From Micromonospora inyonensis (lineage in GTDB: Bacteria > Actinomycetota > Actinomycetes > Mycobacteriales > Micromonosporaceae), in NCBI RefSeq assembly GCF_900091415.1, contig NZ_FMHU01000001.1:2976001-3040000 (forward strand): a stretch of DNA of 64,000 nucleotides, given 5' to 3'. Under the pieces are notes generated by a model. That model saw only the letters and a program-made list of their open reading frames with translations, did no database searches and was not told where the DNA came from. The translations under genes and the position numbers were made by a program. Shown in pieces: positions 1 to 64,000 of this stretch (positions are counted from its first letter, which is position 1; every line of letters starts with the position of its first letter).

Positions 1-465
1 CGGGCGGTGCGCGACGAGATCCGCGCGACGGTCCTGGAGCGGGGCTGGAACGAGCGGATCGGCGCGTACACCGGCGCGTTCGGCTCCGACGAACTCGACG
101 CCTCCGCGCTCTACCTGCCGGTGGTGGGTTTCCTGCCCGCCACCGATCCCCGGATGCGGGCCACCATCGCGGCGGTGGAGCGGGACCTGGCTACTCCGGA
201 CGGGCTGGTCCGGCGCTGGTCGGCCGACCCGGGCGGGTTCCTGCTCTGCTCGTTCTGGCTGGTGCAGTGCCTCGTCCTGGCCGGCGAGCGGGAGCGGGCC
301 GAGGCGCTCTTCACCCGGGTGGCCGGGCACGCCAACGACCTCGGGCTCCTTGCCGAGCAGGTCGACCCGGTCACCGGTGGGATGCTCGGCAACTTCCCGC
401 AGGCGCTCTCGCACATCGGCCTGATCAACGCCGCCTGGGAGCTGACCGAACCGGGGGGCGACTGA
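1..465 (+). CDS. GH15 glycoside hydrolase (glucoamylase/trehalase-like), 3' end only
   Basis: The reading frame is open from the first base, so only about the last 154 residues are present. The segment has the helical repeats of the (alpha/alpha)6 barrel of GH15 proteins: a GWNE stretch, ALYLPVVGF, a glycine-rich FLLCSFWLVQCL helix in which the family carries its last catalytic-domain helices, and the near-terminal NFPQALSHIGLINAA block typical of actinobacterial trehalase or glucoamylase paralogues. The family hydrolyses alpha-linked glucosides such as trehalose or maltooligosaccharides by inversion. The catalytic glutamates would lie mostly upstream of the window, so the substrate cannot be assigned. 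It ends 21 bases before the convergent ligase-like gene. Confidence 0.85.
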   Translation, partial: RAVRDEIRATVLERGWNERIGAYTGAFGSDELDASALYLPVVGFLPATDPRMRATIAAVERDLATPDGLVRRWSADPGGFLLCSFWLVQCLVLAGERERAEALFTRVAGHANDLGLLAEQVDPVTGGMLGNFPQALSHIGLINAAWELTEPGGD

Positions 466-486
466 CCCGGCAGGCAGCGCGGAGCT

Positions 487-1554
487 TCAGTGTGCGTCGA
501 CGCTCAGCCAGTGCGGGCTGCGCCGGCCGGGCTCGTACGTCGTGTCCAACCGCTTCGCCAGCACGCCCGGCAGCCCCTGCGTTCGGGCGGTGGCCAGGGT
601 CTCCGCGCCCGCACCGGGGAACCATGGCGTGGTCTGCCAGTGCGGTCCGCCCAGGGCGAGCCCGTCCAGCAGCTCCCGGCGCTGCGCGTACGGAACGTCC
701 ACGCTGGACACCCCGTCGAGCCAGAGCAGGTCGACGACGAGGTACTGGCCGGCGGGGTCGACGCGTCCGGCCCGCGCCGGACGGGGCGGACGCACCCGAC
801 CGGCGGCGTCGATGTCGACCAGGATCCCGTCCAGCACCACCTCGGTCGGGGCCAGCGCCTCGGCCATGTCCCGCAGCCAGGGGTACGCCGCCGTGACGTC
901 GGGCTCCCCGTCGGCGTCCGTCGGGGCGAGCAGCCGCAGCCGGCCGCCGGAGACGTACGCCAGCGCGCGTACCCCGTCCCAGCGCAGCTCGTACCCCCAG
1001 GCGGCCCCGTCGGCCGGCAGCTGTCCGGCGGCCGTCGGGCGCATCGGCGCGATCCGGTCCGGCATGCTCACCCAGCCCTCCGGCGCCGGGTCGGTACGCC
1101 GGACCATCCAGTCGCGGTCCGTGCCGCCGGTGGCGAAGAGCACGTACCGGCCGGCGGTGCGTTCACCGGACAGTCGGACGACCACCTCGTCGTCGCGCCA
1201 CTTCTCGCACCGGTACGTGCCCCGGTCGTGGATGGTCATCCGACCGCCGCCGTACTCGCCGGCCGGGATCTCGCCGTGGAAGTCGAGGTACTCGATCGGG
1301 TGGTCCTCGGTGTGCACGGCCAGATGGTTGCGGCCGGGCTCGCGGGGCAGCCCACGCGGCACGGCCCAGGAGACCAGCACGCCGTCGCGCTCCAGGCGCA
1401 GGTCCCAGTGCAGGCTGCGGGCATGGTGCTGCTGGATCACGAACCGGCTCCGCCCGTCGCCCGGGTCCGGCCCCCTGGGCGAGCGTCGCGGCACCGGCTC
1501 CGGGGTCCGTCCGGCGTCGCGTTTGCACCGGTACTCGCGCAGCCGGTCGGCCAT
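487..1554 (-). CDS. LigD-like 3'-phosphoesterase fused to a degenerate ATP-dependent DNA ligase domain
   Basis: 355 residues from an ATG at 1554. Residues about 35-150 form a LigD-type 3'-phosphoesterase (PE) domain: the histidine cluster HHARSLHWDLRLE at 43-55, SWAVPRG and the GEIPAGEYGGG loop are all present. Residues about 165-355 resemble the ligase adenylation domain, but the nucleotidyl-accepting lysine of motif I (ELKWDG) is arginine (R191, codon at 982-984). The motif III glutamate is lost (VLDGILV), and the terminal motif V lysine is also lost (WLSVD). PE domains trim 3' phosphates or ribonucleotides in actinobacterial non-homologous end joining. Here the second half probably binds nucleic acid or is a relic, because ligation should not be possible. 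No ku gene is adjacent. The fusion itself is clear; the loss of ligase activity is inference. Confidence 0.85.
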   Translation of the reverse strand: MADRLREYRCKRDAGRTPEPVPRRSPRGPDPGDGRSRFVIQQHHARSLHWDLRLERDGVLVSWAVPRGLPREPGRNHLAVHTEDHPIEYLDFHGEIPAGEYGGGRMTIHDRGTYRCEKWRDDEVVVRLSGERTAGRYVLFATGGTDRDWMVRRTDPAPEGWVSMPDRIAPMRPTAAGQLPADGAAWGYELRWDGVRALAYVSGGRLRLLAPTDADGEPDVTAAYPWLRDMAEALAPTEVVLDGILVDIDAAGRVRPPRPARAGRVDPAGQYLVVDLLWLDGVSSVDVPYAQRRELLDGLALGGPHWQTTPWFPGAGAETLATARTQGLPGVLAKRLDTTYEPGRRSPHWLSVDAH

Positions 1555-1626
1555 GGGGACATTGTCCGCGAATCCGGACGCCTCCGCAGCGGCATGGGAC
1601 CGGAGCAGGTGGGTACGCGGACCGGT

Positions 1627-2460
1627 ATGAGCCCGTCGGACCAACCCGCCGTCGTCCTGCCCCGCGGCGTCCGGATGCCGTTGCTCGGCTTCGGCACCTG
1701 GCAGGCGTCCGGCCAGTCCGCCTACGACGCCGTGCGGACCGCCCTCGCCGCCGGCTACCGGCACGTCGACACCGCCACCATGTACGGCAACGAAAAGGAG
1801 GTGGGACGGGCGATCCGGGACAGCGGGCTGCACCGGGACGACGTCTTCGTCACCACCAAGATCCCCTCGGACGGGGTGGGGCGCGAACGGCACGTCCTGG
1901 AGGCCAGCCTGGCCGCCCTCGACACCGGCCACGTCGACCTGTGGTTGATCCACTGGCCCCCGGCCGCTCCGGGCGACAGCGTGCGGATGTGGCGGCAGGT
2001 ACTCAAGGCGCGCGACGACGGCCTGACCCGTGCCGCCGGGGTGAGCAACTACTCGACCGCGCAGCTCGACGAGTTGATCCAGGCGACGGCGGAGGCCCCG
2101 GCGGTCAACCAGATCCGCTGGGGTCCGATGCTGTACGACGCCCGGCGGCACGCCGAGCACCGGGAACGCGGGGTCGTGCTGGAGGGGTACAGCCCGTTCA
2201 AGACCACCGACCTCACCGACCCGGTGCTGACCGGGGTCGCCGAGGCGCACGGCGTCACCGCGGCCCAGGTGGTGCTGCGCTGGCACGTCGACCACGGGAT
2301 CGTGGTCATCCCCAAGTCGGTCACGCCGGCCCGGATCCGGGCCAACGCCGACATCTTCGACTTCGCGCTGACGCCCGAGGAGCGGAGCACGATCGACGCC
2401 CTGGGCGGCCCGGGGGACCCCGGCGACAGGCGTAACGCACCGACCGACTTCATCGTCTAG
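1627..2460 (+). CDS. Aldo/keto reductase
   Basis: 277 residues. It shows the full AKR signature: MPLLGFGTW at the N-terminus and the catalytic tetrad Asp48 (HVDTA), Tyr53 (MYGN), Lys78 (TTKIP) and His109 (LIHWP). It also has the NADPH-binding IPKSVTPARIRAN segment near residue 230. The length matches the small AKR subfamily (AKR5-like, 2,5-diketo-D-gluconate reductase type). It should be a cytosolic NADPH-dependent carbonyl reductase of unknown substrate. It is divergently transcribed from the ligase-like gene with about 70 bases between, so promoters must lie in that short gap. Confidence 0.9.
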   Translation: MSPSDQPAVVLPRGVRMPLLGFGTWQASGQSAYDAVRTALAAGYRHVDTATMYGNEKEVGRAIRDSGLHRDDVFVTTKIPSDGVGRERHVLEASLAALDTGHVDLWLIHWPPAAPGDSVRMWRQVLKARDDGLTRAAGVSNYSTAQLDELIQATAEAPAVNQIRWGPMLYDARRHAEHRERGVVLEGYSPFKTTDLTDPVLTGVAEAHGVTAAQVVLRWHVDHGIVVIPKSVTPARIRANADIFDFALTPEERSTIDALGGPGDPGDRRNAPTDFIV

Positions 2461-2534
2461 GTCGGCGTTCCGCGCCGGTCGGTCCGCTCGCCGGGGTCCG
2501 TCCCACCGGTCCTGCCGCCGGAGCGCCGGGTACG

Positions 2535-2777
2535 TCAGATACGGGTGCAGGTGGTGCCGTTGAGGGTGAAGCCGTTCGGCGCGGAGTAGCTGTCGCTCAT
2601 CGACGCATGGTGGCCGAAGGTGACCGGGGCGCCGGGGGAGACGGTGCCGTTGTAGCTGAGGTTCCGCGCGGTCACCGTGCTGCCGTTCTGGGTCAACTGG
2701 ACCGCTCCGGTTCGTGCGCCCTGGGTCCACCCCTCGGTCGAAGGGGAGATCCCGCGCCATCCGATCGGATCTTCCAT
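2535..2777 (-). pseudogene. Remnant of a CBM2 cellulose-binding module
   Basis: 80 codons matching the C-terminal half of a family 2 carbohydrate-binding module: GSTVTARNLSYNGTV, SPGAPVTFG, and the terminal SAPNGFTLNGTTC block with its disulfide cysteine. The N-terminal half of the module, any catalytic domain and a signal peptide are all missing. Upstream on this strand the frame runs into the 5' leader of the flavin monooxygenase gene. It is probably the tail of a deleted secreted cellulase or chitinase. Family identity is strong; expression is unlikely. Confidence 0.65.
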
Positions 2778-2844
2778 GGGTCGGTTGCGGGGAGTAGTCT
2801 CTTGCCTTCAACGCGTGCCGCTCCCCTCGGAGGCGTACACCAGC

Positions 2845-3951
2845 ATGGGTGGATCCCCCCTGCGCATTCTCGTCGTCGGCGCGGGCATCGCCGGGCTCGC
2901 GGCGGCCCGGGCCCTGCGAATGGCGGGATACCGCCCGGACGTCACCGAGCGACGGACCGTCACGGAACCGCCGGACAGTGGCCTCTACCTCCCCGGTAAC
3001 GCCGCCCGCGCACTGCGCCGGCTCGACCTCGACCTGCCCGTCCGTCCACTCGGGCAGGTGATCCACCGGCAGCGGTTCCTCGACGCCGCCGGCAGTGAAC
3101 TCTGCGAGGTCGACCTGAACCGGCTCTGGGCCGGGGTCGGCGAGTGCCGGGCCCTGCCCCGCAGCGACCTGCACCGCGTCCTGCTCACCGGGGCCGGCGG
3201 GGCGGTCCACCACGGGGCCGAGGTGCGCACCCTCGACCTCGCGGCCGACGCGGTCACCGTCACCTTCGGAGACGGCACCGTCACCGAGTACGACCTGGTG
3301 ATCGGTGCGGACGGCCCCCGGTCCGGCGTGCGCACGCTCGCCGCGCTCGGCGGTCCGGCCCGTCCGGCCGGTCAGATCGTCTACCGGGGGATGGTCCGGG
3401 GCGGGCCACCGGTGGCCGAGTGGACCGCCCTGCTCGGCCAGCGCGCCGGGTTCGTGGTCATGCCGGTCGGCGGGGGACGGCTCTACTGCTACGCCGACGA
3501 GGTCGGCACCACGCCGCCGGCCGACCCGCTGGCCCGGCTGCGCGAGGTGTTCGGCTCCTACGGCGGTCCGGTGCCCCGGGTGCTCGACGCCCTGGACCGG
3601 GTGCACGTCGGGCCCACCGACGAGGTCGAGCTGGGTCGGTGGTCCCGGGGGCGGGTGGTGCTGGTCGGCGACGCCGCGCACGCCACCGCGCCGACGCTGG
3701 CCCAGGGGGCGGCGATGGCACTGGAGGACGCGGTGGTGCTCGCCGAGTCGCTGCACGCCGCCGGCAGCGTGGAGTCGGCGCTGGTGGCGTACGAGAGCCG
3801 CCGCCGGCCGCGTACCAAGTGGGTGCGGGACCGCACCCGCGACCGCGACCGGACCCGGGACGTCCCCCCGGCGCTGCGCGACCCACTGCTGCGCGGGCGG
3901 GGCGGGCGCATCTTCCAGGAGCACTACCGGCTGTTGGTCGATCCGCTGTGA
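2845..3951 (+). CDS. FAD-dependent (class A flavoprotein) monooxygenase
   Basis: 368 residues. The ATG at 2845 is chosen because GGAGG lies 11 bases upstream and the Rossmann strand follows at once (GAGIAG at residues 12-17). The DG motif ([12 protein letters not shown]) and the FAD-ribityl GD motif ([26 protein letters not shown]) are intact, so this is a salicylate- or p-hydroxybenzoate-hydroxylase-like enzyme that uses NAD(P)H and O2. The substrate is not predictable. Residues near 325-345 are strongly Arg/Asp rich ([15 protein letters not shown]). It lies upstream of ctaD with about 140 bases between and is probably a separate transcript. Confidence 0.9.
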
Positions 3952-4093
3952 GCCCCGACCAGCCGACGGCTGCAGGGCGTGTCCGACCACCCGGCGCGGC
4001 GTGTCGACCTGCCGGGGACTATCCTTCCTTCGGACTACGGCTCGCAATTACCAGCGCGTGCCGAGGGGGACGAACGAGAACCGGAGGCCACTC

Positions 4094-5854
4094 GTGACCA
4101 CCGTCGCACCCAAGCCGGTCGTGACCCGGCCCTGGCCGGTCCGAGAGCCGGTGAAGGGCTCGGCCATCGCGCGGATGCTGCGTACCACGGACGCGAAGCA
4201 GATCGGGATCATGTACATGGTCACCGCTTTCGTGTTCTTCATGATCGGTGGCCTGATGGCCCTGATCCTTCGCGCCGAGCTGGCCCGTCCCGGCATGCAG
4301 TTCCTCTCGCCGGAGCAGTACAACCAGCTCTTCACCATGCACGGCACGGTGATGCTGCTCTTCTTCGCGACGCCGATCGTGTTCGCCTTCGCGAACTACG
4401 TGGTGCCGCTGCAGATCGGTGCCCCGGACGTCTCGTTCCCCCGGCTGAACAGCTTCGCCTACTGGCTCTTCCTGTTCGGCGGGACGATGGCCCTGGCCGG
4501 CTTCCTGACCCCCGGCGGCGCGGCCGACTTCGGCTGGACGGCGTACACGCCGCTGAGCACCGAGGCGCACTCCCCGGGCATCGGGGCCAACATGTGGGTG
4601 GTCGGCCTGGCCATCTCCGGTCTCGGCTCCATCCTCGGCGCGGTCAACCTGATCACCACGATCCTGACCCTGCGCGCCCCCGGGATGACCATGTTCCGGA
4701 TGCCGATCTTCACCTGGAACATGCTGGTCACCAGCCTCCTGGTGATCCTGGTCTTCCCGCTGCTCGCCGCCGCGCTCTTCGCGCTCGCCGCCGACCGCAT
4801 CCTCGGTGCGCACGTGTTCAGCCCCGACACCGGCGGACCGATGCTGTGGCAGCACCTCTTCTGGTTCTTCGGCCACCCCGAGGTGTACATCATCGCGCTG
4901 CCGTTCTTCGGCATCATCACCGAGATCATCCCGGTCTTCTCCCGTAAGCCGATCTTCGGCTACAAGGGACTGGTCGGCGCGACGATCGCCATCGCCGGCC
5001 TGTCGATGAGCGTGTGGGCGCACCACATGTTCGCCACCGGTCAGGTGCTCCTGCCGTTCTTCAGCTTCCTGAGCTTCCTGATCGCCGTGCCGACCGGTAT
5101 GAAGTTCTTCAACTGGATCGGCACCATGTGGCGGGGCCAGGTCAGCTTCGAGACGCCGATGCTCTTCGCGCTCGGCTTCCTGGTCACCTTCCTCTTCGGT
5201 GGTCTGACCGGTGTGCTGCTGGCCAGCCCGCCGCTCGACTTCCACCTGCACGACTCGTACTTCGTGGTGGCCCACTTCCACTACGTGCTCTTCGGCACGA
5301 TCGTGTTCGCGGTCTTCGGCGGCATCTACTTCTGGTTCCCGAAGATGTTCGGCCGGATGCTCGACGAGCGCCTCGGCAAGGTGCACTTCTGGCTGACGAC
5401 GATCGGCTTCCACACCACCTTCCTGGTGCAGCACTGGCTCGGCAACGAGGGCATGCCCCGGCGGTACGCCGACTACCTGCCCAGCGACGGCTTCACCACG
5501 CTGAACATGATCTCGACCATCGGTGCGTTCATCACCGGTATCTCGACCCTGCCGTTCATCTACAACTGCTGGAAGTCGTACAAGACCGGTCCGGTGGTCG
5601 AGGTGAACGACCCGTGGGGCCACGGCAACTCGCTGGAGTGGGCGACGAGCTGCCCGCCGCCGCTGCGGAACTTCGACCGGATGCCCCGGATCCGCTCCGA
5701 GCGGCCGGCGTTCGACGAAAAGTTCCCCGAGCTGGCCGCCGGCCAGTCGCTGGCCGGGCCCCCCGAGGGTGGTGCCAAGCCGCTGACCAGCGAGTCCGAC
5801 GGTGGCGCCACCTACCAGGAGGACACCGCCAGCGACCTCGACCGGAAGAACTGA
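4094..5854 (+). CDS. ctaD: Cytochrome c oxidase subunit I (aa3 type)
   Basis: 586 residues from a GTG at 4094, preceded by GGAGG at 4083-4087. This is the multi-helix haem-copper oxidase core: [14 protein letters not shown] holds the low-spin haem ligand, [10 protein letters not shown] and the following WAHHMFATG hold the CuB histidines, and [17 protein letters not shown] holds the haem a and a3 ligands. It reduces O2 at the end of the respiratory chain in the plasma membrane. The C-terminal extension (about 60 residues, acidic and Gly-rich) is typical of actinobacterial CtaD. No ctaC or ctaE is adjacent, as in organisms where ctaD is monocistronic. A strong hairpin follows the stop. Confidence 0.97.
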
Positions 5855-5879
5855 CCGGCGAGCCCACGCACGGCACGTA

Positions 5880-5919
5880 CGACGGGCGCCGCACCCCGAC
5901 CGGGGTGCGGCGCCCGTCG
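5880..5919 (+). terminator. Hairpin terminator of ctaD
   Basis: Perfect 18-bp inverted repeat (5880-5897 pairs with 5902-5919) with a 4-base loop, 25 bases after the ctaD stop. There is no T-tract, as is common for actinobacterial terminators. Confidence 0.85.
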
Positions 5920-5953
5920 CGTTGTGCGCCATGGCGGTGCCGCCTTCTCAGCG

Positions 5954-6020
5954 CGCCTTGCCGTGTCGGGTGTGCACTGCCGCGCGCTGCCGTGTCGGCT
6001 ACGCGCTGCCGTGTCGGGTG
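5954..6020. repeat. Imperfect tandem repeat (three copies of a CGCCGTGTCGG-type unit)
   Basis: Three near-identical units, CGCCTTGCCGTGTCGGGTG at 5954, CGCGCTGCCGTGTCGGCT at 5982 and CGCGCTGCCGTGTCGGGTG at 6002, lie between the ctaD terminator and a dispersed palindromic repeat. No coding role is visible. Confidence 0.7.
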
Positions 6021-6066
6021 CCCCCTCCTCGACAGAAAGCGGTAACAGGGGACCCCTGCTACCACC
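6021..6066. repeat. Dispersed palindromic repeat, copy A
   Basis: Contains GGTAACAGGGG-A-CCCCTGCTACC (11-bp arms, one mismatch) next to a GCTTTCTGTCGAGG-like spacer when read on the minus strand. It is the shortest of four related copies in the window (others at 20061, 27246 and 32391). It abuts the stop codon of the antiporter gene at 6067 and may act as a shared terminator between convergent genes. Confidence 0.75.
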
Positions 6067-8106
6067 TCACCCCCGGATCGCAGCCGGCGGGAGCAGCGTT
6101 TCGTCGAGGTAGCAGTAAGCCCACTCCTCGCCCGGTTCGGCCGAGGCCATGATCGGATGGTCGCGGTCCTGCTGGTGCCGGGAAGCGTGCCGCTCGGGTG
6201 AGGAATCGCAACAGCCGACGTGCCCGCAGGTGAGGCAGGTGCGCAGGTGCACCCAGGAGGTGCCGGCGCGCAGGCAGTCCTCGCAGCCGGTGGCGGACGG
6301 CAGCACCGGCTGGATCATGCTGGTGTGCGGGCAGGCTGTTTCCGGGTCGGGGCGGAACATGACGATCCGGTCCACGTCGACCCGGGTACGGCCCGGTCGC
6401 CGCGCCTCGGCGGCGACGAACCGGTCGGCGGCACCCGGCAGCGCGTCCAGCACGGTCCGACCCAGCGCGGTGTGGCCGGCCCGGTCGTTCCGGACGACCG
6501 TGTCGATGCCGGCGGTGACCAGCTCCGCGAGGTCGGTGGCGGTGTCGAAACGGACCACGATCCGAGCCTCGGGCGACAGGGTACGGACCACCGAGGCGAT
6601 CCGGCGCGCGTCCTCCGGCTCGTCCTCCGGGATCACCACCACCCGGGCCGCCGCCACGCCCGCCTGGTCGAGGATGTGCCGCCGGGTCGAGTCGCCCCGG
6701 AGCACCCGGTGCCCGTCGGCCTCCGCCTCGGCGGCCCCGTCCGGGTTGAGGGTGACGACGACCAGCGGGACACCGGCGGCGGCCAGTTCGGCGGCGAGGG
6801 CGCGGGTGGCCGCGCCGTACCCGCTGATCACCACGTGGCCCTGCGGGCCGGAAGCGGCGTCGGGGACCTCGGCGGGCGCGAGCCGGGCCGGGTCGGGTCC
6901 GACGTGGCGCTCGACCGCCATGCCGAGCCGGCGGCCCCCGCTGCCCAGCCACGGGGTGGCGACCATCAGCAGCACGGTGGCCGCGATGAACGCCTGGGTG
7001 CCGTCCTCGCCGAGCCCGGCCGGGGTGAGACCGGCCTCGCGTCCCACCCGTTCCAGGACGAAGGAGAATTCGCCGACCTGCACGATCAGCAGGGACAGCG
7101 CCACCACGACCGCCGGCCGGACCCGGAGCACCACGGCCGACACGGCGGTGGCGAGCCCCTTGACCAGCACGACGCCGAGCACGGCGGCCAGCACCAGGGG
7201 CAGGTTGGTGGCGAGGAAGCCCAGGTCGAGCAGCATGCCGACGGAGACGAAGAAGGTCGCCGAGAAGAGGATCTGCAACGGCAGGATTTCGCCGAGCGCG
7301 TGTTCGGAGTGCCGGCTCTCGCTGACCACCATGCCGGCGAGGAACGCCCCGAGCGACACGCTCACCCCGGCCAGGCTGGTCAGGTACGCGGTGCCGAAGC
7401 AGATCGCGATCACCGCCAGCAGGAACACCTCGGGCGAGCAGGCCCGGGCGACCGTCTCCAGCAGTCGGGGCATCACCCAGCGGGCGACCACCAGCACCAG
7501 GGCGACGACCGCCACCGCCGTACCGAGGGCCGTCGCGATGTTCAGCGCGGAGCCGCCCCCGTCGCCCAGCATCGGCACGACCAGCACCATCACCACGATG
7601 GCCAGGTCCTGGAAGATCAGGTACGCCAGCGCGGTGCGCCCGGTGGCGCTCTGCGTCTCGCCTCGGCTGGCCAGCAGCCGCAGCACGATCGCGGTCGAGG
7701 AGAGCGAGACCAGGAACCCGGTGAAGACCCCCACCTGCCAGGACACCCCGAACAGGGCGAGCGCCCCGACGGCGACGCCGACGGTCAGCAGCACCTGGAG
7801 GCCACCGCCGATCACGATCAGCCGCCACATCGCGGCCAGCCGACCCAGCGAGAACTCGATGCCGATGGTGAACAGGAGCAGGATCACCCCGACCTCGGCC
7901 GCCACGTCGACGGCCTGCTGGCTGCGGACCAGCCCGAGGGCGTGCGGACCGATGGCCACCCCGGCCAGCAGGAACCCGACGATCGGCACGATCCGCAGCC
8001 TGGTGGACAGGTAGCCGATCACCGCCGCGGCGAGCATCAACGCGACGACCTCGACGAGGAACGCCGGTGGTCCGCCGCCCGCTTCGGAGGCCAGGAGCTG
8101 CTGCAT
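6067..8106 (-). CDS. CPA2-family monovalent cation/proton antiporter with RCK domain and C-terminal UBP-type zinc finger
   Basis: 679 residues. Residues about 10-390 form a KefB/CPA2 antiporter with some 12 hydrophobic helices (FLLAGVAIGPHALGLV, EFSLGRLAAMWRL, VSLGAFLAGMVVSES). Residues about 425-545 form a TrkA-N/RCK nucleotide-binding domain starting HVVISGYG. The last about 95 residues are a UBP-type zinc finger: CPH, then CEDCL, LRTCLTCGHVGCCDSS, and the HASRHQQDRDHPI histidines. UBP fingers bind the C-terminal tail of ubiquitin in eukaryotes; in actinobacteria they occur as small proteins or fusions of unknown role. It should sit in the plasma membrane and exchange K+ or Na+ for H+ under nucleotide or redox control. 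A histidine kinase and a receiver-linked flavoenzyme lie directly upstream on the same strand. Confidence 0.9.
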   Translation of the reverse strand: MQQLLASEAGGGPPAFLVEVVALMLAAAVIGYLSTRLRIVPIVGFLLAGVAIGPHALGLVRSQQAVDVAAEVGVILLLFTIGIEFSLGRLAAMWRLIVIGGGLQVLLTVGVAVGALALFGVSWQVGVFTGFLVSLSSTAIVLRLLASRGETQSATGRTALAYLIFQDLAIVVMVLVVPMLGDGGGSALNIATALGTAVAVVALVLVVARWVMPRLLETVARACSPEVFLLAVIAICFGTAYLTSLAGVSVSLGAFLAGMVVSESRHSEHALGEILPLQILFSATFFVSVGMLLDLGFLATNLPLVLAAVLGVVLVKGLATAVSAVVLRVRPAVVVALSLLIVQVGEFSFVLERVGREAGLTPAGLGEDGTQAFIAATVLLMVATPWLGSGGRRLGMAVERHVGPDPARLAPAEVPDAASGPQGHVVISGYGAATRALAAELAAAGVPLVVVTLNPDGAAEAEADGHRVLRGDSTRRHILDQAGVAAARVVVIPEDEPEDARRIASVVRTLSPEARIVVRFDTATDLAELVTAGIDTVVRNDRAGHTALGRTVLDALPGAADRFVAAEARRPGRTRVDVDRIVMFRPDPETACPHTSMIQPVLPSATGCEDCLRAGTSWVHLRTCLTCGHVGCCDSSPERHASRHQQDRDHPIMASAEPGEEWAYCYLDETLLPPAAIRG

Positions 8107-8197
8107 TGGCCGAATGCTAACGCGGCGACGGCCCGATGCCGAGGGCGACGAGGTCCGCCCCCGCGCCGGGGCGTCCGGGGCTCGGCTGAGCCGCCGA

Positions 8198-9685
8198 TCA
8201 GTCGGTGGGGGCGGGTGCGGCCGGGGCGGTGGCGAACGGCAGCAGCACCCGGAAGGTGGTCGAGCCGGGTACCGAATCCACCCGGATGTCCCCGCGGTGC
8301 TTGTGGACCACGATCCGGTACGAGATGTCCAGCCCCAGGCCGGTCCCCTCGCCGACCGGCTTGGTGGTGAAGAACGGCTCGAAGATCCGGGGCCGGACGT
8401 CCGCCGGGATGCCCGGACCGGTGTCGCCGACCGCCACCGCCAGCGCGTCGCCGTCCCGGCCGGTGGCGACGGTGAGCGTGCCGGTGTCGCCCATCGCGTC
8501 GAGCGCGTTGACGATGAGGTTCGTCCAGACCTGGTTCAGCTCGGCGGCGTACGCCGGCACCGGCGGCAGGGCGCGGTCGTACTCCCGGACCAGCCGGACG
8601 CCCGGCGGGATCTTCCCCCGGAGCATCACCAGGGTCGCGTCCAGCAGCTCGTGCACGTCCACCACCTGGTACGGCGCCCGGTCCAGCTGGGAGTACTGCT
8701 TCGCCGCGCCGACCAGGCCGGAGATCCGGGTGACCGCCTCGTCGATCTCCCGGAGCAACTGCTCGGTGTCGATCGTGTGGGTCAGCCAGCGCAGGGCGGG
8801 TTCCAGGTTCCCCGGCCCCACGACCGCCTCGACCCGGTCCAGCCACGCGCCGTCCACCCCACCGGCGACCAGCGTGCCGGCGAGTTCCCAACCGGCGGCG
8901 ACGTCGCGCTCGTCCAACCAGTCGACCAGGGCGTCCTCGGCGTCGCTGACCGCCAGCGGCGACAGCGTCGCCGCGTCGGCGACCCGCCGGACGGCCTCCT
9001 CCTGCAACGCCACCAGCCGGTGCAGGGCGTCACCGTCGAGCCGGCCGTCGGCGATCGTCGCCAGCTCGTGCCGGATACCCGCGACGCGTTCGCGCAGCAC
9101 CGCGGTGGCCCGGACGGCGGCCCCGGCCGGATTGTTCAGCTCGTGCGTGAGACCCGCGGAGAGCGCCCCCAACGCCAGCAGCCGTTCCCGTTCCCCGACC
9201 CGGACCTGGGTCTGCTGCATGCCGATGAAGAGCCCTTCCAGCAGGTGCATCGCCATCGGGAACCAGGACCGGACGGCGTGCGCGAAGGTCTCGGCGGGCA
9301 GCACCAGGAAGGTGGCCTCCCCGACCGCCCGCAGCGAGTTGATGTAGACCTGCGGCACCTGGTCGCCCAGGTACGCCTGCGTCGCCCCGCCGTAGACCCC
9401 GCGCTGGGCGGTGCGGATGACCTCGACCTCGTCGCCGCGTACCCGCCGGGTCATCGTCACCGTGCCGTCGAGCAGGACGTAGAAGCAGGTCGCCGGCTCG
9501 CCCTCGGTGTAGACGGCGGTACCGGCGCGGCGGGTCTCCACCCGTCCGTGCTCGGCCAACCAGTCAAGCTGCCCCTCGTCGAGCGACTCGAAGAGGAAGA
9601 GCGTGCGCAGCTGCGCGACGGTGGGGCGGGCACCGTCACCCGGTGCGGGCCCGGGGTCGCCCACCCCGCCGACGGGTGTGCTCAT
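8198..9685 (-). CDS. Sensor histidine kinase with N-terminal cyclic-nucleotide-binding-like domain
   Basis: 495 residues, no membrane segments. Residues about 20-150 are a CNB/CRP-type sensor barrel (LFLFESLDEGQLDWLA, then FYVLLDGTVTMTRR). The central helices lead to an H-box, GLTHELNNP, with the phosphoacceptor histidine. The C-terminal HATPase domain has N-box NLIVNALDAMGD, G1 VGDTGPGIP and G2 GEGTGLGLDIS. It should autophosphorylate and pass phosphate to a receiver, the obvious partner being the receiver domain encoded immediately upstream. Its start codon overlaps the stop of that gene (ATGA at 9682-9685), so the pair is translationally coupled. The CNB barrel may bind cAMP or another ligand; which one is unknown. 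Confidence 0.92.
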   Translation of the reverse strand: MSTPVGGVGDPGPAPGDGARPTVAQLRTLFLFESLDEGQLDWLAEHGRVETRRAGTAVYTEGEPATCFYVLLDGTVTMTRRVRGDEVEVIRTAQRGVYGGATQAYLGDQVPQVYINSLRAVGEATFLVLPAETFAHAVRSWFPMAMHLLEGLFIGMQQTQVRVGERERLLALGALSAGLTHELNNPAGAAVRATAVLRERVAGIRHELATIADGRLDGDALHRLVALQEEAVRRVADAATLSPLAVSDAEDALVDWLDERDVAAGWELAGTLVAGGVDGAWLDRVEAVVGPGNLEPALRWLTHTIDTEQLLREIDEAVTRISGLVGAAKQYSQLDRAPYQVVDVHELLDATLVMLRGKIPPGVRLVREYDRALPPVPAYAAELNQVWTNLIVNALDAMGDTGTLTVATGRDGDALAVAVGDTGPGIPADVRPRIFEPFFTTKPVGEGTGLGLDISYRIVVHKHRGDIRVDSVPGSTTFRVLLPFATAPAAPAPTD

Positions 9686-11340
9686 TGGGACTCCAGGTAG
9701 CGGTGCACCAGTGAGACGGCCATCGCGCCCTCACCGACCGCCGAGGCGACCCGCTTGACCGACTCGGCCCGGACGTCCCCGGCGGCGAAGACCCCGGGCA
9801 GGCTGGTCTCCAGGTGGTACGGGTCCCGCGCGAGCGGCCAGCCCGGCGGTCGGCGCCCACCGGCGACCAGGTCCGGGCCGGTCACCACGAAGCCGCGCTC
9901 GTCGCGGACCAGGACACCGTCCAGCCAGTCGGTGCGGGGCTGGGCGCCGATGAAGATGAACAGCCAGGAGGCGTCCACCTCACGGGTCTCACCGGTGCGG
10001 CTGTCGGCCAGGGTGAGCCGCTCCAGGTGCTCCACGCCCGACCCGGCGGCGACCACGGTGTGCGGGTGCACCACCACCCGGTCGTTCCGGTCGAGCTGGT
10101 CGATCAGGTACCGGGACATCGAGGCGGTCAGGTCGGCCCCCCGGATCAGCAGGTGCACGCGGGTGGCGTACCGGGAGAAGTGCACCGCCGCCTGCCCGGC
10201 GGAGTTCGCCCCGCCGACGATGTAGACCTCCTGGTCGACGCAGCTCGGCGCCTCGGTGGCGGTCGAGCCGTAGAAAACCCCCCGGCCGGTCAGCTCGGCC
10301 AGGCCGGGCGCGTCGAGCACCCGGTACGACACGCCGGTAGCGAGCACCACCGCGTGCGCGGCGATCGTGCTGCCGTCGCCGAACGTGAGCAGTCGGGCCG
10401 AGCCGGCGTCGGTCAGCCCGGTCACGTCCCGGGTGGTGAGCAGCTCGGCGCCGAACTTCAACGCCTGCCGGCGGGCCCGGTCGGTGAGCTGCGCGCCGGA
10501 CACCCCCTCCGGGAACCCGAGGTAGTTCTCGATCCGGCTGCTCTGCCCGGCCTGCCCGCCGGTGGCCCGCCGTTCGACCAGCACCGTGCGCAGCCCCTCG
10601 GACGCGCCGTAGACCGCCGCGCCCAGCCCGGCCGGGCCCCCGCCGACGACGACCAGGTCGTAGAACTCCTCGGTGGGGGCCACCCGGAGGCCCACCAGCG
10701 TGGCCAGGTCGGCCTCGGTGGGGTGGAACAGGTGCCGGCCGTCCGGGGCGATGACCACCGGCACGTCCTCGGCCGTCGCGCCGGCCGCGTTGAGCAGCCG
10801 CGCGCCCTCCGGGTCGTCGGCGAGCAGCCAGCGGTACGGGACGAGGTTGCGGGCGAGGAAGTCCCGGACGGCGAAGGACGGCGCGGACCAGCGGTGCCCG
10901 ACCACCCGGAGCTCGGCGGCGGCGGCCTCCGGGGTGGCCGCCCAGGCGTCGAGGAGGGTGTCCACCACCGGGTAGAGCTTCTCCTCCGGGGGGTGCCACG
11001 GCTTGAGCAGATAGTGGTCGAGGTCGACCAGGTTGATCGCGTCGATCGCCGCGTCGGTGTCGGCGTATGCGGTGAGCAGCACCCGACGGGCGGCGGGGAA
11101 GAGGTCCATCGCGGCCTCGAGGAACTCGATGCCGGTCATCTCGGGCATCCGGTAGTCGGCGACCAGCACCGCCACCTGTTCCCCCCGGAGCTTGAGTTCG
11201 CGCAACGTCTCCAGGGCGCTCGGGCCGGAACCGGCGCGGACCACCCGGTAGCGGTCGCCGTAACGCCGTCGTATGTCCCGGGCCACGGCACGGGAGACGG
11301 CCGGGTCGTCGTCGATGGTGAGGATCACCGGATTCGCCAC
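9682..11340 (-). CDS. Response-regulator receiver domain fused to thioredoxin-reductase-like FAD oxidoreductase
   Basis: 552 residues from a GTG at 11340. Residues 1-125 are a CheY-like receiver with the acidic pocket (IDDDP), phosphoacceptor Asp in VADYRMPEMTG, the Thr switch (LLTAY) and LLKPW lysine. After a linker of about 110 residues comes a two-Rossmann flavoprotein: GGGPAGLGAAVYGASEG, the TGGQAGQSSRIENYLGFP motif, VYIVGGANSAGQAA for NAD(P)H and GVFAAGDV for FAD. The redox-active CxxC of thioredoxin reductase is absent; a single Cys lies in EAPSCVDQEV. Phosphorylation by the neighbouring kinase may gate an NAD(P)H-dependent reductase. The electron acceptor is unknown. Confidence 0.92.
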   Translation of the reverse strand: MANPVILTIDDDPAVSRAVARDIRRRYGDRYRVVRAGSGPSALETLRELKLRGEQVAVLVADYRMPEMTGIEFLEAAMDLFPAARRVLLTAYADTDAAIDAINLVDLDHYLLKPWHPPEEKLYPVVDTLLDAWAATPEAAAAELRVVGHRWSAPSFAVRDFLARNLVPYRWLLADDPEGARLLNAAGATAEDVPVVIAPDGRHLFHPTEADLATLVGLRVAPTEEFYDLVVVGGGPAGLGAAVYGASEGLRTVLVERRATGGQAGQSSRIENYLGFPEGVSGAQLTDRARRQALKFGAELLTTRDVTGLTDAGSARLLTFGDGSTIAAHAVVLATGVSYRVLDAPGLAELTGRGVFYGSTATEAPSCVDQEVYIVGGANSAGQAAVHFSRYATRVHLLIRGADLTASMSRYLIDQLDRNDRVVVHPHTVVAAGSGVEHLERLTLADSRTGETREVDASWLFIFIGAQPRTDWLDGVLVRDERGFVVTGPDLVAGGRRPPGWPLARDPYHLETSLPGVFAAGDVRAESVKRVASAVGEGAMAVSLVHRYLESQ

Positions 11341-11396
11341 GCCCCCATCAAAGCACCCAGGCCGGTGGCGGCCCAAAGTGCCGGTGGCCTGCGGGT

Positions 11397-12614
11397 TCAG
11401 CGGGGGGCGTTGGTCAGTTCGACGGGTTCCGCGGTGTCCGGCAGCCGACGTCGGTGGCGCAGCTCGGCCGGGAGGACGACGAGCGCGACCAGGACGCCGA
11501 TCAGGCCGATGCCGGCGAAGCCCCACGCCGGGGTGGTGCGGTCGATGATCGCGCCGGCCAGCGGGGCCCCGAAGGCGACGCCGACGGTGATCGCCGAGGC
11601 GTGCAGCCCCATCGCCTCGCCCCGGACCGGACCGGGGGCGAGGCGGCTCACCGCGTCGGCGGTGGCGGCCAGCGTCGGCGCGCAGAGCAGACCGGCGGGG
11701 AGCAGGGCCAGGCCGAGCAGCCACCAGTGGCCCCCGGCCAGGCCGATCGGCACGGTGCAGAGGGCCAGCGCGGCCATCAGGGCCAGCGGCGACACCGGCC
11801 GGCTGACCGCGCCGTAGGCGAACCCGCCGACCAGGGAAGCCACCGCCCAGAGGGCCAGCACCGCACCGGTCCAGCCGACCTCGCCGTCGTCGCGCAGCGC
11901 GGCCACCACCGCCACGTCGGTGCCGCCGAGCACCAGCGTGCACGCCGTGCTGACGGCGAGTACGGCGAGCAGGCGCGGGCTGAGCCACTCCCGCCGGGGG
12001 GTCCGCCGGGCCGGGCCGGCAATTGCCTCCTCGGCGGTGCGCACCGGAGGGTTCAGCACCATCAGCGCGATCCCGGCGGCGACGATGCCACCACCCACCG
12101 CCCAGAGGGTGACCCGGGGCGCGATGGCGGTGGCCAGCGCCACGCCCAGTGCCGGGCCCACCATGAACGACAACTCCACCGACATCGAGTCCAGCGCGTA
12201 CGCCGGACGGCGGTGGTCCGGCGGCACCAGCGCGGCGATGCACTGCCGGATCACCGAGGAGAGCGGCAGGGCGAGCAGCCCGGCCAGGAACGCCGCGGGC
12301 AGCAGCAGCGCGTACGTCAGTTGTGGAGCGCTCGTCCAGAACAGCGCCTCGCCGGCTGTGGTGAGGACCAGGACCATGGTCAGGCCCCGCCGGTCGATCA
12401 GCCGGCCCAGCAACGGTGCGCCGAGGGCCGCGCCGACGGTCAGGGCGGCGCCGACCAGGGCGGCGGCGCCGTACCCCCGGTCGAGGTCGAGCAGCACGTA
12501 GAAGGTGAGAGCGATGCCCGCCGCGGTGTGCGGGATGCGGGCCAGCACCGCCACGAGCAGCAGCGACCGGATCCCGGGCACCGCGAGGGCGTCCCGGTAG
12601 GGCGTGAGATTCAT
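11397..12614 (-). CDS. MFS transporter
   Basis: 405 residues from the ATG at 12614, which has GGAGG about 12 bases upstream; a start at 12674 would add about 20 polar residues. About 12 hydrophobic segments are visible, with the MFS loop motif LLGRLIDRRGLTM between helices 2 and 3. The family exports small molecules by proton antiport. No substrate clue is present. The next gene upstream on this strand (pncB-pncA pair) is 64 bases away, so it could be co-transcribed. Confidence 0.88.
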   Translation of the reverse strand: MNLTPYRDALAVPGIRSLLLVAVLARIPHTAAGIALTFYVLLDLDRGYGAAALVGAALTVGAALGAPLLGRLIDRRGLTMVLVLTTAGEALFWTSAPQLTYALLLPAAFLAGLLALPLSSVIRQCIAALVPPDHRRPAYALDSMSVELSFMVGPALGVALATAIAPRVTLWAVGGGIVAAGIALMVLNPPVRTAEEAIAGPARRTPRREWLSPRLLAVLAVSTACTLVLGGTDVAVVAALRDDGEVGWTGAVLALWAVASLVGGFAYGAVSRPVSPLALMAALALCTVPIGLAGGHWWLLGLALLPAGLLCAPTLAATADAVSRLAPGPVRGEAMGLHASAITVGVAFGAPLAGAIIDRTTPAWGFAGIGLIGVLVALVVLPAELRHRRRLPDTAEPVELTNAPR

Positions 12615-12678
12615 GACGGTGGGCACCTCCGCCGACCATCCTCGGCGGGGGGTACGACGGGAGCCACCGGTCAACGGC

Positions 12679-13260
12679 TCATGCGGTCGGCATCACGGGC
12701 TCGCCGTGCAGGGTGACCCCGGCCCCCTCCATGGCCCGCAACGCCACGTCGGTGGTGGCCGGCGCGACGGCGGCGGTCAGCTCCAGCAGCACGGTGGTAC
12801 GGAAGCCCTCCCGGGCGGCGTCCAGCGCGGTGGCCCGGACGCAGTGGTCGGTGGCGATGCCGACCAGGTCGACCCGGTCCACGTCGTGCCGGCGCAGCCA
12901 GTCGGCCAGGCACTCGCCGTCGGCGGCGTGCCCCTCGAAACCCGAGTACGCGGCGGCGTGCTCGCCCTTGTGGAAGACCGCCTCGACCCGCGTGGTGTCC
13001 AGCTCGGGATGGAACTCCGATCCGGGGGTACCCACGACGCAGTGCCGGGGCCAGGAGTCGACGAAGTCGGGCGGGTTCCCGAAGTGCGCGCCCGGGTCGA
13101 CGTGGTAGTCCTTCGTGGCGACCACGTGGTCCCAGCGTTCGGGTGCCGTGGCGAGCAGCCGGGAGATCCCGGCCGCCACGCCGGCCCCGCCCGCCACGGC
13201 GAGCGAGCCGCCCTCGCAGAAGTCGTTCTGTACGTCCACGATGATCAGCGCGTTGGCCAT
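12679..13260 (-). CDS. pncA: Nicotinamidase
   Basis: 193 residues, isochorismatase-like hydrolase fold. The catalytic triad is present: Asp9 (IIVDVQNDF), the lysine in VFHKGEHA and the cysteine in GIATDHCVRAT. The metal-binding region reads TKDYHVDPGAHF. It converts nicotinamide to nicotinate in the cytosol for the Preiss-Handler NAD salvage route and, by family knowledge, would also activate pyrazinamide. It lies 18 bases downstream of pncB on the same strand, so the two consecutive salvage enzymes form an operon. Confidence 0.96.
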   Translation of the reverse strand: MANALIIVDVQNDFCEGGSLAVAGGAGVAAGISRLLATAPERWDHVVATKDYHVDPGAHFGNPPDFVDSWPRHCVVGTPGSEFHPELDTTRVEAVFHKGEHAAAYSGFEGHAADGECLADWLRRHDVDRVDLVGIATDHCVRATALDAAREGFRTTVLLELTAAVAPATTDVALRAMEGAGVTLHGEPVMPTA

Positions 13261-13278
13261 CGGAGCGTTCCTTTCCGG

Positions 13279-14565
13279 TCAGCCGGCGGGTACGACGGTG
13301 ACGGGCACCGCCGGGTCCCCGGCGGAGAGCTTCAACCCCTCCCAGGGGATCGAGATCAGGCACTGCCGCAGGTGCTCCCGCGACTCGTCCAGCCGGGGCA
13401 GGTCGACCGGCTCGCCGTCGACCAGGTACGACCGCTGGAGCAGCCGGTCGTGCGGGAGGTGGTCGGGCACGCCCTGCGGCACGATGACCTCCTCGGTGGC
13501 GGTGCCGGTGGGCTTGTGCCGCCGGACGGCGATCTTGCGTCCGCCGATGGTGGCCTTGTGCTCGGAGCGCTTCACCACCGGACGGCCGTCGACCTCGACC
13601 AGTTTGTAGACCAGTCCGGCGGTGGGCGCGCCGGAGCCGGTGACCACGGCGGTGCCCGCGCCGTACATGTCGACCGGCTCGGCGGCGAGTGCGGCGATGG
13701 CGTACTCGTCGAGGTCACCCGAGACGATGATCTTGGTCTCGGTGGCGCCGAGCGAGTCGAGCAGTTCCCGGGCGCGCTGGGCGATCACCGCCAGGTCCCC
13801 GGAGTCGATCCGGACCGCCCGCAGCTCCGGCCCGGCGACCTCGATCGCGTTGCGGATGCCCTGCCTGATGTCGTACGTGTCCACCAGCAGCGTGGTGTCC
13901 CTGCCCAGCGTGGCGACCTGCGAGGCGAACGCGGCCCGCTCGTCGTCGTGCAGCAGGGTGAACGCGTGCGCCGCGGTGCCGGCGGTGGGGATGCCGTACC
14001 GCTGCCCGGCGGCCAGGTTCGAGGTGAACGCGAAACCGGCCAGGTACGCGGCCCGCGCGGCGGCCACCGCCGCCTCCTCGTGCGCCCGCCGGGAACCCAT
14101 CTCGATCAGCGTCCGGCCCCGGGCGGCGGTGACCATCCGGGCCGCCGCGGCGGCCACCGCGCAGTCGTGGTTGAGCACCGACAGCACCAGCGTCTCCAGC
14201 ACCACGCACTCGGCGAAGCCGCCCGAGACGGTGAGCACGGGCGAACCGGGGAAGAACAGCTCGCCCTCGGCGTACCCGTCGACGTCCCCGGTGAAACGGT
14301 AGCGGGACAGCCAGTCGGCCGCCGCGTCGTCGACCACCCCGGTCCGGCGGAGGAAGTCCACCTCCGCCTCGTCGAAGCGGAAGTCGCGGATCAGCTCGAT
14401 CAGCCGGGCGGTGCCGGCGACCACCCCGTACCGGCGGCCGGTCGGCAGCCGCCGACCGAACACCTCGAAGACACAGCGCCGGTCGGCGGTGCCGTCCCGC
14501 AGGGCGGCGCTGACCATGGTCAGCTCGTAGTGGTCGGTCAGCAGCGCGGGGCGAAGGGTGCTCAC
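13279..14565 (-). CDS. pncB: Nicotinate phosphoribosyltransferase
   Basis: 428 residues from a GTG at 14565. The N-terminus LLTDHYELTMVSAALRDGT, VFEVFGRRLPTGR and the KATIGGRKIAVRR tail are characteristic; the central ESG-type barrel region (VRIDSGDL, IIVSGDLDEY) binds PRPP. It forms nicotinate mononucleotide from nicotinate and PRPP, the step after PncA. The gene starts only 16 bases after the stop of the upstream LuxR-family gene on the same strand, so it may be read through from that promoter. Confidence 0.96.
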   Translation of the reverse strand: MSTLRPALLTDHYELTMVSAALRDGTADRRCVFEVFGRRLPTGRRYGVVAGTARLIELIRDFRFDEAEVDFLRRTGVVDDAAADWLSRYRFTGDVDGYAEGELFFPGSPVLTVSGGFAECVVLETLVLSVLNHDCAVAAAAARMVTAARGRTLIEMGSRRAHEEAAVAAARAAYLAGFAFTSNLAAGQRYGIPTAGTAAHAFTLLHDDERAAFASQVATLGRDTTLLVDTYDIRQGIRNAIEVAGPELRAVRIDSGDLAVIAQRARELLDSLGATETKIIVSGDLDEYAIAALAAEPVDMYGAGTAVVTGSGAPTAGLVYKLVEVDGRPVVKRSEHKATIGGRKIAVRRHKPTGTATEEVIVPQGVPDHLPHDRLLQRSYLVDGEPVDLPRLDESREHLRQCLISIPWEGLKLSAGDPAVPVTVVPAG

Positions 14566-14581
14566 GACCCCAGCCTAGAGT

Positions 14582-17260
14582 TCAGTGCGAAGCGCCGTCC
14601 CCGTGGCCCGGGATGCAGCGCAGCGCGGCCCGCAGCTCAGGCCGCCCGGCGATACCCAGCTTGCCGTAGATCCGCTGGAGATGGTTCTCCACCGTGCGGG
14701 GGGAGAGGAAGAGCTGCTCGGCGATCCGGCGGCTCGCCACGCCGTCGGCGGCGAGGCTGGCGATCTGCCACTCCCGGTCGGTCAGCGCGGGCTGACCGAG
14801 CCGCAGCGCCGGCGTCCGGAGCTGGTCGCAGCGGCCCAGCAGGTCGCCGAGGCGGTCGTGGGCGGCGCCGGAGGTCGCCGCCCGCTGCCGGCGCAGGCGG
14901 TGCAGCGCCAGTGCCGCCGCCTCCGCGGCGAAGACGTTCAGCTCGTGGTCGGCGAACTCGTCGGCGACGGCCAGCAGATCGTCCGGGGACCCGCTGGCCA
15001 CGGCCCGCGCGTGCCGGGCCAGCAGCGGTGGCAGCACCCCGTCCACCTGCTCGGTAAGCTCGGTCAGCCGCTGCGCGACCGTCCGCCGGTGCCCGTCGGA
15101 GCAGCGCGGGCCGACCGGGAGGGTCGCCTCGTCCAGCCGCACCAGATCGTGCAGGACCAGCACCTCGTGCCCGGCGAAGCCGTCCGCCCGCAGCCGGTCG
15201 GCCAGCTCGGCGAGGTGCTTCACCGCGCCGGCCAGGTCGCCGGTGACCGCGAGCACCGCGCCACGCGCCTGTTCCAGCCACGGGTAGAGCACCGCCATCC
15301 CGGGTGAGTGGGTGCGGTCGGCGTCCGCCATCGCCTCGGCCGCTCCGACGGCGTCGCCGCGCAGCGCCGCCGCCTGCGCCCGCTCGGCGTGGGCGAGGCC
15401 GGCGTAGACCCGACTGCTGGTCAACACCGCGCAGGCCCCGAGGCTGGTCTTCAGCGCCTCGGCGCTGCGCCCGCGCAGCCGGGCCGCGTACGCCTGGAGG
15501 ATGCCCAGGTAGCCGGTGCCCAACCGGAAGTCGCCCGCCCCGGCCAGGTCGGCGAACTCGTCGACCACGATGGCGTCGATGCCGGCGAGTTCCCCGGCGA
15601 GCATCAGCCGGGTGCCCCGCGCCAGCTCCAGCGCCAGTTGCAGGTACGGCATGTCACCCCGCCACTGGGCGGCCTCCGCCTCGACCGCCGTGATCGCCGC
15701 CGCGCTGAGCACCAGCCGGCCCTGGGCGGCCTGGAGGTGGGCGATCGTGCACCGGGCCAGCTCGCGGGACGCCACCCCGGCGGCCGGACGGTCCAGCACC
15801 GCGCAGCTCAGCAGCTGGGCGGCGGCCAGGTCGAGCCGGTGCAGCCGCATGATCGCCTCGAACGCGCGGACCCGGGTCTGGTCGGCGATGTCGGTCAGCT
15901 CCGCCGCCCGCACCGCCATCTCCTCCACCGTGGACTCCTGCCGCAGTCCCCAGTAGCTGACCATGCCCCGGACGGTCAGCCACCGGCTGTACCGGTCGTC
16001 GGCGTCGAGCTGGCCGGCGACCGCGTCGAGCACGTCGAGCGCCTCCTCCGGCCGGTCGGCGAACATCAGGATGGTGGCCAGCAGCTCGGCTGCGGCGTAC
16101 CCGCCGTCGGCCTCCAGCGCCGCGCGGGCCAGTCGGGTCGCCAGCGGCACGTCGTACCGGGCGAAGGCCTGGACGGCCGCGCCGAGCAGCAGCGCGGAAT
16201 CCTGCCCGGTGCCGGAGTCGAGCCGCCACACCGCCACCCGCAGCACGTCGTCCCGACGACGCTTGCCCGCCGCCTCGATCAGGTCGGCGAGCTGTGCCTG
16301 CAACCGCCGGGTCCGGCTGACCGGGCACCGCCGGCGCATCACCTCCCCGTAGAGTGGGTGCGCCAGCCGGACGTCGAGCCGCCGGTCGTCGCGGACCACC
16401 GAGATCAGTCCCCGTTCCTCGGCGGTCTCCACGGCGGCCGGATCGGCGGCCCGGGTGAGCAGTTCCAGCCCGAGCGGCTCGCCGAAGGCGGCCAGCTCGA
16501 CCACCGTGCGGACCTCCGGGGTGAGCTGACCGATCCGGACGCCGATCAGGTCGGTGAGGCTGGGGGCCAGCTCCAGGCGACCGGTCCATCGCCAGATGCC
16601 GTACGTCTCGTGCAGCTCGCCGCTGCCCAGCGCGGCGAGCACCAGCTCCCGCAGCAGCAGCGGGTTGCCGCCGGAGAGCCGCCAGAGCCGGTCCGCCGAG
16701 CAGGACTCCACCGGCCTGCCGAGGATGGCGGCGAGCAGCCCGGTGGTGTCGGCCAGGTCGAGCGGGGCCAGTTCGGCGTGGTCGACCAGGTCGTCGGTCC
16801 AGAGTGCGCGGATCGGCAACGGCACCTGCTCGCCGTTGCGCAGCGTCCCCAGCACCGTGGCGTTGTCCAGCCGGGCGATCAGGTGCACCAGCGCGGCCGA
16901 GGGCGGGTCCAGCAGGTGTGCGTCGTCCACCGCCAGCACGATCGGCCGCCCGGCGGCCTGCTGCCGCAACGCGTCCACCGCCCACCGCAGGACACCGGCG
17001 GGGGAGAGCCCCCGGGGCTGCTCGGTCGGCAGGACCTGCACCAGCCCGCCGAACGGGATGGTGGCGGTGGTGGCGCTGGCCGCCACCATCCAGATCGCGT
17101 ACCGGTCGGTAGGTAGTGCCGTGATCCCCTCCCGCAGGAGCCGGCTCTTGCCGATGCCGGCCGTTCCACTCAGGAAGAGGCCCCGCCCCTCGCCCCCGGT
17201 CACCGCGGAGAGCAGACGGCCCAGATCCGCTGACCGGCCGATGAACTCCCACCGACTCAT
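14582..17260 (-). CDS. LAL-type LuxR-family transcriptional regulator with AAA/NACHT-like ATPase
   Basis: 892 residues from the ATG at 17260, chosen because the ATPase domain begins directly (WEFIGRSADL). Walker A GTAGIGKS lies at about 32-39 and Walker B IVLAVDDAHLLD near 125. A winged-helix and long helical (TPR/MalT-like) middle section follows. The last 65 residues form a LuxR HTH (LTDREWQIASLAADGVASRRIAEQLFLS-type). LAL proteins are ATP-dependent activators of metabolic or antibiotic genes. The gene is divergent from the dynamin-like gene (about 205 bases apart) and upstream of pncB-pncA. Its targets are unknown. Confidence 0.93.
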   Translation of the reverse strand: MSRWEFIGRSADLGRLLSAVTGGEGRGLFLSGTAGIGKSRLLREGITALPTDRYAIWMVAASATTATIPFGGLVQVLPTEQPRGLSPAGVLRWAVDALRQQAAGRPIVLAVDDAHLLDPPSAALVHLIARLDNATVLGTLRNGEQVPLPIRALWTDDLVDHAELAPLDLADTTGLLAAILGRPVESCSADRLWRLSGGNPLLLRELVLAALGSGELHETYGIWRWTGRLELAPSLTDLIGVRIGQLTPEVRTVVELAAFGEPLGLELLTRAADPAAVETAEERGLISVVRDDRRLDVRLAHPLYGEVMRRRCPVSRTRRLQAQLADLIEAAGKRRRDDVLRVAVWRLDSGTGQDSALLLGAAVQAFARYDVPLATRLARAALEADGGYAAAELLATILMFADRPEEALDVLDAVAGQLDADDRYSRWLTVRGMVSYWGLRQESTVEEMAVRAAELTDIADQTRVRAFEAIMRLHRLDLAAAQLLSCAVLDRPAAGVASRELARCTIAHLQAAQGRLVLSAAAITAVEAEAAQWRGDMPYLQLALELARGTRLMLAGELAGIDAIVVDEFADLAGAGDFRLGTGYLGILQAYAARLRGRSAEALKTSLGACAVLTSSRVYAGLAHAERAQAAALRGDAVGAAEAMADADRTHSPGMAVLYPWLEQARGAVLAVTGDLAGAVKHLAELADRLRADGFAGHEVLVLHDLVRLDEATLPVGPRCSDGHRRTVAQRLTELTEQVDGVLPPLLARHARAVASGSPDDLLAVADEFADHELNVFAAEAAALALHRLRRQRAATSGAAHDRLGDLLGRCDQLRTPALRLGQPALTDREWQIASLAADGVASRRIAEQLFLSPRTVENHLQRIYGKLGIAGRPELRAALRCIPGHGDGASH

Positions 17261-17465
17261 CGGGGCAGCATATCCATCGGATTCGCTGTGCGTGCAGCCC
17301 GTCACGCACCGAAGTTGAGTAGGCTTCTCGTTACCGCTGAGTATCGGAACTCTCCGTTCCGGGACGGTTTCCGCCCGTAGTCTTCCGGCGTTCGGCTGCG
17401 TCGGCCGAACACTCCACGCTGCCGGCGCGGCCCGCCGGCCCGACTCGCCAGGGAGGCAGTCCGCG

Positions 17466-19069
17466 ATGACGTCACGTCCTCGGCGGGGCGACAACGGGAC
17501 GGGCTGTGCGGAGGCTGACGCCGCCGACGGCGACCACCGTCCGGCGGACGCCCTCGACGCCCCGGTGGACCCGGACGCCATGGACGCCTCGACACCACAG
17601 CGGGGCACGGAGCCGGCGGAGGGCGTCCGGGTGGCGCCGGACGAGCCGCTGGCCGTGATCGCCACCGGTCCGGCCGGGGCGGCCCGGCGGGACGTGCTCG
17701 CCGCGCTGTTGGACGTGCCGCCGACGACCGTGCCGATGCCCGACGACAGCTACCTGGTGGCCCGGTACGCCCCGGAGACCACCCGGGCCGCCTTCGTGCC
17801 CGGCTACCGGCAGCCACACGCCCTCACGATCGACGTGCCGGCGGCCGGACCGGCGTTCCCCCGGCCGCCGCGCCGGGTCGAGCTGCACCGCCCGCACCGC
17901 TGCTGCGACACGTGGCGCTGGTGGGTGCGCCGGACACCGACGCGTTGGGCATCGCCGGGAGCCGGGTGCTGTGTGAGGTCGCCGGCCGGGGCGGCGCGCT
18001 GCTCGTGGTGATCTCCGCCGACCAGGTGTTCACCGCGGCGGAGCTGGACCTGCTCGGCGGGGCAGCCCGGGCGGATCTGGCCGTCTTCTTCGTGGTCACC
18101 CCGGGAACGACGGGGTGGCACGGGGGCGTGGCCCCGGCGGCCACGGCTCCGGCGGACGGTACGGGGACGCCTTCCGCCGGCGGGACGCCGCCCGTCGACC
18201 CGGTCGGGTCGGCCGTGCGGAAACAGCGGGCGGCCCTGCTCGCGGTCGTTCCGGAGCTGGCCGTCGCGCCCTGGTTCCCGTCCCGCCCCGGTGGGGTCGG
18301 GGCACTCCGCCGGGCCGTGGTCGCCTGGGCGGCCGGGGAGGGGCCGCGCCGGCTCGCCACCGCGCCGCCGGCCGGCCCGCACCGTACCGTGCCGGTGGTG
18401 CCGGGCGCGCACGCCCGGGACTGGGCCGACCGGCTCGACCGGCAGGTCCGCGCGCACGCCCAGCGGATCCGCCAGCACCTCGCCATCGAGCTGGCCCACA
18501 TCCACCTGCGCGTGGTGCAGGAGATCGTCTTCGGGGCGGGCTGCGCCGGACTGCCGCGCGTGCTCGACCGGGAGGTGCACGCCCTGTCCCAGCTCGCGAC
18601 CGTGCAGTGCGACCAGGCGGTGGACCGGTTGGTGCGCGACACCGGCACCCTGGTCCTCGGCAGGCCACCGCAGGACGCGACCCACCGGCGGATCTGCGCC
18701 GCCGTGCAAACCGGTCTGGCCGGGTCGCGGGCGGTCCGGAGCCTGGAACGGGTGCTCCTGGTCACCAGTGCCGGCGACATCGCCGACGTGACCGGGGCCG
18801 GCGCGCTCGCCGCGCTCGACGCGTACCCCGGCGCGCCACGTACCGCCGTCCTGCCGCCGGTCGCGGTGGCCCTCGCCGGCGGTTGCTTCCTGCACTTCTG
18901 GGGGCCTGGCAGCACCGACCCGGGCGGCGCGCGGTCCTGGCTCCAGCACGTGCTGCGCGAGCTCGACCGGGAGTTGCAGCGCGAGGTGTCCCACCGGCTC
19001 GACGCGGTCCGGCGGGCGCTGGGCGCGGTGTTCGCCGAGGCCGTCGACCACGGCATCCTGCTCGCTTGA
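17466..19069 (+). pseudogene. Dynamin-like GTPase-related protein, frameshifted
   Basis: Two reading frames together encode one protein of about 535 residues. The first (from ATG 17466) carries a degenerate P-loop-like segment (IATGPAGAARRDVLAALL); from about 17895 the sense continues one frame away as [35 protein letters not shown] and a long helical C-terminus. The total length is one base short of a multiple of three, so one base is missing near 17885-17900. The VISADQ-FTAAEL-L strand resembles the dynamin family switch/G4 region of actinobacterial dynamin-like proteins, but GKS is absent, so GTP hydrolysis is doubtful even if the frame is repaired. Either a true frameshift mutation or a base-call error explains this. 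Confidence 0.65.
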
Positions 19070-19224
19070 CCGGTCGACGGATCGTGCCGGGACGACGCAG
19101 GGCCGAGGCGGCGGATCCTCGGTCGCAGGCCGCCTCCCGGAAGGGACCGGAGAAGGGGGATCCGGGCACCGATCCGGATCCGCCCGGCGTTCCGGTTCAT
19201 CGCAATCGGGATTCCGGTGGCACG

Positions 19225-19524
19225 ATGGGTGGCATGGCGGCTCCACAGGTGGCACCGGTCGAGACGCCGGGCACCGAAGAGGTGCCGGTCTCGGACCGGC
19301 CATGGGTGACGATCGTGTGGGACGACCCGGTCAACCTGATGACGTACGTGACCTGGGTCTTCCAGAAGCTCTTCGGATACAGCCGGGAGAGGGCCGAGCA
19401 ACTGATGTTGGATGTGCACCACAAGGGCCGTGCCGTGGTCTCCACCGGCGCGCGGGAACGGATGGAGCACGACGCGTCGCAGCTGCACGCGTACGGGCTC
19501 TGGGCGACGGTGGACCGTTCGTGA
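19225..19524 (+). CDS. clpS: ATP-dependent Clp protease adaptor ClpS
   Basis: 99 residues from the ATG at 19225, with an in-frame ATG at 19234 as alternative. The ClpS core is complete: [20 protein letters not shown] (the N-degron pocket), then [13 protein letters not shown] and a final [17 protein letters not shown] strand. ClpS delivers N-degron substrates to the ClpC/ClpP protease in the cytosol. The stop overlaps the next coding region (GTGA at 19521-19524 if that gene starts at its GTG), so it is coupled with the DUF2017 gene, a pairing conserved in actinobacteria. Confidence 0.95.
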
Positions 19525-19526
19525 GC

Positions 19527-20021
19527 ATGTTCCGTCGCCGGGGCGGCCGGTACGTCGCCACCTTCGCCGTGGACGAGGTCCGGGTACTGCGCAAGGTCGC
19601 CTCCGAGGTGGTCGGCCTGCTCACCGACGGCTTTGACCACGACGACCCGGTGGTGGGGCGGCTCTTCCCCGACGTCTACGCCGACGACCCGGCCAGCGCC
19701 GCGGAGGTCCGCCGGTACACCGAGGGCGACCTCAAGACCGCCAAGATCGACCAGGCCGGCGCGATCCTCGCCGCCCTTCCGGGGGACGAGGGCGGCGAGG
19801 TGCGCCTCGACGCCGAGGCTGCCGAGGCGTGGTTGCGGGCGCTCAACGACGCCCGCCTGGCGATGGGGGTCCGGCTCGGCGTCAAGGAGGGGACGGATCT
19901 CGGCGAGGAACTCGACGACGCCGTCGCCGCGGACCCGTCCTCGACCCGGGTGTTCCAGCTCTCGGTCTACGCGTACCTCGGCTACCTCCAGGAGTCGTTG
20001 CTCAACGCCCTGATCGACTGA
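19527..20021 (+). CDS. DUF2017 family protein
   Basis: 164 residues from ATG 19527; a GTG at 19521 overlapping the clpS stop is an equally possible start. It begins MFRRRGGRYVATF and continues with helices containing DEVRVLRKVASEVVGLL and a C-terminal helix LSVYAYLGYLQESLLNAL, as in the actinobacterial DUF2017 family found beside clpS (Rv1332 type). The molecular role is unknown. Conserved adjacency suggests a link with Clp proteolysis. Confidence 0.9.
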   Translation: MFRRRGGRYVATFAVDEVRVLRKVASEVVGLLTDGFDHDDPVVGRLFPDVYADDPASAAEVRRYTEGDLKTAKIDQAGAILAALPGDEGGEVRLDAEAAEAWLRALNDARLAMGVRLGVKEGTDLGEELDDAVAADPSSTRVFQLSVYAYLGYLQESLLNALID

Positions 20022-20060
20022 CCGTCTCCCGCCCTGCGTGGTCGGCTCCTCCCGCCCTGC

Positions 20061-20118
20061 GTGGTTGCAGGGGACCCCTCCTACCGCTTTTTGTCGAGCA
20101 GGGGTCCCCTGCAACCAC
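20061..20118. repeat. Dispersed palindromic repeat, copy B
   Basis: The cleanest copy: 19-base perfect arms (20061-20079 and 20100-20118, GTGGTTGCAGGGGACCCCT and its complement) around CCTACCGCTTTTTGTCGAGC. Each arm contains its own CAGGGG-A/T-CCCCT palindrome. It lies between the convergent DUF2017 and aldo/keto reductase genes, so it may work as a bidirectional terminator. A short direct duplication (TCCCGCCCTGCGTGG, about 20027 and 20050) precedes it. Confidence 0.85.
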
Positions 20119-20137
20119 AAGCACCTCAGCCGGCACC

Positions 20138-21001
20138 TCAGCCGGCGGCGTGCAGCGTGGCGATCTCCCGCTGGTCGAGGACCAGGTCCGCGGCGGCGGC
20201 CGAGTCGCGGATCGTCTCCGGCCGGCTCGCGCCGGGAATCGGCACGACCACAGGGTCGAGGGCGAGTTGCCAGGCCAGGCAGACCTGCTGCGGGCTCACC
20301 CCGCGTTCCCCGGCGATCCGGGCGAACGCGGCGAACCGGTCGCCGAGCCCGCCGGCCCTTCCGATACCGCCCAGGGGCGACCAGGGCAGGAAGGCCAGGC
20401 CGAGTTCGGCGCAGAGTCGCAGCTCCGGTTCGCTGTCGCGGTAGGCCGGGGAGAACTGGTTCTGCACCGAGACCAGGTGGTCACCGAGGATCTCCCGGGC
20501 CTGCCGGATCTGGTCCGGGTCGGCGTTCGAGATGCCGGCCATCCGGATCTTGCCGGCGTCGGCCAGCTCCCGCAGCGCGCCGATCGAGTCGGCGTACGGG
20601 ACCTCGGGGTCGGGCCGGTGGAACTGGTAGAGCCCGATCGCGTCCACCCCGAGCCGGGTGAGCGACGCCTCGCAGGCCGCCCGGAGGTGCTCGGGCGAGC
20701 CGTCCAGCGCCCACGCGTGGCCGCCGGGACGGGTGTGCCCGCCCTTGGTGGCGACCAGCACTGCGGTGGTGTCCCCGCCGTACGCGGCCAGCGCGTGGGC
20801 GATCAGCGACTCGTTGTGTCCGACGTCCTCCGCCCCCAGCACGTACGCGTCGGCGGTGTCGATGAACGTCACGCCCGCGTCGAGCGCGGCGTGGATGGTC
20901 CGGACGGCGCGGTCGGTGTCCGGGCGCCCGGTCACCGACATCGGCATCGCGCCGAGTCCGATCGCGCTCACCTCGACCGAACCGATTCGGCGGTACTGCA
21001 T
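20138..21001 (-). CDS. Aldo/keto reductase (YajO/perakine-reductase-like group)
   Basis: 287 residues from ATG 21001. It has the AKR signature GLGAMPMSV, catalytic Asp and Tyr in FIDTADAYVLGAEDVGHNE, the lysine in VATKGGH and the histidine in LYQFHRPDP, plus the NADPH-binding IPGASRPETIRDSAAA near the end. It is probably a cytosolic NADPH-dependent oxidoreductase of unknown substrate. It is inserted between clpS-DUF2017 and mec, which are close neighbours in mycobacteria. Confidence 0.9.
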   Translation of the reverse strand: MQYRRIGSVEVSAIGLGAMPMSVTGRPDTDRAVRTIHAALDAGVTFIDTADAYVLGAEDVGHNESLIAHALAAYGGDTTAVLVATKGGHTRPGGHAWALDGSPEHLRAACEASLTRLGVDAIGLYQFHRPDPEVPYADSIGALRELADAGKIRMAGISNADPDQIRQAREILGDHLVSVQNQFSPAYRDSEPELRLCAELGLAFLPWSPLGGIGRAGGLGDRFAAFARIAGERGVSPQQVCLAWQLALDPVVVPIPGASRPETIRDSAAAADLVLDQREIATLHAAG

Positions 21002-21203
21002 GGTCGCCCCCTCGTTCTCGCTCCTGGCCGGTTCCCACCAGCCGGACGGGTCGTTCCGCCCACCGGACAGGATGCCCGGCGTCCCCGCCACCTCTCCGAC
21101 AGCGTCCCCGGCCGGGGCGTGGGGGAAACCGGGCCGGTCCGCGCGGGTGAGGGTGACGGCTGCCACCTTCGGTCCGGTCTTCCCAGGCGCTAGGCTGGGA
21201 CTC

Positions 21204-21692
21204 GTGCTGAGTATCGACCGGTCGATCGTCGACGCGATCGTCGCCCACGCTCGCCGGGACCACCCGGACGAGGCGTGCGGCGTCGTCGCCGGCCCCGCCG
21301 GCAGTGACACCCCGACCCGGCACATCCCGATGGACAACGCCGCCCGCTCGATGACGTTCTACGAGTTCGACTCGATGGAGCAGTTGCGGGTCTGGCGCGA
21401 GATGGACGACCGCGACGAGGAGCCGGTCGTCATCTACCACTCGCACACCGCGACCGAGGCGTACCCGTCCCGCACGGACGTGTCCTTCGCCGGTGAGCCG
21501 GGAGCGCACTACCTGCTCGTCTCCACCCGCGACCCCGACACGGAGGAGATTCGCTCCTTCCGGATCGTGGACGGCGTGGTGACCGAGGAGCCGGTTCGGA
21601 TCGTGGATGCCGCCGTGGACCCGCACGCCGTCCAGTCCTACATGTTCGGGCAGAGCCCGGCGACGGTCGACTACGAGTGTTCCGGCCGCTGA
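21204..21692 (+). CDS. mec: JAMM/MPN+ metalloprotease of the CysO pathway
   Basis: 162 residues from GTG 21204. The zinc site of JAMM proteases is intact: Glu23 (DEACGVVAG), His79 and His81 in IYHSHTATEAYPSRTD, with Ser89 and Asp92. In M. tuberculosis the orthologue Mec+ (Rv1334) cleaves cysteine from the CysO-cysteine adduct to release free cysteine. The gene is followed after 69 bases by cysO and then cysM, the same order as Rv1334-Rv1335-Rv1336, which makes the assignment firm. Confidence 0.93.
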   Translation: MLSIDRSIVDAIVAHARRDHPDEACGVVAGPAGSDTPTRHIPMDNAARSMTFYEFDSMEQLRVWREMDDRDEEPVVIYHSHTATEAYPSRTDVSFAGEPGAHYLLVSTRDPDTEEIRSFRIVDGVVTEEPVRIVDAAVDPHAVQSYMFGQSPATVDYECSGR

Positions 21693-21733
21693 CAAGTCCA
21701 GCGTCCGGCACACCCGCACCTCCGTCACCGTAG

Positions 21734-23086
<1,353 letters not shown>

Positions 23087-23151
23087 CCGCTCGGGCCGGG
23101 GGCCCGCTGCCCCGCACCGGCCCCCGCGGTGGCACTGCGCTGGCGGTCGGC

Positions 23152-23676
23152 TCAGGGCAGGCTGGCGGTGAGCCCGGCGCTCACCCCGACGGCCAGGTTC
23201 GCCAGTCCGAGGGCGGCCCACCGCAGCCCCGGGCGGGCAGGACCGTGCAGGGCGACGCCGCCCAGGGCGATCCCGCCGAAGCCCAGGGCGGCCACGGTCG
23301 GCTGGTACCACTGCGGGGCGGTCCCGGCCAGCACCAGCACCAGACCTCGTACTCCCGAGGCGAGGGCCACCGCCCCCAGGCCGGTGGCCCAGCCGTAGAT
23401 CACCAGGAGCCGGACGCTGCCGGCCGACCACGCCCGCCGGGGCGCCCGGTGTCGTCCGCCCGGCACCGCCCGGGGCGGAGCGGTGCGGCCACCGGCCGGG
23501 ACCGCGACGGCGACCGGAACCCGGCTCGGAGCCGTCCCGGCCTCCGCATCGGACCGCCGGACCGGGTCCGGTGTGGTCCGTGGCGGGTGGCCGGCGTCCT
23601 CCGTCTCGGTCAGCACGATCTGTTCCGCCCCCGTCTTCACCCCCCGCCGACGGTCGGCGGGTTTCACCGTGTGCAA
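23152..23676 (-). CDS. Small membrane protein of unknown function
   Basis: 174 residues if started at ATG 23676. The first about 85 residues are Pro/Arg/Gly rich and low complexity, so the true start may be internal. The C-terminal 90 residues hold three hydrophobic segments (LLVIYGWATGLGAVALAS, TVAALGFGGIALGGVALHG, AALGLANLAVGVSAGLTA). No family is recognised. It is convergent with cysM and occupies the place that rhomboid and murI hold in the mycobacterial gene order. Confidence 0.55.
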   Translation of the reverse strand: MHTVKPADRRRGVKTGAEQIVLTETEDAGHPPRTTPDPVRRSDAEAGTAPSRVPVAVAVPAGGRTAPPRAVPGGRHRAPRRAWSAGSVRLLVIYGWATGLGAVALASGVRGLVLVLAGTAPQWYQPTVAALGFGGIALGGVALHGPARPGLRWAALGLANLAVGVSAGLTASLP

Positions 23677-23874
23677 CGGTCCGCTCCGGTAACCGTGACG
23701 GAGTGGACGGGGAAGACATGGAGGGGTGTCACGTTCGCGACAACTTCCATCAGATCATTCTTGCCACCGCCGTCACCGGCGTAGGCTGCGCAGCGTGGCG
23801 TACGCGTCGGTAGAGATCATCGACGGGGCGAGTCTCGAGGGGTTGACTACCGGCAGTGGCGACGGGGCGACCGC

Positions 23875-24624
23875 ATGAGATTGACCGTGCTGGGCTGCGC
23901 GGGCAGCTTTCCCGGCCCTGAGTCCGCCTGTTCGGCGTACCTCGTGGAAGCCGAGGGTTTCCGGTTGCTGCTGGACTTCGGCACCGGTTCGCTCTCCGCG
24001 CTCCAACGTTACGCCGGACTGCACGCCCCGGACGCGATCATCCTGTCCCACCTGCACTGCGACCACATCCTCGACGCCGCCTCCTACGTGGTCGTCCGCC
24101 GGTACGCCCCGGACGGCCCGTACCCGCCGCTGCCGGTGTACGCCCCGGCTGGCGCCCCGGACCGGCTGAACGCCGTCTACGGGCACCAGGAGGAGGGGGG
24201 TGTGGAGGACGTCTACCAGTTCTACGCGCTGGAGCCGGGCACCTTCCCGATCGGTCCGTTCAGCGTCACCGTCGACCGGGTCAACCACCCCGTCGAGACG
24301 TACGGGGTCCGGCTGGAGCACGACGGGCGCGTCCTCTGCTACTCCTCGGACACTGCACCCTGCGAGCCCCTGCTGCGGCTCGCCCAGGACGCCGACGTCT
24401 TTCTCTGCGAGGCCAGCTATCTCGACGGCGTGGAGAACCCGCCGGACCTGCACCTGACCGGCCGGGAGGCGGGCGAGGCGGCGACCAAGGCCAGCGTCGG
24501 CCGGCTCCTGCTCACCCACCTGGTCACCGCCTGGGGCAGCGAGGCGCAGACGGTCGAGGCGGCCAGCGCCGCGTACACCGGCCCGTTGGACGTCGTCCGT
24601 CCCGGCTCCCGCTACGAGATCTGA
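23875..24624 (+). CDS. MBL-fold metallo-hydrolase (Rv1339-like)
   Basis: 249 residues. The metallo-beta-lactamase metal motif is intact: His59, His61, Asp63, His64 in LSHLHCDH, with Asp in YSSDTAP and a distal histidine in LLLTHL. Position and sequence match the actinobacterial family containing M. tuberculosis Rv1339, reported as an atypical cAMP phosphodiesterase. RNase Z-type or other phosphodiesterase activity is possible instead. It precedes rph and rdgB as in mycobacteria, separated from rph by 67 bases. Confidence 0.88.
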   Translation: MRLTVLGCAGSFPGPESACSAYLVEAEGFRLLLDFGTGSLSALQRYAGLHAPDAIILSHLHCDHILDAASYVVVRRYAPDGPYPPLPVYAPAGAPDRLNAVYGHQEEGGVEDVYQFYALEPGTFPIGPFSVTVDRVNHPVETYGVRLEHDGRVLCYSSDTAPCEPLLRLAQDADVFLCEASYLDGVENPPDLHLTGREAGEAATKASVGRLLLTHLVTAWGSEAQTVEAASAAYTGPLDVVRPGSRYEI

Positions 24625-24691
24625 CCAGACGCGGTCGCGGCGGCGGGACACCCCGGGAGAGTCCGATCACGGCACCGCATAGAGTGCCTGC

Positions 24692-25420
24692 ATGGCGCGA
24701 CCTGACGGACGGCAGCCCGACCAACTTCGACCGGTGACCCTGACCCGGGGCTGGAGCACCCACCCGGAGGGTTCGGTGCTGGTGGAGTTCGGGAACACCC
24801 GGGTGCTCTGCACGGCCAGCGTGACCGAGGGGGTGCCCCGCTGGCGGAAGGGTTCCGGGCTCGGCTGGGTGACCGCCGAGTACGCGATGCTGCCCCGGGC
24901 CACCCACACCCGCTCGGACCGGGAGAGCGTCAAGGGCCGCGTCGGCGGGCGGACCCACGAGATCTCCCGGCTCATCGGCCGGAGCCTGCGCGCCTGCGTC
25001 GACCTGAAGGCCCTCGGCGAGAACTCGATCGTGCTCGACTGCGACGTCCTCCAGGCCGACGGGGGCACCCGCACGGCCGCGATCACCGGCGCGTACGTCG
25101 CCCTGCACGACGCCGTCACCTGGCTCGCCGGGCGTAAGGCGCTCGCCGGCAAGCCGGAGAAGGTGATGCACCGGTCGGTGGCCGCGGTGAGCGTCGGCAT
25201 CATCGACGGTGAGCCCCGCCTCGACCTCGCCTACGACGAGGACGTGACCGCCGAGGTCGACATGAACGTGGTGTGCACCGGCACCGGCGACTTCGTCGAG
25301 GTGCAGGGAACGGGGGAGTCCGGGGTCTTCGCGCGCAAGCAGCTCGACGCCCTGCTCGACCTGGCCGTGGCCGGGTGCGACCAGCTGGCCGGGGCCCAGC
25401 GTGAAGCCCTCGGCCGGTGA
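24692..25420 (+). CDS. rph: Ribonuclease PH
   Basis: 242 residues, full family length. It opens [19 protein letters not shown] and carries the phosphate-binding region ([20 protein letters not shown]), [23 protein letters not shown] and the acidic catalytic [17 protein letters not shown]. It trims the 3' ends of tRNA precursors by phosphorolysis in the cytosol. It is followed by rdgB after 55 bases, an arrangement common in bacteria. Confidence 0.97.
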
Positions 25421-25475
25421 ACGCGCGAGGAGTGGGCCGTCGGGCCCCGCAGACGGTGACGAAAGGTGATCCAGC

Positions 25476-26092
25476 GTGAACAAGGTCCTGCTAGCGACCC
25501 GTAACCGGAAGAAGCTGGTCGAACTCCAGCGGATCCTCGACGGGGCGCTCGGCGCGCACCGGATCGCGTTGCTCGGCCTCGACGACGTCGAGGACTACCC
25601 CGAGCTGCCGGAGACCGGCCTCACCTTCGGCGAGAACGCGCTGATCAAGGCGCGGGAGGGCTGTCGCCGTACCGGCCTGCCCACCGTCGCCGACGACTCC
25701 GGCCTGGCGGTGGACGCCCTCAACGGCATGCCCGGGGTGCTCAGCGCCCGCTGGGCCGGCCGGCATGGCAACGACCTGACCAACCTGCAACTGGTCCTCG
25801 ACCAGATCGCCGACCTGGCGGACGAGCACCGGGGCGCAGCCTTCGTCTGCACCGTGGCGCTGGTGCTGCCCGGCGGCAAGGAGCACCTGGTCGACGGTCG
25901 CCAGACCGGCCGGCTGCTGCGTGCGCCGCGTGGTGAGGGCGGGTTCGGCTACGACCCGATCTTCCTGGGGACGGGCAGACCCGGACCAACGCCGAGCTGA
26001 CCCCGGAGGAGAAGGACGCGGTCAGCCACCGCGGCAAGGCCCTGCGGGACCTGGCCAAGCTGATCGCCAAGGTGCTCCCGCCGGCGTCCTGA
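25476..26092 (+). pseudogene. rdgB: XTP/dITP pyrophosphatase, single-base frameshift near the 3' end
   Basis: The first 165 codons encode a normal RdgB/HAM1: LLATRNRKKLVELQRIL, FGENALIKAREG, TVADDSGLAVDALNGMPGV and GFGYDPIFLG. The frame then ends early at 26000. Adding one G near 25968-25972 restores the expected continuation (DGQTRTNAELTPEEKDAVSHRGKALRDL, ending at 26092), including the conserved SHRG. The span of 617 bases is one short of a multiple of three. The protein hydrolyses inosine and xanthosine triphosphates to keep them out of DNA. The defect is in a G-run, so a base-call error is as likely as a real mutation; as written, the substrate-binding SHRG tail is lost. Confidence 0.9.
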
Positions 26093-26198
26093 CCCCTCGC
26101 CAACCTGGCCCGCCACCGGTGTGCTGACCTGCCGCCGCCGCCTGACCTGCCGACACCGGCCACCCCGCCGCTCCCGCTGGCGCCCTGAATCGTCAGCC

Positions 26199-26223
26199 CG
26201 GCGCGCACCCTCGGTGCGCGCCG
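26199..26223 (+). terminator. Hairpin terminator after rdgB
   Basis: 11-bp perfect stem (26199-26209 with 26213-26223, CGGCGCGCACC arm) and a 3-base loop, about 110 bases after the rdgB stop and before the AEC transporter gene. No T-run. Confidence 0.6.
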
Positions 26224-26263
26224 TGGGCGGCGGGACCGGGCCGACGGGAGGAAGAGGGACGAC

Positions 26264-27187
26264 GTGCCGGGTGTCCTGACGGGATTCGCCGTCATCGTGG
26301 CCGTCGTCGCGGTCGGCTGGTTGCTCGGCCGGCGCGGCACCCTCGGGCCGGACGCGTCGACCGTGCTGTCCCGGGTGGCGTTCTTCGTGGCCACCCCGGC
26401 GCTGCTGTTCCTGACCACGGCCCGCTCCGACGTGCTGGCGGTCGTCTCCTCCGCCCTGGCCGTCACGGTGGTGGGCACCGCCGTGGTGGTGGCCGTGTTC
26501 GCGGTCGTCGCCGGACTGTGGTGGCGCCGGCCCGCGGCGGAGGTCACCGTCGGGGCGCTCGCCTCGTCGTACGTCAACGCGGCCAACATCGGCATCCCGA
26601 TCGCCGTCTACGTCCTCGGGGACGCCTCGGTGGTCGTACCGGTGATGATGTTCCAGCTTGTGGTGATGACACCGATCGCCTTCGCCGTGCTGGAGACGGC
26701 GACCGGCACCCGGCGATCGCTGGCCCGGGTGCTGGTGCAGCCGCTGGCGAACCCGGTCACCGTGGCCTGTGCGCTCGGCGTGACCTGCGCGCTGACCGGT
26801 TGGCTGCCACCGGAACCGGTGCTGCGGCCGGTGGAACTCGTCGCGGCGATGGCGGTGCCCGCCGCGCTGCTGGCGTACGGGCTGTCGCTGCACGGCGCCC
26901 CGGCACCCGGCTCGGGGGAGACCGGCCGGGACGTCCGGCTCGCCGTGGTCCTCAAGACGGTGGTGCAGCCGGTGGTGGCGTACCTGGTGGCCCGGTTCGT
27001 GTTGGGGCTGCCGCAGCCGGTCGTGCTGGCCTGCACGATCACCGCCGCCCTGCCCACGGCCCAGAACGTCTTCGTCTACGCGGTCCGCTACGGCCGGGGG
27101 GTGGTGCTGGCCCGCGACGCGATACTCCTGTCGACCGTGGGCGCGGTGCCCGTGCTGCTCGGCGTCGCACTGCTCGGCACCCACTGA
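26264..27187 (+). CDS. AEC-family (auxin efflux carrier-like) transporter
   Basis: 307 residues from GTG 26264, with GGGAGGAAGAGGG just upstream. About ten hydrophobic helices are visible, with the family's helix-breaking motifs SYVNAANIGIPIAVYVLG in the first half and AALPTAQNVFVYAVRYG in the second. The family includes bacterial malonate or other small organic acid carriers; the substrate is unknown. It stands alone between the rdgB terminator and a palindromic repeat. Confidence 0.88.
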   Translation: MPGVLTGFAVIVAVVAVGWLLGRRGTLGPDASTVLSRVAFFVATPALLFLTTARSDVLAVVSSALAVTVVGTAVVVAVFAVVAGLWWRRPAAEVTVGALASSYVNAANIGIPIAVYVLGDASVVVPVMMFQLVVMTPIAFAVLETATGTRRSLARVLVQPLANPVTVACALGVTCALTGWLPPEPVLRPVELVAAMAVPAALLAYGLSLHGAPAPGSGETGRDVRLAVVLKTVVQPVVAYLVARFVLGLPQPVVLACTITAALPTAQNVFVYAVRYGRGVVLARDAILLSTVGAVPVLLGVALLGTH

Positions 27188-27245
27188 GGCGACGGCAGCG
27201 CGCCGAGGTGGTTGCAGGCGGCCGGGTTGGTTGCACGGCGCCGAG

Positions 27246-27302
27246 GTGGTTGCAGGGGCCCCCTGCTACCGCATTTCGATGAGGAAGGGTCCCCTGCAAC
27301 CA
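27246..27302. repeat. Dispersed palindromic repeat, copy C
   Basis: GTGGTTGCAGGGGCCCCCTGCTACCG on the left and AGGGTCCCCTGCAACCA on the right, around ATTTCGATGAGG: the same architecture as copy B with more mismatches. It lies between the convergent AEC transporter and hutH genes. It is preceded by partial direct repeats of CGCCGAGGTGGTTGCA at 27201, 27221 and 27239. Confidence 0.8.
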
Positions 27303-27331
27303 TCACACGGAACCGCCAACCACCCCACGCC

Positions 27332-28870
27332 TCAACCCAGCCTCCCCACCTCCCGCTCGATGGCGGCGCGCAGCTGCGGGCTCCGGACGACCTCCCGCGC
27401 GACCTCCATCACCGGGGCGAGGAAGACGTCCGGACCGGGTTCCCCGGCCGCCTCGCCCAGGGCCGCCACCGCCGCCCGACCGGCCGGGGACGGGGTGAGC
27501 GGGGCGCGCAGTTGCAGCCCGCGTACCGCCGCGAGCAGTTCCACGGCGAGCAGGCTGGTCAGGTTGTCCAGCACCGTGCGCAGCTTCTTGGTCGCCGCCC
27601 AGCCCATCGAGACGTGGTCCTCCTGCATGCCGCTGGTCGGCAGCGAGTCCACCGAGGCGGGGGCGGCCAGCCGGCGGTTCTCGGCGACGATCCCGGCCGC
27701 CGTGTACTGGGCGATCATGAGTCCCGAGTTCACCCCGGCGTCGGGCGAGAGGAACGCCGGCAGGTCCCGGGAGCGGGTCACGTCGAGCAGCCGGTCCACC
27801 CGCCGCTCGGCGATCGCGCCCACCTCGGACGCGGCGATGGCGAGGAAGTCGGCGGCGAAGCCGAGCGGCGCGCCGTGGAAGTTGCCGGTCGACTCGACCC
27901 GGCCATCCGGCAACACCACCGGGTTGTCCACCACCGACACCAACTCCCGGGCGGCGACCTGCTCGACGAAGGCGAGGGTGTCCCGGGCCGCGCCGGCCAC
28001 CTGCGGCGCACAGCGCATCGAGTACGCGTCCTGCACCGCGTGGGCCAGGTCGTCCCGGTGCGAGTCCATCACCGCCGAATTCTGGAGCAGCCGGTGGATG
28101 TTCGCCGCCGAGGTCGCCTGCCCCGGATGCGGGCGGATGGCGTGCAGCTCGGGCAGGAACGGCCGCTCCGAGCCGAGCATCGCCTCGATGGCCAGCGCGG
28201 CGGTCACGTCGGCCATGGTGAACAGGTGCGCGGCGTCGTGGATGGCCAGCAGCAGCATGCCGAGCATCCCGTCGGTGCCGTTGATCAGCGCCAGCCCCTC
28301 CTTGGCGGCCAGCGACACCGGGGCCAGTCCGGCCCGGCGCAGCGCGTCGGCGGCGGGGACCTGCTCGCCGGCCGGGCCGAGCACCCACCCCTCGCCGAGC
28401 AGCACCAGTGCGCAGTGCGCCAGCGGCGCGAGGTCACCGGAGGCGCCGAGCGAACCGTGCTCGGGCACCCACGGCGTGACGTCGTGGTTGAGCAGGTCGA
28501 CCATGGCCTCGGCGACCAGCGGGCGGACCCCGGAGCGGCCGAGGGCGAGCGAGCGTACCCGCAGCAGCATCATCGCCCGTACCACCTCGCGGGGCATCGG
28601 CGCACCGACCCCGGCGGCGTGCGAACGGATCAGCGCGTGCTGGAGTTCGGCCCGGCGCTCCGGGGCGACGAACGTGTTGGCCAGCGCGCCGAACCCGGTC
28701 GAGACCCCGTAGACCGGGCGGCCGGAGGCCACGATGCCGTCCACGATCGCGCGACTGGTCGTCATCGCGTCCACGGTGGACGGGTCGAGGACGACCTCCA
28801 CGGTGCCCCGGGCCACGGCGAGCACGTCGGCGGGGGAGACCCCGGTGGGCTGGACGGTCACCACGCTCAC
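27332..28870 (-). CDS. hutH: Histidine ammonia-lyase
   Basis: 512 residues from GTG 28870. The Ala143-Ser144-Gly145 triad that forms the MIO electrophile lies in GSLGASGDLAPLAH; YGVSTGFGALAN (catalytic Tyr) and the FHGAPLGFAADFLAIA active-site loop are intact. It removes ammonia from histidine to give urocanate, the first step of histidine degradation. It is the last gene of the minus-strand hut operon, 61 bases after the damaged hutI. Nothing suggests it is inactive. Confidence 0.97.
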   Translation of the reverse strand: MSVVTVQPTGVSPADVLAVARGTVEVVLDPSTVDAMTTSRAIVDGIVASGRPVYGVSTGFGALANTFVAPERRAELQHALIRSHAAGVGAPMPREVVRAMMLLRVRSLALGRSGVRPLVAEAMVDLLNHDVTPWVPEHGSLGASGDLAPLAHCALVLLGEGWVLGPAGEQVPAADALRRAGLAPVSLAAKEGLALINGTDGMLGMLLLAIHDAAHLFTMADVTAALAIEAMLGSERPFLPELHAIRPHPGQATSAANIHRLLQNSAVMDSHRDDLAHAVQDAYSMRCAPQVAGAARDTLAFVEQVAARELVSVVDNPVVLPDGRVESTGNFHGAPLGFAADFLAIAASEVGAIAERRVDRLLDVTRSRDLPAFLSPDAGVNSGLMIAQYTAAGIVAENRRLAAPASVDSLPTSGMQEDHVSMGWAATKKLRTVLDNLTSLLAVELLAAVRGLQLRAPLTPSPAGRAAVAALGEAAGEPGPDVFLAPVMEVAREVVRSPQLRAAIEREVGRLG

Positions 28871-28931
28871 GATGTCACCCCGCTAGGGGTGTCGGCGGGG
28901 CGGAAGTCGGTGCGGCAGGCGCGTTGGGCGT

Positions 28932-29809
28932 TCATAGCGGGACTCCGTTGTGCAGAACCTGGCGGATGAGGGGCACCCCTGGCCGGTAGGCCAGGTGCAG
29001 GTGGGAAGGGGCGTCGAGGATCATCAGGTCGGCCCGGGCCCCGGGGGCGAGCACCCCCACGTCGTCGCGGCGCAGCGCCCGCGCGCCACCGGCGGTCGCG
29101 GCCCAGACCGCCTCCGCCGGGGTCATGCCCATCTCGCGTACGGCGAGCGCGAGGCAGAACGGCATCGACGACGTGTACGACGAGCCGGGGTTGCAGTCGG
29201 TGGCCAACGCCACGGTGACCCGGGCGTCGAGCAGCCGGCGTGCGTCCGGGTACGGCGACCGGGTGGAGAACTCCGCGCCGGGCAGCAGCGTGGCCACCGT
29301 GGCCGATCCGGCCAGCGCGTCCACGTCGGCGGCGTCCAGGTGGGTGCAGTGGTCGGCACTGGCCGCGCCGAGTTCCACCGCGAGCTGCACCCCCGGGCCG
29401 GGGCCGAGCTGGTTGGCGTGCAGCCGTACCCCGAGGCCGGCGGCCTGTCCACAGGTGAGGATCGCCCGAGCGTGGTCGGCGTCGAACGCGCCCCGCTCGC
29501 CGCCACCGTGGTCCGGATCCCGCCCCCGGTGTACGGCTGCCCGGCCATCCGGGCGGCGAACTCGGCGGCCCGGTCCCCGGCGAAGACCAGGTGGGCGTGA
29601 CTGTCCACGAAGCCGGGGAGCACCGCCGCGCCGTCGGCGTCGATCCGCCGGGTGGCGGCCGGGGCGTACCGGGCCGGGCCGAGCCAGGCGACGCGGTCCT
29701 CCTCGACCAGGATGGCCGCGTCGCGGCGGATGCCGAGCCGGCCGCCCTCCCCCGTGCCGGCCACGTTGGTGACCAGCTCCCCGATGTTGTCGATCAGCAG
29801 GCTGCTCAC
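28932..29809 (-). pseudogene. hutI: Imidazolonepropionase with internal deletion
   Basis: The N-terminal 104 codons (from GTG 29809) are normal, with the metal-binding [12 protein letters not shown] and [12 protein letters not shown]. At about 29499 the sequence jumps, in another frame, to [12 protein letters not shown] and [21 protein letters not shown], and ends with normal [16 protein letters not shown] and [12 protein letters not shown] at 28932. Compared with the usual roughly 390-400 residues, about 105 codons, including barrel and metal-site residues, are missing and the frame is shifted. The junction shows a GCG shared by both flanks. The start overlaps the hutF stop (GTGA at 29806-29809), so the gene was once a coupled operon member. 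As written it cannot make an active enzyme. Confidence 0.88.
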
Positions 29810-31167
29810 CTGCTGATCACCGCCTGGATCGTGGCGACCAGTTCGGCGGGTACGTCGACCGTCGCGTGCCGTCCGTCGCGGACCACCACCCGGCCGTCCA
29901 CCACGACCTGGGTGACGTCGGCCGCGGTCGCCGCGAAGAACACCCCCACCGGGGGTACGCCGGCCGTCCGCGCGCTGTCCAGCCGAACGGTGACCAGGTC
30001 GGCCCGGTCCCCCGGGGCGATCCGGCCGGCGTCGGCCCAGCCCAGCGCGGCGTGCCCGGTCACGGTCGCCGCGTCGCGCAACGCGGCCGGGGCGAAGTGG
30101 CCGCGCTGCCGGGTGCGCAGCCGCTCGTCCAGCTCCACCGCGCGGGCCTCCTCGAAGAGGTCGGCCACGGCGTGGCTGTCGCTGCCGAGGCTGAGCGGAC
30201 TGCCCGCCTCGGCCATCCGGCGGGCCGGACCGATGCCGTCGGCGAGGTCCCGCTCGGTGGTCGGGCAGAGGCAGACCCCGGTGCCGCTCCCTCCGAGCAG
30301 ACCCACGTCGGCGCTGGTCAGATGGGTGGCGTGGACGGCGGTGGTGGTCGGGCCGAGTACTCCGTGGTCGGCGAGCAGGCGGGCCGGGGTGCGTCCGTGC
30401 ACCGCCCGGCAGGCGTCGTTCTCGGCGGGCTGCTCGGAGAGGTGCACGTGCAGCGGCGCGTCGTGCCGCCGCGCCCACCCGGCGACCGCGTCGAGCTGGT
30501 CGGCGGGGACGGCACGGACCGAGTGCACCGCCGCGCCGACCCGGGAGTGGTCGCCGGCCGGAGCGAACGCCTCGACCCGGTCCGCCCAGCGGGCCGCGTC
30601 CCCGTCGCCGAAGCGGCGTTGCGGGCCGGTCAGCGGGCGGCCGTCCACCGTCGCGGTCAGATAGCAGGTGTCCAGCAGGGTGATCCGGATGCCGGCCTGC
30701 GCGGCGGCCTCGACCAGCGCCGCGCCCATCGCGTTCGGGTCGGCGTACCGGCCGCCGTCCGGACGGTGGTGCAGGTAGTGGAACTCGCCGACGCAGGTGA
30801 CGCCGGCCAGCGCCAGCTCGGCGTACACGGCCCGGGCGAGGGCGAGGTAGGTGTCCGGATCGAGGCGGTCGGCGACCGTGTACATCAGGTCGCGCCAGGT
30901 CCAGAAGTCGCCCCGCCCGCCGTGCGTGCGTCCGCGCAGCGCCCGGTGGAACGCGTGCGAGTGGGCGTTCGCCAGTCCGGGCAGGGTCAGTCCGGGCAGG
31001 CGTACCGCGTCGGCCAGCACCTCGACCCCGGCGGCGGGTGTGGCTCGGTCGGCCAGCGGGGTGACCGCGGTGATCCGGCCCCCGACGGTCTCGATCAGTA
31101 CGTCGGCGGTGGGTTCGGGATCGTCGGGCAGCCAGGCGTACTCGGCGAGCCAGCGGGTGGCGGTCAT
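29806..31167 (-). CDS. hutF: Formimidoylglutamate deiminase
   Basis: 453 residues, amidohydrolase superfamily. Metal ligands are visible in [16 protein letters not shown] (His69, His71), a further histidine in [10 protein letters not shown], another in VHATHL and the Asp in [10 protein letters not shown]. HutF deiminates N-formimino-L-glutamate to N-formylglutamate plus ammonia, the branch of histidine degradation that needs a downstream deformylase. It is coupled at both ends: its ATG overlaps the stop of the M20 hydrolase gene (31164-31167) and its stop overlaps the hutI start. Confidence 0.93.
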
Positions 31168-32429
31168 GCCGCCGCCCCGCGGGGGCGGCCGACCGGGGCG
31201 GGATCAGCGGCCAGCTCCGCCAGCACACGGGCCAGGGCGGTCACTCCGGCGGCGCAGTCGGCGTCGGTCGCCGACTCGGCGGGGGAGTGCGACACCCCCG
31301 TCGGGTTGCGTACGAAGAGCATCGCCGTCGGCAGGTGCCCGGCGAGCACCCCGGCGTCGTGACCCGCCGCCGTGGGCAGGGTCGGCGCGTCGAGCAGCGT
31401 CGCCAGCCGCCCGCCCAGGCTCGCGTCGAAGCCCACCAGCGGGGTCGCCGACTCCTCGGTCACGCTCACCTCGGTGCCGTCCCGGCGGGCCCGCTCGACG
31501 GCCTTGGCGCGGACCGCCTCGACCAGCTCGGCGAGTGTGCCCTCCTCGGCGGCCCGCGCGTCCAGCCAGCCGGTCACCCGGCTCGGGACGGCGTTGGTGG
31601 CGTTCGGCTCGACGCTGATCCGACCGACGGTCGCATGCGCGCCGCGCAACCGGGCCTCCTTGTTCGCGGCGAGGACGGTGAACGCGTAGGTGAGCATCGG
31701 GTCGCGGCGGTCGGCCATCCGGGTCGTCCCGGCGTGGTTCGGCTCGCCGGTGATGTCGAACCGCCAGCGGCCGTGCGGCCAGATGGCCGTCGCCACCGCG
31801 ACGGGCGCGTCCAGGTCGACCAGCGCCCGTCCCTGCTCCACGTGCAGCTCGAGGAAGGCGGCGAACCCGGCCAGCAGGTCCGGACGGGCCCCCGCCGGCC
31901 GGTCACCGAGCGCCTCGGCGAAGGCGACCCCGTCGGTGTCGCGCAGCCCGGCCGCGCGCTCGGGCGTGAGCGCCCCGGTGAGCAGCCGCGACCCCAGGCA
32001 CGGTACGCCGAACCGGGCCCCCTCCTCCTCGACGAACGCGCCGACCACGATCGGTCGGTCCGGGGCGACGCCCGCGGCGCGCAGCTCGTCCACGGCGAGG
32101 AAGGCGCTGACGATGCCGAGCGGCCCGTCGTACGCCCCGCCCTGCGGAACCGAGTCGAAGTGGCTTCCGGTGAGCACCGCGTCGGTGGCGTCCGGGTCAC
32201 CCCAGCGGGCGAAGAGGTTGCCGTTGCCGTCCCCGGTGACCGGCATGCCCCGCCGCTCGGCCTGCGTCCGGAACCACTCCCGCAGCCGGCGCTCCGGCTC
32301 ACCGAACGCGTACCGCAGGTAGCCGCCGGTGCGCGCGTCCCGCCCGATCGGCGCGATCTCGTCCCACAGGTCGCGGAAGCGGGTGGTGGTGGTAGCAGGG
32401 GTCCCCTGCAGGGCGTTTTTGGTGAACAA
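31164..32429 (-). CDS. M20-family Zn-dependent amidohydrolase (allantoate amidohydrolase-like) in the hut operon
   Basis: About 405 conserved residues (RFRDLWDEI onwards) of the allantoate amidohydrolase / N-carbamoyl-L-amino-acid hydrolase family: [19 protein letters not shown] and VEEEGARFG bind the di-metal centre, LELHVEQG follows and [10 protein letters not shown] is in the lid domain. In this operon it may act as N-formylglutamate deformylase after HutF; that is inference. No ATG or GTG precedes the conserved start in frame. The only plausible initiator is TTG at 32429, which has AGGAGGGG 5 bases upstream, and both lie inside palindromic repeat copy D. The native 5' end was probably replaced by the repeat. 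Confidence 0.8.
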
Positions 32430-32444
32430 GGGGCCCCTCCTACC
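32391..32444. repeat. Dispersed palindromic repeat, copy D, across the hutU/M20 junction
   Basis: On the minus strand: GGTAGGAGGGGCCCC, a CACCAAAAACGCC spacer, then GCAGGGGACCCCTGCTACC. It has the same organisation as copies A-C but lies between co-directional genes. It contributes the hutU stop codon (TAG at 32440-32442) and the only available Shine-Dalgarno and TTG start of the next gene. Confidence 0.8.
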
Positions 32445-34119
32445 GCTCGGCCATGGGAACGCGCACCCCGGTACGGGTCGCCACCTCGTGGGCGTGGTCG
32501 TAGCCGGCGTCGACGTGCCGGATGACGCCCATCGCCGGGTCGTTGGTGAGCACCCGCTCGATCTTCTGCCCGGCCAGCGCGCTGCCGTCGGCCACGCAGA
32601 CCTGACCGGCGTGGATGCTGCGGCCGATGCCGACCCCGCCGCCGTGGTGGATGGACACCCAGGATGCCCCGCTGGCGGTGTTGACCAGCGCGTTGAGCAG
32701 CGGCCAGTCGGCGATCGCGTCGGAGCCGTCGGCCATCGCCTCGGTCTCCCGGTACGGGCTGGCGACGCTGCCGCAGTCGAGGTGGTCGCGACCGATGACC
32801 ACCGGGGCGGAGAGTTCACCGGAGGCGACCATCTCGTTGAACCGGACACCGGCGCGGTCCCGCTCGCCGTAACCGAGCCAACAGATCCGGGCCGGCAGGC
32901 CCTGGAAGGCGACCCGCTCCCCGGCCATCCGGATCCACCGGGCCAGGGACTCGTTCTCCGGGAACAGATCGAGGATCGCCCGGTCGGTGGCGGCGATGTC
33001 GGCCGGGTCGCCGGAGAGGGCGGCCCACCGGAACGGCCCCTTGCCCTCGCAGAACAGCGGCCGGATGTACGCGGGCACGAAGCCGGGGAAGTCGAACGCC
33101 CGCTCGTACCCACCGAGGCGCGCCTCGCCCCGGATCGAGTTGCCGTAGTCGAAGACCTCCGCCCCGGCGTCGAGGAACCCGACCATCGCCTCGACGTGCT
33201 TCGCCATCGAGGCGCGGGCCCGGTCGGTGAACTCGGCCGGCTTCGCCGCCGCGTACTCCCGGGCGTCAGCCAGCTCCACCCCCTCCGGCAGGTACGACAG
33301 CGGGTCGTGCGCGCTGGTCTGGTCGGTGACGATGTCGATGTCGACGCCTCGGCGCAGCAGTTCCGGGAAGACGGTGGCCGCGTTGCCGACCACCCCGACG
33401 GAGAGCGCCCGCCGCTCCCGCTTCGCGGCGAGCACCCGCTCGACCGCGTCGTCCAGGGAGTCGGCGACCTCGTCCAGGTAGCGGTCGTGCACCCGGCGGT
33501 CCAGCCGGGACCGGTCCACGTCGACGATCAGGCAGACTCCACCGTTCATGGTGACCGCGAGGGGCTGCGCTCCGCCCATCCCGCCGCAGCCGGCGGTGAG
33601 GGTCAGCGTCCCGGCCAGCGAACCGTCCCCGGCCGGCTGTCCGCCGTCGCGCGCACCGGCGAGTTTCGCGGCGACCGCGGCGAACGTCTCGTAGGTGCCC
33701 TGGAGGATCCCCTGGGTGCCGATGTAGATCCACGAACCGGCGGTCATCTGCCCGTACATGGTCAGGCCGAGTTGCTCCAGACGGCGGAACTCGGGCCAGG
33801 TGGCCCAGTCGCCGACCAGGTTGGAGTTGGCCAGCAGCACCCGCGGCGCCCACTCGTGCGTGCGCAGCACGCCGACCGGCCGACCGGACTGCACCAGCAT
33901 CGTCTCGTCGTCCCGCAGGTCGGTCAGGGTCCGCACCAGCGCGTGGTACGACGGCCAGTCCCGCGCGGCCTTCCCGGTGCCGCCGTAGACCACCAGGTCC
34001 TCGGGACGCTCGGCGACCTCGGGGTCGAGGTTGTTCATCAGCATCCGCAGGGCGGCCTCCTGCGGCCACCCCCGCGCACTGCGCTCGGTGCCGCGAGCGG
34101 CACGGGCGGGCTGGTACAT
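32440..34119 (-). CDS. hutU: Urocanate hydratase
   Basis: 559 residues from ATG 34119 ([10 protein letters not shown]); an upstream GTG or ATG would add only a few residues. Family blocks are complete: [15 protein letters not shown], the NAD-binding [37 protein letters not shown] and the HHGGGVGIG tail. It converts urocanate to imidazolonepropionate in the cytosol with tightly bound NAD+. It is the first catabolic gene of the operon, 14 bases after the truncated regulator. Its stop codon lies inside palindromic repeat D. Confidence 0.97.
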
Positions 34120-34133
34120 CGTCGGATCTCCTC

Positions 34134-34547
34134 TCACCCGAGGAACAACTGTCGGCGGGCGGCGGACGCCTCGAACGCCTCCAGCCGCGCCTGCGTGTCG
34201 GTCGGCGCGGCGTCGCAGATCGCCTGGAGCACCACCATGGCCAGGGCCATCGGGGCGGTGTGCAGGTCGAAGACCAGGTCGGTGCCACCGGCGCCGGTCA
34301 GCTCGCGCAGTCGGCGGCGCAGCGCCGGACAGCCGTCGTGGCCGAGCGCGACGGCGAAGCGGGTCACCGACGGTTGGCTGACCCCGGCCAGCTCGGCGAC
34401 CTCGGCGGCGGAGAGGTAGGCCACCGAGCCGGCGTGCTGCACCAGGCAGTGCGCGATCCGGCGCTGCATCGGGGTGAGCCGGGCGCCGTGGAACAGATCC
34501 AGCAGCCGGTCGCTCGGCGCAGCCGCGATGGCGGCCGTTCCATTCAT
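34134..34547 (-). CDS. RpiR-type HTH regulator lacking its SIS domain
   Basis: 137 residues. Residues 1-88 are an RpiR HTH domain ([46 protein letters not shown]). It then passes abruptly to a segment ([23 protein letters not shown], ending ARRQLFLG) that matches the extreme C-terminus of full-length hut regulators of about 280-290 residues. The intervening SIS sugar/metabolite-sensing domain, some 140-150 residues, is absent while the frame stays open. Such a protein could still bind DNA but would have no sensor. It sits 14 bases before hutU, where the cognate repressor or activator of hut genes is expected. Confidence 0.8.
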
Positions 34548-35166
34548 ACCATGACCCTATGCATGAGAACTTTCAGTAGGCAAGGCCGGGGCGTCGGGGA
34601 GTGGTCGGTCAGGTCGGTGACGCGGCGAGGGGGCGGGAGTCGGTGCCGGTCTCGTGGGCTGTCGCCACCGGCCGTGGTAGGACCGGGGTGGCACCCCGCG
34701 AGTGCCTTCCGGTCGGCGACCGGGGCTTGGGCGAGCGTGGGGTCGCAGGCCGGCGGGAAAGCACTTGCGCATTCAAGGATGACTATGTCGTTAGTTGCTA
34801 CCCAACGACTGGGTCGGTCTTTCCGGCTGATTGGTGGAACCTGCCGTAAATGGACAGTCCGGCCTCCGGGGGAATGCGTTCGGGCCGATGTGGGGTCCGG
34901 GGCGGCGGGCGGTGGCCTGGTGCGCGCGGTGGTTCGCGCGCCTTCCGGCGAGCGTGCTGGCCGGTGGGGCGGAAGTCGCCCCCGGTGGATAGGGGTCGGC
35001 GCGCATTTAAGATCTTTACGGCAGGCATTGACAGCTGTTACATATATTAACGACGATCGTTATCGCCAATGGCAATCCGGGTGCCATCGCGGCGGTCGCT
35101 TCGTTCGGAAACCTCGGGAGCGATCACTTTTGATGCGTACCCCACGGGACTTCGATGGGGGAATGC
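34548..35166. other. Gene-free region with AT-rich promoter-like end
   Basis: About 620 bases without a convincing gene. The left two thirds is ordinary GC-rich sequence carrying, presumably, the hut promoter. The stretch 34770-35120 is markedly AT-richer than the rest of the window. It contains TTGACA at 35028-35033 followed by TATATTAA, and the dyad described at 35048. This suggests acquired DNA or a strongly regulated promoter for the secreted-protein operon to the right. Confidence 0.5.
35048..35062. promoter_or_regulatory. Operator-like dyad TAACGA-N3-TCGTTA
   Basis: Perfect 6-bp inverted repeat with 3-base spacer, 15 bases downstream of a TTGACA box and about 105 bases before the ATG of the secreted protein. 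Size and symmetry suit a TetR- or LacI-type binding site; no cognate regulator is adjacent. Confidence 0.4.
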
Positions 35167-36105
35167 ATGAAGCGTCGGATCTCCTCACCTCTTCGTCTCT
35201 CCAAGATCTTGGTTGTTGGCGCCGCGCTCCTCCTGGTGACGCCGCCGGTCACGTCGGCAGCCTCCGCGGCGCCGGTGGCGGAACCGCTGGCCAGCAACGA
35301 CTTCCGCATCACCGCATCGTCGGCCAGCCACGACACCGGCACCTTCGCCCGCTCGGCCACGGTGATCGAGTTCGCGGCCTCGGCCGAGAGTGCCGTGTCG
35401 ACGGAGGTGACGCTCTCCGTCGGCGGGAAGAAGTTCACGGCCAGCAAGGACATCGCGAGCGGCTCCGCCCAGTGGTCCGGAGAAGGCGCCGCGTTGCAAC
35501 CGGACGAGAACCTGGCGCTCGACGCCTTCGCCAAGGCCCTCGAGTCGGAGTGGGTCGAACCGGCCAGTGCCACGAAAGCACCGATCTCGTTGCACCGGGA
35601 CCTGACCATCCGCCTCGCCATGCTTCTTGCCGAGGCGCCCCCGGGCACCAGGATCGGAACCCAGGCCGTGCCCCGCCCGGCGGAGCGATACGGTGACCGG
35701 AAGCTTCCGGAAGGCGCCGCCAAGGTGGAGTCGTGCCTCAAGGAGGGCCTCTTCGCCACCGTGAAGGACAGCGCGGAGCGCAGGGCGGTGATCGCCGCCT
35801 GCCAGGAAAGCAACGAGGACGGAATCTGGTACACCGGATGCAACGTGAACGAACTGGTGCTGCACGATGCGGACAGCCACTGCTTCCTGGGTGAGACCGT
35901 CTATGTCGGCCCAGCCTCGTACGACTGCATGGGCAAGTGCGGTGGTGGGTGCTTCATCATCACCGGCTACACCTACGACTGTGCTGACCACGATCGCTGC
36001 GGTCGGGTCCATGGTGGATCGACGGACCCCTGGGACAGCGAGTGCGGTGACGAGTACTGGGAAGCCGACGACGACTTCCTGTGGTCGACGAACCAGTGCG
36101 GCTAG
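35167..36105 (+). CDS. Secreted cysteine-rich protein with a CxxHDxC motif
   Basis: 312 residues from ATG 35167; an ATG at 35155 would add four residues. The N-terminus is a signal peptide (KRR, then ILVVGAALLLVTPPVTSA, cleavage near ASAAP). The middle is Ala/Ser rich. The last 100 residues are Cys-rich: YTGCNVNELV, SYDCMGKCGGGCFI, YDCADHDRCGRVHGG and SECGDEY. The DCADHDRCG stretch resembles the CxxHDxC active-site helix of phospholipases A2, and its own C-x2-C/C-x3-C cysteines suggest disulfides, but overall similarity is too low to call the family. It is followed after 19 bases by a foldase-like lipoprotein, which may assist its folding outside the cell. Confidence 0.75.
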   Translation: MKRRISSPLRLSKILVVGAALLLVTPPVTSAASAAPVAEPLASNDFRITASSASHDTGTFARSATVIEFAASAESAVSTEVTLSVGGKKFTASKDIASGSAQWSGEGAALQPDENLALDAFAKALESEWVEPASATKAPISLHRDLTIRLAMLLAEAPPGTRIGTQAVPRPAERYGDRKLPEGAAKVESCLKEGLFATVKDSAERRAVIAACQESNEDGIWYTGCNVNELVLHDADSHCFLGETVYVGPASYDCMGKCGGGCFIITGYTYDCADHDRCGRVHGGSTDPWDSECGDEYWEADDDFLWSTNQCG

Positions 36106-36124
36106 AGCCAGATCCTCTCGGACG

Positions 36125-36991
36125 ATGAAACGACTTCTTTTCACCGTGTCGATCGTCGCGCTCGCACTGGTGGCGACCGGTTGCGGGTCCACGGACCGTT
36201 CCGTGGACCCGCCGCCGAACGCTCTGGCCACCGTGGGAGGCGAACCCGTCACCGTCGAGCAGGTTCGGGCGCTGATTCCCGACAGTCCCCTGCCTGCGGT
36301 GGTGGTGGCAGGCGGCTACGCCGGTCCGTGGCCGGAGGCACTGGAGCTGGCGATCCGGGACGAGCTGCTGGTGCGGGAAGCCGCTCGCCGGGGCCTGCGC
36401 GGGTCGACCAGGGCCGAACAGATCGCCAAACTGATCACTCAGGAGCAGCGCGGTGCTGCTGGCCTCGCCGCCGAGAGCATTACCGACGGGGAAGCCCTCG
36501 CCTGGTACCAGGAACACCGCAGCCTGTTCGGAAACGTGGCACAGGCCGAGGTGGCCTGGGGTGAGTTCGCTGATCCTGCGCAGGCCAGAACGGCTCTGGA
36601 GCGTGCGGCTGATACCGATCAGACGACGTTTCAGGGACTGGTGCGTGAGGGCGGTGCGAAGGACAGCGGCACGGCCACCATCGACAACCATGGTGAGGGC
36701 GCCGATCCGATGATCTCGCGCGCGGCCTTCGCGGTCGGCGCGGCCGGGGGAGTCGGACTGTCCGCGGACCCGCAGAACAACCGGTGGTGGGTGGTCCGCG
36801 TCGAGCGCATCTCGTTCAAGCAGATGAACTGGGACGCGGTGCTGGCCTACAAGGTGAAGTCGGCGATGGCCACGTATCGTCAGGAGGAGCACCTGCGCCG
36901 GCTCGCCGACTCGTTGCGGAAGAAGTGGCCGGTCGAGGTGTACGAGACCCGGCTCGCTGACATCGCCGCGACAGAGGAGCCACCGAAATGA
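36125..36991 (+). CDS. Lipoprotein resembling PrsA/SurA-type peptidyl-prolyl isomerases
   Basis: 288 residues. The lipobox LVATGC puts the lipidated cysteine at residue 20, so the protein is anchored on the outer face of the membrane. Residues about 35-125 look like a SurA_N/PrsA chaperone region (ATVGGEPVTVEQVRALI, ELAIRDELLVREAARRGLRG). The 140-240 part resembles a degenerate parvulin domain (AEVAWGEFADPAQARTALERA, GTATIDNHGEGADPMISRAAFAV). It should help fold exported proteins, plausibly the Cys-rich protein encoded just upstream. Its stop overlaps the next gene (ATGA at 36988-36991). Confidence 0.75.
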   Translation: MKRLLFTVSIVALALVATGCGSTDRSVDPPPNALATVGGEPVTVEQVRALIPDSPLPAVVVAGGYAGPWPEALELAIRDELLVREAARRGLRGSTRAEQIAKLITQEQRGAAGLAAESITDGEALAWYQEHRSLFGNVAQAEVAWGEFADPAQARTALERAADTDQTTFQGLVREGGAKDSGTATIDNHGEGADPMISRAAFAVGAAGGVGLSADPQNNRWWVVRVERISFKQMNWDAVLAYKVKSAMATYRQEEHLRRLADSLRKKWPVEVYETRLADIAATEEPPK

Positions 36992-37416
36992 CCATAGCCG
37001 CGATAGTTGGCGGAGTTCTTGCGCTGTTCATCGCCGTGGCAGCGCTCATGTACCTGAGCAGGCACCGTGCCGCACCTCGGGCCGTCGGTCGGGTGTTGAG
37101 ACTGCTGGCGTTCGCCGCCACCATCGGGATCGCCGCTGCGCTGCTGCCGTTCACGGTCTCGGACAGTGGCGCGTCCGCCAGCTACCTGCTGGGTGTGCCG
37201 GTAGTGGCGGCCGCATGTCCCCTGGTCGCAGACCTGGTCGGCCATGCTGTCGCCGTCACGACGACGGCCGGGGCCCTGGTGATGCTGGCGTGGGGCCTCC
37301 TGCTCGGCCTCGGCATCGGCCTCTGGTTCCTCCTTCCCGCCCTGCTGCTGGGGGCAGCGGTGCTGGCCAGCATCCCTTCGCGGCGGGCGGCAGTGACCGG
37401 CAACCAGGGTGACTGA
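36988..37416 (+). CDS. Small integral membrane protein
   Basis: 142 residues, ATGA overlap with the lipoprotein gene, so the two are coupled. Four hydrophobic segments are seen: IVGGVLALFIAVAALMYL, LLAFAATIGIAAALLPF, LLGVPVVAAACPLVADLVG and LLLGLGIGLWFLLPALLLGAAVLA. No family is recognised. With the two preceding genes it forms a three-gene operon for an exported product. Confidence 0.7.
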   Translation: MTIAAIVGGVLALFIAVAALMYLSRHRAAPRAVGRVLRLLAFAATIGIAAALLPFTVSDSGASASYLLGVPVVAAACPLVADLVGHAVAVTTTAGALVMLAWGLLLGLGIGLWFLLPALLLGAAVLASIPSRRAAVTGNQGD

Positions 37417-37623
37417 CGTCCGGATCATCTCCGTTGGGAACCCGACGTCCACGAGAACCACCGACAGCCGCCGGCGCACCGCCGCCGAACCCCGGACCCC
37501 AGGTGACGGCCCTTCCGGCCGCCGTGCCTGCCCCTCGGCGGCGGTCCTGCGCGGCCCGTCCGGACCGGAAGCGGGAAACTCGTGGTGGCGCCCGCCCCCC
37601 GGTACGGGTGGTAAAACCCTTCC

Positions 37624-38457
37624 GTGGACGCAACCAAGCTTCGTCGGGCCATCGCCCGCACCCCGCTCGCTCCGGTGGCCGCCTTCCCCAAGCGGCTGGT
37701 CCGGGTCGCCCGGCACGACACCAAGCTGCTGAAGGTCTCCGCCCGATGGCTGATGACCTCCCGGGAGCACCACAACTACACGTACGACCTCACCTGGCTG
37801 AGCAAGAGTCACCTCGCCTGGTTCGTCAGCGTCGTCTGCGACACCCCGGTCAAGCGGATCCGGGCGTACATCCAGGAGATCGAGGGCGACGAGAACCTGC
37901 GCCGGCACATCGAGCAGACCACCCAGGGCACCGCTCGACGCGGCCTCGCCGACCGCCAGGTCCGCTACGCCCGCCGCGTCGGCTGGTACGCCATCGTCCG
38001 GGCCCGCCGCCCGCAGCACGTCGTCGAGACCGGCGTGGACAAGGGCCTCGGCAGCTGCGTCCTCGCCGCAGCCCTCCTGCGCAACGCCGCCGAGGGACAC
38101 CCCGGCCGGCTCACCTCCCTCGACATCAACCCCGAGGCCGGCTACCTCGCCCGCACCGCGCCCTGGTCCGACGTGGTCGACTTGGTCGTCGGTGACTCGA
38201 TCGCCTCCATCAACGCGCTGGACCGCCCGGTCGACCTCTTCCTGCACGACAGCGACCACAGCAAGGCCCACGAGAAGCGGGAGTTCGACGCGGTCGAGCC
38301 GAAGCTGGCGTCGGGCGCCATGCTGCTCACCGACAACGTCACCGTCACCCACGTCCTCGCCGACCACGCCGAGCGCACCGGCCGGCGTTTCCTCGCCTAC
38401 CGGGAGACCCCGATCAACCACTGGTACCCCGGTGACGGAATCGGCGTCGCCTGGTGA
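37624..38457 (+). CDS. Class I SAM-dependent methyltransferase-like protein
   Basis: 277 residues from GTG 37624. The C-terminal half has the Rossmann methyltransferase elements: VVETGVDKGLGSCVLAAAL (motif I), LTSLDINPEAGYLA, VVDLVVGDSIASINAL, VDLFLHDSDHSKAHEKREFDAVEPKL and MLLTDNV. This matches the class that methylates sugars or small metabolites. The N-terminal 100 residues are basic and helical without recognised domain. The acceptor is unknown. The stop overlaps the MOSC gene (GTGA). Confidence 0.85.
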   Translation: MDATKLRRAIARTPLAPVAAFPKRLVRVARHDTKLLKVSARWLMTSREHHNYTYDLTWLSKSHLAWFVSVVCDTPVKRIRAYIQEIEGDENLRRHIEQTTQGTARRGLADRQVRYARRVGWYAIVRARRPQHVVETGVDKGLGSCVLAAALLRNAAEGHPGRLTSLDINPEAGYLARTAPWSDVVDLVVGDSIASINALDRPVDLFLHDSDHSKAHEKREFDAVEPKLASGAMLLTDNVTVTHVLADHAERTGRRFLAYRETPINHWYPGDGIGVAW

Positions 38458-39278
38458 GGTTGGCGTCCGTCCACACGTACCCGGTCAAGGGGTGCCACCG
38501 GCTCGACCACGACACGGCCCGGGTCGACCCCTGCGGCCTGGCCGGTGACCGTCGCTGGATGATCGTCGACGCCGACGGCACCGGGGTGACCCAGCGGGAG
38601 CACCCGGTGCTGGCCACCCTGCGGCCGGTCACCCGGCCCGGCGGGCTGGTGCTACGCGGCCCCGGCCGCCCCGACCTGGAGGTGCCGGAACCGGTCGGTG
38701 TCGCCCCGGTCACGGTCCGTACCTTCCGGCACCGGAAACTGCCGGTCGATGCCCTCCCCGCCGGCCCGGCGGCCGACGCCTGGCTCACCGCCGTGCTCGG
38801 CAGGCCGGTCCGGCTGACCTGGCTCGCCCAACCCACCCGGCACATCGCTCGGGGGGAGCGCGCCCACGACACCGGCGACCAGGTCAGCTTCGCCGACGTC
38901 TACCCGCTGCTGCTGACCGTCACCGCGTCGCTCGAAGCGCTGAACGGCTGGCTGGCCGAGGCGGGCTCGGCGCCCGTGCCGATGACCCGCTTCCGGCCCA
39001 ACGTGGTGGTCGAGGGCGCACCGGCCTGGGCCGAGGACGGCTGGGCCGGTCGGACCCTGCGGATCGGCGCGACCACCTTCCGCGCCGCCGGGACGTGCGC
39101 GCGCTGCGTGGTGACCACCACCGACCAGGAGACCGGGGTACGCGGACACGAACCGTTGCGGACCCTGGTCCGGCACCGCCGTGTCGACCGAAAGATCCTG
39201 TTCGGACTTCACCTCGTCCCCTTGTCGACCGGCGTGGTCGGCGTCGGCGATCCGGTGCGGGTCGATCCGACGTCCTGA
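38454..39278 (+). CDS. MOSC-domain protein (mARC/YcbX-like molybdenum enzyme)
   Basis: 274 residues from GTG 38454, overlapping the preceding stop by 4 bases. It has an N-terminal beta-barrel (ASVHTYPVKGCHRLDHDTARVDPCGLAGDRRWMIVD) followed by the MOSC domain (FRPNVVVEGAPAWAEDGW, TCARCVVTTTDQETGVR). The Cys in ARCVVTTTD is the expected molybdenum ligand. Family members reduce N-hydroxylated substrates or transfer sulfur using molybdenum cofactor. A strong hairpin ends the operon 31 bases downstream. Confidence 0.9.
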   Translation: MRLASVHTYPVKGCHRLDHDTARVDPCGLAGDRRWMIVDADGTGVTQREHPVLATLRPVTRPGGLVLRGPGRPDLEVPEPVGVAPVTVRTFRHRKLPVDALPAGPAADAWLTAVLGRPVRLTWLAQPTRHIARGERAHDTGDQVSFADVYPLLLTVTASLEALNGWLAEAGSAPVPMTRFRPNVVVEGAPAWAEDGWAGRTLRIGATTFRAAGTCARCVVTTTDQETGVRGHEPLRTLVRHRRVDRKILFGLHLVPLSTGVVGVGDPVRVDPTS

Positions 39279-39308
39279 TCCCCGTGGGGCGACACTCGGT
39301 GGCCGATC

Positions 39309-39350
39309 GACATGGCTGCCCGTGCCTGCGCTGGCACGGGCAGCCATGTC
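39309..39350. terminator. Perfect 18-bp hairpin between MOSC gene and tRNA-Leu
   Basis: Arms 39309-39326 (GACATGGCTGCCCGTGCC) and 39333-39350 are exact complements with a 6-base loop. It can end both the MOSC operon (+) and the tRNA-Leu transcript (-). Confidence 0.85.
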
Positions 39351-39362
39351 GCCGGTTCTCGT

Positions 39363-39444
39363 GCGGGAGAGGGGACTCGAACCCCTACGCCCGAAGGCAC
39401 AGGAACCTAAATCCTGCGTGGCTGCCTAGTTACACCACTCCCGC
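39363..39444 (-). tRNA. tRNA-Leu (anticodon UAG)
   Basis: 82 bases on the minus strand. Acceptor GCGGGAG pairs with CTCCCGC; the anticodon stem CAGGA/TCCTG encloses TTTAGGT, giving anticodon TAG (reads CUA). A long variable arm (GTGCCTTCGGGCG) marks it as class II, and the T-arm GTTCGAGTC is canonical. The 3' CCA is not encoded. Its 5' end overlaps the last 15 bases of the HNH gene. Confidence 0.95.
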
Positions 39445-40344
39445 CTGCCCAGAGAGTCTAGTGCGTCGCGCTCGTGCCGTGTGGAGCCCGGCGGCCCGCA
39501 GGACGTTGGACACCGTTCCGTGACTGGGCCTCTCCCGTCCGTCGGTGGCGGCTCGGATCAGGTCGGCGAGTTTTCGCGGACCCAGGTCGGGGTTCGCCAG
39601 CGCGTACCGGACCACGAGCGCGTGGTCGACGACGGACCCGTGAGGAACGCGTGGCCGTGGCGCCGTCGTGCCGGTCTGCTCCAGGCGGTGGCGGAGCCGG
39701 TAGACGTGGTTGCGGTGACAGCCAATGCGCCGCCCGGCCTCCACCGCGGTCATCGCGCCGGCCGCCACCTGCCGGACCAGCGCCTCGACATGCCGCGGAT
39801 CGAGCGGCCGAGGGTGGGCGATCCGGTCCGGCTCGCGGCCGGTCGGCGGCTGCCCGGCGCTCGCCGGCGCCAGAGCGGACCGGCGGTTGCGGCCGGCGTA
39901 CGTGGCGGTCTGGCTGTGGCAGTTCGGGCACAACAGGCGCAGGTTCGGCGGGCGGTTGTCGAGGAAGTCACCGTTGATGTGGTCGACGTGCAGGGTGAGC
40001 GGCCCGCCCCGCCACGTCGTGCCGACGTCGCACTCCTCGCACCGTTCCGGGACGCCGATATCGCACAGGGCCCACTTCAGCCGGGTGCCGGGTGTACGGC
40101 GGGAACCCTTCGGTAGCTGGACCAGCAGCATCGTGGAGGAGACCCGGCGGCGGGGACCACGCAGCCCAGGGGGACGCCCGGTGAAGTGGGAGGTGTCGAC
40201 GCCGAACCGTTTGAGCTGACGACTGATGTGGGCGTGCGAGCCGTCGCTGATCCGTACGCCCAGCAGGCGCATCACGTCGGTGACGTTGCGGGCGCGCGCC
40301 GCCGCGTCGGCGAGCACCTCCGGGGTGTACCGGTACCGGACCAC
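39430..40344 (-). CDS. HNH endonuclease domain protein
   Basis: 304 residues from GTG 40344. The centre carries an HNH nuclease with its zinc cysteines: CEECD, LTLHVDHINGDFLDNRPPNLRLLCPNCHSQ. The N-terminus (TPEVLADAAARARNVTDVMRLLG) and the C-terminus (VEAGRRIGCHRNHVYRLRHRLEQ, NPDLGPRKLADLIRAA) look like helix-turn-helix DNA-binding segments. Family members include homing or restriction-type nucleases and housekeeping proteins. It may be intron-less homing-like DNA, but no mobile context is evident. The final codons run into tRNA-Leu. Confidence 0.85.
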   Translation of the reverse strand: MVRYRYTPEVLADAAARARNVTDVMRLLGVRISDGSHAHISRQLKRFGVDTSHFTGRPPGLRGPRRRVSSTMLLVQLPKGSRRTPGTRLKWALCDIGVPERCEECDVGTTWRGGPLTLHVDHINGDFLDNRPPNLRLLCPNCHSQTATYAGRNRRSALAPASAGQPPTGREPDRIAHPRPLDPRHVEALVRQVAAGAMTAVEAGRRIGCHRNHVYRLRHRLEQTGTTAPRPRVPHGSVVDHALVVRYALANPDLGPRKLADLIRAATDGRERPSHGTVSNVLRAAGLHTARARRTRLSGQAGVV

Positions 40345-40417
40345 GTACGGACGGTAGCGGCCCGGTGCGACGTTTCCCGCGTCGAGACGGGCCGCCCGGA
40401 CGGCGGCCGGTGGCTCC

Positions 40418-40894
40418 TCAGTCCAGCCCGAGGTCGCGGCGCAGCTTGGCGACGTGCCCGGTGGCCTTCACGTTGTAGAGCGCCCGTTCGATCTTCCCGT
40501 CCTCGTCGACGACGAAGGTGGAACGGATCACCCCGGTCACCGTCCGGCCGTAGCTCTGCTTCTCGCCGAACGCCCCGTACGCGGTGAGCACCGCCTTGTC
40601 GGTGTCGGCGACCAGGGCGAACGTGATGGCGTCGCGCTCGCGGAACTTCGCCAGCTTCTCCGGCTTGTCCGGGGAGATGCCGACCACCTCGTAGCCGGCC
40701 GCCTGGAGGGAGGCGAGCGAGTCGCGGAAGTCGCAGGCCTGCTTGGTGCAGCCCGGGGTCATCGCGGCCGGGTAGGCGTACAGGATCACCCGGCGGCCCC
40801 GCAGGTCGGCCAGGGAGAGCGTGCTGCCGGTGTCGGTCGGCAGGGTGAAGTCCGGCGCGGGGTCGCCGGGGCTGAGACGGTGCGGCGCGGTCAT
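40418..40894 (-). CDS. bcp: Thioredoxin-dependent peroxiredoxin (BCP/PrxQ)
   Basis: 158 residues from ATG 40894. The peroxidatic Cys49 and resolving Cys54 lie in PAAMTPGCTKQACDFRD, spaced five apart as in the PrxQ subclass. PGDPAPDFTLPT and RSTFVVDEDGKI complete the fold. It reduces hydrogen peroxide and organic hydroperoxides in the cytosol using thioredoxin. It is an independent gene, 73 bases from the HNH gene. Confidence 0.95.
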   Translation of the reverse strand: MTAPHRLSPGDPAPDFTLPTDTGSTLSLADLRGRRVILYAYPAAMTPGCTKQACDFRDSLASLQAAGYEVVGISPDKPEKLAKFRERDAITFALVADTDKAVLTAYGAFGEKQSYGRTVTGVIRSTFVVDEDGKIERALYNVKATGHVAKLRRDLGLD

Positions 40895-40929
40895 GCCCGA
40901 GACCCTACGGCCTCCGTCCGGGCTGGCAC

Positions 40930-42051
40930 CTAACCGGCCCGCTCGGGTCGGAGGTGTCCGATGCCGGTCGGTCGGCGGCGGGTCGCCTCGGCGACCGCGC
41001 GACTCGCGGCGTGCAACCGGAACACCCCGGCCAGGGTGGCCCCCGCCCCGGTGACCAGGATCAGCGTGACCACCACCCGGACGGGTTGGGCCGGCCAGGG
41101 CAGCGGGGGCACCGAGCGGGCGAGCACCGCCGCGTTGGTCACCCCGGCGAACAGGGCCAGGCAGGCACCGGCGAGGGCCAGTCCGAAGTCGGCGGCGGCG
41201 TGCCGGGTCAGCGCCCAGCCACCGGCGGCGACCGCGCCGAGGCCGGTGATGAGGGCCCAGGTCTGGCCGGTCAGCAAGGCGACGAGCAGCCCACCGGCCC
41301 CGTCGGCCCCGGCGTCGAGGGCCCGGCCGACCGCGACCGCGACGGCGGCCAGCCCACCCACGGCGAGCAGCGCGCCGAGCCCGGCCAGCGCCCGCCGGCC
41401 GGCCACCGTGCCCGCCGGTGCCAGCCCGAGCGCGCCCACCGCGAGCGTGCCGAGTGCCACCGCCGCCCACCAGGGGTACGGGTCCGGCGGGGGCACCCAG
41501 TCCAGGGTGCCCCGCAGCTCCACGGCGGTCTCGCCGTCGCGTAGCGGCACCACCCAGTCGCGTACCCGGTGTTCCCGGTCGGGGGCGGCGCCGACCTGCG
41601 GCGGCGGGCTGGACTCCCGCCACAGCGCCCGTTGGTCGTGCCAGCGGACCACCGGCTCGTTCGTCACCCGCTGCCAGGACGGCGCGGCGGTCGGGTCGGC
41701 GTCGGCGGGCACGGCGGTCTCGCCGGCGACGGTCCGGTTGAGGTACGTCGCCGGGGAGCGGACGTTCTCGTACACCCCGTCGGGGCGCACCTGGAGGTAC
41801 GGCTCGCCGGAGTAGCCGAGGACGGTGACCGTCCGGTCGGTGTGGTTGCGCAGTTCCAGCCGCGCGCCCGCCTCCACCGTCCGGACGTCCACGCCGTCGA
41901 CGGTCGGGGCCAGCCCGGTCACCCCGACCCGGTAGTCGCTGCCGTTCGGGGCGTCCGCGCCGTGCGCGGCGGCCGGGACGGCGGTGGCCAGCAGCGCGAC
42001 GAGCGCCCCGACCAGGGGCACTCCCGCCCGGAGCAGCAGCGACCGGATCAC
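40930..42051 (-). CDS. Exported membrane protein of the copper/redox operon
   Basis: 373 residues from GTG 42051, overlapping the dsbA-like stop (GTGA). A signal peptide (LLLRAGVPLVGALVALLATAVPAAAHG) leaves an N-terminal His-containing mature end. An extracytoplasmic domain of about 180 residues follows (GSDYRVGVTGL, NHTDRTVTVLGYSGEPYL, WHDQRALW), then about six transmembrane helices. No named family is recognised. Mature ends such as AHG and position with DsbA/MauE suggest a role in metal or redox handling at the envelope. Confidence 0.75.
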   Translation of the reverse strand: MIRSLLLRAGVPLVGALVALLATAVPAAAHGADAPNGSDYRVGVTGLAPTVDGVDVRTVEAGARLELRNHTDRTVTVLGYSGEPYLQVRPDGVYENVRSPATYLNRTVAGETAVPADADPTAAPSWQRVTNEPVVRWHDQRALWRESSPPPQVGAAPDREHRVRDWVVPLRDGETAVELRGTLDWVPPPDPYPWWAAVALGTLAVGALGLAPAGTVAGRRALAGLGALLAVGGLAAVAVAVGRALDAGADGAGGLLVALLTGQTWALITGLGAVAAGGWALTRHAAADFGLALAGACLALFAGVTNAAVLARSVPPLPWPAQPVRVVVTLILVTGAGATLAGVFRLHAASRAVAEATRRRPTGIGHLRPERAG

Positions 42052-42764
42052 CGGGCGGCTGCCTCGACGGCGGCGGTGATGGCGTCCGGGGTGGGGTTCT
42101 CGATCGGCTTGCCGTCGACCAGGACGGTCGGCGTGCCGGTGATCCCGGCCCGGCTCGCCTCCTCGGTCACGTGTTCGGTCCATGGCTTGAAGGTGCCCTC
42201 GCGCAGGCAGGAGGCGAACCCGTCCCGGTCGATGCCGACCTCGGCGGCGATGTCGGCGAGGTCGTCGTCGCTGAGCCCCGCGCCGCCCTCCGGCGGCTGT
42301 CGCTCGAAGAGCGCCTTGGCGTACTGCCGGTACCGACCACCCTCGGCGGCGCAGCCGGACGCAGCCGACGAGCGGGTGGAGTACTGCGTGGACGAGAAGC
42401 GGTTGAGGTACGCCACCGGGTGGTACACCACCCGGACCTTGCCCTGGTCGATCAGTGTGTCCAGGGTCGGGCCGCTGAGCTGCTCGAACTGCTTGCAGGC
42501 CGGGCAGATGAAGTCCTCGTACACGTCGATGGTGACCGGGCCGGAGCCGGCCACGACGCCGGTGCCCGCGTCGTTCGCGCCGGTCGGCGCGGTGAAGTCG
42601 TCGGAGCGCTGCGCGGCGTAGACGCTCCAGCCGATCAGTCCGGCGATCACCAGCACCGCCACGGCGGCCACCGAGGTCCAGAGCGTGCGGCGTCGGCGGC
42701 GCTCCCTGGCGAGCTGCTCGCGGACCACCCGGGAGGCGTCCTTCTGCCCCTTGCGACTACTCAT
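42048..42764 (-). CDS. DsbA-family thiol oxidoreductase, membrane-anchored
   Basis: 238 residues. A basic N-terminus (RERRRRR) precedes one transmembrane anchor (SVAAVAVLVIAGLIGWSVYA). An extracytoplasmic thioredoxin/DsbA fold follows, with active-site Cys87-Pro-Ala-Cys90 in YEDFICPACKQFEQL and the cis-Pro loop ITGTPTVLVDGK. It should make or exchange disulfides in exported proteins. It overlaps the MauE-like gene by 8 bases and the next gene by 4 bases, so all three are translated together. Confidence 0.92.
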   Translation of the reverse strand: MSSRKGQKDASRVVREQLARERRRRRTLWTSVAAVAVLVIAGLIGWSVYAAQRSDDFTAPTGANDAGTGVVAGSGPVTIDVYEDFICPACKQFEQLSGPTLDTLIDQGKVRVVYHPVAYLNRFSSTQYSTRSSAASGCAAEGGRYRQYAKALFERQPPEGGAGLSDDDLADIAAEVGIDRDGFASCLREGTFKPWTEHVTEEASRAGITGTPTVLVDGKPIENPTPDAITAAVEAAAR

Positions 42765-43281
42765 CCTCGTCCTCCACGGCCGGTGTGCCCGACAGCCACC
42801 CGTCCACCGAGGCGGGGGTGCGGGGCCAGATCAGCAGGAACCCGGCGAGTGCCAGGAAACCCAGGTCCCGGAGGATCTCCGGGAGGTAGGCGGGGCTCTG
42901 GCCGGCGGCGAGTTCGCCGCCCCCACCGAAGCACCCGCAGTCGATGGCGAGGCCCCGCGTCCAGGCGGAGACGATGCCCGCGACGAAGACCACCAGTAGC
43001 GCCGCCGAGAAGCCGGCGGCGAGCCGGGTGGCCAGCCCGACGAGCAACAGGACGCCGAGCGCCAGCTCCACGAAGGGCAGTGCCGCGCCGACGGCCATCG
43101 CCAGGTCGTACGGCATGACCTGGTACGCGTTGACGGCCCGCCCGGAGGCGGCCAGGTCGCCGACCTTGCTGCCGCCCGCGGCGAACCACACCGCGGCGAG
43201 ACCGAGCCGGGCGGCGACGGCGAGCCAGGGACGGAGGAGGGGCCAGCTCACGACCCGGGGGCGGGGTGCGGTCACGGTCAT
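42757..43281 (-). CDS. MauE/DoxX-family membrane protein
   Basis: 174 residues from ATG 43281. Four to five hydrophobic helices, with LGLAAVWFAAGGSKVGDL and FVELALGVLLLVGLATRLA typical of the MauE/DoxX superfamily. A conserved CGCFGG motif lies between helices 3 and 4, likely a redox-active cysteine pair that passes electrons to or from the DsbA-like protein encoded next. It lies 57 bases downstream of the ECF sigma gene. Confidence 0.88.
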   Translation of the reverse strand: MTVTAPRPRVVSWPLLRPWLAVAARLGLAAVWFAAGGSKVGDLAASGRAVNAYQVMPYDLAMAVGAALPFVELALGVLLLVGLATRLAAGFSAALLVVFVAGIVSAWTRGLAIDCGCFGGGGELAAGQSPAYLPEILRDLGFLALAGFLLIWPRTPASVDGWLSGTPAVEDEDE

Positions 43282-43338
43282 TGGTCGCTCCGATCCACCG
43301 TGAAGTTCCGTGGTCCGTGCCACTGCCCCGACCCCGGC

Positions 43339-43974
43339 TCAACTGCCCAGGGCGTCGCCGACCGCCTCGAGCAGGTCGCCCCGGGCCCGGGCCACCCGGG
43401 ACCGGATGGTGCCCACCGGAACACCGCCGACCGCCGCCGCCTCCGCGTACGACAGGCCGAGGACCTGGGTGAGCACGAACGCCTCGCGCCGGTCGGCGGG
43501 GAGCCGACGGAGCAGGTCGGCGGCGCCGAGGTGCCCGGCCGGGTCGGGGTGCGGCCGGTCGGTGTACGCCTGCGCGGCGAGCCGCTCGTCGAGCCGTCGC
43601 CGCCGGACCACGGTGCGCAGGTGGTCGGCGCAGGTCCGCCGGGCGATGCCGAGCAGCCAGGTACGCGCGCTGGCCCGTCCCTCGAACGCCGGTAGCGCCC
43701 GGAACGCCCGCAGGTAGGTCTCCTGGGTGAGGTCGTCGGCGTTGTCCGGGTCGATCAGGGCGGCGACGAAGCGCCACACCTCGGCCTGGGTGAGCCGTAC
43801 GAACGCGGCCTGGGCCACCGGGTCGCCGTCGCGGGCGGTGAGCGCCCAGCGGGTCGCCGGGTCGGGCCCGGTGGCGGCGGGGTCCGCCGGGTTGCCCGGC
43901 GGATCCCACGCGGGCACGGCCGGGGTGTCGGCGGTGCGGCCGACCCCGGCGGCATCCAGCGGCGCGGGGATCAC
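43339..43974 (-). CDS. ECF-type RNA polymerase sigma factor
   Basis: 211 residues from GTG 43974, preceded by GGAG. Region 2 (EVWRFVAALIDPDNADDLTQETYLRAFRALPAFEG, ASARTWLLGIARRTCADHLR) and region 4 (LPADRREAFVLTQVLGLSYAEAAAVGGVPVGTIRSRVARARGDL) are complete. It should direct transcription of envelope genes and be held by the zinc anti-sigma factor encoded divergently 107 bases away. First gene of a sigma-MauE-DsbA-membrane protein operon. Confidence 0.93.
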   Translation of the reverse strand: MIPAPLDAAGVGRTADTPAVPAWDPPGNPADPAATGPDPATRWALTARDGDPVAQAAFVRLTQAEVWRFVAALIDPDNADDLTQETYLRAFRALPAFEGRASARTWLLGIARRTCADHLRTVVRRRRLDERLAAQAYTDRPHPDPAGHLGAADLLRRLPADRREAFVLTQVLGLSYAEAAAVGGVPVGTIRSRVARARGDLLEAVGDALGS

Positions 43975-44081
43975 GACACTCCAGGTTACGCGGAGACGAC
44001 CGAGCGGACAGAGACCTTCGGCACTTCCATGGCGTGCGCCACGCCGGGAACCAATCGGACCCGGAGACCGACTATCCCACC
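43975..44081. promoter_or_regulatory. Divergent promoter region between sigma and anti-sigma genes
   Basis: GGAACC at 44047-44052 is the usual -35 box of ECF promoters and is followed after 17 bases by GACTAT, upstream of the anti-sigma start at 44082. This is consistent with autoregulation by the neighbouring sigma factor. The spacing to the start codon is short, so the transcript would be nearly leaderless. Confidence 0.4.
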
Positions 44082-44726
44082 ATGACATGCGACGACGTAC
44101 GCGCGGCGCTGTCGGCGCGGCTGGACGGCGAGGATCCGGGCACGCCGCCGGCCACGCTGGACGCGCACACCTCCACCTGCGCCGGGTGCCGCAGCTGGCT
44201 GGCCCGGGCCGAGCAGGTGACCCGACTGGTCCGGGTGCAGGCCGTGGCCGTGCCCGACCTGACCGCCCCGGTGCTGGCGGCGGTGGCCGCCGACCAGCAG
44301 GCTGCCCGGGCCGCGGCGATGGCGGCGGTCCGGGCCCGTCGGCAGGTGCTCCGGGTGGCGGTGGGGGTGGCCGCGGCGGCCCAGCTCGCCATCGCGCTGC
44401 CGATGCTCCTCGCCGGTCTCGGCGTGGCCGTCGACCCGCACACCAGCCGGGAGATGGCCTCCTTCGACGTGGCGCTCGCGGTGGGCTTCGCGCTGGCCGC
44501 GTACCGGCCGGAACGGGCCCAGGCGTTCGTGCCGGTGGCCTTGGTGCTGGCGGTCTGCCTGGCCGGCACCAGCGCGGTGGACATCGCCAACTCGACGACC
44601 GCCCTGGTGCACGAGATCGGTCACCTGGCCGCGGTGGTCCAGGCCGGTCTGCTCTGGGCGCTGGGCCGCACCACCCGCCAGGTGGACCGCCCGCTCGCGG
44701 CGCCCGCCGTGGCGGGGCCGGGGTGA
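44082..44726 (+). CDS. Zinc-binding anti-sigma factor (zf-HC2)
   Basis: 214 residues from ATG 44082. The N-terminal ZAS motif is His29-x3-Cys33-x2-Cys36 in LDAHTSTCAGCRSWL, preceded by MTCDDVRAALSARLDG. Four hydrophobic segments follow (VAVGVAAAAQLAIALPMLLAGLG, VALAVGFALAAY, FVPVALVLAVCLAG, HLAAVVQAGLLWALG). It should tether the divergent ECF sigma factor at the membrane and release it on thiol oxidation or metal stress. Confidence 0.92.
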   Translation: MTCDDVRAALSARLDGEDPGTPPATLDAHTSTCAGCRSWLARAEQVTRLVRVQAVAVPDLTAPVLAAVAADQQAARAAAMAAVRARRQVLRVAVGVAAAAQLAIALPMLLAGLGVAVDPHTSREMASFDVALAVGFALAAYRPERAQAFVPVALVLAVCLAGTSAVDIANSTTALVHEIGHLAAVVQAGLLWALGRTTRQVDRPLAAPAVAGPG

Positions 44727-44769
44727 CCTGGGTCGGCGATGCCAGGTCACGTCGGCGAGCATTGCCGCT

Positions 44770-46446
44770 ATGACTGCTCCGACACCCCTCTCGCGCCGCA
44801 CCCGTGCGCATCCGCTCGTCCGCCTGGCGGCCGGTGCCGGCCTCCTGGTCGTCCTGGTCGCGCTGCTGCTCGCCCCGGCCGGTCCGGCGAGCGCGCACGC
44901 GGTGCTGGTGAGCAGCAGTCCGGCCGCCTCCGCCGTGGTGCCGAGCGCCCCGGCCGAGGTGGTGCTGACCTTCAGCGAGTCGGTCCGGCAGGTGCCCGGC
45001 AAGATCCGGGTGCTCGCCCCGGACGGGTCGCGGGCCGACCGGGGTGAGCCGGCCTTCGACGGTTCGGTGGTGACCGTACGGCTCGCCCCGGACGGTGCGC
45101 GCGGCACGTACCTGGTCAGCTACCGGGTCGTCTCGGCAGACAGCCACCCGGTCTCCGGAGCGTTCACCTACTCGGTCGGCGCGCCGTCGACACCGCCGGT
45201 CGATTCCGGGACGGACAGCCGGGCGGACCCGGTGGTGGGGCTGACGATCAAGGTCGCCAAGTACCTCACCTACGCGGGCCTGCTGTTGCTGGTCGGCCCG
45301 GTACTGATGATCGGCACGTTCTGGCCGCGCCGGCTGTCCCGTACCGGTCCGTCCCGGGTCGCCTGGGCGGGGTTCGGGCTGGTGGCCGTCGGCACGCTGG
45401 TGGGGCTCTGGGCCCAGGTGCCGTACACCACGGGCGGAGGGCTGCTCGACGTCGACGGCGCGGGCCTGCGGGACGCGCTCGGCAGCGACTTCGGTCTGGC
45501 GCACCTGGTCCGGCTCGGGCTGCTCGCCGCGTCGGCGTTCCTGCTGCGACCGCTGCTGGCCGGGCGCGGGGGCCGGGCGGACCGGGTGATCCTGGCCATC
45601 CTGGGTGGCGCGGCGCTGTTCACCTGGCCGCTGGCCGGGCACCCGGCGGCCTCGCCCGCGCCGCCGCTGTCGATCTTCGTCGACGCCGTGCATCTGGGCA
45701 GCATGGCGGTGTGGCTGGGCGGGCTGGTGGTGCTCGCCGGGTTCCTGCTGCCCGGAGCCGACGAGCACGAGCTGGACGCGATCCTGCCGGTCTGGTCGCG
45801 GTGGGCGGCGCTCGCCGTGGCCGCCCTCCTGCTCGCCGGCACGGTGAACGCGTTGATCGAGGTGGGCAGCCCGGCCGCGTTGGTCGACACCACCTACGGG
45901 TGGCTGCTGATCGCCAAGATCGCCCTCTTCGCGCTGGTGGTCGGGGTGGCGGCGGTCTCGCGTAACCTGGTGCGCCGGTGGCGGGAAGCGGCCCGGCCGA
46001 GGCCGCTGCGCCGGGCGCTCTGGCTGGAGCTGGCGGTCGCCGCGGTGGTCCTCGGGGTCACCGCCACGCTGGTGCAGACCACGCCGGCCCGCACCGCCGG
46101 AGCCGACGTCGCCAGCACTCGCAGCACGCTCTTCACCACCACCCTGGCCAGCTCGCTCTACTCCCTCCAGGTGGAGGTGGACCCGGCCGAGCCGGGCAAC
46201 AACTCCATGCACCTGTACGCGTACTCGCCGGACAACCGCCCGCAGCCGGTGGTGGAGTGGCGGGCCACCGTCGCGCTGCCGTCGGCCGGGATCGAGCCGA
46301 TCGAGATCACCCTGCTGCCGCTGACCGACAACCACGCCACCGGGGAGATCAACCTGCCGGCGTCGGGCGAGTGGCAGCTCCGGGTCACCGTACGCACGTC
46401 AGAGATCGACCAGGCCACGGTGAGTACCACCGTGCCCGTCCGTTAG
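44770..46446 (+). CDS. CopC-CopD fusion copper transport/resistance protein
   Basis: 558 residues. After a signal peptide the mature chain starts at His43 (ASAHAVLVSSSPA), the Cu(II)-binding N-terminal histidine of CopC. VVSADSHPVSGAFTYSVG closes the CopC domain. Residues about 160-440 are the CopD membrane domain with eight helices (LTYAGLLLLVGPVLM, FVDAVHLGSMAVWLGGLVVL). A further exported domain of about 120 residues ends the protein. It probably moves copper across the membrane, in or out. It lies 43 bases after the anti-sigma gene and 14 before the YcnI gene. Confidence 0.92.
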   Translation: MTAPTPLSRRTRAHPLVRLAAGAGLLVVLVALLLAPAGPASAHAVLVSSSPAASAVVPSAPAEVVLTFSESVRQVPGKIRVLAPDGSRADRGEPAFDGSVVTVRLAPDGARGTYLVSYRVVSADSHPVSGAFTYSVGAPSTPPVDSGTDSRADPVVGLTIKVAKYLTYAGLLLLVGPVLMIGTFWPRRLSRTGPSRVAWAGFGLVAVGTLVGLWAQVPYTTGGGLLDVDGAGLRDALGSDFGLAHLVRLGLLAASAFLLRPLLAGRGGRADRVILAILGGAALFTWPLAGHPAASPAPPLSIFVDAVHLGSMAVWLGGLVVLAGFLLPGADEHELDAILPVWSRWAALAVAALLLAGTVNALIEVGSPAALVDTTYGWLLIAKIALFALVVGVAAVSRNLVRRWREAARPRPLRRALWLELAVAAVVLGVTATLVQTTPARTAGADVASTRSTLFTTTLASSLYSLQVEVDPAEPGNNSMHLYAYSPDNRPQPVVEWRATVALPSAGIEPIEITLLPLTDNHATGEINLPASGEWQLRVTVRTSEIDQATVSTTVPVR

Positions 46447-46460
46447 GAAGGTTCCGTCCC

Positions 46461-47189
46461 ATGATCCGTCACCGGCGTACCGCAGCCGCCGCTGCCGCCG
46501 TCGTCCTCGGCGCCGTCGCCACCGCCGTCCTCGGCTTCGCCGGGCCGGCCTCGGCGCACGTCACGGTCAACCCGAAGGAGGCCACCCAGGGCAGCTACGG
46601 CCGGTTCGCGTTCCGGGTGCCGAACGAGAGCGACACCGCCTCGACCGTGAAGGTGGAGGTGGTGCTGCCGGAGAACGCGCCGGTCGGCTCGGTCTCCACA
46701 CTGCCCGTGCCCGGTTGGACGGTGACAGTCGAGAAGCGCAAGGTCGACCCACCGGTGGAGGTGCACGGCAGCCAGCTCTCCGAGGTGGTATCGAAGCTCA
46801 CCTGGACGGCCGCCGCGGGTGGCGGGGTGCGGCCGGGCGAGTTCCAGGAGTTCCCGGTGTCGCTGGGGCCGCTGCCGCAGACCGACCGGATGGTCTTCAA
46901 GGCCCTCCAGACCTACTCCGACGGCAACGTGCAGCGCTGGATCGAGGAGCCGACCGCCGGCGGCGAGGAGCCGGAGAGCCCCGCTCCGGTGCTGACCCTC
47001 GCCGCGGCGGCACCGTCGGCCGCACCGGCGGCCCGGGACGCCGATGACGACGACGCCGACGAGGTGTCGGACGACACCGGGCTGGCCACCGGGCTCGGGG
47101 TCGCCGGTCTGGTCGCCGGCCTCGCCGGCCTGGGGCTGGGTGGCGCCGCGTTCGCGCGTACCCGCCGGGGGCCGGTGCGGGACGCCTGA
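46461..47189 (+). CDS. YcnI-family (DUF1775) copper-binding protein
   Basis: 242 residues from ATG 46461 with AGGAAGG upstream. The signal peptide ends ASA-H, leaving His33 at the mature N-terminus (SAHVTVNPKEATQGSYGRFAFRVPNESD), the copper ligand of YcnI proteins; NVQRWIEEP supplies the conserved Trp. A negatively charged linker (DADDDDADEVSDD) leads to a C-terminal transmembrane helix and RTRRG anchor. It is likely an extracellular Cu(II) chaperone for the CopC-CopD fusion encoded just upstream. Confidence 0.92.
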   Translation: MIRHRRTAAAAAAVVLGAVATAVLGFAGPASAHVTVNPKEATQGSYGRFAFRVPNESDTASTVKVEVVLPENAPVGSVSTLPVPGWTVTVEKRKVDPPVEVHGSQLSEVVSKLTWTAAAGGGVRPGEFQEFPVSLGPLPQTDRMVFKALQTYSDGNVQRWIEEPTAGGEEPESPAPVLTLAAAAPSAAPAARDADDDDADEVSDDTGLATGLGVAGLVAGLAGLGLGGAAFARTRRGPVRDA

Positions 47190-47211
47190 GCCGCGACCCG
47201 TACGTCCCTGA

Positions 47212-47241
47212 CCGGCCCCGTCGGGTGCCCGACGGGGCCGG
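47212..47241 (+). terminator. Hairpin terminator after the copper operon
   Basis: 14-bp perfect stem (47212-47225 and 47228-47241, CCGGCCCCGTCGGG arm) with minimal loop, 23 bases after the YcnI gene stop. Confidence 0.8.
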
Positions 47242-47342
47242 CGCGTGGGAGCCACTGTCCGCTTGATTCCGATATCCGGGGATTGCGCCACTTGTCTGGG
47301 TAAGGTCGTCCAGGTACCCGGCTCAGGAGGAGGACGACACGG

Positions 47343-48320
47343 ATGCGGTTCGCGCGGGCGCTCGCCGGAATGCTGTTGCTGGTCATCGGGATCCCGGCGC
47401 TCGTCGCCGGCGGCGCGCTCTGGGTCGTCGCCCGGCACGCCGATCCCGACGGCGGGTTCCGCGCCCGGTTCGAGCCGGTGGCCGTCGACGGCCACGCCGT
47501 GGTCGTCACCGACCTGTCCGGCCTGCTGCGCCGGGACGTGCCGTTCGTCCACGCCGGACCGAACCGGCTCCGGCTGACCGCCCGTACCGCCGAGGGGCCC
47601 GCCTTCCTGGGGCTGGCCCCGACCGCCGAGGTGGACCGCTGGCTGGGCGACGCGCCCCGGGCCACCCTGACCCGCGTGGTGGTGGCCCGGGGCGCGTTGC
47701 CGGCCCGGATGGAACCGGCCAGCCGTGCCGAACCCGTCGACCCGGCCCCCGGGCCGGTCGGCCGGCCCTTCTGGCTGCGGGAGGGCATCGGCGTACTGGA
47801 GTGGAGCCCCGCCGAGTTCGGCGACCGGCCGCTGAGCCTGGTGTTGATGCACCCGGACGGCCGGGCGGGGCTGGCCCTCGACGTCCGGGCCGAACTGCGG
47901 CCCGGCTGGCTCACCCCGGCCCGCTGGGCGGTGCCCGTCGGCGGGGCGCTGCTGGTCGCCCTGGCTCTGCTGCTCCTGTTGCGCCCGCCCCGCCCCCGGG
48001 AGGTGGTCTTCGTGGTCGAACCGGACCAGGTGCCGATCCTCGCCCAGCGGCTCGGTGTGACCTCGCTCGGCGCGCTCGGTTCGTCGACCGGTGGCCCGCC
48101 TCCGGCGTCACCGGCCGAGCGGACCCTGGTTGCGGTGGGGTCGGGCGGCCGTACCGCGGTCGGACCGGTGCCGGCCGGTCGCCCGGCCACCCTGGCGGAC
48201 CTGCCCGCCGGTGCGTGCGGGACGGAGCGCGAACCCCGCCCGGTCGTCCCGCCCGGTCTGCTCTGGCCGCCGCTGTCGCCCGACGGCGGGGCGGCCCGGG
48301 AGTGCGCGGACCCGGACTGA
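47343..48320 (+). CDS. Membrane protein of unknown function
   Basis: 325 residues with GGAGGAGG-type Shine-Dalgarno upstream of ATG 47343. The topology is an N-terminal helix (AGMLLLVIGIPALVAGGALWVV), an exported domain of about 170 residues (VDGHAVVVTDLSGLLRRDVPF, RLTARTAEGPAFLGLAPTAEVDRWLG) and a second helix (GGALLVALALLLLL). A cytoplasmic tail of about 120 residues follows that is Pro/Gly rich. No named family. Standalone gene between two terminators. Confidence 0.7.
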   Translation: MRFARALAGMLLLVIGIPALVAGGALWVVARHADPDGGFRARFEPVAVDGHAVVVTDLSGLLRRDVPFVHAGPNRLRLTARTAEGPAFLGLAPTAEVDRWLGDAPRATLTRVVVARGALPARMEPASRAEPVDPAPGPVGRPFWLREGIGVLEWSPAEFGDRPLSLVLMHPDGRAGLALDVRAELRPGWLTPARWAVPVGGALLVALALLLLLRPPRPREVVFVVEPDQVPILAQRLGVTSLGALGSSTGGPPPASPAERTLVAVGSGGRTAVGPVPAGRPATLADLPAGACGTEREPRPVVPPGLLWPPLSPDGGAARECADPD

Positions 48321-48338
48321 CCCGGGCCCCGCACGGCG

Positions 48339-48373
48339 GGTGGCCCTCCGCGCTGCCGACGCGGAGGGCCACC
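48339..48373. terminator. Hairpin between convergent genes
   Basis: 14-bp perfect stem (48339-48352 and 48360-48373, GGTGGCCCTCCGCG arm) with 7-base loop, 18 bases after the preceding stop; likely serves both strands. An additional near-perfect dyad (CTACCTGAGA/TCTGAGGTAG) follows at 48392-48416. Confidence 0.75.
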
Positions 48374-48450
48374 TTCACCGGGGGATCGGTGCTACCTGAG
48401 AGAACGTCTGAGGTAGGTGGTACCAGATTAACCAGAAAATAGGCTACCCG

Positions 48451-49812
48451 TCAGTTCTGTCCATTTGATGCAAGTTTCGCCTTCGGGCGCCAGCGGGTCC
48501 ACCGGGACGGCCGCGCGCGGGGCACGTGCGGGCCCGCCTCGGTCACCCGGTCCCCGGCGGCCGGTCGAACCGGCAGCACCACCAGCAGCAGGAGCGAGAG
48601 CAGGACGTAGGTGTTGCGGGTCAGCACGTCGAGCGGGTCGTCGGTGCGGGCCGGACCGGCCCCCCAGTCCTGGAACGAGACCACGCCGTAGGCGACCACC
48701 AGGTAGGTGGTGACGCTCGCCACCACCAACCACGAGATCCGGGAGCGACCCGCGGCCGGGCCGGTGTCGTCGGCCCCGGGGCGGGTGCGGTCCGGGCCGA
48801 GTCCGGCGTCGAGCATGATCACCACGGCCGGGATGAACCAGTAGATGTGGTGGGTCCAGGTGATCGGGCTGACCAGCCCGCCGACCAGGCCGGTCAGGGT
48901 CAGCCCGGTGAGGGCGTCACCGGCGCGCGCCGCGCGCCACGCCCGCCACAGGCCGTAGACGGTCACCGCCGCCACCAGCAGCAGCCAGACCAGCCGGTCC
49001 GGCTTCTCGGGCACGGTGAAGCGGCTCAGCAGCCCGAACAGGGACTGGTTGCCGGTGTAGTCGGTCCGTCCCACCCGGTCGGTGGCCCACAGCTCGTGGG
49101 TCCAGAACCGCCACGAGTCGCGTGGTGCGACCGCCGCCGCCAGCAGTGTCGCCGCCGCCGCGGTCGCGCTCGCCACGACCGCCGCCCGCCACCGCCGGGT
49201 CACCAGCAGGTAGACGATGAAGATGCCCGGGAAGAGCTTGAGCGCCGTCGCCAGCCCCACCGCCACCCCGGCCCAGCGACTTCCCCGGGGTACGGCGAAG
49301 AGCAGGTCGGCCAGGATCAGCACCACCAGCAACATGTTGATCTGGCCGAAGGTGATGGTCTCCCGGGTGCTCTCCACCGCGAAGGCGAGCAGGACCGCCA
49401 CGGTCAGCGTGAACAGGCGGGGCAGGTCGTGCCGGGCGATGACGGGGCCGACCAGCCACCGGGTCGTCACCACCACGCCGACCGCGGTGAGCGCCGTGAA
49501 GACCGCGATGGTCGCGCCGAGCGGGAGCGCCGCGAACGGCCGCAGCAACAGCGCGCTGAACGGCGGGTACGTGAAGTAGAGCGCACCCTGGACCCGGTCC
49601 GGCTGGCTGTAGTCGTAGAGCGGGTTGCCCGCCGCCCACCACTCCATCGCCCGCATGTAGATCTTCAGGTCGAAGAAGTCGTGCACGAGTCCCGGCAGGT
49701 AGAGGGCGGGCAGCACGGCGGCCAGGGCCAGGACGGTCAGGAGCCGACGGACCCTGCGACCGCCCGGGTCCTCCTCGACCAGGGCGGACGGAGCGGCAGG
49801 TTCGGCTGGCAC
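48451..49812 (-). CDS. GT87-family (DUF2029) polyprenyl-phosphate-dependent mannosyltransferase-like protein
   Basis: 453 residues, about 10-12 hydrophobic segments. After the first helix comes the catalytic-type loop FFDLKIYMRAMEWWAAGNPLYDY with its Asp, then LYFTYPPFSALLLRPFAAL and FGQINMLLVVLILADLL, blocks typical of actinobacterial GT-C enzymes such as PimE-like alpha-1,2-mannosyltransferases. It would elongate lipoglycans or glycoproteins on the outer face of the membrane. It is divergent from orn. Confidence 0.87.
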   Translation of the reverse strand: MPAEPAAPSALVEEDPGGRRVRRLLTVLALAAVLPALYLPGLVHDFFDLKIYMRAMEWWAAGNPLYDYSQPDRVQGALYFTYPPFSALLLRPFAALPLGATIAVFTALTAVGVVVTTRWLVGPVIARHDLPRLFTLTVAVLLAFAVESTRETITFGQINMLLVVLILADLLFAVPRGSRWAGVAVGLATALKLFPGIFIVYLLVTRRWRAAVVASATAAAATLLAAAVAPRDSWRFWTHELWATDRVGRTDYTGNQSLFGLLSRFTVPEKPDRLVWLLLVAAVTVYGLWRAWRAARAGDALTGLTLTGLVGGLVSPITWTHHIYWFIPAVVIMLDAGLGPDRTRPGADDTGPAAGRSRISWLVVASVTTYLVVAYGVVSFQDWGAGPARTDDPLDVLTRNTYVLLSLLLLVVLPVRPAAGDRVTEAGPHVPRARPSRWTRWRPKAKLASNGQN

Positions 49813-49886
49813 GGGGAAACCCTAACGGTCGGTCCGGCCGACGGTGCGCAGGCGCGGGCCGTCTGTGCTGCGCGTAGTCTGGTCCG

Positions 49887-50477
49887 GTGGCTGATCTTCT
49901 CGTCTGGATCGATTGTGAGATGACCGGGTTGGACCTCGGCCGGGACGCGCTGATCGAGGTCGCCGCGCTCGTCACCGACCCCGACCTCAACGTGCTCGGC
50001 GACGGCGTGGACGTGGTGATCCACGCCGACGAGGAGAAGCTGGCCGGGATGCCGGAGATCGTCCGGACCATGCACGAGAAGTCCGGCCTCACCGAGGAGG
50101 TGCGTCGCTCCACGGTAACCCTCGCCGAGGCCGAGGACATGGTGCTGGAGTACGTCGCCAGTTTCGTGAAGGAGCCGCGTACCGCCCCGCTCTGCGGCAA
50201 CTCCATCGCCACCGACCGGGGCTTCCTCGCCCGGGACATGGCCCGCCTCGACGGTCACCTGCACTACCGGATGATCGACGTCTCCTCGATCAAGGAACTC
50301 TGCCGGCGCTGGTATCCCCGGGTCTACTTCGGGCAGCCGGCCAAGGGGTTGGCGCACCGGGCGCTGGCCGACATCCGGGAGAGCATCCGGGAGCTGGAGT
50401 ACTACCGGCGTACCCTCTTCGTCCCGCTGCCCGGGCCGGACGTGGAGACCGCCAAGGCGATCGCCGCGGAGCTGTAG
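49887..50477 (+). CDS. orn: Oligoribonuclease
   Basis: 196 residues from GTG 49887. DEDDh exonuclease motifs: [10 protein letters not shown] (Asp, Glu), [15 protein letters not shown] (Asp) and [14 protein letters not shown] (His, Asp). It degrades two- to five-base RNA fragments and pGpG to mononucleotides in the cytosol. It is followed by tRNA-His, 109 bases downstream. Confidence 0.97.
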
Positions 50478-50586
50478 GGCGACGTTCCGAACCCGGGGGT
50501 GGAACCCGCTCGACGGGGACGGGAGGGGTGTGGCTATCATTGGTCGGCGCGCCCGCCCGGGTCGGTGATCCGGGCGCGACGGCATG

Positions 50587-50662
50587 GTGGCTGTAGCTCA
50601 GTTGGCAGAGCACCGGGTTGTGGTCCCGGGTGTCGTGGGTTCAAATCCCATCAGTCACCCCA
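50587..50662 (+). tRNA. tRNA-His (anticodon GUG)
   Basis: Acceptor GTGGCTG pairs with CAGTCAC, with an extra G at 50586 opposite C50659, the histidine identity pair. Anticodon stem CCGGG/CCCGG encloses TTGTGGT (GTG). The T-arm GGGTTCAAATCCC is canonical and CCA is encoded at 50660-50662. A possible -10 box TATCAT lies at 50535-50540. Confidence 0.97.
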
Positions 50663-50664
50663 GT

Positions 50665-50704
50665 AAGCAGTGAGCCCCCTCCACGGAGGGGGCTCACTGC
50701 TTTT
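50665..50704 (+). terminator. Intrinsic terminator of tRNA-His
   Basis: 18-bp perfect stem (50665-50682 and 50685-50702, AAGCAGTGAGCCCCCTCC arm) directly after the tRNA, with TTTT at 50701-50704. Confidence 0.92.
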
Positions 50705-50803
50705 CCGCTCCGGTTCGGACCGTGGCGGCTTCCACCATCACGGGTCGAAGTTGATGGATGTCAGGGGGCGCGTTCCACGGTGCCTGCCGGTACCGTACGT
50801 AGC

Positions 50804-51139
50804 ATGACTACAGTTGCGCCTCGTCAGGCACCGATAACCGTGATCCTGGCCGCCGTGGTGTTCCTGCTCGCCGGTCTCCAAGCTGTCCTGCGCATGTACG
50901 ACGGGCTCGACGGCGGCGCGGGCGGAATCATCGTCGCCCTCATCGCGGCGGTGATCTACCTCGCCATCGCGTACGGGCTCTGGAAGGGCAACAAGATCGC
51001 CTGGATCCTGGTCGTCATCGGTGGTGCGCTGGCCGTACTGAGCATCTTCAGTGGGGACTGGCTGTCCTTCGCCACCGGCATCGTCCTGCTCGTGCTCCTG
51101 CTGCTCCCGCAGTCCCGTCAGTGGTTCAACCGGGCATGA
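50804..51139 (+). CDS. Small four-helix membrane protein
   Basis: 111 residues from ATG 50804. After a short APRQAPIT leader, four hydrophobic helices (ITVILAAVVFLLAGLQAVL, IIVALIAAVIYLAIAYGLW, IAWILVVIGGALAVLSIF, FATGIVLLVLLLLP) and a QSRQWFNRA tail. No family assigned. Convergent with the L,D-transpeptidase gene, 57 bases apart. Confidence 0.75.
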   Translation: MTTVAPRQAPITVILAAVVFLLAGLQAVLRMYDGLDGGAGGIIVALIAAVIYLAIAYGLWKGNKIAWILVVIGGALAVLSIFSGDWLSFATGIVLLVLLLLPQSRQWFNRA

Positions 51140-51196
51140 CCGGAGTGGCCCGCCCGCACTGCGGGCCGCCCCGGCCGGCACGCGCTGACCGTCAGC

Positions 51197-52456
51197 TCAC
51201 GGCGTCGTCGACGGCGTCGCCTCCGGCTCGTACGGCAGGGCGCTGCCCTTGACGTACTCCTGCCAGCTCATGTTCCAGTCCGTCCAGCCGTTGCCGTTCT
51301 GGAGCTTGCGCTCGGTGCCCCTGACGGTGACCGGGTCACCGATCCGGGTCTGGTTGAACAGCCACGCGCCGTCGGCCATGGAGACGTTCACGCAGCCGTG
51401 CGAGACGTTCACCCGGCCCTGCTGCCCCTCCGACCAGGGCGCGGCGTGGATGAACTCCCCGCCCCAGGTGAGCCGCTGCGCGAAGTCGATGTCGGTGCGG
51501 TAGCCGTCCTCCGGCCCCAGCTCGTCGAAGGTGTCGAAGACCGTCTCCTTCAGCTTCTCGATGACCACCATCGTCCCGCTGGACGACGGGGTGCTCTTCT
51601 TGCCGAGGCTGACCGGAATGGTCTTGATCACCTTGCCGTCGCGGGTGACCGTCATCCGCTTGGTCTTGTTGTCGACGGTCATCACCGTCGCCGCACCGAT
51701 CTTGACGTCCACGGTCAGGTCGGACCGCCCGTACCAGCCGTCACCCAGCGGCAGACCGCCGGCCTGCACCGTGTACGACACCGTGGTGCCCGCCTGCCAG
51801 AACTCCTTCGGCCGGTAACGGACCTCGGTGGGGCTGACCCAGTGCCAGACGCCCTCCTGGGGCGGGTCGGAGCGGACGGTCATCCGGCGCTGCACGTCGT
51901 CGCGGTGGTCCTCCGGGATCGCCCGGCCGAACTTGACGATCAGCGGCATGCCGACCCCGACCACCTGGCCGTCGCCGAGGAAGCTGGTCACCCGCACCTG
52001 GTTGGCCGGCTTGGCCATCGTGGTGAACGAGTGCGACGCGGTCGCGGTCTTCCCGTCCGAGCCGGTCGCCGTCACGGTGGCCGTGTACGTCGTGCCGTAC
52101 TCCAGGGCCTTGGACGGCAGCCAGTTCCTCCCGTCGGCGGCGAGCGTGCCCTCGACGACCGCGCCGGCCGGGTCCTTCAGCTCGACGGCGGCCTCCTGGG
52201 CCTTCTCGGCGGTGAAGGCGATCCCGGTCGAGGCCGGCACGTCCTTCGCGTCGGCCGGCGGAGTGGTGATCGTCACCGCCGCCTCGGGTGCCTTCTCACT
52301 GGCGCCCGGCGGAGCCGCCGGCCCGTCGTCGCCGCCGGTGCAGCCCGAGGTCAGCGCGAGCGCGACGGCGAGCACCCCCGCCGCCGCGAACCCGCCGCGT
52401 CGCCGGCCGCGCCGGGCGCCCCTGCTCCGGATCAGCTGGTTCTGGTCAGCTCGCAT
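51197..52456 (-). CDS. L,D-transpeptidase, lipoprotein with Ig-like domains
   Basis: 419 residues from ATG 52456; a longer frame to 52576 lacks signal-peptide character. The basic N-terminus RSRGARRGRRRGG and hydrophobic stretch end in the lipobox LALTSGC. Two Ig-like domains follow (ITTPPADAKDVPASTGIAF, TYTATVTATGSDGKTA). The YkuD catalytic domain contains TPSSSGTMVV and the active site SHGCVNVSMADGAWLF. It forms 3-3 cross-links in peptidoglycan outside the membrane. It is a close paralogue of the next upstream gene on this strand. Confidence 0.95.
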   Translation of the reverse strand: MRADQNQLIRSRGARRGRRRGGFAAAGVLAVALALTSGCTGGDDGPAAPPGASEKAPEAAVTITTPPADAKDVPASTGIAFTAEKAQEAAVELKDPAGAVVEGTLAADGRNWLPSKALEYGTTYTATVTATGSDGKTATASHSFTTMAKPANQVRVTSFLGDGQVVGVGMPLIVKFGRAIPEDHRDDVQRRMTVRSDPPQEGVWHWVSPTEVRYRPKEFWQAGTTVSYTVQAGGLPLGDGWYGRSDLTVDVKIGAATVMTVDNKTKRMTVTRDGKVIKTIPVSLGKKSTPSSSGTMVVIEKLKETVFDTFDELGPEDGYRTDIDFAQRLTWGGEFIHAAPWSEGQQGRVNVSHGCVNVSMADGAWLFNQTRIGDPVTVRGTERKLQNGNGWTDWNMSWQEYVKGSALPYEPEATPSTTP

Positions 52457-52556
52457 GTCGTCCTCACAGTCGTGGTCCGGAAACCATCGTCTCTCACCAG
52501 ACGCAGAGAACCCGGTACCCGTTTCGGGGCGTGAAGGAAAACACGCGACCCGGTCG

Positions 52557-53834
52557 TCAGAGTGCCAGCGTGGCACCCTCTCCGCCGTGCGGTACCGGCA
52601 GCGCGCTGCCCTTGACGAACTCCGCCCAGCTCAGGCTCCACGCCGTCCAGCCGTTACCCGGGGTGAGCTTGCGCTCCGTGCCGGTGATCGTGATCGGGTC
52701 GCCGACCAGGGTGCGCTGGAACAGCCAGCGGGCGTTGTCCATGGAGACGTTCACGCAGCCGTGCGAGACGTTGCGCCGCCCCTGGTGCTGCACCGACCAG
52801 GGGGCCGCGTGGATGTACTCGCCGCCCCAGGTGAGCCGCTGCGCGAGGTCGATCTCGGTGACGTAGCGGTTCGCCGGGTCCGGGTCGTCCCGGGTGTCGA
52901 AGACCGTCGCCTCCTTCTTCTCCATCACCACCAGGGTGCCGCTGGAGGAGGGGGTCTGCTTCTTGCCCAGGCTCACCGGCACGGTCCTGACCACCTGGCC
53001 GTTCTCGTACACGGTCATCTGCTTGGTGGCGTTCGCGACCTTCATCTCGAAGGCCCGACCGGTCTTCGCGCTGGCCCGGCGGTCGACGTTGCCGTACTTC
53101 CCGTTGCTCAGCGGGATGCCCTCCAGGGCGATCCGGACGGTGAGCCTCGTGCCCGGCTTCCAGTACTCGGCGCCCCGGTAGTAGGCCTGGGTGCCGTTGG
53201 ACACCCAGTGCCAGGCACCCGGCTGCGGCGGGTCGGTCTGCACGAACATCCGCTTCTGCACCGCCGCCCGGTCCTTCTTCGGGATGCCCGGGGAGAACTC
53301 GGTGACCACCGGCATCGCCACGCCGTAGGTCTTGTCGTCGAAGAGGTAGAGCCCGGAGCCGATGGTCGACGTCGGCTTCTTCATCGTGGTGAAGGTGCTG
53401 GTGCCGGTCACCTGGCCGGCGGCGCCGGTGCCGGTGACCGTGGCGGTGTACTTCGTGCCGTACTTCAGCGGGGTGGCCGGCACCCAGGACGAGCCGTCGG
53501 TACGGGGCGCGCCCGCGACCCGCTTGCCGTCGGCCGTGGTGAGCGCGACGTCGGTGATCTTCACGCCCGGGGTGCCGGCGGCGATCTCCGTGCTCACCGG
53601 CCGGTTCGTCGCCCCGTCCGCCGGACTGATCGTCACCGTCTGCGCCGGTCCACTCGACCCCGGCGCCCCCTCCCGGTCGCCCACCGGGGCCGCCACGCCC
53701 GTCTCGGGGGACCTCGACGGACCGCCGCCCACGAATGCCGGCTTCTGCGGGTCGGGTCCGCAGCCCGTCAGTGCGAGCGACGCTGTCACAGCCAGGGCGC
53801 ACACCATCGCCCCGGTCCGCGCGAACCTGCCCAT
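52557..53834 (-). CDS. L,D-transpeptidase, lipoprotein with Ig-like domains (second copy)
   Basis: 425 residues from ATG 53834; GTG 53840 is an alternative two codons upstream. Lipobox SLALTGC, Ser/Pro linker, Ig-like regions (ISPADGATNRPVSTEIAA, YTATVTGTGAAGQVTG) and YkuD domain with TPSSSGTLVVMEKKEAT and SHGCVNVSMDNARWLF. Same architecture as the downstream gene, 100 bases apart, so the pair arose by tandem duplication. Two enzymes of the same class may act at different growth stages or sites in the cell wall. Confidence 0.95.
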   Translation of the reverse strand: MGRFARTGAMVCALAVTASLALTGCGPDPQKPAFVGGGPSRSPETGVAAPVGDREGAPGSSGPAQTVTISPADGATNRPVSTEIAAGTPGVKITDVALTTADGKRVAGAPRTDGSSWVPATPLKYGTKYTATVTGTGAAGQVTGTSTFTTMKKPTSTIGSGLYLFDDKTYGVAMPVVTEFSPGIPKKDRAAVQKRMFVQTDPPQPGAWHWVSNGTQAYYRGAEYWKPGTRLTVRIALEGIPLSNGKYGNVDRRASAKTGRAFEMKVANATKQMTVYENGQVVRTVPVSLGKKQTPSSSGTLVVMEKKEATVFDTRDDPDPANRYVTEIDLAQRLTWGGEYIHAAPWSVQHQGRRNVSHGCVNVSMDNARWLFQRTLVGDPITITGTERKLTPGNGWTAWSLSWAEFVKGSALPVPHGGEGATLAL

Positions 53835-53973
53835 CCCCACCTCGGTTTCTCGCGTGCCTGGCGCACATCGTGCCGTATCGGCGCCCGGGACTGATCCCCA
53901 CTGACCGGATTCCCGGGGCTTTTGCCCGGTTCTGGCCGTTAATCTCGTCCGAAGAGGTGAGGAGGGGATCGGA

Positions 53974-54004
53974 TTGGAACCCGGATCAAGGTGCGTGCTA
54001 AGGT
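53974..54004 (+). promoter_or_regulatory. Promoter of tRNA-Lys
   Basis: TTGGAA at 53974-53979, 19-base spacer, TAAGGT at 53999-54004; transcription would start about 12 bases before the tRNA. TAAGGT fits the -10 box of the principal actinobacterial sigma factor. Confidence 0.55.
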
Positions 54005-54022
54005 TCTCTCCGTTGCCAACGA

Positions 54023-54098
54023 GCGCCGCTAGCTCAACTGGCAGAGCAGCGGACTCTTAATCCGCGGGTTCGGGGTTCGAGTCCCTGGCGGCGCACCA
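54023..54098 (+). tRNA. tRNA-Lys (anticodon CUU)
   Basis: 76 bases. GCGCCGC acceptor pairs with GCGGCGC; anticodon stem GCGGA/TCCGC encloses CTCTTAA (CTT, reads AAG); T-arm GGGGTTCGAGTCCC; CCA encoded at 54096-54098. It marks the left edge of the accessory region. Confidence 0.97.
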
Positions 54099-54107
54099 GC
54101 AGCAAGG

Positions 54108-54139
54108 CTCTGACGCGAAGATTCCCCTTCGCGTCAGAG
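54108..54139 (+). terminator. Hairpin terminator of tRNA-Lys
   Basis: 13-bp perfect stem (54108-54120 and 54127-54139, CTCTGACGCGAAG arm) with 6-base loop, directly left of the insertion elements. Confidence 0.8.
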
Positions 54140-54153
54140 GTGGTTGCGTAGTT

Positions 54154-54655
54154 TCATGATGCGTTTTCCAGGGTGACGTGGTACCCCATGGCTTCGAGTT
54201 GATGGATGGCTCGCTTCTTGGATCGGTCCGGGTGCAGGCGGGTGAAGTAGTCAGCGCCGGGGTCGTCGTAGAAGGCGCCGGTGGTGCCCATGTGCCAGAT
54301 CGCGATGAGCATGGAGTGTTGGATGGCTACGTTGGCCTTCTGCGGTCCGCGACGTGAGGCGATACGCCGGTACCGGGCGCCGAGATAGGTCCGGGGGTTC
54401 TGGGAGCACGCCATGGCCGCGGCTCCTAGCGCTCCCTGGAGGTAGGGGTTGCCGGGGCGGGTTCGGCTGGACTTCACCTTGCCCGCCGATTCGTTGTTGC
54501 CTGGTGTCGTGCCGGCCCACGAGGCCAGGTGCTTGGCGGTCGGGAAGCGGGTCATGTCGGCGCCGGTCTCGGCGATGATCACGTCGGCGGTGAGGACACC
54601 GATGCCAGGGATGGAGCGGATCAGGTCACGGAAGCCCTGAAAGACATCCCAGGAG
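54154..54655 (-). pseudogene. IS110-family transposase A, C-terminal part
   Basis: Encodes the Tnp_20 domain of an IS110-type recombinase: SIPGIGVLTADVIIAETG, FPTAKHLASWAGTTPGNNESAGK (with the catalytic serine in NESAGK), AMACSQNPRTYLGARYRR and a terminal AIHQLEAMGYHVTLE. It lacks its N-terminal RuvC-like half, which lies beyond the inserted element at 56144-56891. Joining the two halves across one CT core gives an uninterrupted 415-residue protein, so the break is due to insertion, not decay. Confidence 0.92.
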
Positions 54656-54663
54656 CTTGAATG

Positions 54664-55908
54664 TCAAGCAGCAGCCTCGTTGAGGTGATGCGACCAGGCG
54701 GTTGCCTCGTCGTACGGGGTGCCGGTTTTGAGGCATCCGTGCAGGATGCCGACGAGTCGGTTGGCGAGCTGGCGCAGCGCGGCGTTGTAGCTGGCGCCGC
54801 GGGCGCGTTGCCGGTCGTAGTAGGCGCGGGCGCCCGGGGAGGCCTTCAACGCGGAGAACGCCTGGGTCATCAGCGCGTCGATGAGCCGGTCGTTGTGCAC
54901 GAACCGGGCCGCGACGGTCCTCTTCTTCCCGGACGCGCGGGTGATCGGGCTGGTCGCGGCGTAGTTCTTGCGGGCCTTCGCCGAGACGTAGCGGGCGTGG
55001 TCGTCACCGAACTCAGCGAGCACCCGGGCACCGAGAACCGTGCCCAGTCCGGGCTGGGACAGGATGATCTCAGCGTCCGGGTGCCGGCCAAAATGGGCCT
55101 CCACCTGCCCCTGCAGGACCTTGACCTGCTCGTTGAGGGTGGACAGCAGCGCGATCAGCGCGCGGACCGAGGCCGCGTAGGCGGCGGTGACCACGGCGGG
55201 CTGGCCGAGGTGCTCGGCGCGCAGCGTGGTCTGGATCGCGGCCGCCTTGGCCGGAATGTCACGCCGGCGGGCCCGTTTGAGGGCCGCGCTGATCTGCGCC
55301 AGGCTCAACCGGGCGGCGCTGGCCGGGTCCGGCGCCTTCGCCAGGAGTTCCAGGGTGTCGGCGGCGTCGAGGTCCTCGAACGCGGCGAGGGCGGCCGGGA
55401 AGTACTCCCGCAGCGCATGCCGCAGCCGCTGGCCGGCGCGGGTACGTTCCCAGATCAGCGTCTTGTGCATCCGCGAGACGACCTTGACCGCCTCCGCATC
55501 AGCGCTGTCACCGGCCATCGGGCGCAGTTGGTGCGAGTCGGTACGCACCATGTCCGCCAGCATGTGCGCGTCCGCCGCGTCGCTCTTGGCCCCGGACACC
55601 GCCAGGCGCTCCCGGTAACGGGCCGCCTGCAACGGATTCACCGGATACACCGTGTATCCGGCGGCGACCAGCGCTTGTACCCACGGACCCCGATCGGTTT
55701 CGATACCGATCCTCACCCGCCCGGACACGTCCTCGGCATCGATGTCGTCACCGAGCGCCTGACCGATCATCGCGTGCAGCCTCGTCATGCCCGCCATGCC
55801 TTCCGGCAGTCGGGCCTTGGCCAGCCGGCGACCGGACGCGTCCATCACCTCGACGTCGTGGTGGTCCTCCGCCCAGTCATCTCCCACGAACAGCAACACG
55901 TCTCCCAC
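54664..55908 (-). CDS. IS110-family DEDD transposase (element B)
   Basis: 414 residues from GTG 55908. N-terminal RuvC-like DEDD domain (LLFVGDDWAEDHHDVEVMDASG, IGIETDRG, VSGAKSDAADAHMLADMV), coiled-coil middle, and C-terminal Tnp_20 domain (SQPGLGTVLGARVLAEFGDD, NYAATSPITRASGKKRTVAARF) with the catalytic serine in TRASGK. Full length with no defects, so it is probably active. It differs strongly from transposase A and belongs to another IS110 subgroup. Confidence 0.95.
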   Translation of the reverse strand: MGDVLLFVGDDWAEDHHDVEVMDASGRRLAKARLPEGMAGMTRLHAMIGQALGDDIDAEDVSGRVRIGIETDRGPWVQALVAAGYTVYPVNPLQAARYRERLAVSGAKSDAADAHMLADMVRTDSHQLRPMAGDSADAEAVKVVSRMHKTLIWERTRAGQRLRHALREYFPAALAAFEDLDAADTLELLAKAPDPASAARLSLAQISAALKRARRRDIPAKAAAIQTTLRAEHLGQPAVVTAAYAASVRALIALLSTLNEQVKVLQGQVEAHFGRHPDAEIILSQPGLGTVLGARVLAEFGDDHARYVSAKARKNYAATSPITRASGKKRTVAARFVHNDRLIDALMTQAFSALKASPGARAYYDRQRARGASYNAALRQLANRLVGILHGCLKTGTPYDEATAWSHHLNEAAA

Positions 55909-56145
55909 CTTCCGAGCCGATCACCTTCGGTAGCCAGGAGGAGAACCATCAGCGACCTAATGAAGCAGTGCTCACGCCGCGACCGGGCGGGCACGACATC
56001 CCATCAGCGATCAACTCTCCACACCGACCGACAGCGGCACGCTCTTTCATCAGGACTCCACGTCCAGGCACCACGAGTGCTCGCCTGCCGGCGGCTACCT
56101 ACCCACCAGGAGTTTGCCGGATGGCTCACTCCCAGAACTCATTAG
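55909..56145 (-). ncRNA. Candidate bridge RNA region of element B
   Basis: 237 non-coding bases upstream of the transposase in the element's left end. Read on the minus strand, GTGGAGTCCT (56061-56052) matches the left target plus core ATGGAGCCCT with two G-U-compatible changes. TTCATTAG (55964-55957) is complementary to the element's own first bases CTAATGAG with one wobble. These fit a left target guide and a right donor guide of an IS110 bridge RNA. A right-target guide may be GGAG near 56018. The 10-mer TCGCTGATGG occurs twice in the region. RNA ends and folding were not computed. Confidence 0.5.
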
Positions 56146-56891
56146 GGCTCCATCATCACCTCGATCCGCTCGGTGAGCATGTTGATCGCTGCCGTATGCC
56201 GGTCGATCAGGTCCAGGTGCACACGGGCGAGGAACGCGTGGTGCTCGGTGAAGCGGCCGTTCAACGCTTCGGTCAGCTGCGGGATCTTTGACCGGAGCCG
56301 ACGCCGGGCCAGATCCGCGAGCGCGGCCGGGTCCCTGTCACCACCGATCAACGCCTCCAACATCGCCCGCCCGGACACCCCGAGGATGTCGGACGCGACC
56401 GCGGACAGCTTGATCCCGGCGTCCTCCAGCAGTTTCTCCAGCCGCTGGACCTCTCGGCCACGTTCCCTCGTGATCGCCGCACGTGTCCGGGTCAGGTCCC
56501 GCAACTGGCGGATCGGCTCGGGCGGCACGAACGAGCCCCTCACCAGGCCGTGCGCACCGAGTTGGGCAAGCCAGGTCGCGTCCGCTACATCGGTCTTGCG
56601 TCCTGGCAGCGTCTTCACATGCCGGGCGTTGACCAGCATGACTTCGAAGCCGGCGTCTTCGAGCAGGTAGTAGAACGGCTTCCAGTAGTCGCTGGTCGCC
56701 TCCATCACCACGCACGTCACCTGCTGATCGACCAGATGCTCACGCAACGTGAGGATCTGGCTGGTCATCGACCCCCAGGTCGTGACCGTCTCGGTCGTCT
56801 TACGACGACCAGCCCCAGCGATCCGGACGCACACCTTGGCGTCCTTCTTCGAGATGTCCATCCCTGCACAGCGGGCGTGAACGACTTCCAT
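56144..56891 (-). pseudogene. IS110-family transposase A, N-terminal part
   Basis: From ATG 56891: VVHARCAGMDISKKDAKVCVRI starts the DEDD catalytic domain, followed by VVMEATSDYWKPFYYLLEDAG, LPGRKTDVADATWLAQL and the coiled-coil section ending RIEVMMEP. The frame then enters element B and stops at once. Together with 54154-54653 it forms 416 codons including stop, with no remaining frameshift. Confidence 0.92.
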
Positions 56892-57426
56892 GACCAGCCT
56901 CCTCACACGCGGACCACAGCGTCCGTCGCGGGGAGGGCAGGGAGATTCGAAAGTCTGACGCACGGGCTCACTGGCACCAATCCACGGTTCCCGTGGAAGC
57001 CCTCCGCCACCATGCTGACCTACAGGCTCATCAGCACCACAGAGCATTCGGGGTCGACCACGACGAACCCCACCACCATCCGCCCGAACACAGCCGGACC
57101 ACAACCAGCAACCGGCGCCGAATCTTCGCGCACCATGGTGCGCCTCGAAGACGGCGCCGCGTTGCTGACCTGGGGTTTCACCCGGGTCGGAGCCTTTCTC
57201 GTTTCCGTGCCGATGGTCCGGTGCTCGGCGGGTGCTCGGGAGCCGTTGGACGGGTCGCCGCTCGTTGGGACGCGGTGAGGTCACCGGGGACGGCGGCTGT
57301 CACGCGGTGTACCTGTGAAAGGGGTCGGCGTGGAGGGCTGTGGGCGAGGGTGGGCGTTGAGTGGAAGCGGCAGTCGGCGTCATTTTCTGGGGTCGACGCC
57401 TTGCGGTCCGGTCGTAGGATGCGCGC
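56892..57426. other. Non-coding end of element A and adjoining spacer
   Basis: 535 bases without a supported gene. The part next to the transposase should contain element A's left end and its own guide RNA. An imperfect 45-base palindrome at 57114-57158 (GGCGCC at both ends, GCACCATGGTGC centre) may be a structured part of it or the boundary with host DNA. Beyond about 57170 no structure was recognised. Confidence 0.45.
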
Positions 57427-58059
57427 GTGTTGGCGATCGACAGGGCGCATTTCGCTTCGGGTGTCCGGTGGTGGCAGACGGAGACGGATTGGCCGAACGA
57501 CTTCCACAACAGTGACTACAGGGTGCTGGCCGCCCAGAATCCTGATGGAGATTTCCAGGACGACTGGTGGGCGGGGCTGCTGCCCCGGTTGACCAGGTGG
57601 AAGGCTTTGCGGCCGTTCTCCCAAGCCGATGTGACCCGCTGGTTCACGGTGTACCGGGAGGACCTGGTCCGAACCTGGCACCAGTCGTGCGCGCCGGTGA
57701 GAGATCTGGACATTACTGGCGTGACCTGGGGTCAGGTGCGGGCGTTTCCCGATGTGATCGCCCAGCTCAAGCCGACGAAGTCGGAGTCTCCGGTGTTCCC
57801 GTCGAAGCTCTGTCACTTTCTGCTTCCCCGAATCTTCCCCGTCTTCGACAACGCGGCTGTCGGAGGTTCTCGTACTTACGAGGCGTACTTCAATCTGATC
57901 AAGGGCAGCTGGGAGGCCACTCCCGCTGCGCTTCAGGCCGAGCTGGTCGCGGAGCTGTCCCAGCTCATCGAGGACCATGGGCGGGGCCCTCTGTACGAGG
58001 GCTTCCCCATGGCAACCAAGATCACCGAGCTTGCGCTCATCGGATCTCGCCACCGGTGA
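57427..58059 (+). CDS. Hypothetical protein, accessory
   Basis: 210 residues from GTG 57427. It is rich in Trp and aromatic residues (VRWWQTETDWPNDFHNSDYRVL, QDDWWAGLLPRLTRW). A central PSKLCHFLLPRIFPVFDNAAVGG motif with conserved-looking Lys-His-Pro-Asp recalls small families of uncharacterised proteins scattered on islands. No signal peptide or membrane helix. Codon usage is less GC-biased than in the core genes. It lies alone between element A and the regulator. No function can be given. Confidence 0.65.
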   Translation: MLAIDRAHFASGVRWWQTETDWPNDFHNSDYRVLAAQNPDGDFQDDWWAGLLPRLTRWKALRPFSQADVTRWFTVYREDLVRTWHQSCAPVRDLDITGVTWGQVRAFPDVIAQLKPTKSESPVFPSKLCHFLLPRIFPVFDNAAVGGSRTYEAYFNLIKGSWEATPAALQAELVAELSQLIEDHGRGPLYEGFPMATKITELALIGSRHR

Positions 58060-58419
58060 CGCCATCTCAGGGGTGTATCCCCCAACATGGTCAGGGCACT
58101 CCAGGTAGTCCCAATGTTCCAGCACCTCGGGGTCATTCTGCCGGGCTGGCTGTCGGTCGTGTCAGCGGCGTCGGGCCTTCGCCTGCAAGCTGAGCTGCCC
58201 CGACGTCGAGGTGGTGTGCGCGTCGAACTCGCTTGAGCTGGATCGCGGTGTCCTCTCACTGTGGGCTGGCCACCGTGAGGGCTCACCGTGGGGGTTCCGG
58301 GTGGCGGGGCGCGCCTCGATCCTGTGGTGGATGTTCGTCGGCACCGGCTTGCATGTTGACTTGCCGTCACGGGGCTGATGCGCTGAGCTGCTGATCGATG
58401 GATTGATCGTCCGGACGGG
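58060..58419. other. Intergenic region, nothing recognised
   Basis: 360 bases. An open plus-strand stretch of about 70 codons (58160-58378, CPDVEVVCASNSLELDRG region) has no start codon and no recognised family; it may be a gene remnant. No repeats or clear promoter. Confidence 0.4.
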
Positions 58420-59787
58420 GTGGTCGTGGGCGTGCAGGTGGATCCCGAGTGGTGGAGTTCGGGAGTCTGGAACGGTCGGCCGATCGGCGAGTTCCTGCAG
58501 CGGCGGGACGTGACCGCTGTCTTCCGGTTTCTCCATGCCCGCGGTGTGTCCTATGGCAAGATCGCGGCTCTCGTCGGCGTCTCACCCAACCGTGCCGCAG
58601 AGATCGCCAAGGGCGTCCGGCAGGTCACGGCCTACGAGGTCCTGGAACGGATCGCGGCCGGCCTGAGCATTCCGCGTCCGGCGATGGGGCTCGGCCGAAC
58701 CGAGGACGCGGGCGCGGCGCAGGATGCCAGCAGCGCGTCCGGTACGGGCATCGGGGCGGAGCAGCCGTTGGCCGGTGCGGGAACCAGCGTGGAGGTGAGC
58801 GGTCTTGCTCGGCTCCGACTGGAACTGGACGAGGCTTTGGCATCGGCAAGCGTCGCTCCACGGCATCTGGAGCTGATCGAGGAATCGGCCGGGGAGCACA
58901 TGCGGGTGTATCCGTCTGCTTCGCCCCAGGTGATGTTGTCGCGGCTGGCCGCTGACTGCCAGGAGGTTCAGGTCCTGTCACGTCGGCGTCAGCCGGCGGC
59001 GGTCCAGGCCCGGCTGTCGGGGGTTGCGGCGCTGTTGGCGACGATGTGCGCCGATGCGTTGATGCGGCTGGGTGACGTGGCCGAGGCCCGGCGGTGGTAT
59101 CGCACGGCGATCCATGCGGCGGATGACAGTGGGCAGGCATGGTTGAAGGTGCTGGTGCGGGCCCAGGCGGCGATGCTGCCCTACTACTTCGGAGATCCGC
59201 ACCAGACCGTCGCTGTCGCTGAGGCGGCGCTGGCGGTGACGCCGACCGCCTCGCCGTCGGGTGCCCTGGCGGCAGCGGGCCGGGCGCGGGCTCTGGCCCG
59301 GGTTGGGGCCACCGGGCAGGCGCGGTCGGCCATCGACCAGGCGCGCCGGCTGTTCGATCAGGCGGGCGACGAGGACACCGATGTGGCGTTCAGGTTCCCG
59401 GCGAAGCGGCTGCTGCTGTACCTCTCCGGGACGTACACGTGGCTCGGTGACACGGCGGAGGCGTACCGGGTCCAGGAGGAGGCGTTGCGGCTGTACGGGG
59501 CGGCTCCAGCGGTGCCGATCGACGCGGCGCTCATTGCCCTGGACCGGTCGATGTGCCTTGCCCGCGACCGACGGGCGGCCGAAGCGGCCATAACCGCCCG
59601 CGAGGCCGTCGGGGACCTGCCCGAGATACAGCGGACGGAGATCGTCCTGACCAGGGCCGCCGATGTGGTGTCGGTGATCCCTGGTAGCAGCCGGTGTGGT
59701 GAGGTGGCCGCGTTGACGGACTACGTGCAGGTGTGCCGCGAGCGCGCCCGTAGGCTGGGGAGCGTAGCCGCTGCACTCGGTCCCTAG
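58420..59787 (+). CDS. HTH (XRE-like) regulator with TPR domain
   Basis: 455 residues from GTG 58420. Residues about 25-90 form a helix-turn-helix (VFRFLHARGVSYGKIAALVGVSPNRAAEIAKG, VTAYEVLERIAAGL). After a low-complexity Ala/Gly linker, residues about 150-445 are TPR-like helices (LGDVAEARRWYRTAIHAADDSG, GRARALARVGATGQARSAIDQARRLF). Such proteins are common pathway-specific regulators in actinobacteria and may sense a small peptide or metabolite. It stands 7 bases before the phosphotransferase gene, so the two are co-transcribed. Confidence 0.85.
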   Translation: MVVGVQVDPEWWSSGVWNGRPIGEFLQRRDVTAVFRFLHARGVSYGKIAALVGVSPNRAAEIAKGVRQVTAYEVLERIAAGLSIPRPAMGLGRTEDAGAAQDASSASGTGIGAEQPLAGAGTSVEVSGLARLRLELDEALASASVAPRHLELIEESAGEHMRVYPSASPQVMLSRLAADCQEVQVLSRRRQPAAVQARLSGVAALLATMCADALMRLGDVAEARRWYRTAIHAADDSGQAWLKVLVRAQAAMLPYYFGDPHQTVAVAEAALAVTPTASPSGALAAAGRARALARVGATGQARSAIDQARRLFDQAGDEDTDVAFRFPAKRLLLYLSGTYTWLGDTAEAYRVQEEALRLYGAAPAVPIDAALIALDRSMCLARDRRAAEAAITAREAVGDLPEIQRTEIVLTRAADVVSVIPGSSRCGEVAALTDYVQVCRERARRLGSVAAALGP

Positions 59788-59794
59788 GAGCTCC

Positions 59795-60679
59795 ATGTTC
59801 GTCGAGGCGCGCACCCGACCGGTGCTCGCCGAGGTGTGTCGTCGTCTGGGTTACTCGGACTCGGATGTGGTCCTGCTCCGGCACCACACCAACGCCGTCT
59901 ACGCCGTCCGTGACGTGGTGATCAAGATTGCCCCTGGTGACCTTGGCGTCGACCGGCTGCGTTCGGTGGTGGCCGTGGTGGACTGGCTGGCTGCTCGGCG
60001 GTTTCCCACGGTGGAGTTGCATCCGGGCCTGTCACAGCCGTTGCGGGTGAGCGGCCACGCCGTCACGGTCTGGCAGCGACTGGACCCGGCCGACCACCAC
60101 CCGATCACTGTCGCCGAACTCGGAGCACTTCTCCGTGCCCTGCATGCGCTGCCCGCCCCGCCGATGCCGCTGCCGGTCCTGCAACCGATCAACGGCATCG
60201 CCCGGTCCGTCGCCCGTTCGGAGATCCTAAACGGCAAGGAGCAGGATCTGCTGATGGACCGGCTCGAGGTGCTGGCTGCCGGCTGGGAGGCGATGCAGTT
60301 TCCCCACGGTCCGAGCCTGATCCAGTCCGATCCGCAGATCCGCAACGCGCTTCGGCGCTTCGATGGCACGCCCGTGTTGGCTGACTGGGACGGTGCCATG
60401 CTCGGGCCCCGGGAGTGGGACATCGCAACGGTCGCTGTTCACTGCCGCCGGTTCGACCCTCCCGGCTGGGCGTCCTTCGCCGACTTCACCGCCGCCTACG
60501 GTTGGGATGCCACCTTGTGGCCAGGGTTCGACGAGCTGTGCCAGCTCCGCGAGCTGCAGATGATCGCGACCAACGCCCGCAAGTCCCGTCCCGGAACGGA
60601 CGCTGCCGACGAGGTGCGTCATCGGATCGCGGGTCTTGTCGACGACGGCGCAGAGATCCGTCGGTGGCAGATTCTTTGA
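59795..60679 (+). CDS. Phosphotransferase, aminoglycoside-phosphotransferase (APH) fold
   Basis: 294 residues. Kinase-like APH fold: an N-lobe lysine in AVRDVVIKIAP, and a catalytic loop where the usual HGDxxxxN reads QSDPQIRNAL (Asp and Asn kept, His-Gly changed to Gln-Ser). The metal site is LADWDGAMLGPREWDIA. Members phosphorylate antibiotics, sugars, choline or other small molecules; the altered loop suggests a specialised substrate. Start ATG 59795 follows the regulator stop by 7 bases. Confidence 0.85.
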   Translation: MFVEARTRPVLAEVCRRLGYSDSDVVLLRHHTNAVYAVRDVVIKIAPGDLGVDRLRSVVAVVDWLAARRFPTVELHPGLSQPLRVSGHAVTVWQRLDPADHHPITVAELGALLRALHALPAPPMPLPVLQPINGIARSVARSEILNGKEQDLLMDRLEVLAAGWEAMQFPHGPSLIQSDPQIRNALRRFDGTPVLADWDGAMLGPREWDIATVAVHCRRFDPPGWASFADFTAAYGWDATLWPGFDELCQLRELQMIATNARKSRPGTDAADEVRHRIAGLVDDGAEIRRWQIL

Positions 60680-61002
60680 ACCCGGCCTGCCGAGTAGCCG
60701 CCGTTCGCCGGCTCGCGGGCATTGGTCCAGCTCAGACACGATGAGGTCCACCGTGACCTGCCACGCTGGGTCTATCTCCCCTCCCGCTATGAAGCGATCG
60801 TGGACCCCAGGAAACGCGTAGGCGGAACGGTCCGGGCAAACCCCTGAAACCTGGGTAGCCAGAACGAGCCGCCCGTGTCCCGACCGGAGTCAACACCGGT
60901 CGACGTAACGGCCCGAGGCGGGTGCGGCGCGGGGCGGATGTGCTCCCAGATCCGCGACACCGTGCTCACCCTCTCGGTGCCTGTCGGAACAGGGGTAGGA
61001 GC
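60680..61002. other. Intergenic region upstream of the peptide operon
   Basis: 323 bases with no firmly supported gene. A 67-codon GTG-initiated frame at 60875-61078 overlaps the start of the next gene in another frame and is not favoured. No clear promoter hexamers were found. Confidence 0.4.
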
Positions 61003-61221
61003 ATGCCTACACGTAGTGCAACCTCCAGCAGGATTCCGCGAAGAACACAGGGCCCGGGGTCCGGAGAAGGCCCCGTAAGCGGCGATCCGAGTTTGTTCAA
61101 GATCGGCCCTGCTCTGGGCGGCACCGGTGTCGTCGCCCAGGTGCGCGTGCCCTCCATCCACACGCTGCCACCGCCCTCGACCATCACGACTCCGGCCGGG
61201 TTTGTGGAGAGCCGGTCATGA
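61003..61221 (+). CDS. Small 72-residue peptide, possible precursor
   Basis: From ATG 61003 with AGGGG seven bases upstream. The chain has a Ser/Arg/Pro-rich first third (MPTRSATSSRIPRRTQ), then SLFKIGPALGGTGVVAQV, RVPSIHTLPPPSTITTPAGF and a VESRS end; no cysteine, no signal peptide. Its stop overlaps the start of the next gene (ATGA at 61218-61221), and that gene overlaps the following one, which argues that it is truly translated. With a radical SAM enzyme downstream, a ribosomally made and modified peptide precursor is possible, but no leader family is recognised. Confidence 0.55.
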   Translation: MPTRSATSSRIPRRTQGPGSGEGPVSGDPSLFKIGPALGGTGVVAQVRVPSIHTLPPPSTITTPAGFVESRS

Positions 61222-61661
61222 CTCTGTACGTCTCTTCCCACACCGCCCCGCCCGACGGACGGTTTCCGACGCCGGCCCCGGCTCCGCTCGACTCGCCGTG
61301 GCGAATGCAGGGTCTGTCGACGGCCGCCCAGAGGCTGCGCAAGGCCTGGCGCCTTCTGCTCGGCCGCGAGGCAACCGCACCCAGGCAGGTCGGACGATCA
61401 AACGGCCGGCATCGCCGCCACTACGCCCATGACGCGACCCGACTGATTGCCCGCCCCAACCGAGGCAAGGGCGGCGTGCCGGCCGCTCAGCGGCCAGCGG
61501 CAGGATCCGCGCCTCACGACCAGGCGATGGGACCGGTTGTCACAGCGGCCGAGGGCAACCATCGGTGGACGAAGGACTCCACTCCGGATTCGCCGAGGGT
61601 GGGCCAGGCCGGCTGCCCAACGTTGGCGCAGGAGTGGCGCGGGCGGGGCGGTCGGTGGTGA
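61218..61661 (+). CDS. Hypothetical basic protein
   Basis: 147 residues, coupled at both ends (ATGA with the peptide gene, GTGA with the zinc-ribbon gene). A Pro-rich N-terminus (SSHTAPPDGRFPTPAPAP) is followed by a basic helical region (MQGLSTAAQRLRKAWRLLLGR, GRSNGRHRRHYAHDATRLIA) and a polar tail. No recognised domain. The basic central part could bind nucleic acid or an acidic partner. Function unknown. Confidence 0.6.
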   Translation: MTLYVSSHTAPPDGRFPTPAPAPLDSPWRMQGLSTAAQRLRKAWRLLLGREATAPRQVGRSNGRHRRHYAHDATRLIARPNRGKGGVPAAQRPAAGSAPHDQAMGPVVTAAEGNHRWTKDSTPDSPRVGQAGCPTLAQEWRGRGGRW

Positions 61662-61939
61662 CCCTTGCCGAACCGCCCCGCCCGCACCTGCCGATGCGCC
61701 CGTTGTGGCGGTGCCGAGCCTGCGGTGCCGAATGGCCCTGCTCGCCGGCCCGGCTCCGCCTGCTGCGGGAGTACGAAGGATGCCGGGTGTCCCTGGCGCT
61801 CTACCTCGTCGTGATGCTCAACGAGGCCGTCCAGGACGCGTACCGGCTCGGGCTTCGCGTCGACCTCGCCGCCTGGTACGTCCGCATGATCGCCTGGATC
61901 CGACGTCCGGAGGTGCCGGTTGAGCGGGCGCACCAGTAG
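61658..61939 (+). CDS. Small zinc-ribbon-like protein
   Basis: 93 residues from GTG 61658 overlapping the previous stop. A short Pro-rich start leads to MRPLWRCRACGAEWPCSPARLRLL, where Cys19, Cys22 and Cys28 suggest a metal knuckle. A helical C-terminus follows (VSLALYLVVMLNEAVQDAYRLGL, AAWYVRMIAWIRRP). Small proteins with this W-C-x2-C-x5-C start are widespread in actinobacteria, often close to HTH regulators, without known role. It is 240 bases before the radical SAM gene. Confidence 0.75.
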   Translation: MTLAEPPRPHLPMRPLWRCRACGAEWPCSPARLRLLREYEGCRVSLALYLVVMLNEAVQDAYRLGLRVDLAAWYVRMIAWIRRPEVPVERAHQ

Positions 61940-62179
61940 CACGACCACCGGTCCCGGTCGCCGGGCGCTTCTCCTTCCCTCGAATTGAACGACGTCGAGG
62001 TAGTGCACCTGGTGGGATCGCTCGGCGCGACGTCCGGACTCGTTCCCGTCATCTCGCACTGAGCAGCCCCTTTTCCGGCCAGTTCCACCTTTCGCCGTCC
62101 CTTCTCTTCCCGTTGCTCTGTCGCGCGGGCGGTGGCGCACGCCCATGCCCGCAATTCCTGCTCGTCACGGAGGTGTTCG

Positions 62180-64000
62180 ATGCGTGACCTGCCCCCGTCC
62201 GTTCACGATCGGCTGCGGTATGCATACGCGCATGCCACCGGTTCAATCCCCGCACGTCGCGGGCTATTGACGGCGGTGTCGTTAGAGGATCCGAACGCCG
62301 TGCGTGCCGCGCTGACCTCGGCGGTCGGCGAGGAAAGAACGGTGGTGGTGACCGGAACCCTCGACCGTCGGCTGGTTCTCATCGAGCAACCGTCAGGATC
62401 GTGGACGGCGGCCGACCTCTCCGGGCAGCCACATCGCAGCCGAGTGTGGCCTGACTGGACCGTCGGTCACCTGGAGATTGCCGACCCGGAGAGTTGGCTG
62501 TCCACCACACGGATCACCGCCGTAGGACAGCGGCGGTTGCTGCGGCCACGGCTGTTGCTCGCGTCGCTGTACCACCCGGAGCACTTCCCGCTTCCTCGGT
62601 TCCCGCTGGCGATCTCCGACCTGGCCCGGGCAGCCCGGTCCACCCTGATCGGGCAGGTCGAGCTGATGGACATGCAGCTCGGCGCCGGATTGGACGACAT
62701 CGTCGACCGGGTCCGCGAGGGAGCGGAGGTACTCGGTGTGTCGGTGACCTTCGGTCAGCATGACCTGGCCACCCGGCTGTTGGATGCCGTCGCCGCTCTC
62801 GACCGGCCGCCGCTGGTGGTCGCCGGAGGTTCGCTGACCGCGCGCAACGAGCGGATCCTGCTGGACCGGTATCCGAACCTGCTCATCTGCCGGGGCGCCG
62901 GAGAGCCGACGATCGCCGACGTACTGGCCCACTGGCACGGTGACCTGCAAGTCGGGCAAATCCGGGGCCTCGGGTTCCGGGGCACCCCGCAGACTCGCAC
63001 CTTGATGCCGATCAACCGCTCCCGCCGGACCGCGACGGTGGCGAACCGGTCGCAGACCGACATGTGGCCGGAGCTCGATCTACTCGACCACACCTTCGCC
63101 CACGGGGGCGTCGCGCAGCTGGAGTCGTCGCGGGGCTGCACCAACTACTGCTCGTTCTGCCCACGCGGGCACAAGGGGCAATGGTCCGGGGCGCAGCCCG
63201 ACGCGCTGCCCTGGCTCCTGCGTGAGATGAGGGAGGTCTTCGACCGGCACCCGAACCTGAACAGGACGATCTACCTGGTCGACGAGGAGTTCATCGGACG
63301 TGGCGACGACGCGGCCACCCGGGCCTTGCAGGTCGCGGACACGCTCGCCCAGGCGGGCTTCACCTGGGAGACGAGCTGCCGGGTCGACCAGGTCGTCCGT
63401 CCCGACCGGGATCGCAGCTGGCACCTCGAACGCGGCCATCTGTGGCGCGGCCTGGTCGACCAGAACCTGCGCCGCTGCCTGTTCGGCGTCGAGTCGGGGG
63501 TGACCTCGATCCTGGACCGCTTCAACAAGGAGACCACCAGCGAGCAGAACGCCCTGGCCATCCGCACCCTCACCGCGCTGGGGGTACCACCGCGGTTCAC
63601 CTACATCACCTTCGACCAGCTGATGACCGCCGCCGAGCTACGACAGACGTACGCCTTCCAGGGCCGCACCGACCTGCTACTACGGCCCCAGCCCGACCTG
63701 AGCGTCGCCGAGATCATCGACGGGGTGCGCGACGAGCAGTGGGTCGCTGCCCACACCACCGGCCGGCCCTTCTACACCGGCATCAGCTACATGCTCGTCG
63801 GCATGGAATGCCTGATCGGTGCCGCCTACACCCGCCGCGCAGAGGCGGCCGGACTCACCGGCCCGGCGGACCCGTCAATGGGACGAGTCGAGGCCCGCTA
63901 CGCCGACTGGCGCATCGGCGTGCTCGCCCGCCGCTCCCAGCTCTGGATCGATCGGAACTTCGCCCTCGACTACACCCTCAAGTCGTTGGAGAAGATCCTC
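62180..64000 (+). CDS. Radical SAM protein, probably B12-binding type, 3' truncated by window end
   Basis: At least 607 residues; the frame is open to the last base. ATG 62180 has GGAGG six bases upstream. The [4Fe-4S] motif is Cys320-x3-Cys324-x2-Cys327 in SSRGCTNYCSFCPRG. IYLVDEEFIG, TSCRVDQVV and LFGVESGVTSILDRFNKETT are barrel motifs of the class. The region 150-270 (VELMDMQLGAGLDDIVDRVREGAEVLGV, PPLVVAGGSLTARNE, LICRGAGEPTIADVLAHW) resembles the Rossmann B12-binding domain of class B radical SAM methyltransferases, though the cobalamin His of DxHxxG was not seen. It may methylate or rearrange a small molecule or a peptide, conceivably the product of the upstream operon. Confidence 0.85.
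   Translation, partial: MRDLPPSVHDRLRYAYAHATGSIPARRGLLTAVSLEDPNAVRAALTSAVGEERTVVVTGTLDRRLVLIEQPSGSWTAADLSGQPHRSRVWPDWTVGHLEIADPESWLSTTRITAVGQRRLLRPRLLLASLYHPEHFPLPRFPLAISDLARAARSTLIGQVELMDMQLGAGLDDIVDRVREGAEVLGVSVTFGQHDLATRLLDAVAALDRPPLVVAGGSLTARNERILLDRYPNLLICRGAGEPTIADVLAHWHGDLQVGQIRGLGFRGTPQTRTLMPINRSRRTATVANRSQTDMWPELDLLDHTFAHGGVAQLESSRGCTNYCSFCPRGHKGQWSGAQPDALPWLLREMREVFDRHPNLNRTIYLVDEEFIGRGDDAATRALQVADTLAQAGFTWETSCRVDQVVRPDRDRSWHLERGHLWRGLVDQNLRRCLFGVESGVTSILDRFNKETTSEQNALAIRTLTALGVPPRFTYITFDQLMTAAELRQTYAFQGRTDLLLRPQPDLSVAEIIDGVRDEQWVAAHTTGRPFYTGISYMLVGMECLIGAAYTRRAEAAGLTGPADPSMGRVEARYADWRIGVLARRSQLWIDRNFALDYTLKSLEKIL

Follow-up and report, generated by a model that had tools for sequence, protein, structure and literature searches.

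Results

Element B interrupts a second IS110-family element

The window, a 64,000-nt stretch of Micromonospora inyonensis DNA, carries on its minus strand an IS110-group insertion sequence, here called element B, which lies within the transposase gene of a second IS110-family element, element A (Table 1; the core CT is given in brackets). B comprises a recombinase gene with 237 nt of non-coding DNA at its left and ~20 nt at its right, and the CT core is present at both of its ends, in the copies from the same genome as well as in relatives; the interrupted site in A reads ATGATGGAGCC[CT]TTCAGGGC. In the window, a tRNA-Lys gene (54023-54095) lies ~14 bp from the end of A; a search of the 11 kb surrounding a second copy of the composite A(B) (L178) gave no tRNA. 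Beside A, positions 57189-57201 of the window hold GGAGC[CT]TTCTCG, the short site that B occupies in L003; it is empty here, and the outer flank is similar, not identical, to that of L003.

Table 1. Coordinates of elements A and B and of their parts in the window
Feature	Coordinates	Strand	Sequence or basis
Element A, second IS110-family element, interrupted by B	54109..57170 (approximate ends)	minus	composite found twice; Pfam
Transposase halves of A	~56894-56146 and 54635-54154	minus	Pfam PF01548, PF02371 on the two halves
Left target ATGGAGCC[CT], inside A transposase gene	56144..56153	minus	
Right target [CT]TTCAGGG, inside A transposase gene	54635..54643	minus	CTTTCA pairs with RTG
Element B, IS110-group insertion sequence	54642..56145	minus	[CT]AATGAGTTCTGGG ... 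CAAGCTCCTGGGATGT[CT], both core CT copies counted
Left end of B (RD)	56138..56145	minus	[CT]AATGAG
Right end of B (LD)	54642..54651	minus	TGGGATGT[CT]
Element B recombinase, 414 aa	54664..55908	minus	Pfam, NCBIfam, IS621 alignment
-35-like TTGACA at right end, overlapping the recombinase stop codon	54662..54667	minus	
Upstream non-coding end of B	55909-56145	minus	237 nt
Bridge RNA body: target-binding loop and donor-binding loop	55933..56099	minus	covariance model R1
LTG, GUGGUGC and core CU, 5' side of target loop	56066..56074	minus	pairing with left targets
Apical hairpin GGAC-GUGGA-GUCC of target loop	56053..56065	minus	helix 2 of consensus
RTG, UGAUGAA and core complement AG, 3' side of target loop	56044..56052	minus	pairing with right targets
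LDG, UGGGAUGUC, same sense as B right end	55995..56003	minus	matches TGGGATGT[CT]
RDG, CUUCAUU[AG], complementary to B left end	55957..55965	minus	8 contiguous pairs, covariation

Ends, copies and recombinase of element B

The junctions of B copies that occupy different sites in the same genome place its limits at [CT]AATGAG and GGGATGT[CT], and many actinobacterial relatives agree. The copies that share these ends and differ in their flanks are five full ones at four sites and two partial ones: L001 to L005 are full-length at 100% identity (L002 is the window copy), and further matches in the genome are L006 with L011 (together one interrupted copy), L010 (left end only) and L007 (89%), alongside more distant or shorter ones. 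The end searches assumed CT at the right and CTAAT or CCAAT at the left. A right boundary at CCT, implied by a previous interpretation of this DNA from its letters (the sequence-only reading), is ruled out by the junctions of copies elsewhere: L003, L004, L005, L007 and L011, together with the relatives, give GGGATGT[CT] instead. Because the copy junctions fix the ends of B, the sequence GGGATGTCT downstream of the recombinase gene belongs to B and not to A.

A DDE-transposase element with terminal repeats GATCCTGGTGGTTAATT interrupts a B copy at L058 (~3185-5107; own genome C2:3091184-3093106). At L179 (~3631-3855; own genome C1:1963630-1963854), the left end of B stands alone, 100% identical and with its bridge RNA intact; it stops just before the recombinase gene and is followed by an IS3-like transposase with rve and HTH_21 domains. 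It is possible that this left end is an orphan bridge RNA.

The recombinase of B matches Pfam PF01548 (1.4e-34) and PF02371 (8.7e-11) as well as NCBIfam NF033542 (171.5 bits; cutoff 140), and it aligns to IS621 (8wt6; E 3.4e-10). Residues D11, E70, D110 and D113 (DEDD) and the serine S326 align to their IS621 counterparts; D110 and D113 were numbered by counting from S105 of their motif, and the other residues from located motifs. Catalytic roles of the DEDD and serine residues are described in the available text of PMC11208158. A DEDD RuvC-like domain and an IS110 Tnp domain with the catalytic serine are thereby both recognizable from the sequence.

A two-loop bridge RNA in the left end of B

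The proposal of the sequence-only reading that the non-coding left end of B is a bridge RNA of the IS110 type, with two loops, is borne out by a covariance model, a consensus structure and guide-target covariation. The model (R1) and its alignment (A1) were made from the left ends of 58 elements, kept from 99 at below 93% identity and including the window sequence. R1 matches the RNA body listed in Table 1 with 174.1 bits (E 5e-34), which is its only match in the window at E up to 1, and it gives ten matches in the genome of the organism; the match is confined to the long left end of B, and the right end is short.

The consensus shows two stem-loops with internal loops. Besides a basal stem, it contains a target loop that bears an apical hairpin, and a donor stem in which a separate loop and an apical stem can be recognized. 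RNAalifold proposed 36 pairs; three within the donor loop were excluded and 33 counted. The proportion of paired cells in these 33 pairs is 96.7%, vs. 90.8 ± 0.3 in shuffles and 42-53% when the pairing partners are slid by 1-3 columns; 21 of the pairs have changes on both sides (shuffles 9.1 ± 1.8); and none of 500 alignment shuffles reaches any of five structure measures. Folded as a single sequence, the bridge RNA is not more stable than its shuffles (z -0.57, +0.40), and single-sequence folding was kept out of the evidence. Searches of Rfam gave no match at gathering score in the whole window except two tRNAs, and no match at a credible E-value in 55850-56200.

Guides of the target loop covary with insertion sites

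Guides and targets were taken from 115 element entries, of which 15 were dropped (six duplicates or distant IS110 matches and nine without a readable bridge RNA); the 100 elements with a readable RNA provide 86 distinct pairs with a readable left target and 68 with a readable right target. The relatives include one from viral contigs, and plasmid matches were left out; L113 (left target probably misread) and L139 and L080 (hairpin probably misplaced) were retained. Pairing was scored without the core and compared with 20,000 shuffles, from which relatedness among guides was not removed.

The target-loop guides covary with the insertion sites: LTG pairs with the left target at 5.45 of 7 positions (shuffled 3.45 ± 0.12; 86 distinct pairs), RTG pairs with the right target at 5.34 of 7 (shuffled 3.42 ± 0.13; 68 distinct pairs), and none of the 20,000 shuffles is as high in either comparison. 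In register, LTG matches at least 6 of 7 positions in 50 of the 86 pairs vs. 6.7% of mismatched pairs, and at most 4 of 7 in 17 of the 86. LTG pairing increases from 60% at position -7 to 94% at -1; RTG pairing stands at 100, 97, 100 and 91% at +1 to +4, and then at 57, 32 and 56% (68 distinct pairs). Guide and target also change jointly in relatives, where the right target CTGACC is found with RTG GGGTC[AG], and CTCAGA with RTG GATCTG[AG].

The sequence-only reading had named two strings as guides, GTGGAGTCCT (56052-56061) for the left target and TTCATTAG (55957-55964) for the end of B itself. Both exist on the minus strand; the first does not have the role given to it. At the window site, GTGGAGTCCT is indeed compatible at 10 of 10 positions with ATGGAGCC[CT] to the left of B (two of them wobble-type; 8 of 8 outside the core), and fits better there than does LTG at 56066-56074. 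Over 85 distinct pairs, however, its pairing is at shuffle level (3.86 of 8 vs. 3.93 ± 0.09; 15,993 of 20,000 shuffles as high), and in the own-genome copies L003 to L006 the same stretch reaches 3-5 of 8. Nor is it open: GTGGAGTCCT covers the loop of the apical hairpin (56053-56065), the 3' strand of the stem and one further base, so that nine of its ten bases lie within this closed hairpin, where 97.4% of cells are paired and two of four pairs are changed on both sides. A closed stem at this place is an outcome that the sequence-only reading had itself named as refuting its guide. GAGTCC is, moreover, the consensus of the 58 sequences although their targets differ. In the register of GTGGAGTCCT, 19 of 7140 mismatched guide/target combinations reach 8 of 8, and for a reader choosing among ~230 start positions we estimate ~0.6 chance matches of this quality. 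That GTGGAGTCCT could be the left target guide of B is, in our judgement, scarcely credible.

Donor guides match the ends of B, which together form a promoter-like string

The second string, by contrast, was correctly assigned: TTCATTAG, within RDG, pairs with the first bases of B, CTAATGAG, at 8 of 8 positions (one G-U), as had been proposed, and it covaries with the left end. Across 94 elements, 2.82 of three variable positions pair (shuffled 2.21 ± 0.05), and across 29 distinct pairs 2.59 (shuffled 2.09 ± 0.09), with none of 20,000 shuffles as high in either set. In most elements RDG forms eight contiguous pairs with the left end, and it varies together with the variable base that follows CTAAT.

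The match of the donor guides to their own ends is clear for RDG and present in most elements for LDG. The variant GGGGTGT is common to LDG and the right end in five of five elements with both readable; three elements count against the match, with GAC in LDG and GTC at the right end, and because right ends were located with the pattern TGGGVTGWCT, this is a weak test of LDG.

Among 73 predicted circle junctions, 56 have TTGACA exactly 17 nt before TCTAAT, and 14 more have TGACAN there, which is what TTGACA at a distance of 18 nt would give. This spacing arises only when the ends of B are joined in a circle.

Sites of B lie within and outside IS110 transposase genes

Identical copies of B occupy six distinct sites in the genome. 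Two of them, a minority, are in IS110 transposase genes (A and L005); the others are L003, which flanks a fragment of A, L004 in a calcineurin-like phosphoesterase gene (PF00149, 2.1e-12), L006/L011, and L010. The left targets score 3 (A), 6 (L005), 5 (L003), 6 (L004), 7 (L006) and 5 (L010) of 7 with LTG; all six share only the C before the core, and [CT]T[TC]C follows where the right side is readable.

These sites bear on a further proposal of the sequence-only reading, namely that B recognizes IS110 transposase genes as such. B could on that account be dedicated to parasitizing such genes, as two of the six sites and one more copy adjoining an A fragment might suggest, and there is a precedent in ISEc21, which targets codons around a catalytic residue of IS3 transposases according to the available text of PMC11187229. 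The two transposase sites differ, however, in position and have opposite orientation; the remaining copies, with the same guide, are in the phosphoesterase gene and elsewhere; and in the 900-nt flanks of 100 elements (95 left and 75 right flanks), a search able to detect only relatives of A and B found A/B protein matches at six elements (L001, L002, L003, L005, L024, L128). The proposal is not supported by these observations, and we consider a dedication of B to IS110 transposase genes highly improbable.

Phytohabitans flavus has five copies with the same left target (L129-L133) and Prauserella flavalba has three copies (L101, L102, L103). These relatives of B lie inside genome-repeated sequences that their guides match; in the 60-nt flanks of three of each, the repeats are apparently non-coding.

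The insertion of B into A

The composite A(B) is found twice in the genome, and the flanks of the two copies diverge outside about 54109-57170. Between these limits there are three substitutions in A and no difference over 1507 bp of B; given this lack of difference in B, the two composites may stem from one insertion that was later copied. The uninterrupted A site is absent from 160 genomes of the genus, with up to three mismatches allowed, and the empty site is therefore reconstructed from the reading frame only. Uninterrupted sites colinear with the L004 site occur in 9 of 61 genomes at 2-3 mismatches, all nine with CG or CC in place of the core CT; it is at this one type of site that the absence of a target duplication is seen.

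The left target in A pairs with LTG at 3 of 7 positions in register and at 6 of 7 when one C beside the core is bulged, a value that 2.7% of mismatched pairs attain. In L091, a second such case, the score goes from 2 of 7 in register to 7 of 7 with the bulge. As a bulge lifts just 2 of 17 poor matches to at least 6 of 7 (0.46 expected), this interpretation of the A site is suggestive only. Durrant et al. describe, in the available text of PMC11208160, off-targets of IS621 at which an insertion in the target sequence seems to be tolerated.

The weak in-register pairing at the A site might also mean that the bridge RNA is real, and that B nevertheless entered A unguided, by homologous or illegitimate recombination; with no difference in 1507 bp of B between the two composites, a single original event would suffice. 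We regard an unguided entry as very unlikely, since A and B meet exactly at the CT core on both sides, the right target CTTTCA of A fits RTG, the bulged LTG pairing is rare among mismatched pairs, and the IS621 off-targets offer an apparent parallel. The insertion of B into A was probably near-cognate, and the fit is best when one target base by the core is bulged.

A possible deletion scar

At L177 (~4121-4125; own genome C1:3051621), the core of the B target marks a joint between a 5' fragment of A and the putative excisionase end of an actinomycete integrative element. The putative integrase that would belong to this element is missing (best match 64%); both gene names come from our reading of the translations. 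The putative integrase of relatives begins at this junction, which, intact and in the orientation of B, reads RTGGWGC[CT]TTCAC in five of seven relatives and has CC there in the other two. RTGGWGC[CT]TTCAC scores 6-7 of 7 with LTG; its CTTTCA pairs with RTG, which reaches 7-8 of 9 including the core. Not one of the 5721 CT positions in the window combines an LTG score of at least 6 with pairing at all of +1 to +4.

The guides of B might on these grounds fit the excisionase/integrase junction better than the present sites of B, and a B-guided recombination between this junction and the A site might have left a deletion scar; we hold this combined scenario to be unlikely. For the L177 joint to form, about GATGGAGC(C)CTTTCA must be common to A and the integrase site. 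The LTG fit of that site is therefore not an independent observation, and simple microhomology, without B, may also have produced the joint. None of the 86 distinct left targets is a B insertion at an excisionase/integrase junction. A reciprocal exchange between A and the integrase site was rejected: the genome lacks GATGGAGCNTTYCA, which would mark either the reciprocal joint or an integrase-type site that is intact, and a deletion therefore fits better.

Discussion

Our analysis makes it very probable that element B is an IS110-group insertion sequence whose left-end bridge RNA works as in IS621, and that its insertion into A is near-cognate and no evidence of a programme for IS110 genes. 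The available text of PMC11208160 already sets out the features that define bridge RNAs, among them a covariation of guides and targets over 5,511 target pairs, so that B joins a known class. No description of B itself was found in the literature searched, which is no proof of absence.

B resembles IS621, as far as the available parts of the published accounts describe it, in several respects: the bridge RNA is in the long left end; guides lie on either side of each of its two internal loops; the guides include the CT core, the left guides addressing the bottom strand and the right guides the top strand; the joined ends, which reconstitute a promoter in IS621, carry a promoter-like string in B (all PMC11208160); and the recombinase is of the DEDD and serine type (PMC11208158). 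The two differ in that the B recombinase is distantly similar (E 3.4e-10) and longer (414 residues vs. 328 in the deposited IS621 chain), and in their guides and targets, the RTG of B pairing at +1 to +4 in 91-100% of 68 distinct pairs.

ISEc21, with its seekRNA, is a known IS110 element with a transposase-gene target, being found in IS3-family genes. In the available text of PMC11187229, its guide RNA comes from the upstream non-coding region, and it is found in transposase genes of another insertion sequence without target duplication, as is B. The target of ISEc21 is described there as a conserved region of certain IS3-family transposases, whereas that of B is a short motif in differing sequences. 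With the IS1111 group, B has the recombinase family in common; the IS1111 RNA is in the right end according to the available text of PMC11208160, whereas the RNA of B is in the left end and its right end is ~20 bp.

By analogy with IS621, excision of B would join its right and left ends into a circle, across which the predicted junction promoter (TTGACA - 17 nt - TCTAAT) would form and transcribe the bridge RNA. In the target loop, LTG GUGGUGC[CU] would act on the left bottom strand and RTG UGAUGAA[AG] on the right top strand, which corresponds to a predicted site type GTGGTGC[CT]TTCA, a pairing that the comparison of relatives supports. In the donor loop, LDG UGGGAUGUC and RDG CUUCAUU[AG] would pair with the joined ends of the element itself, which comparison supports as well, for RDG above all and least for LDG. 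The DEDD/serine recombinase would then swap strands at the CT core without target duplication, as its homology to IS621 and the colinear uninterrupted relatives at one site lead us to expect.

In conclusion, element B adds a well-resolved actinobacterial family of bridge RNAs, for which comparison alone is enough to read the target guides, the donor guides and the promoter string at the junction. A pitfall is exposed as well: a 10-nt match between guide and target in a single copy can be a chance match within a closed hairpin. The insertion in the window is, in addition, a candidate natural case of bulge-tolerant targeting.
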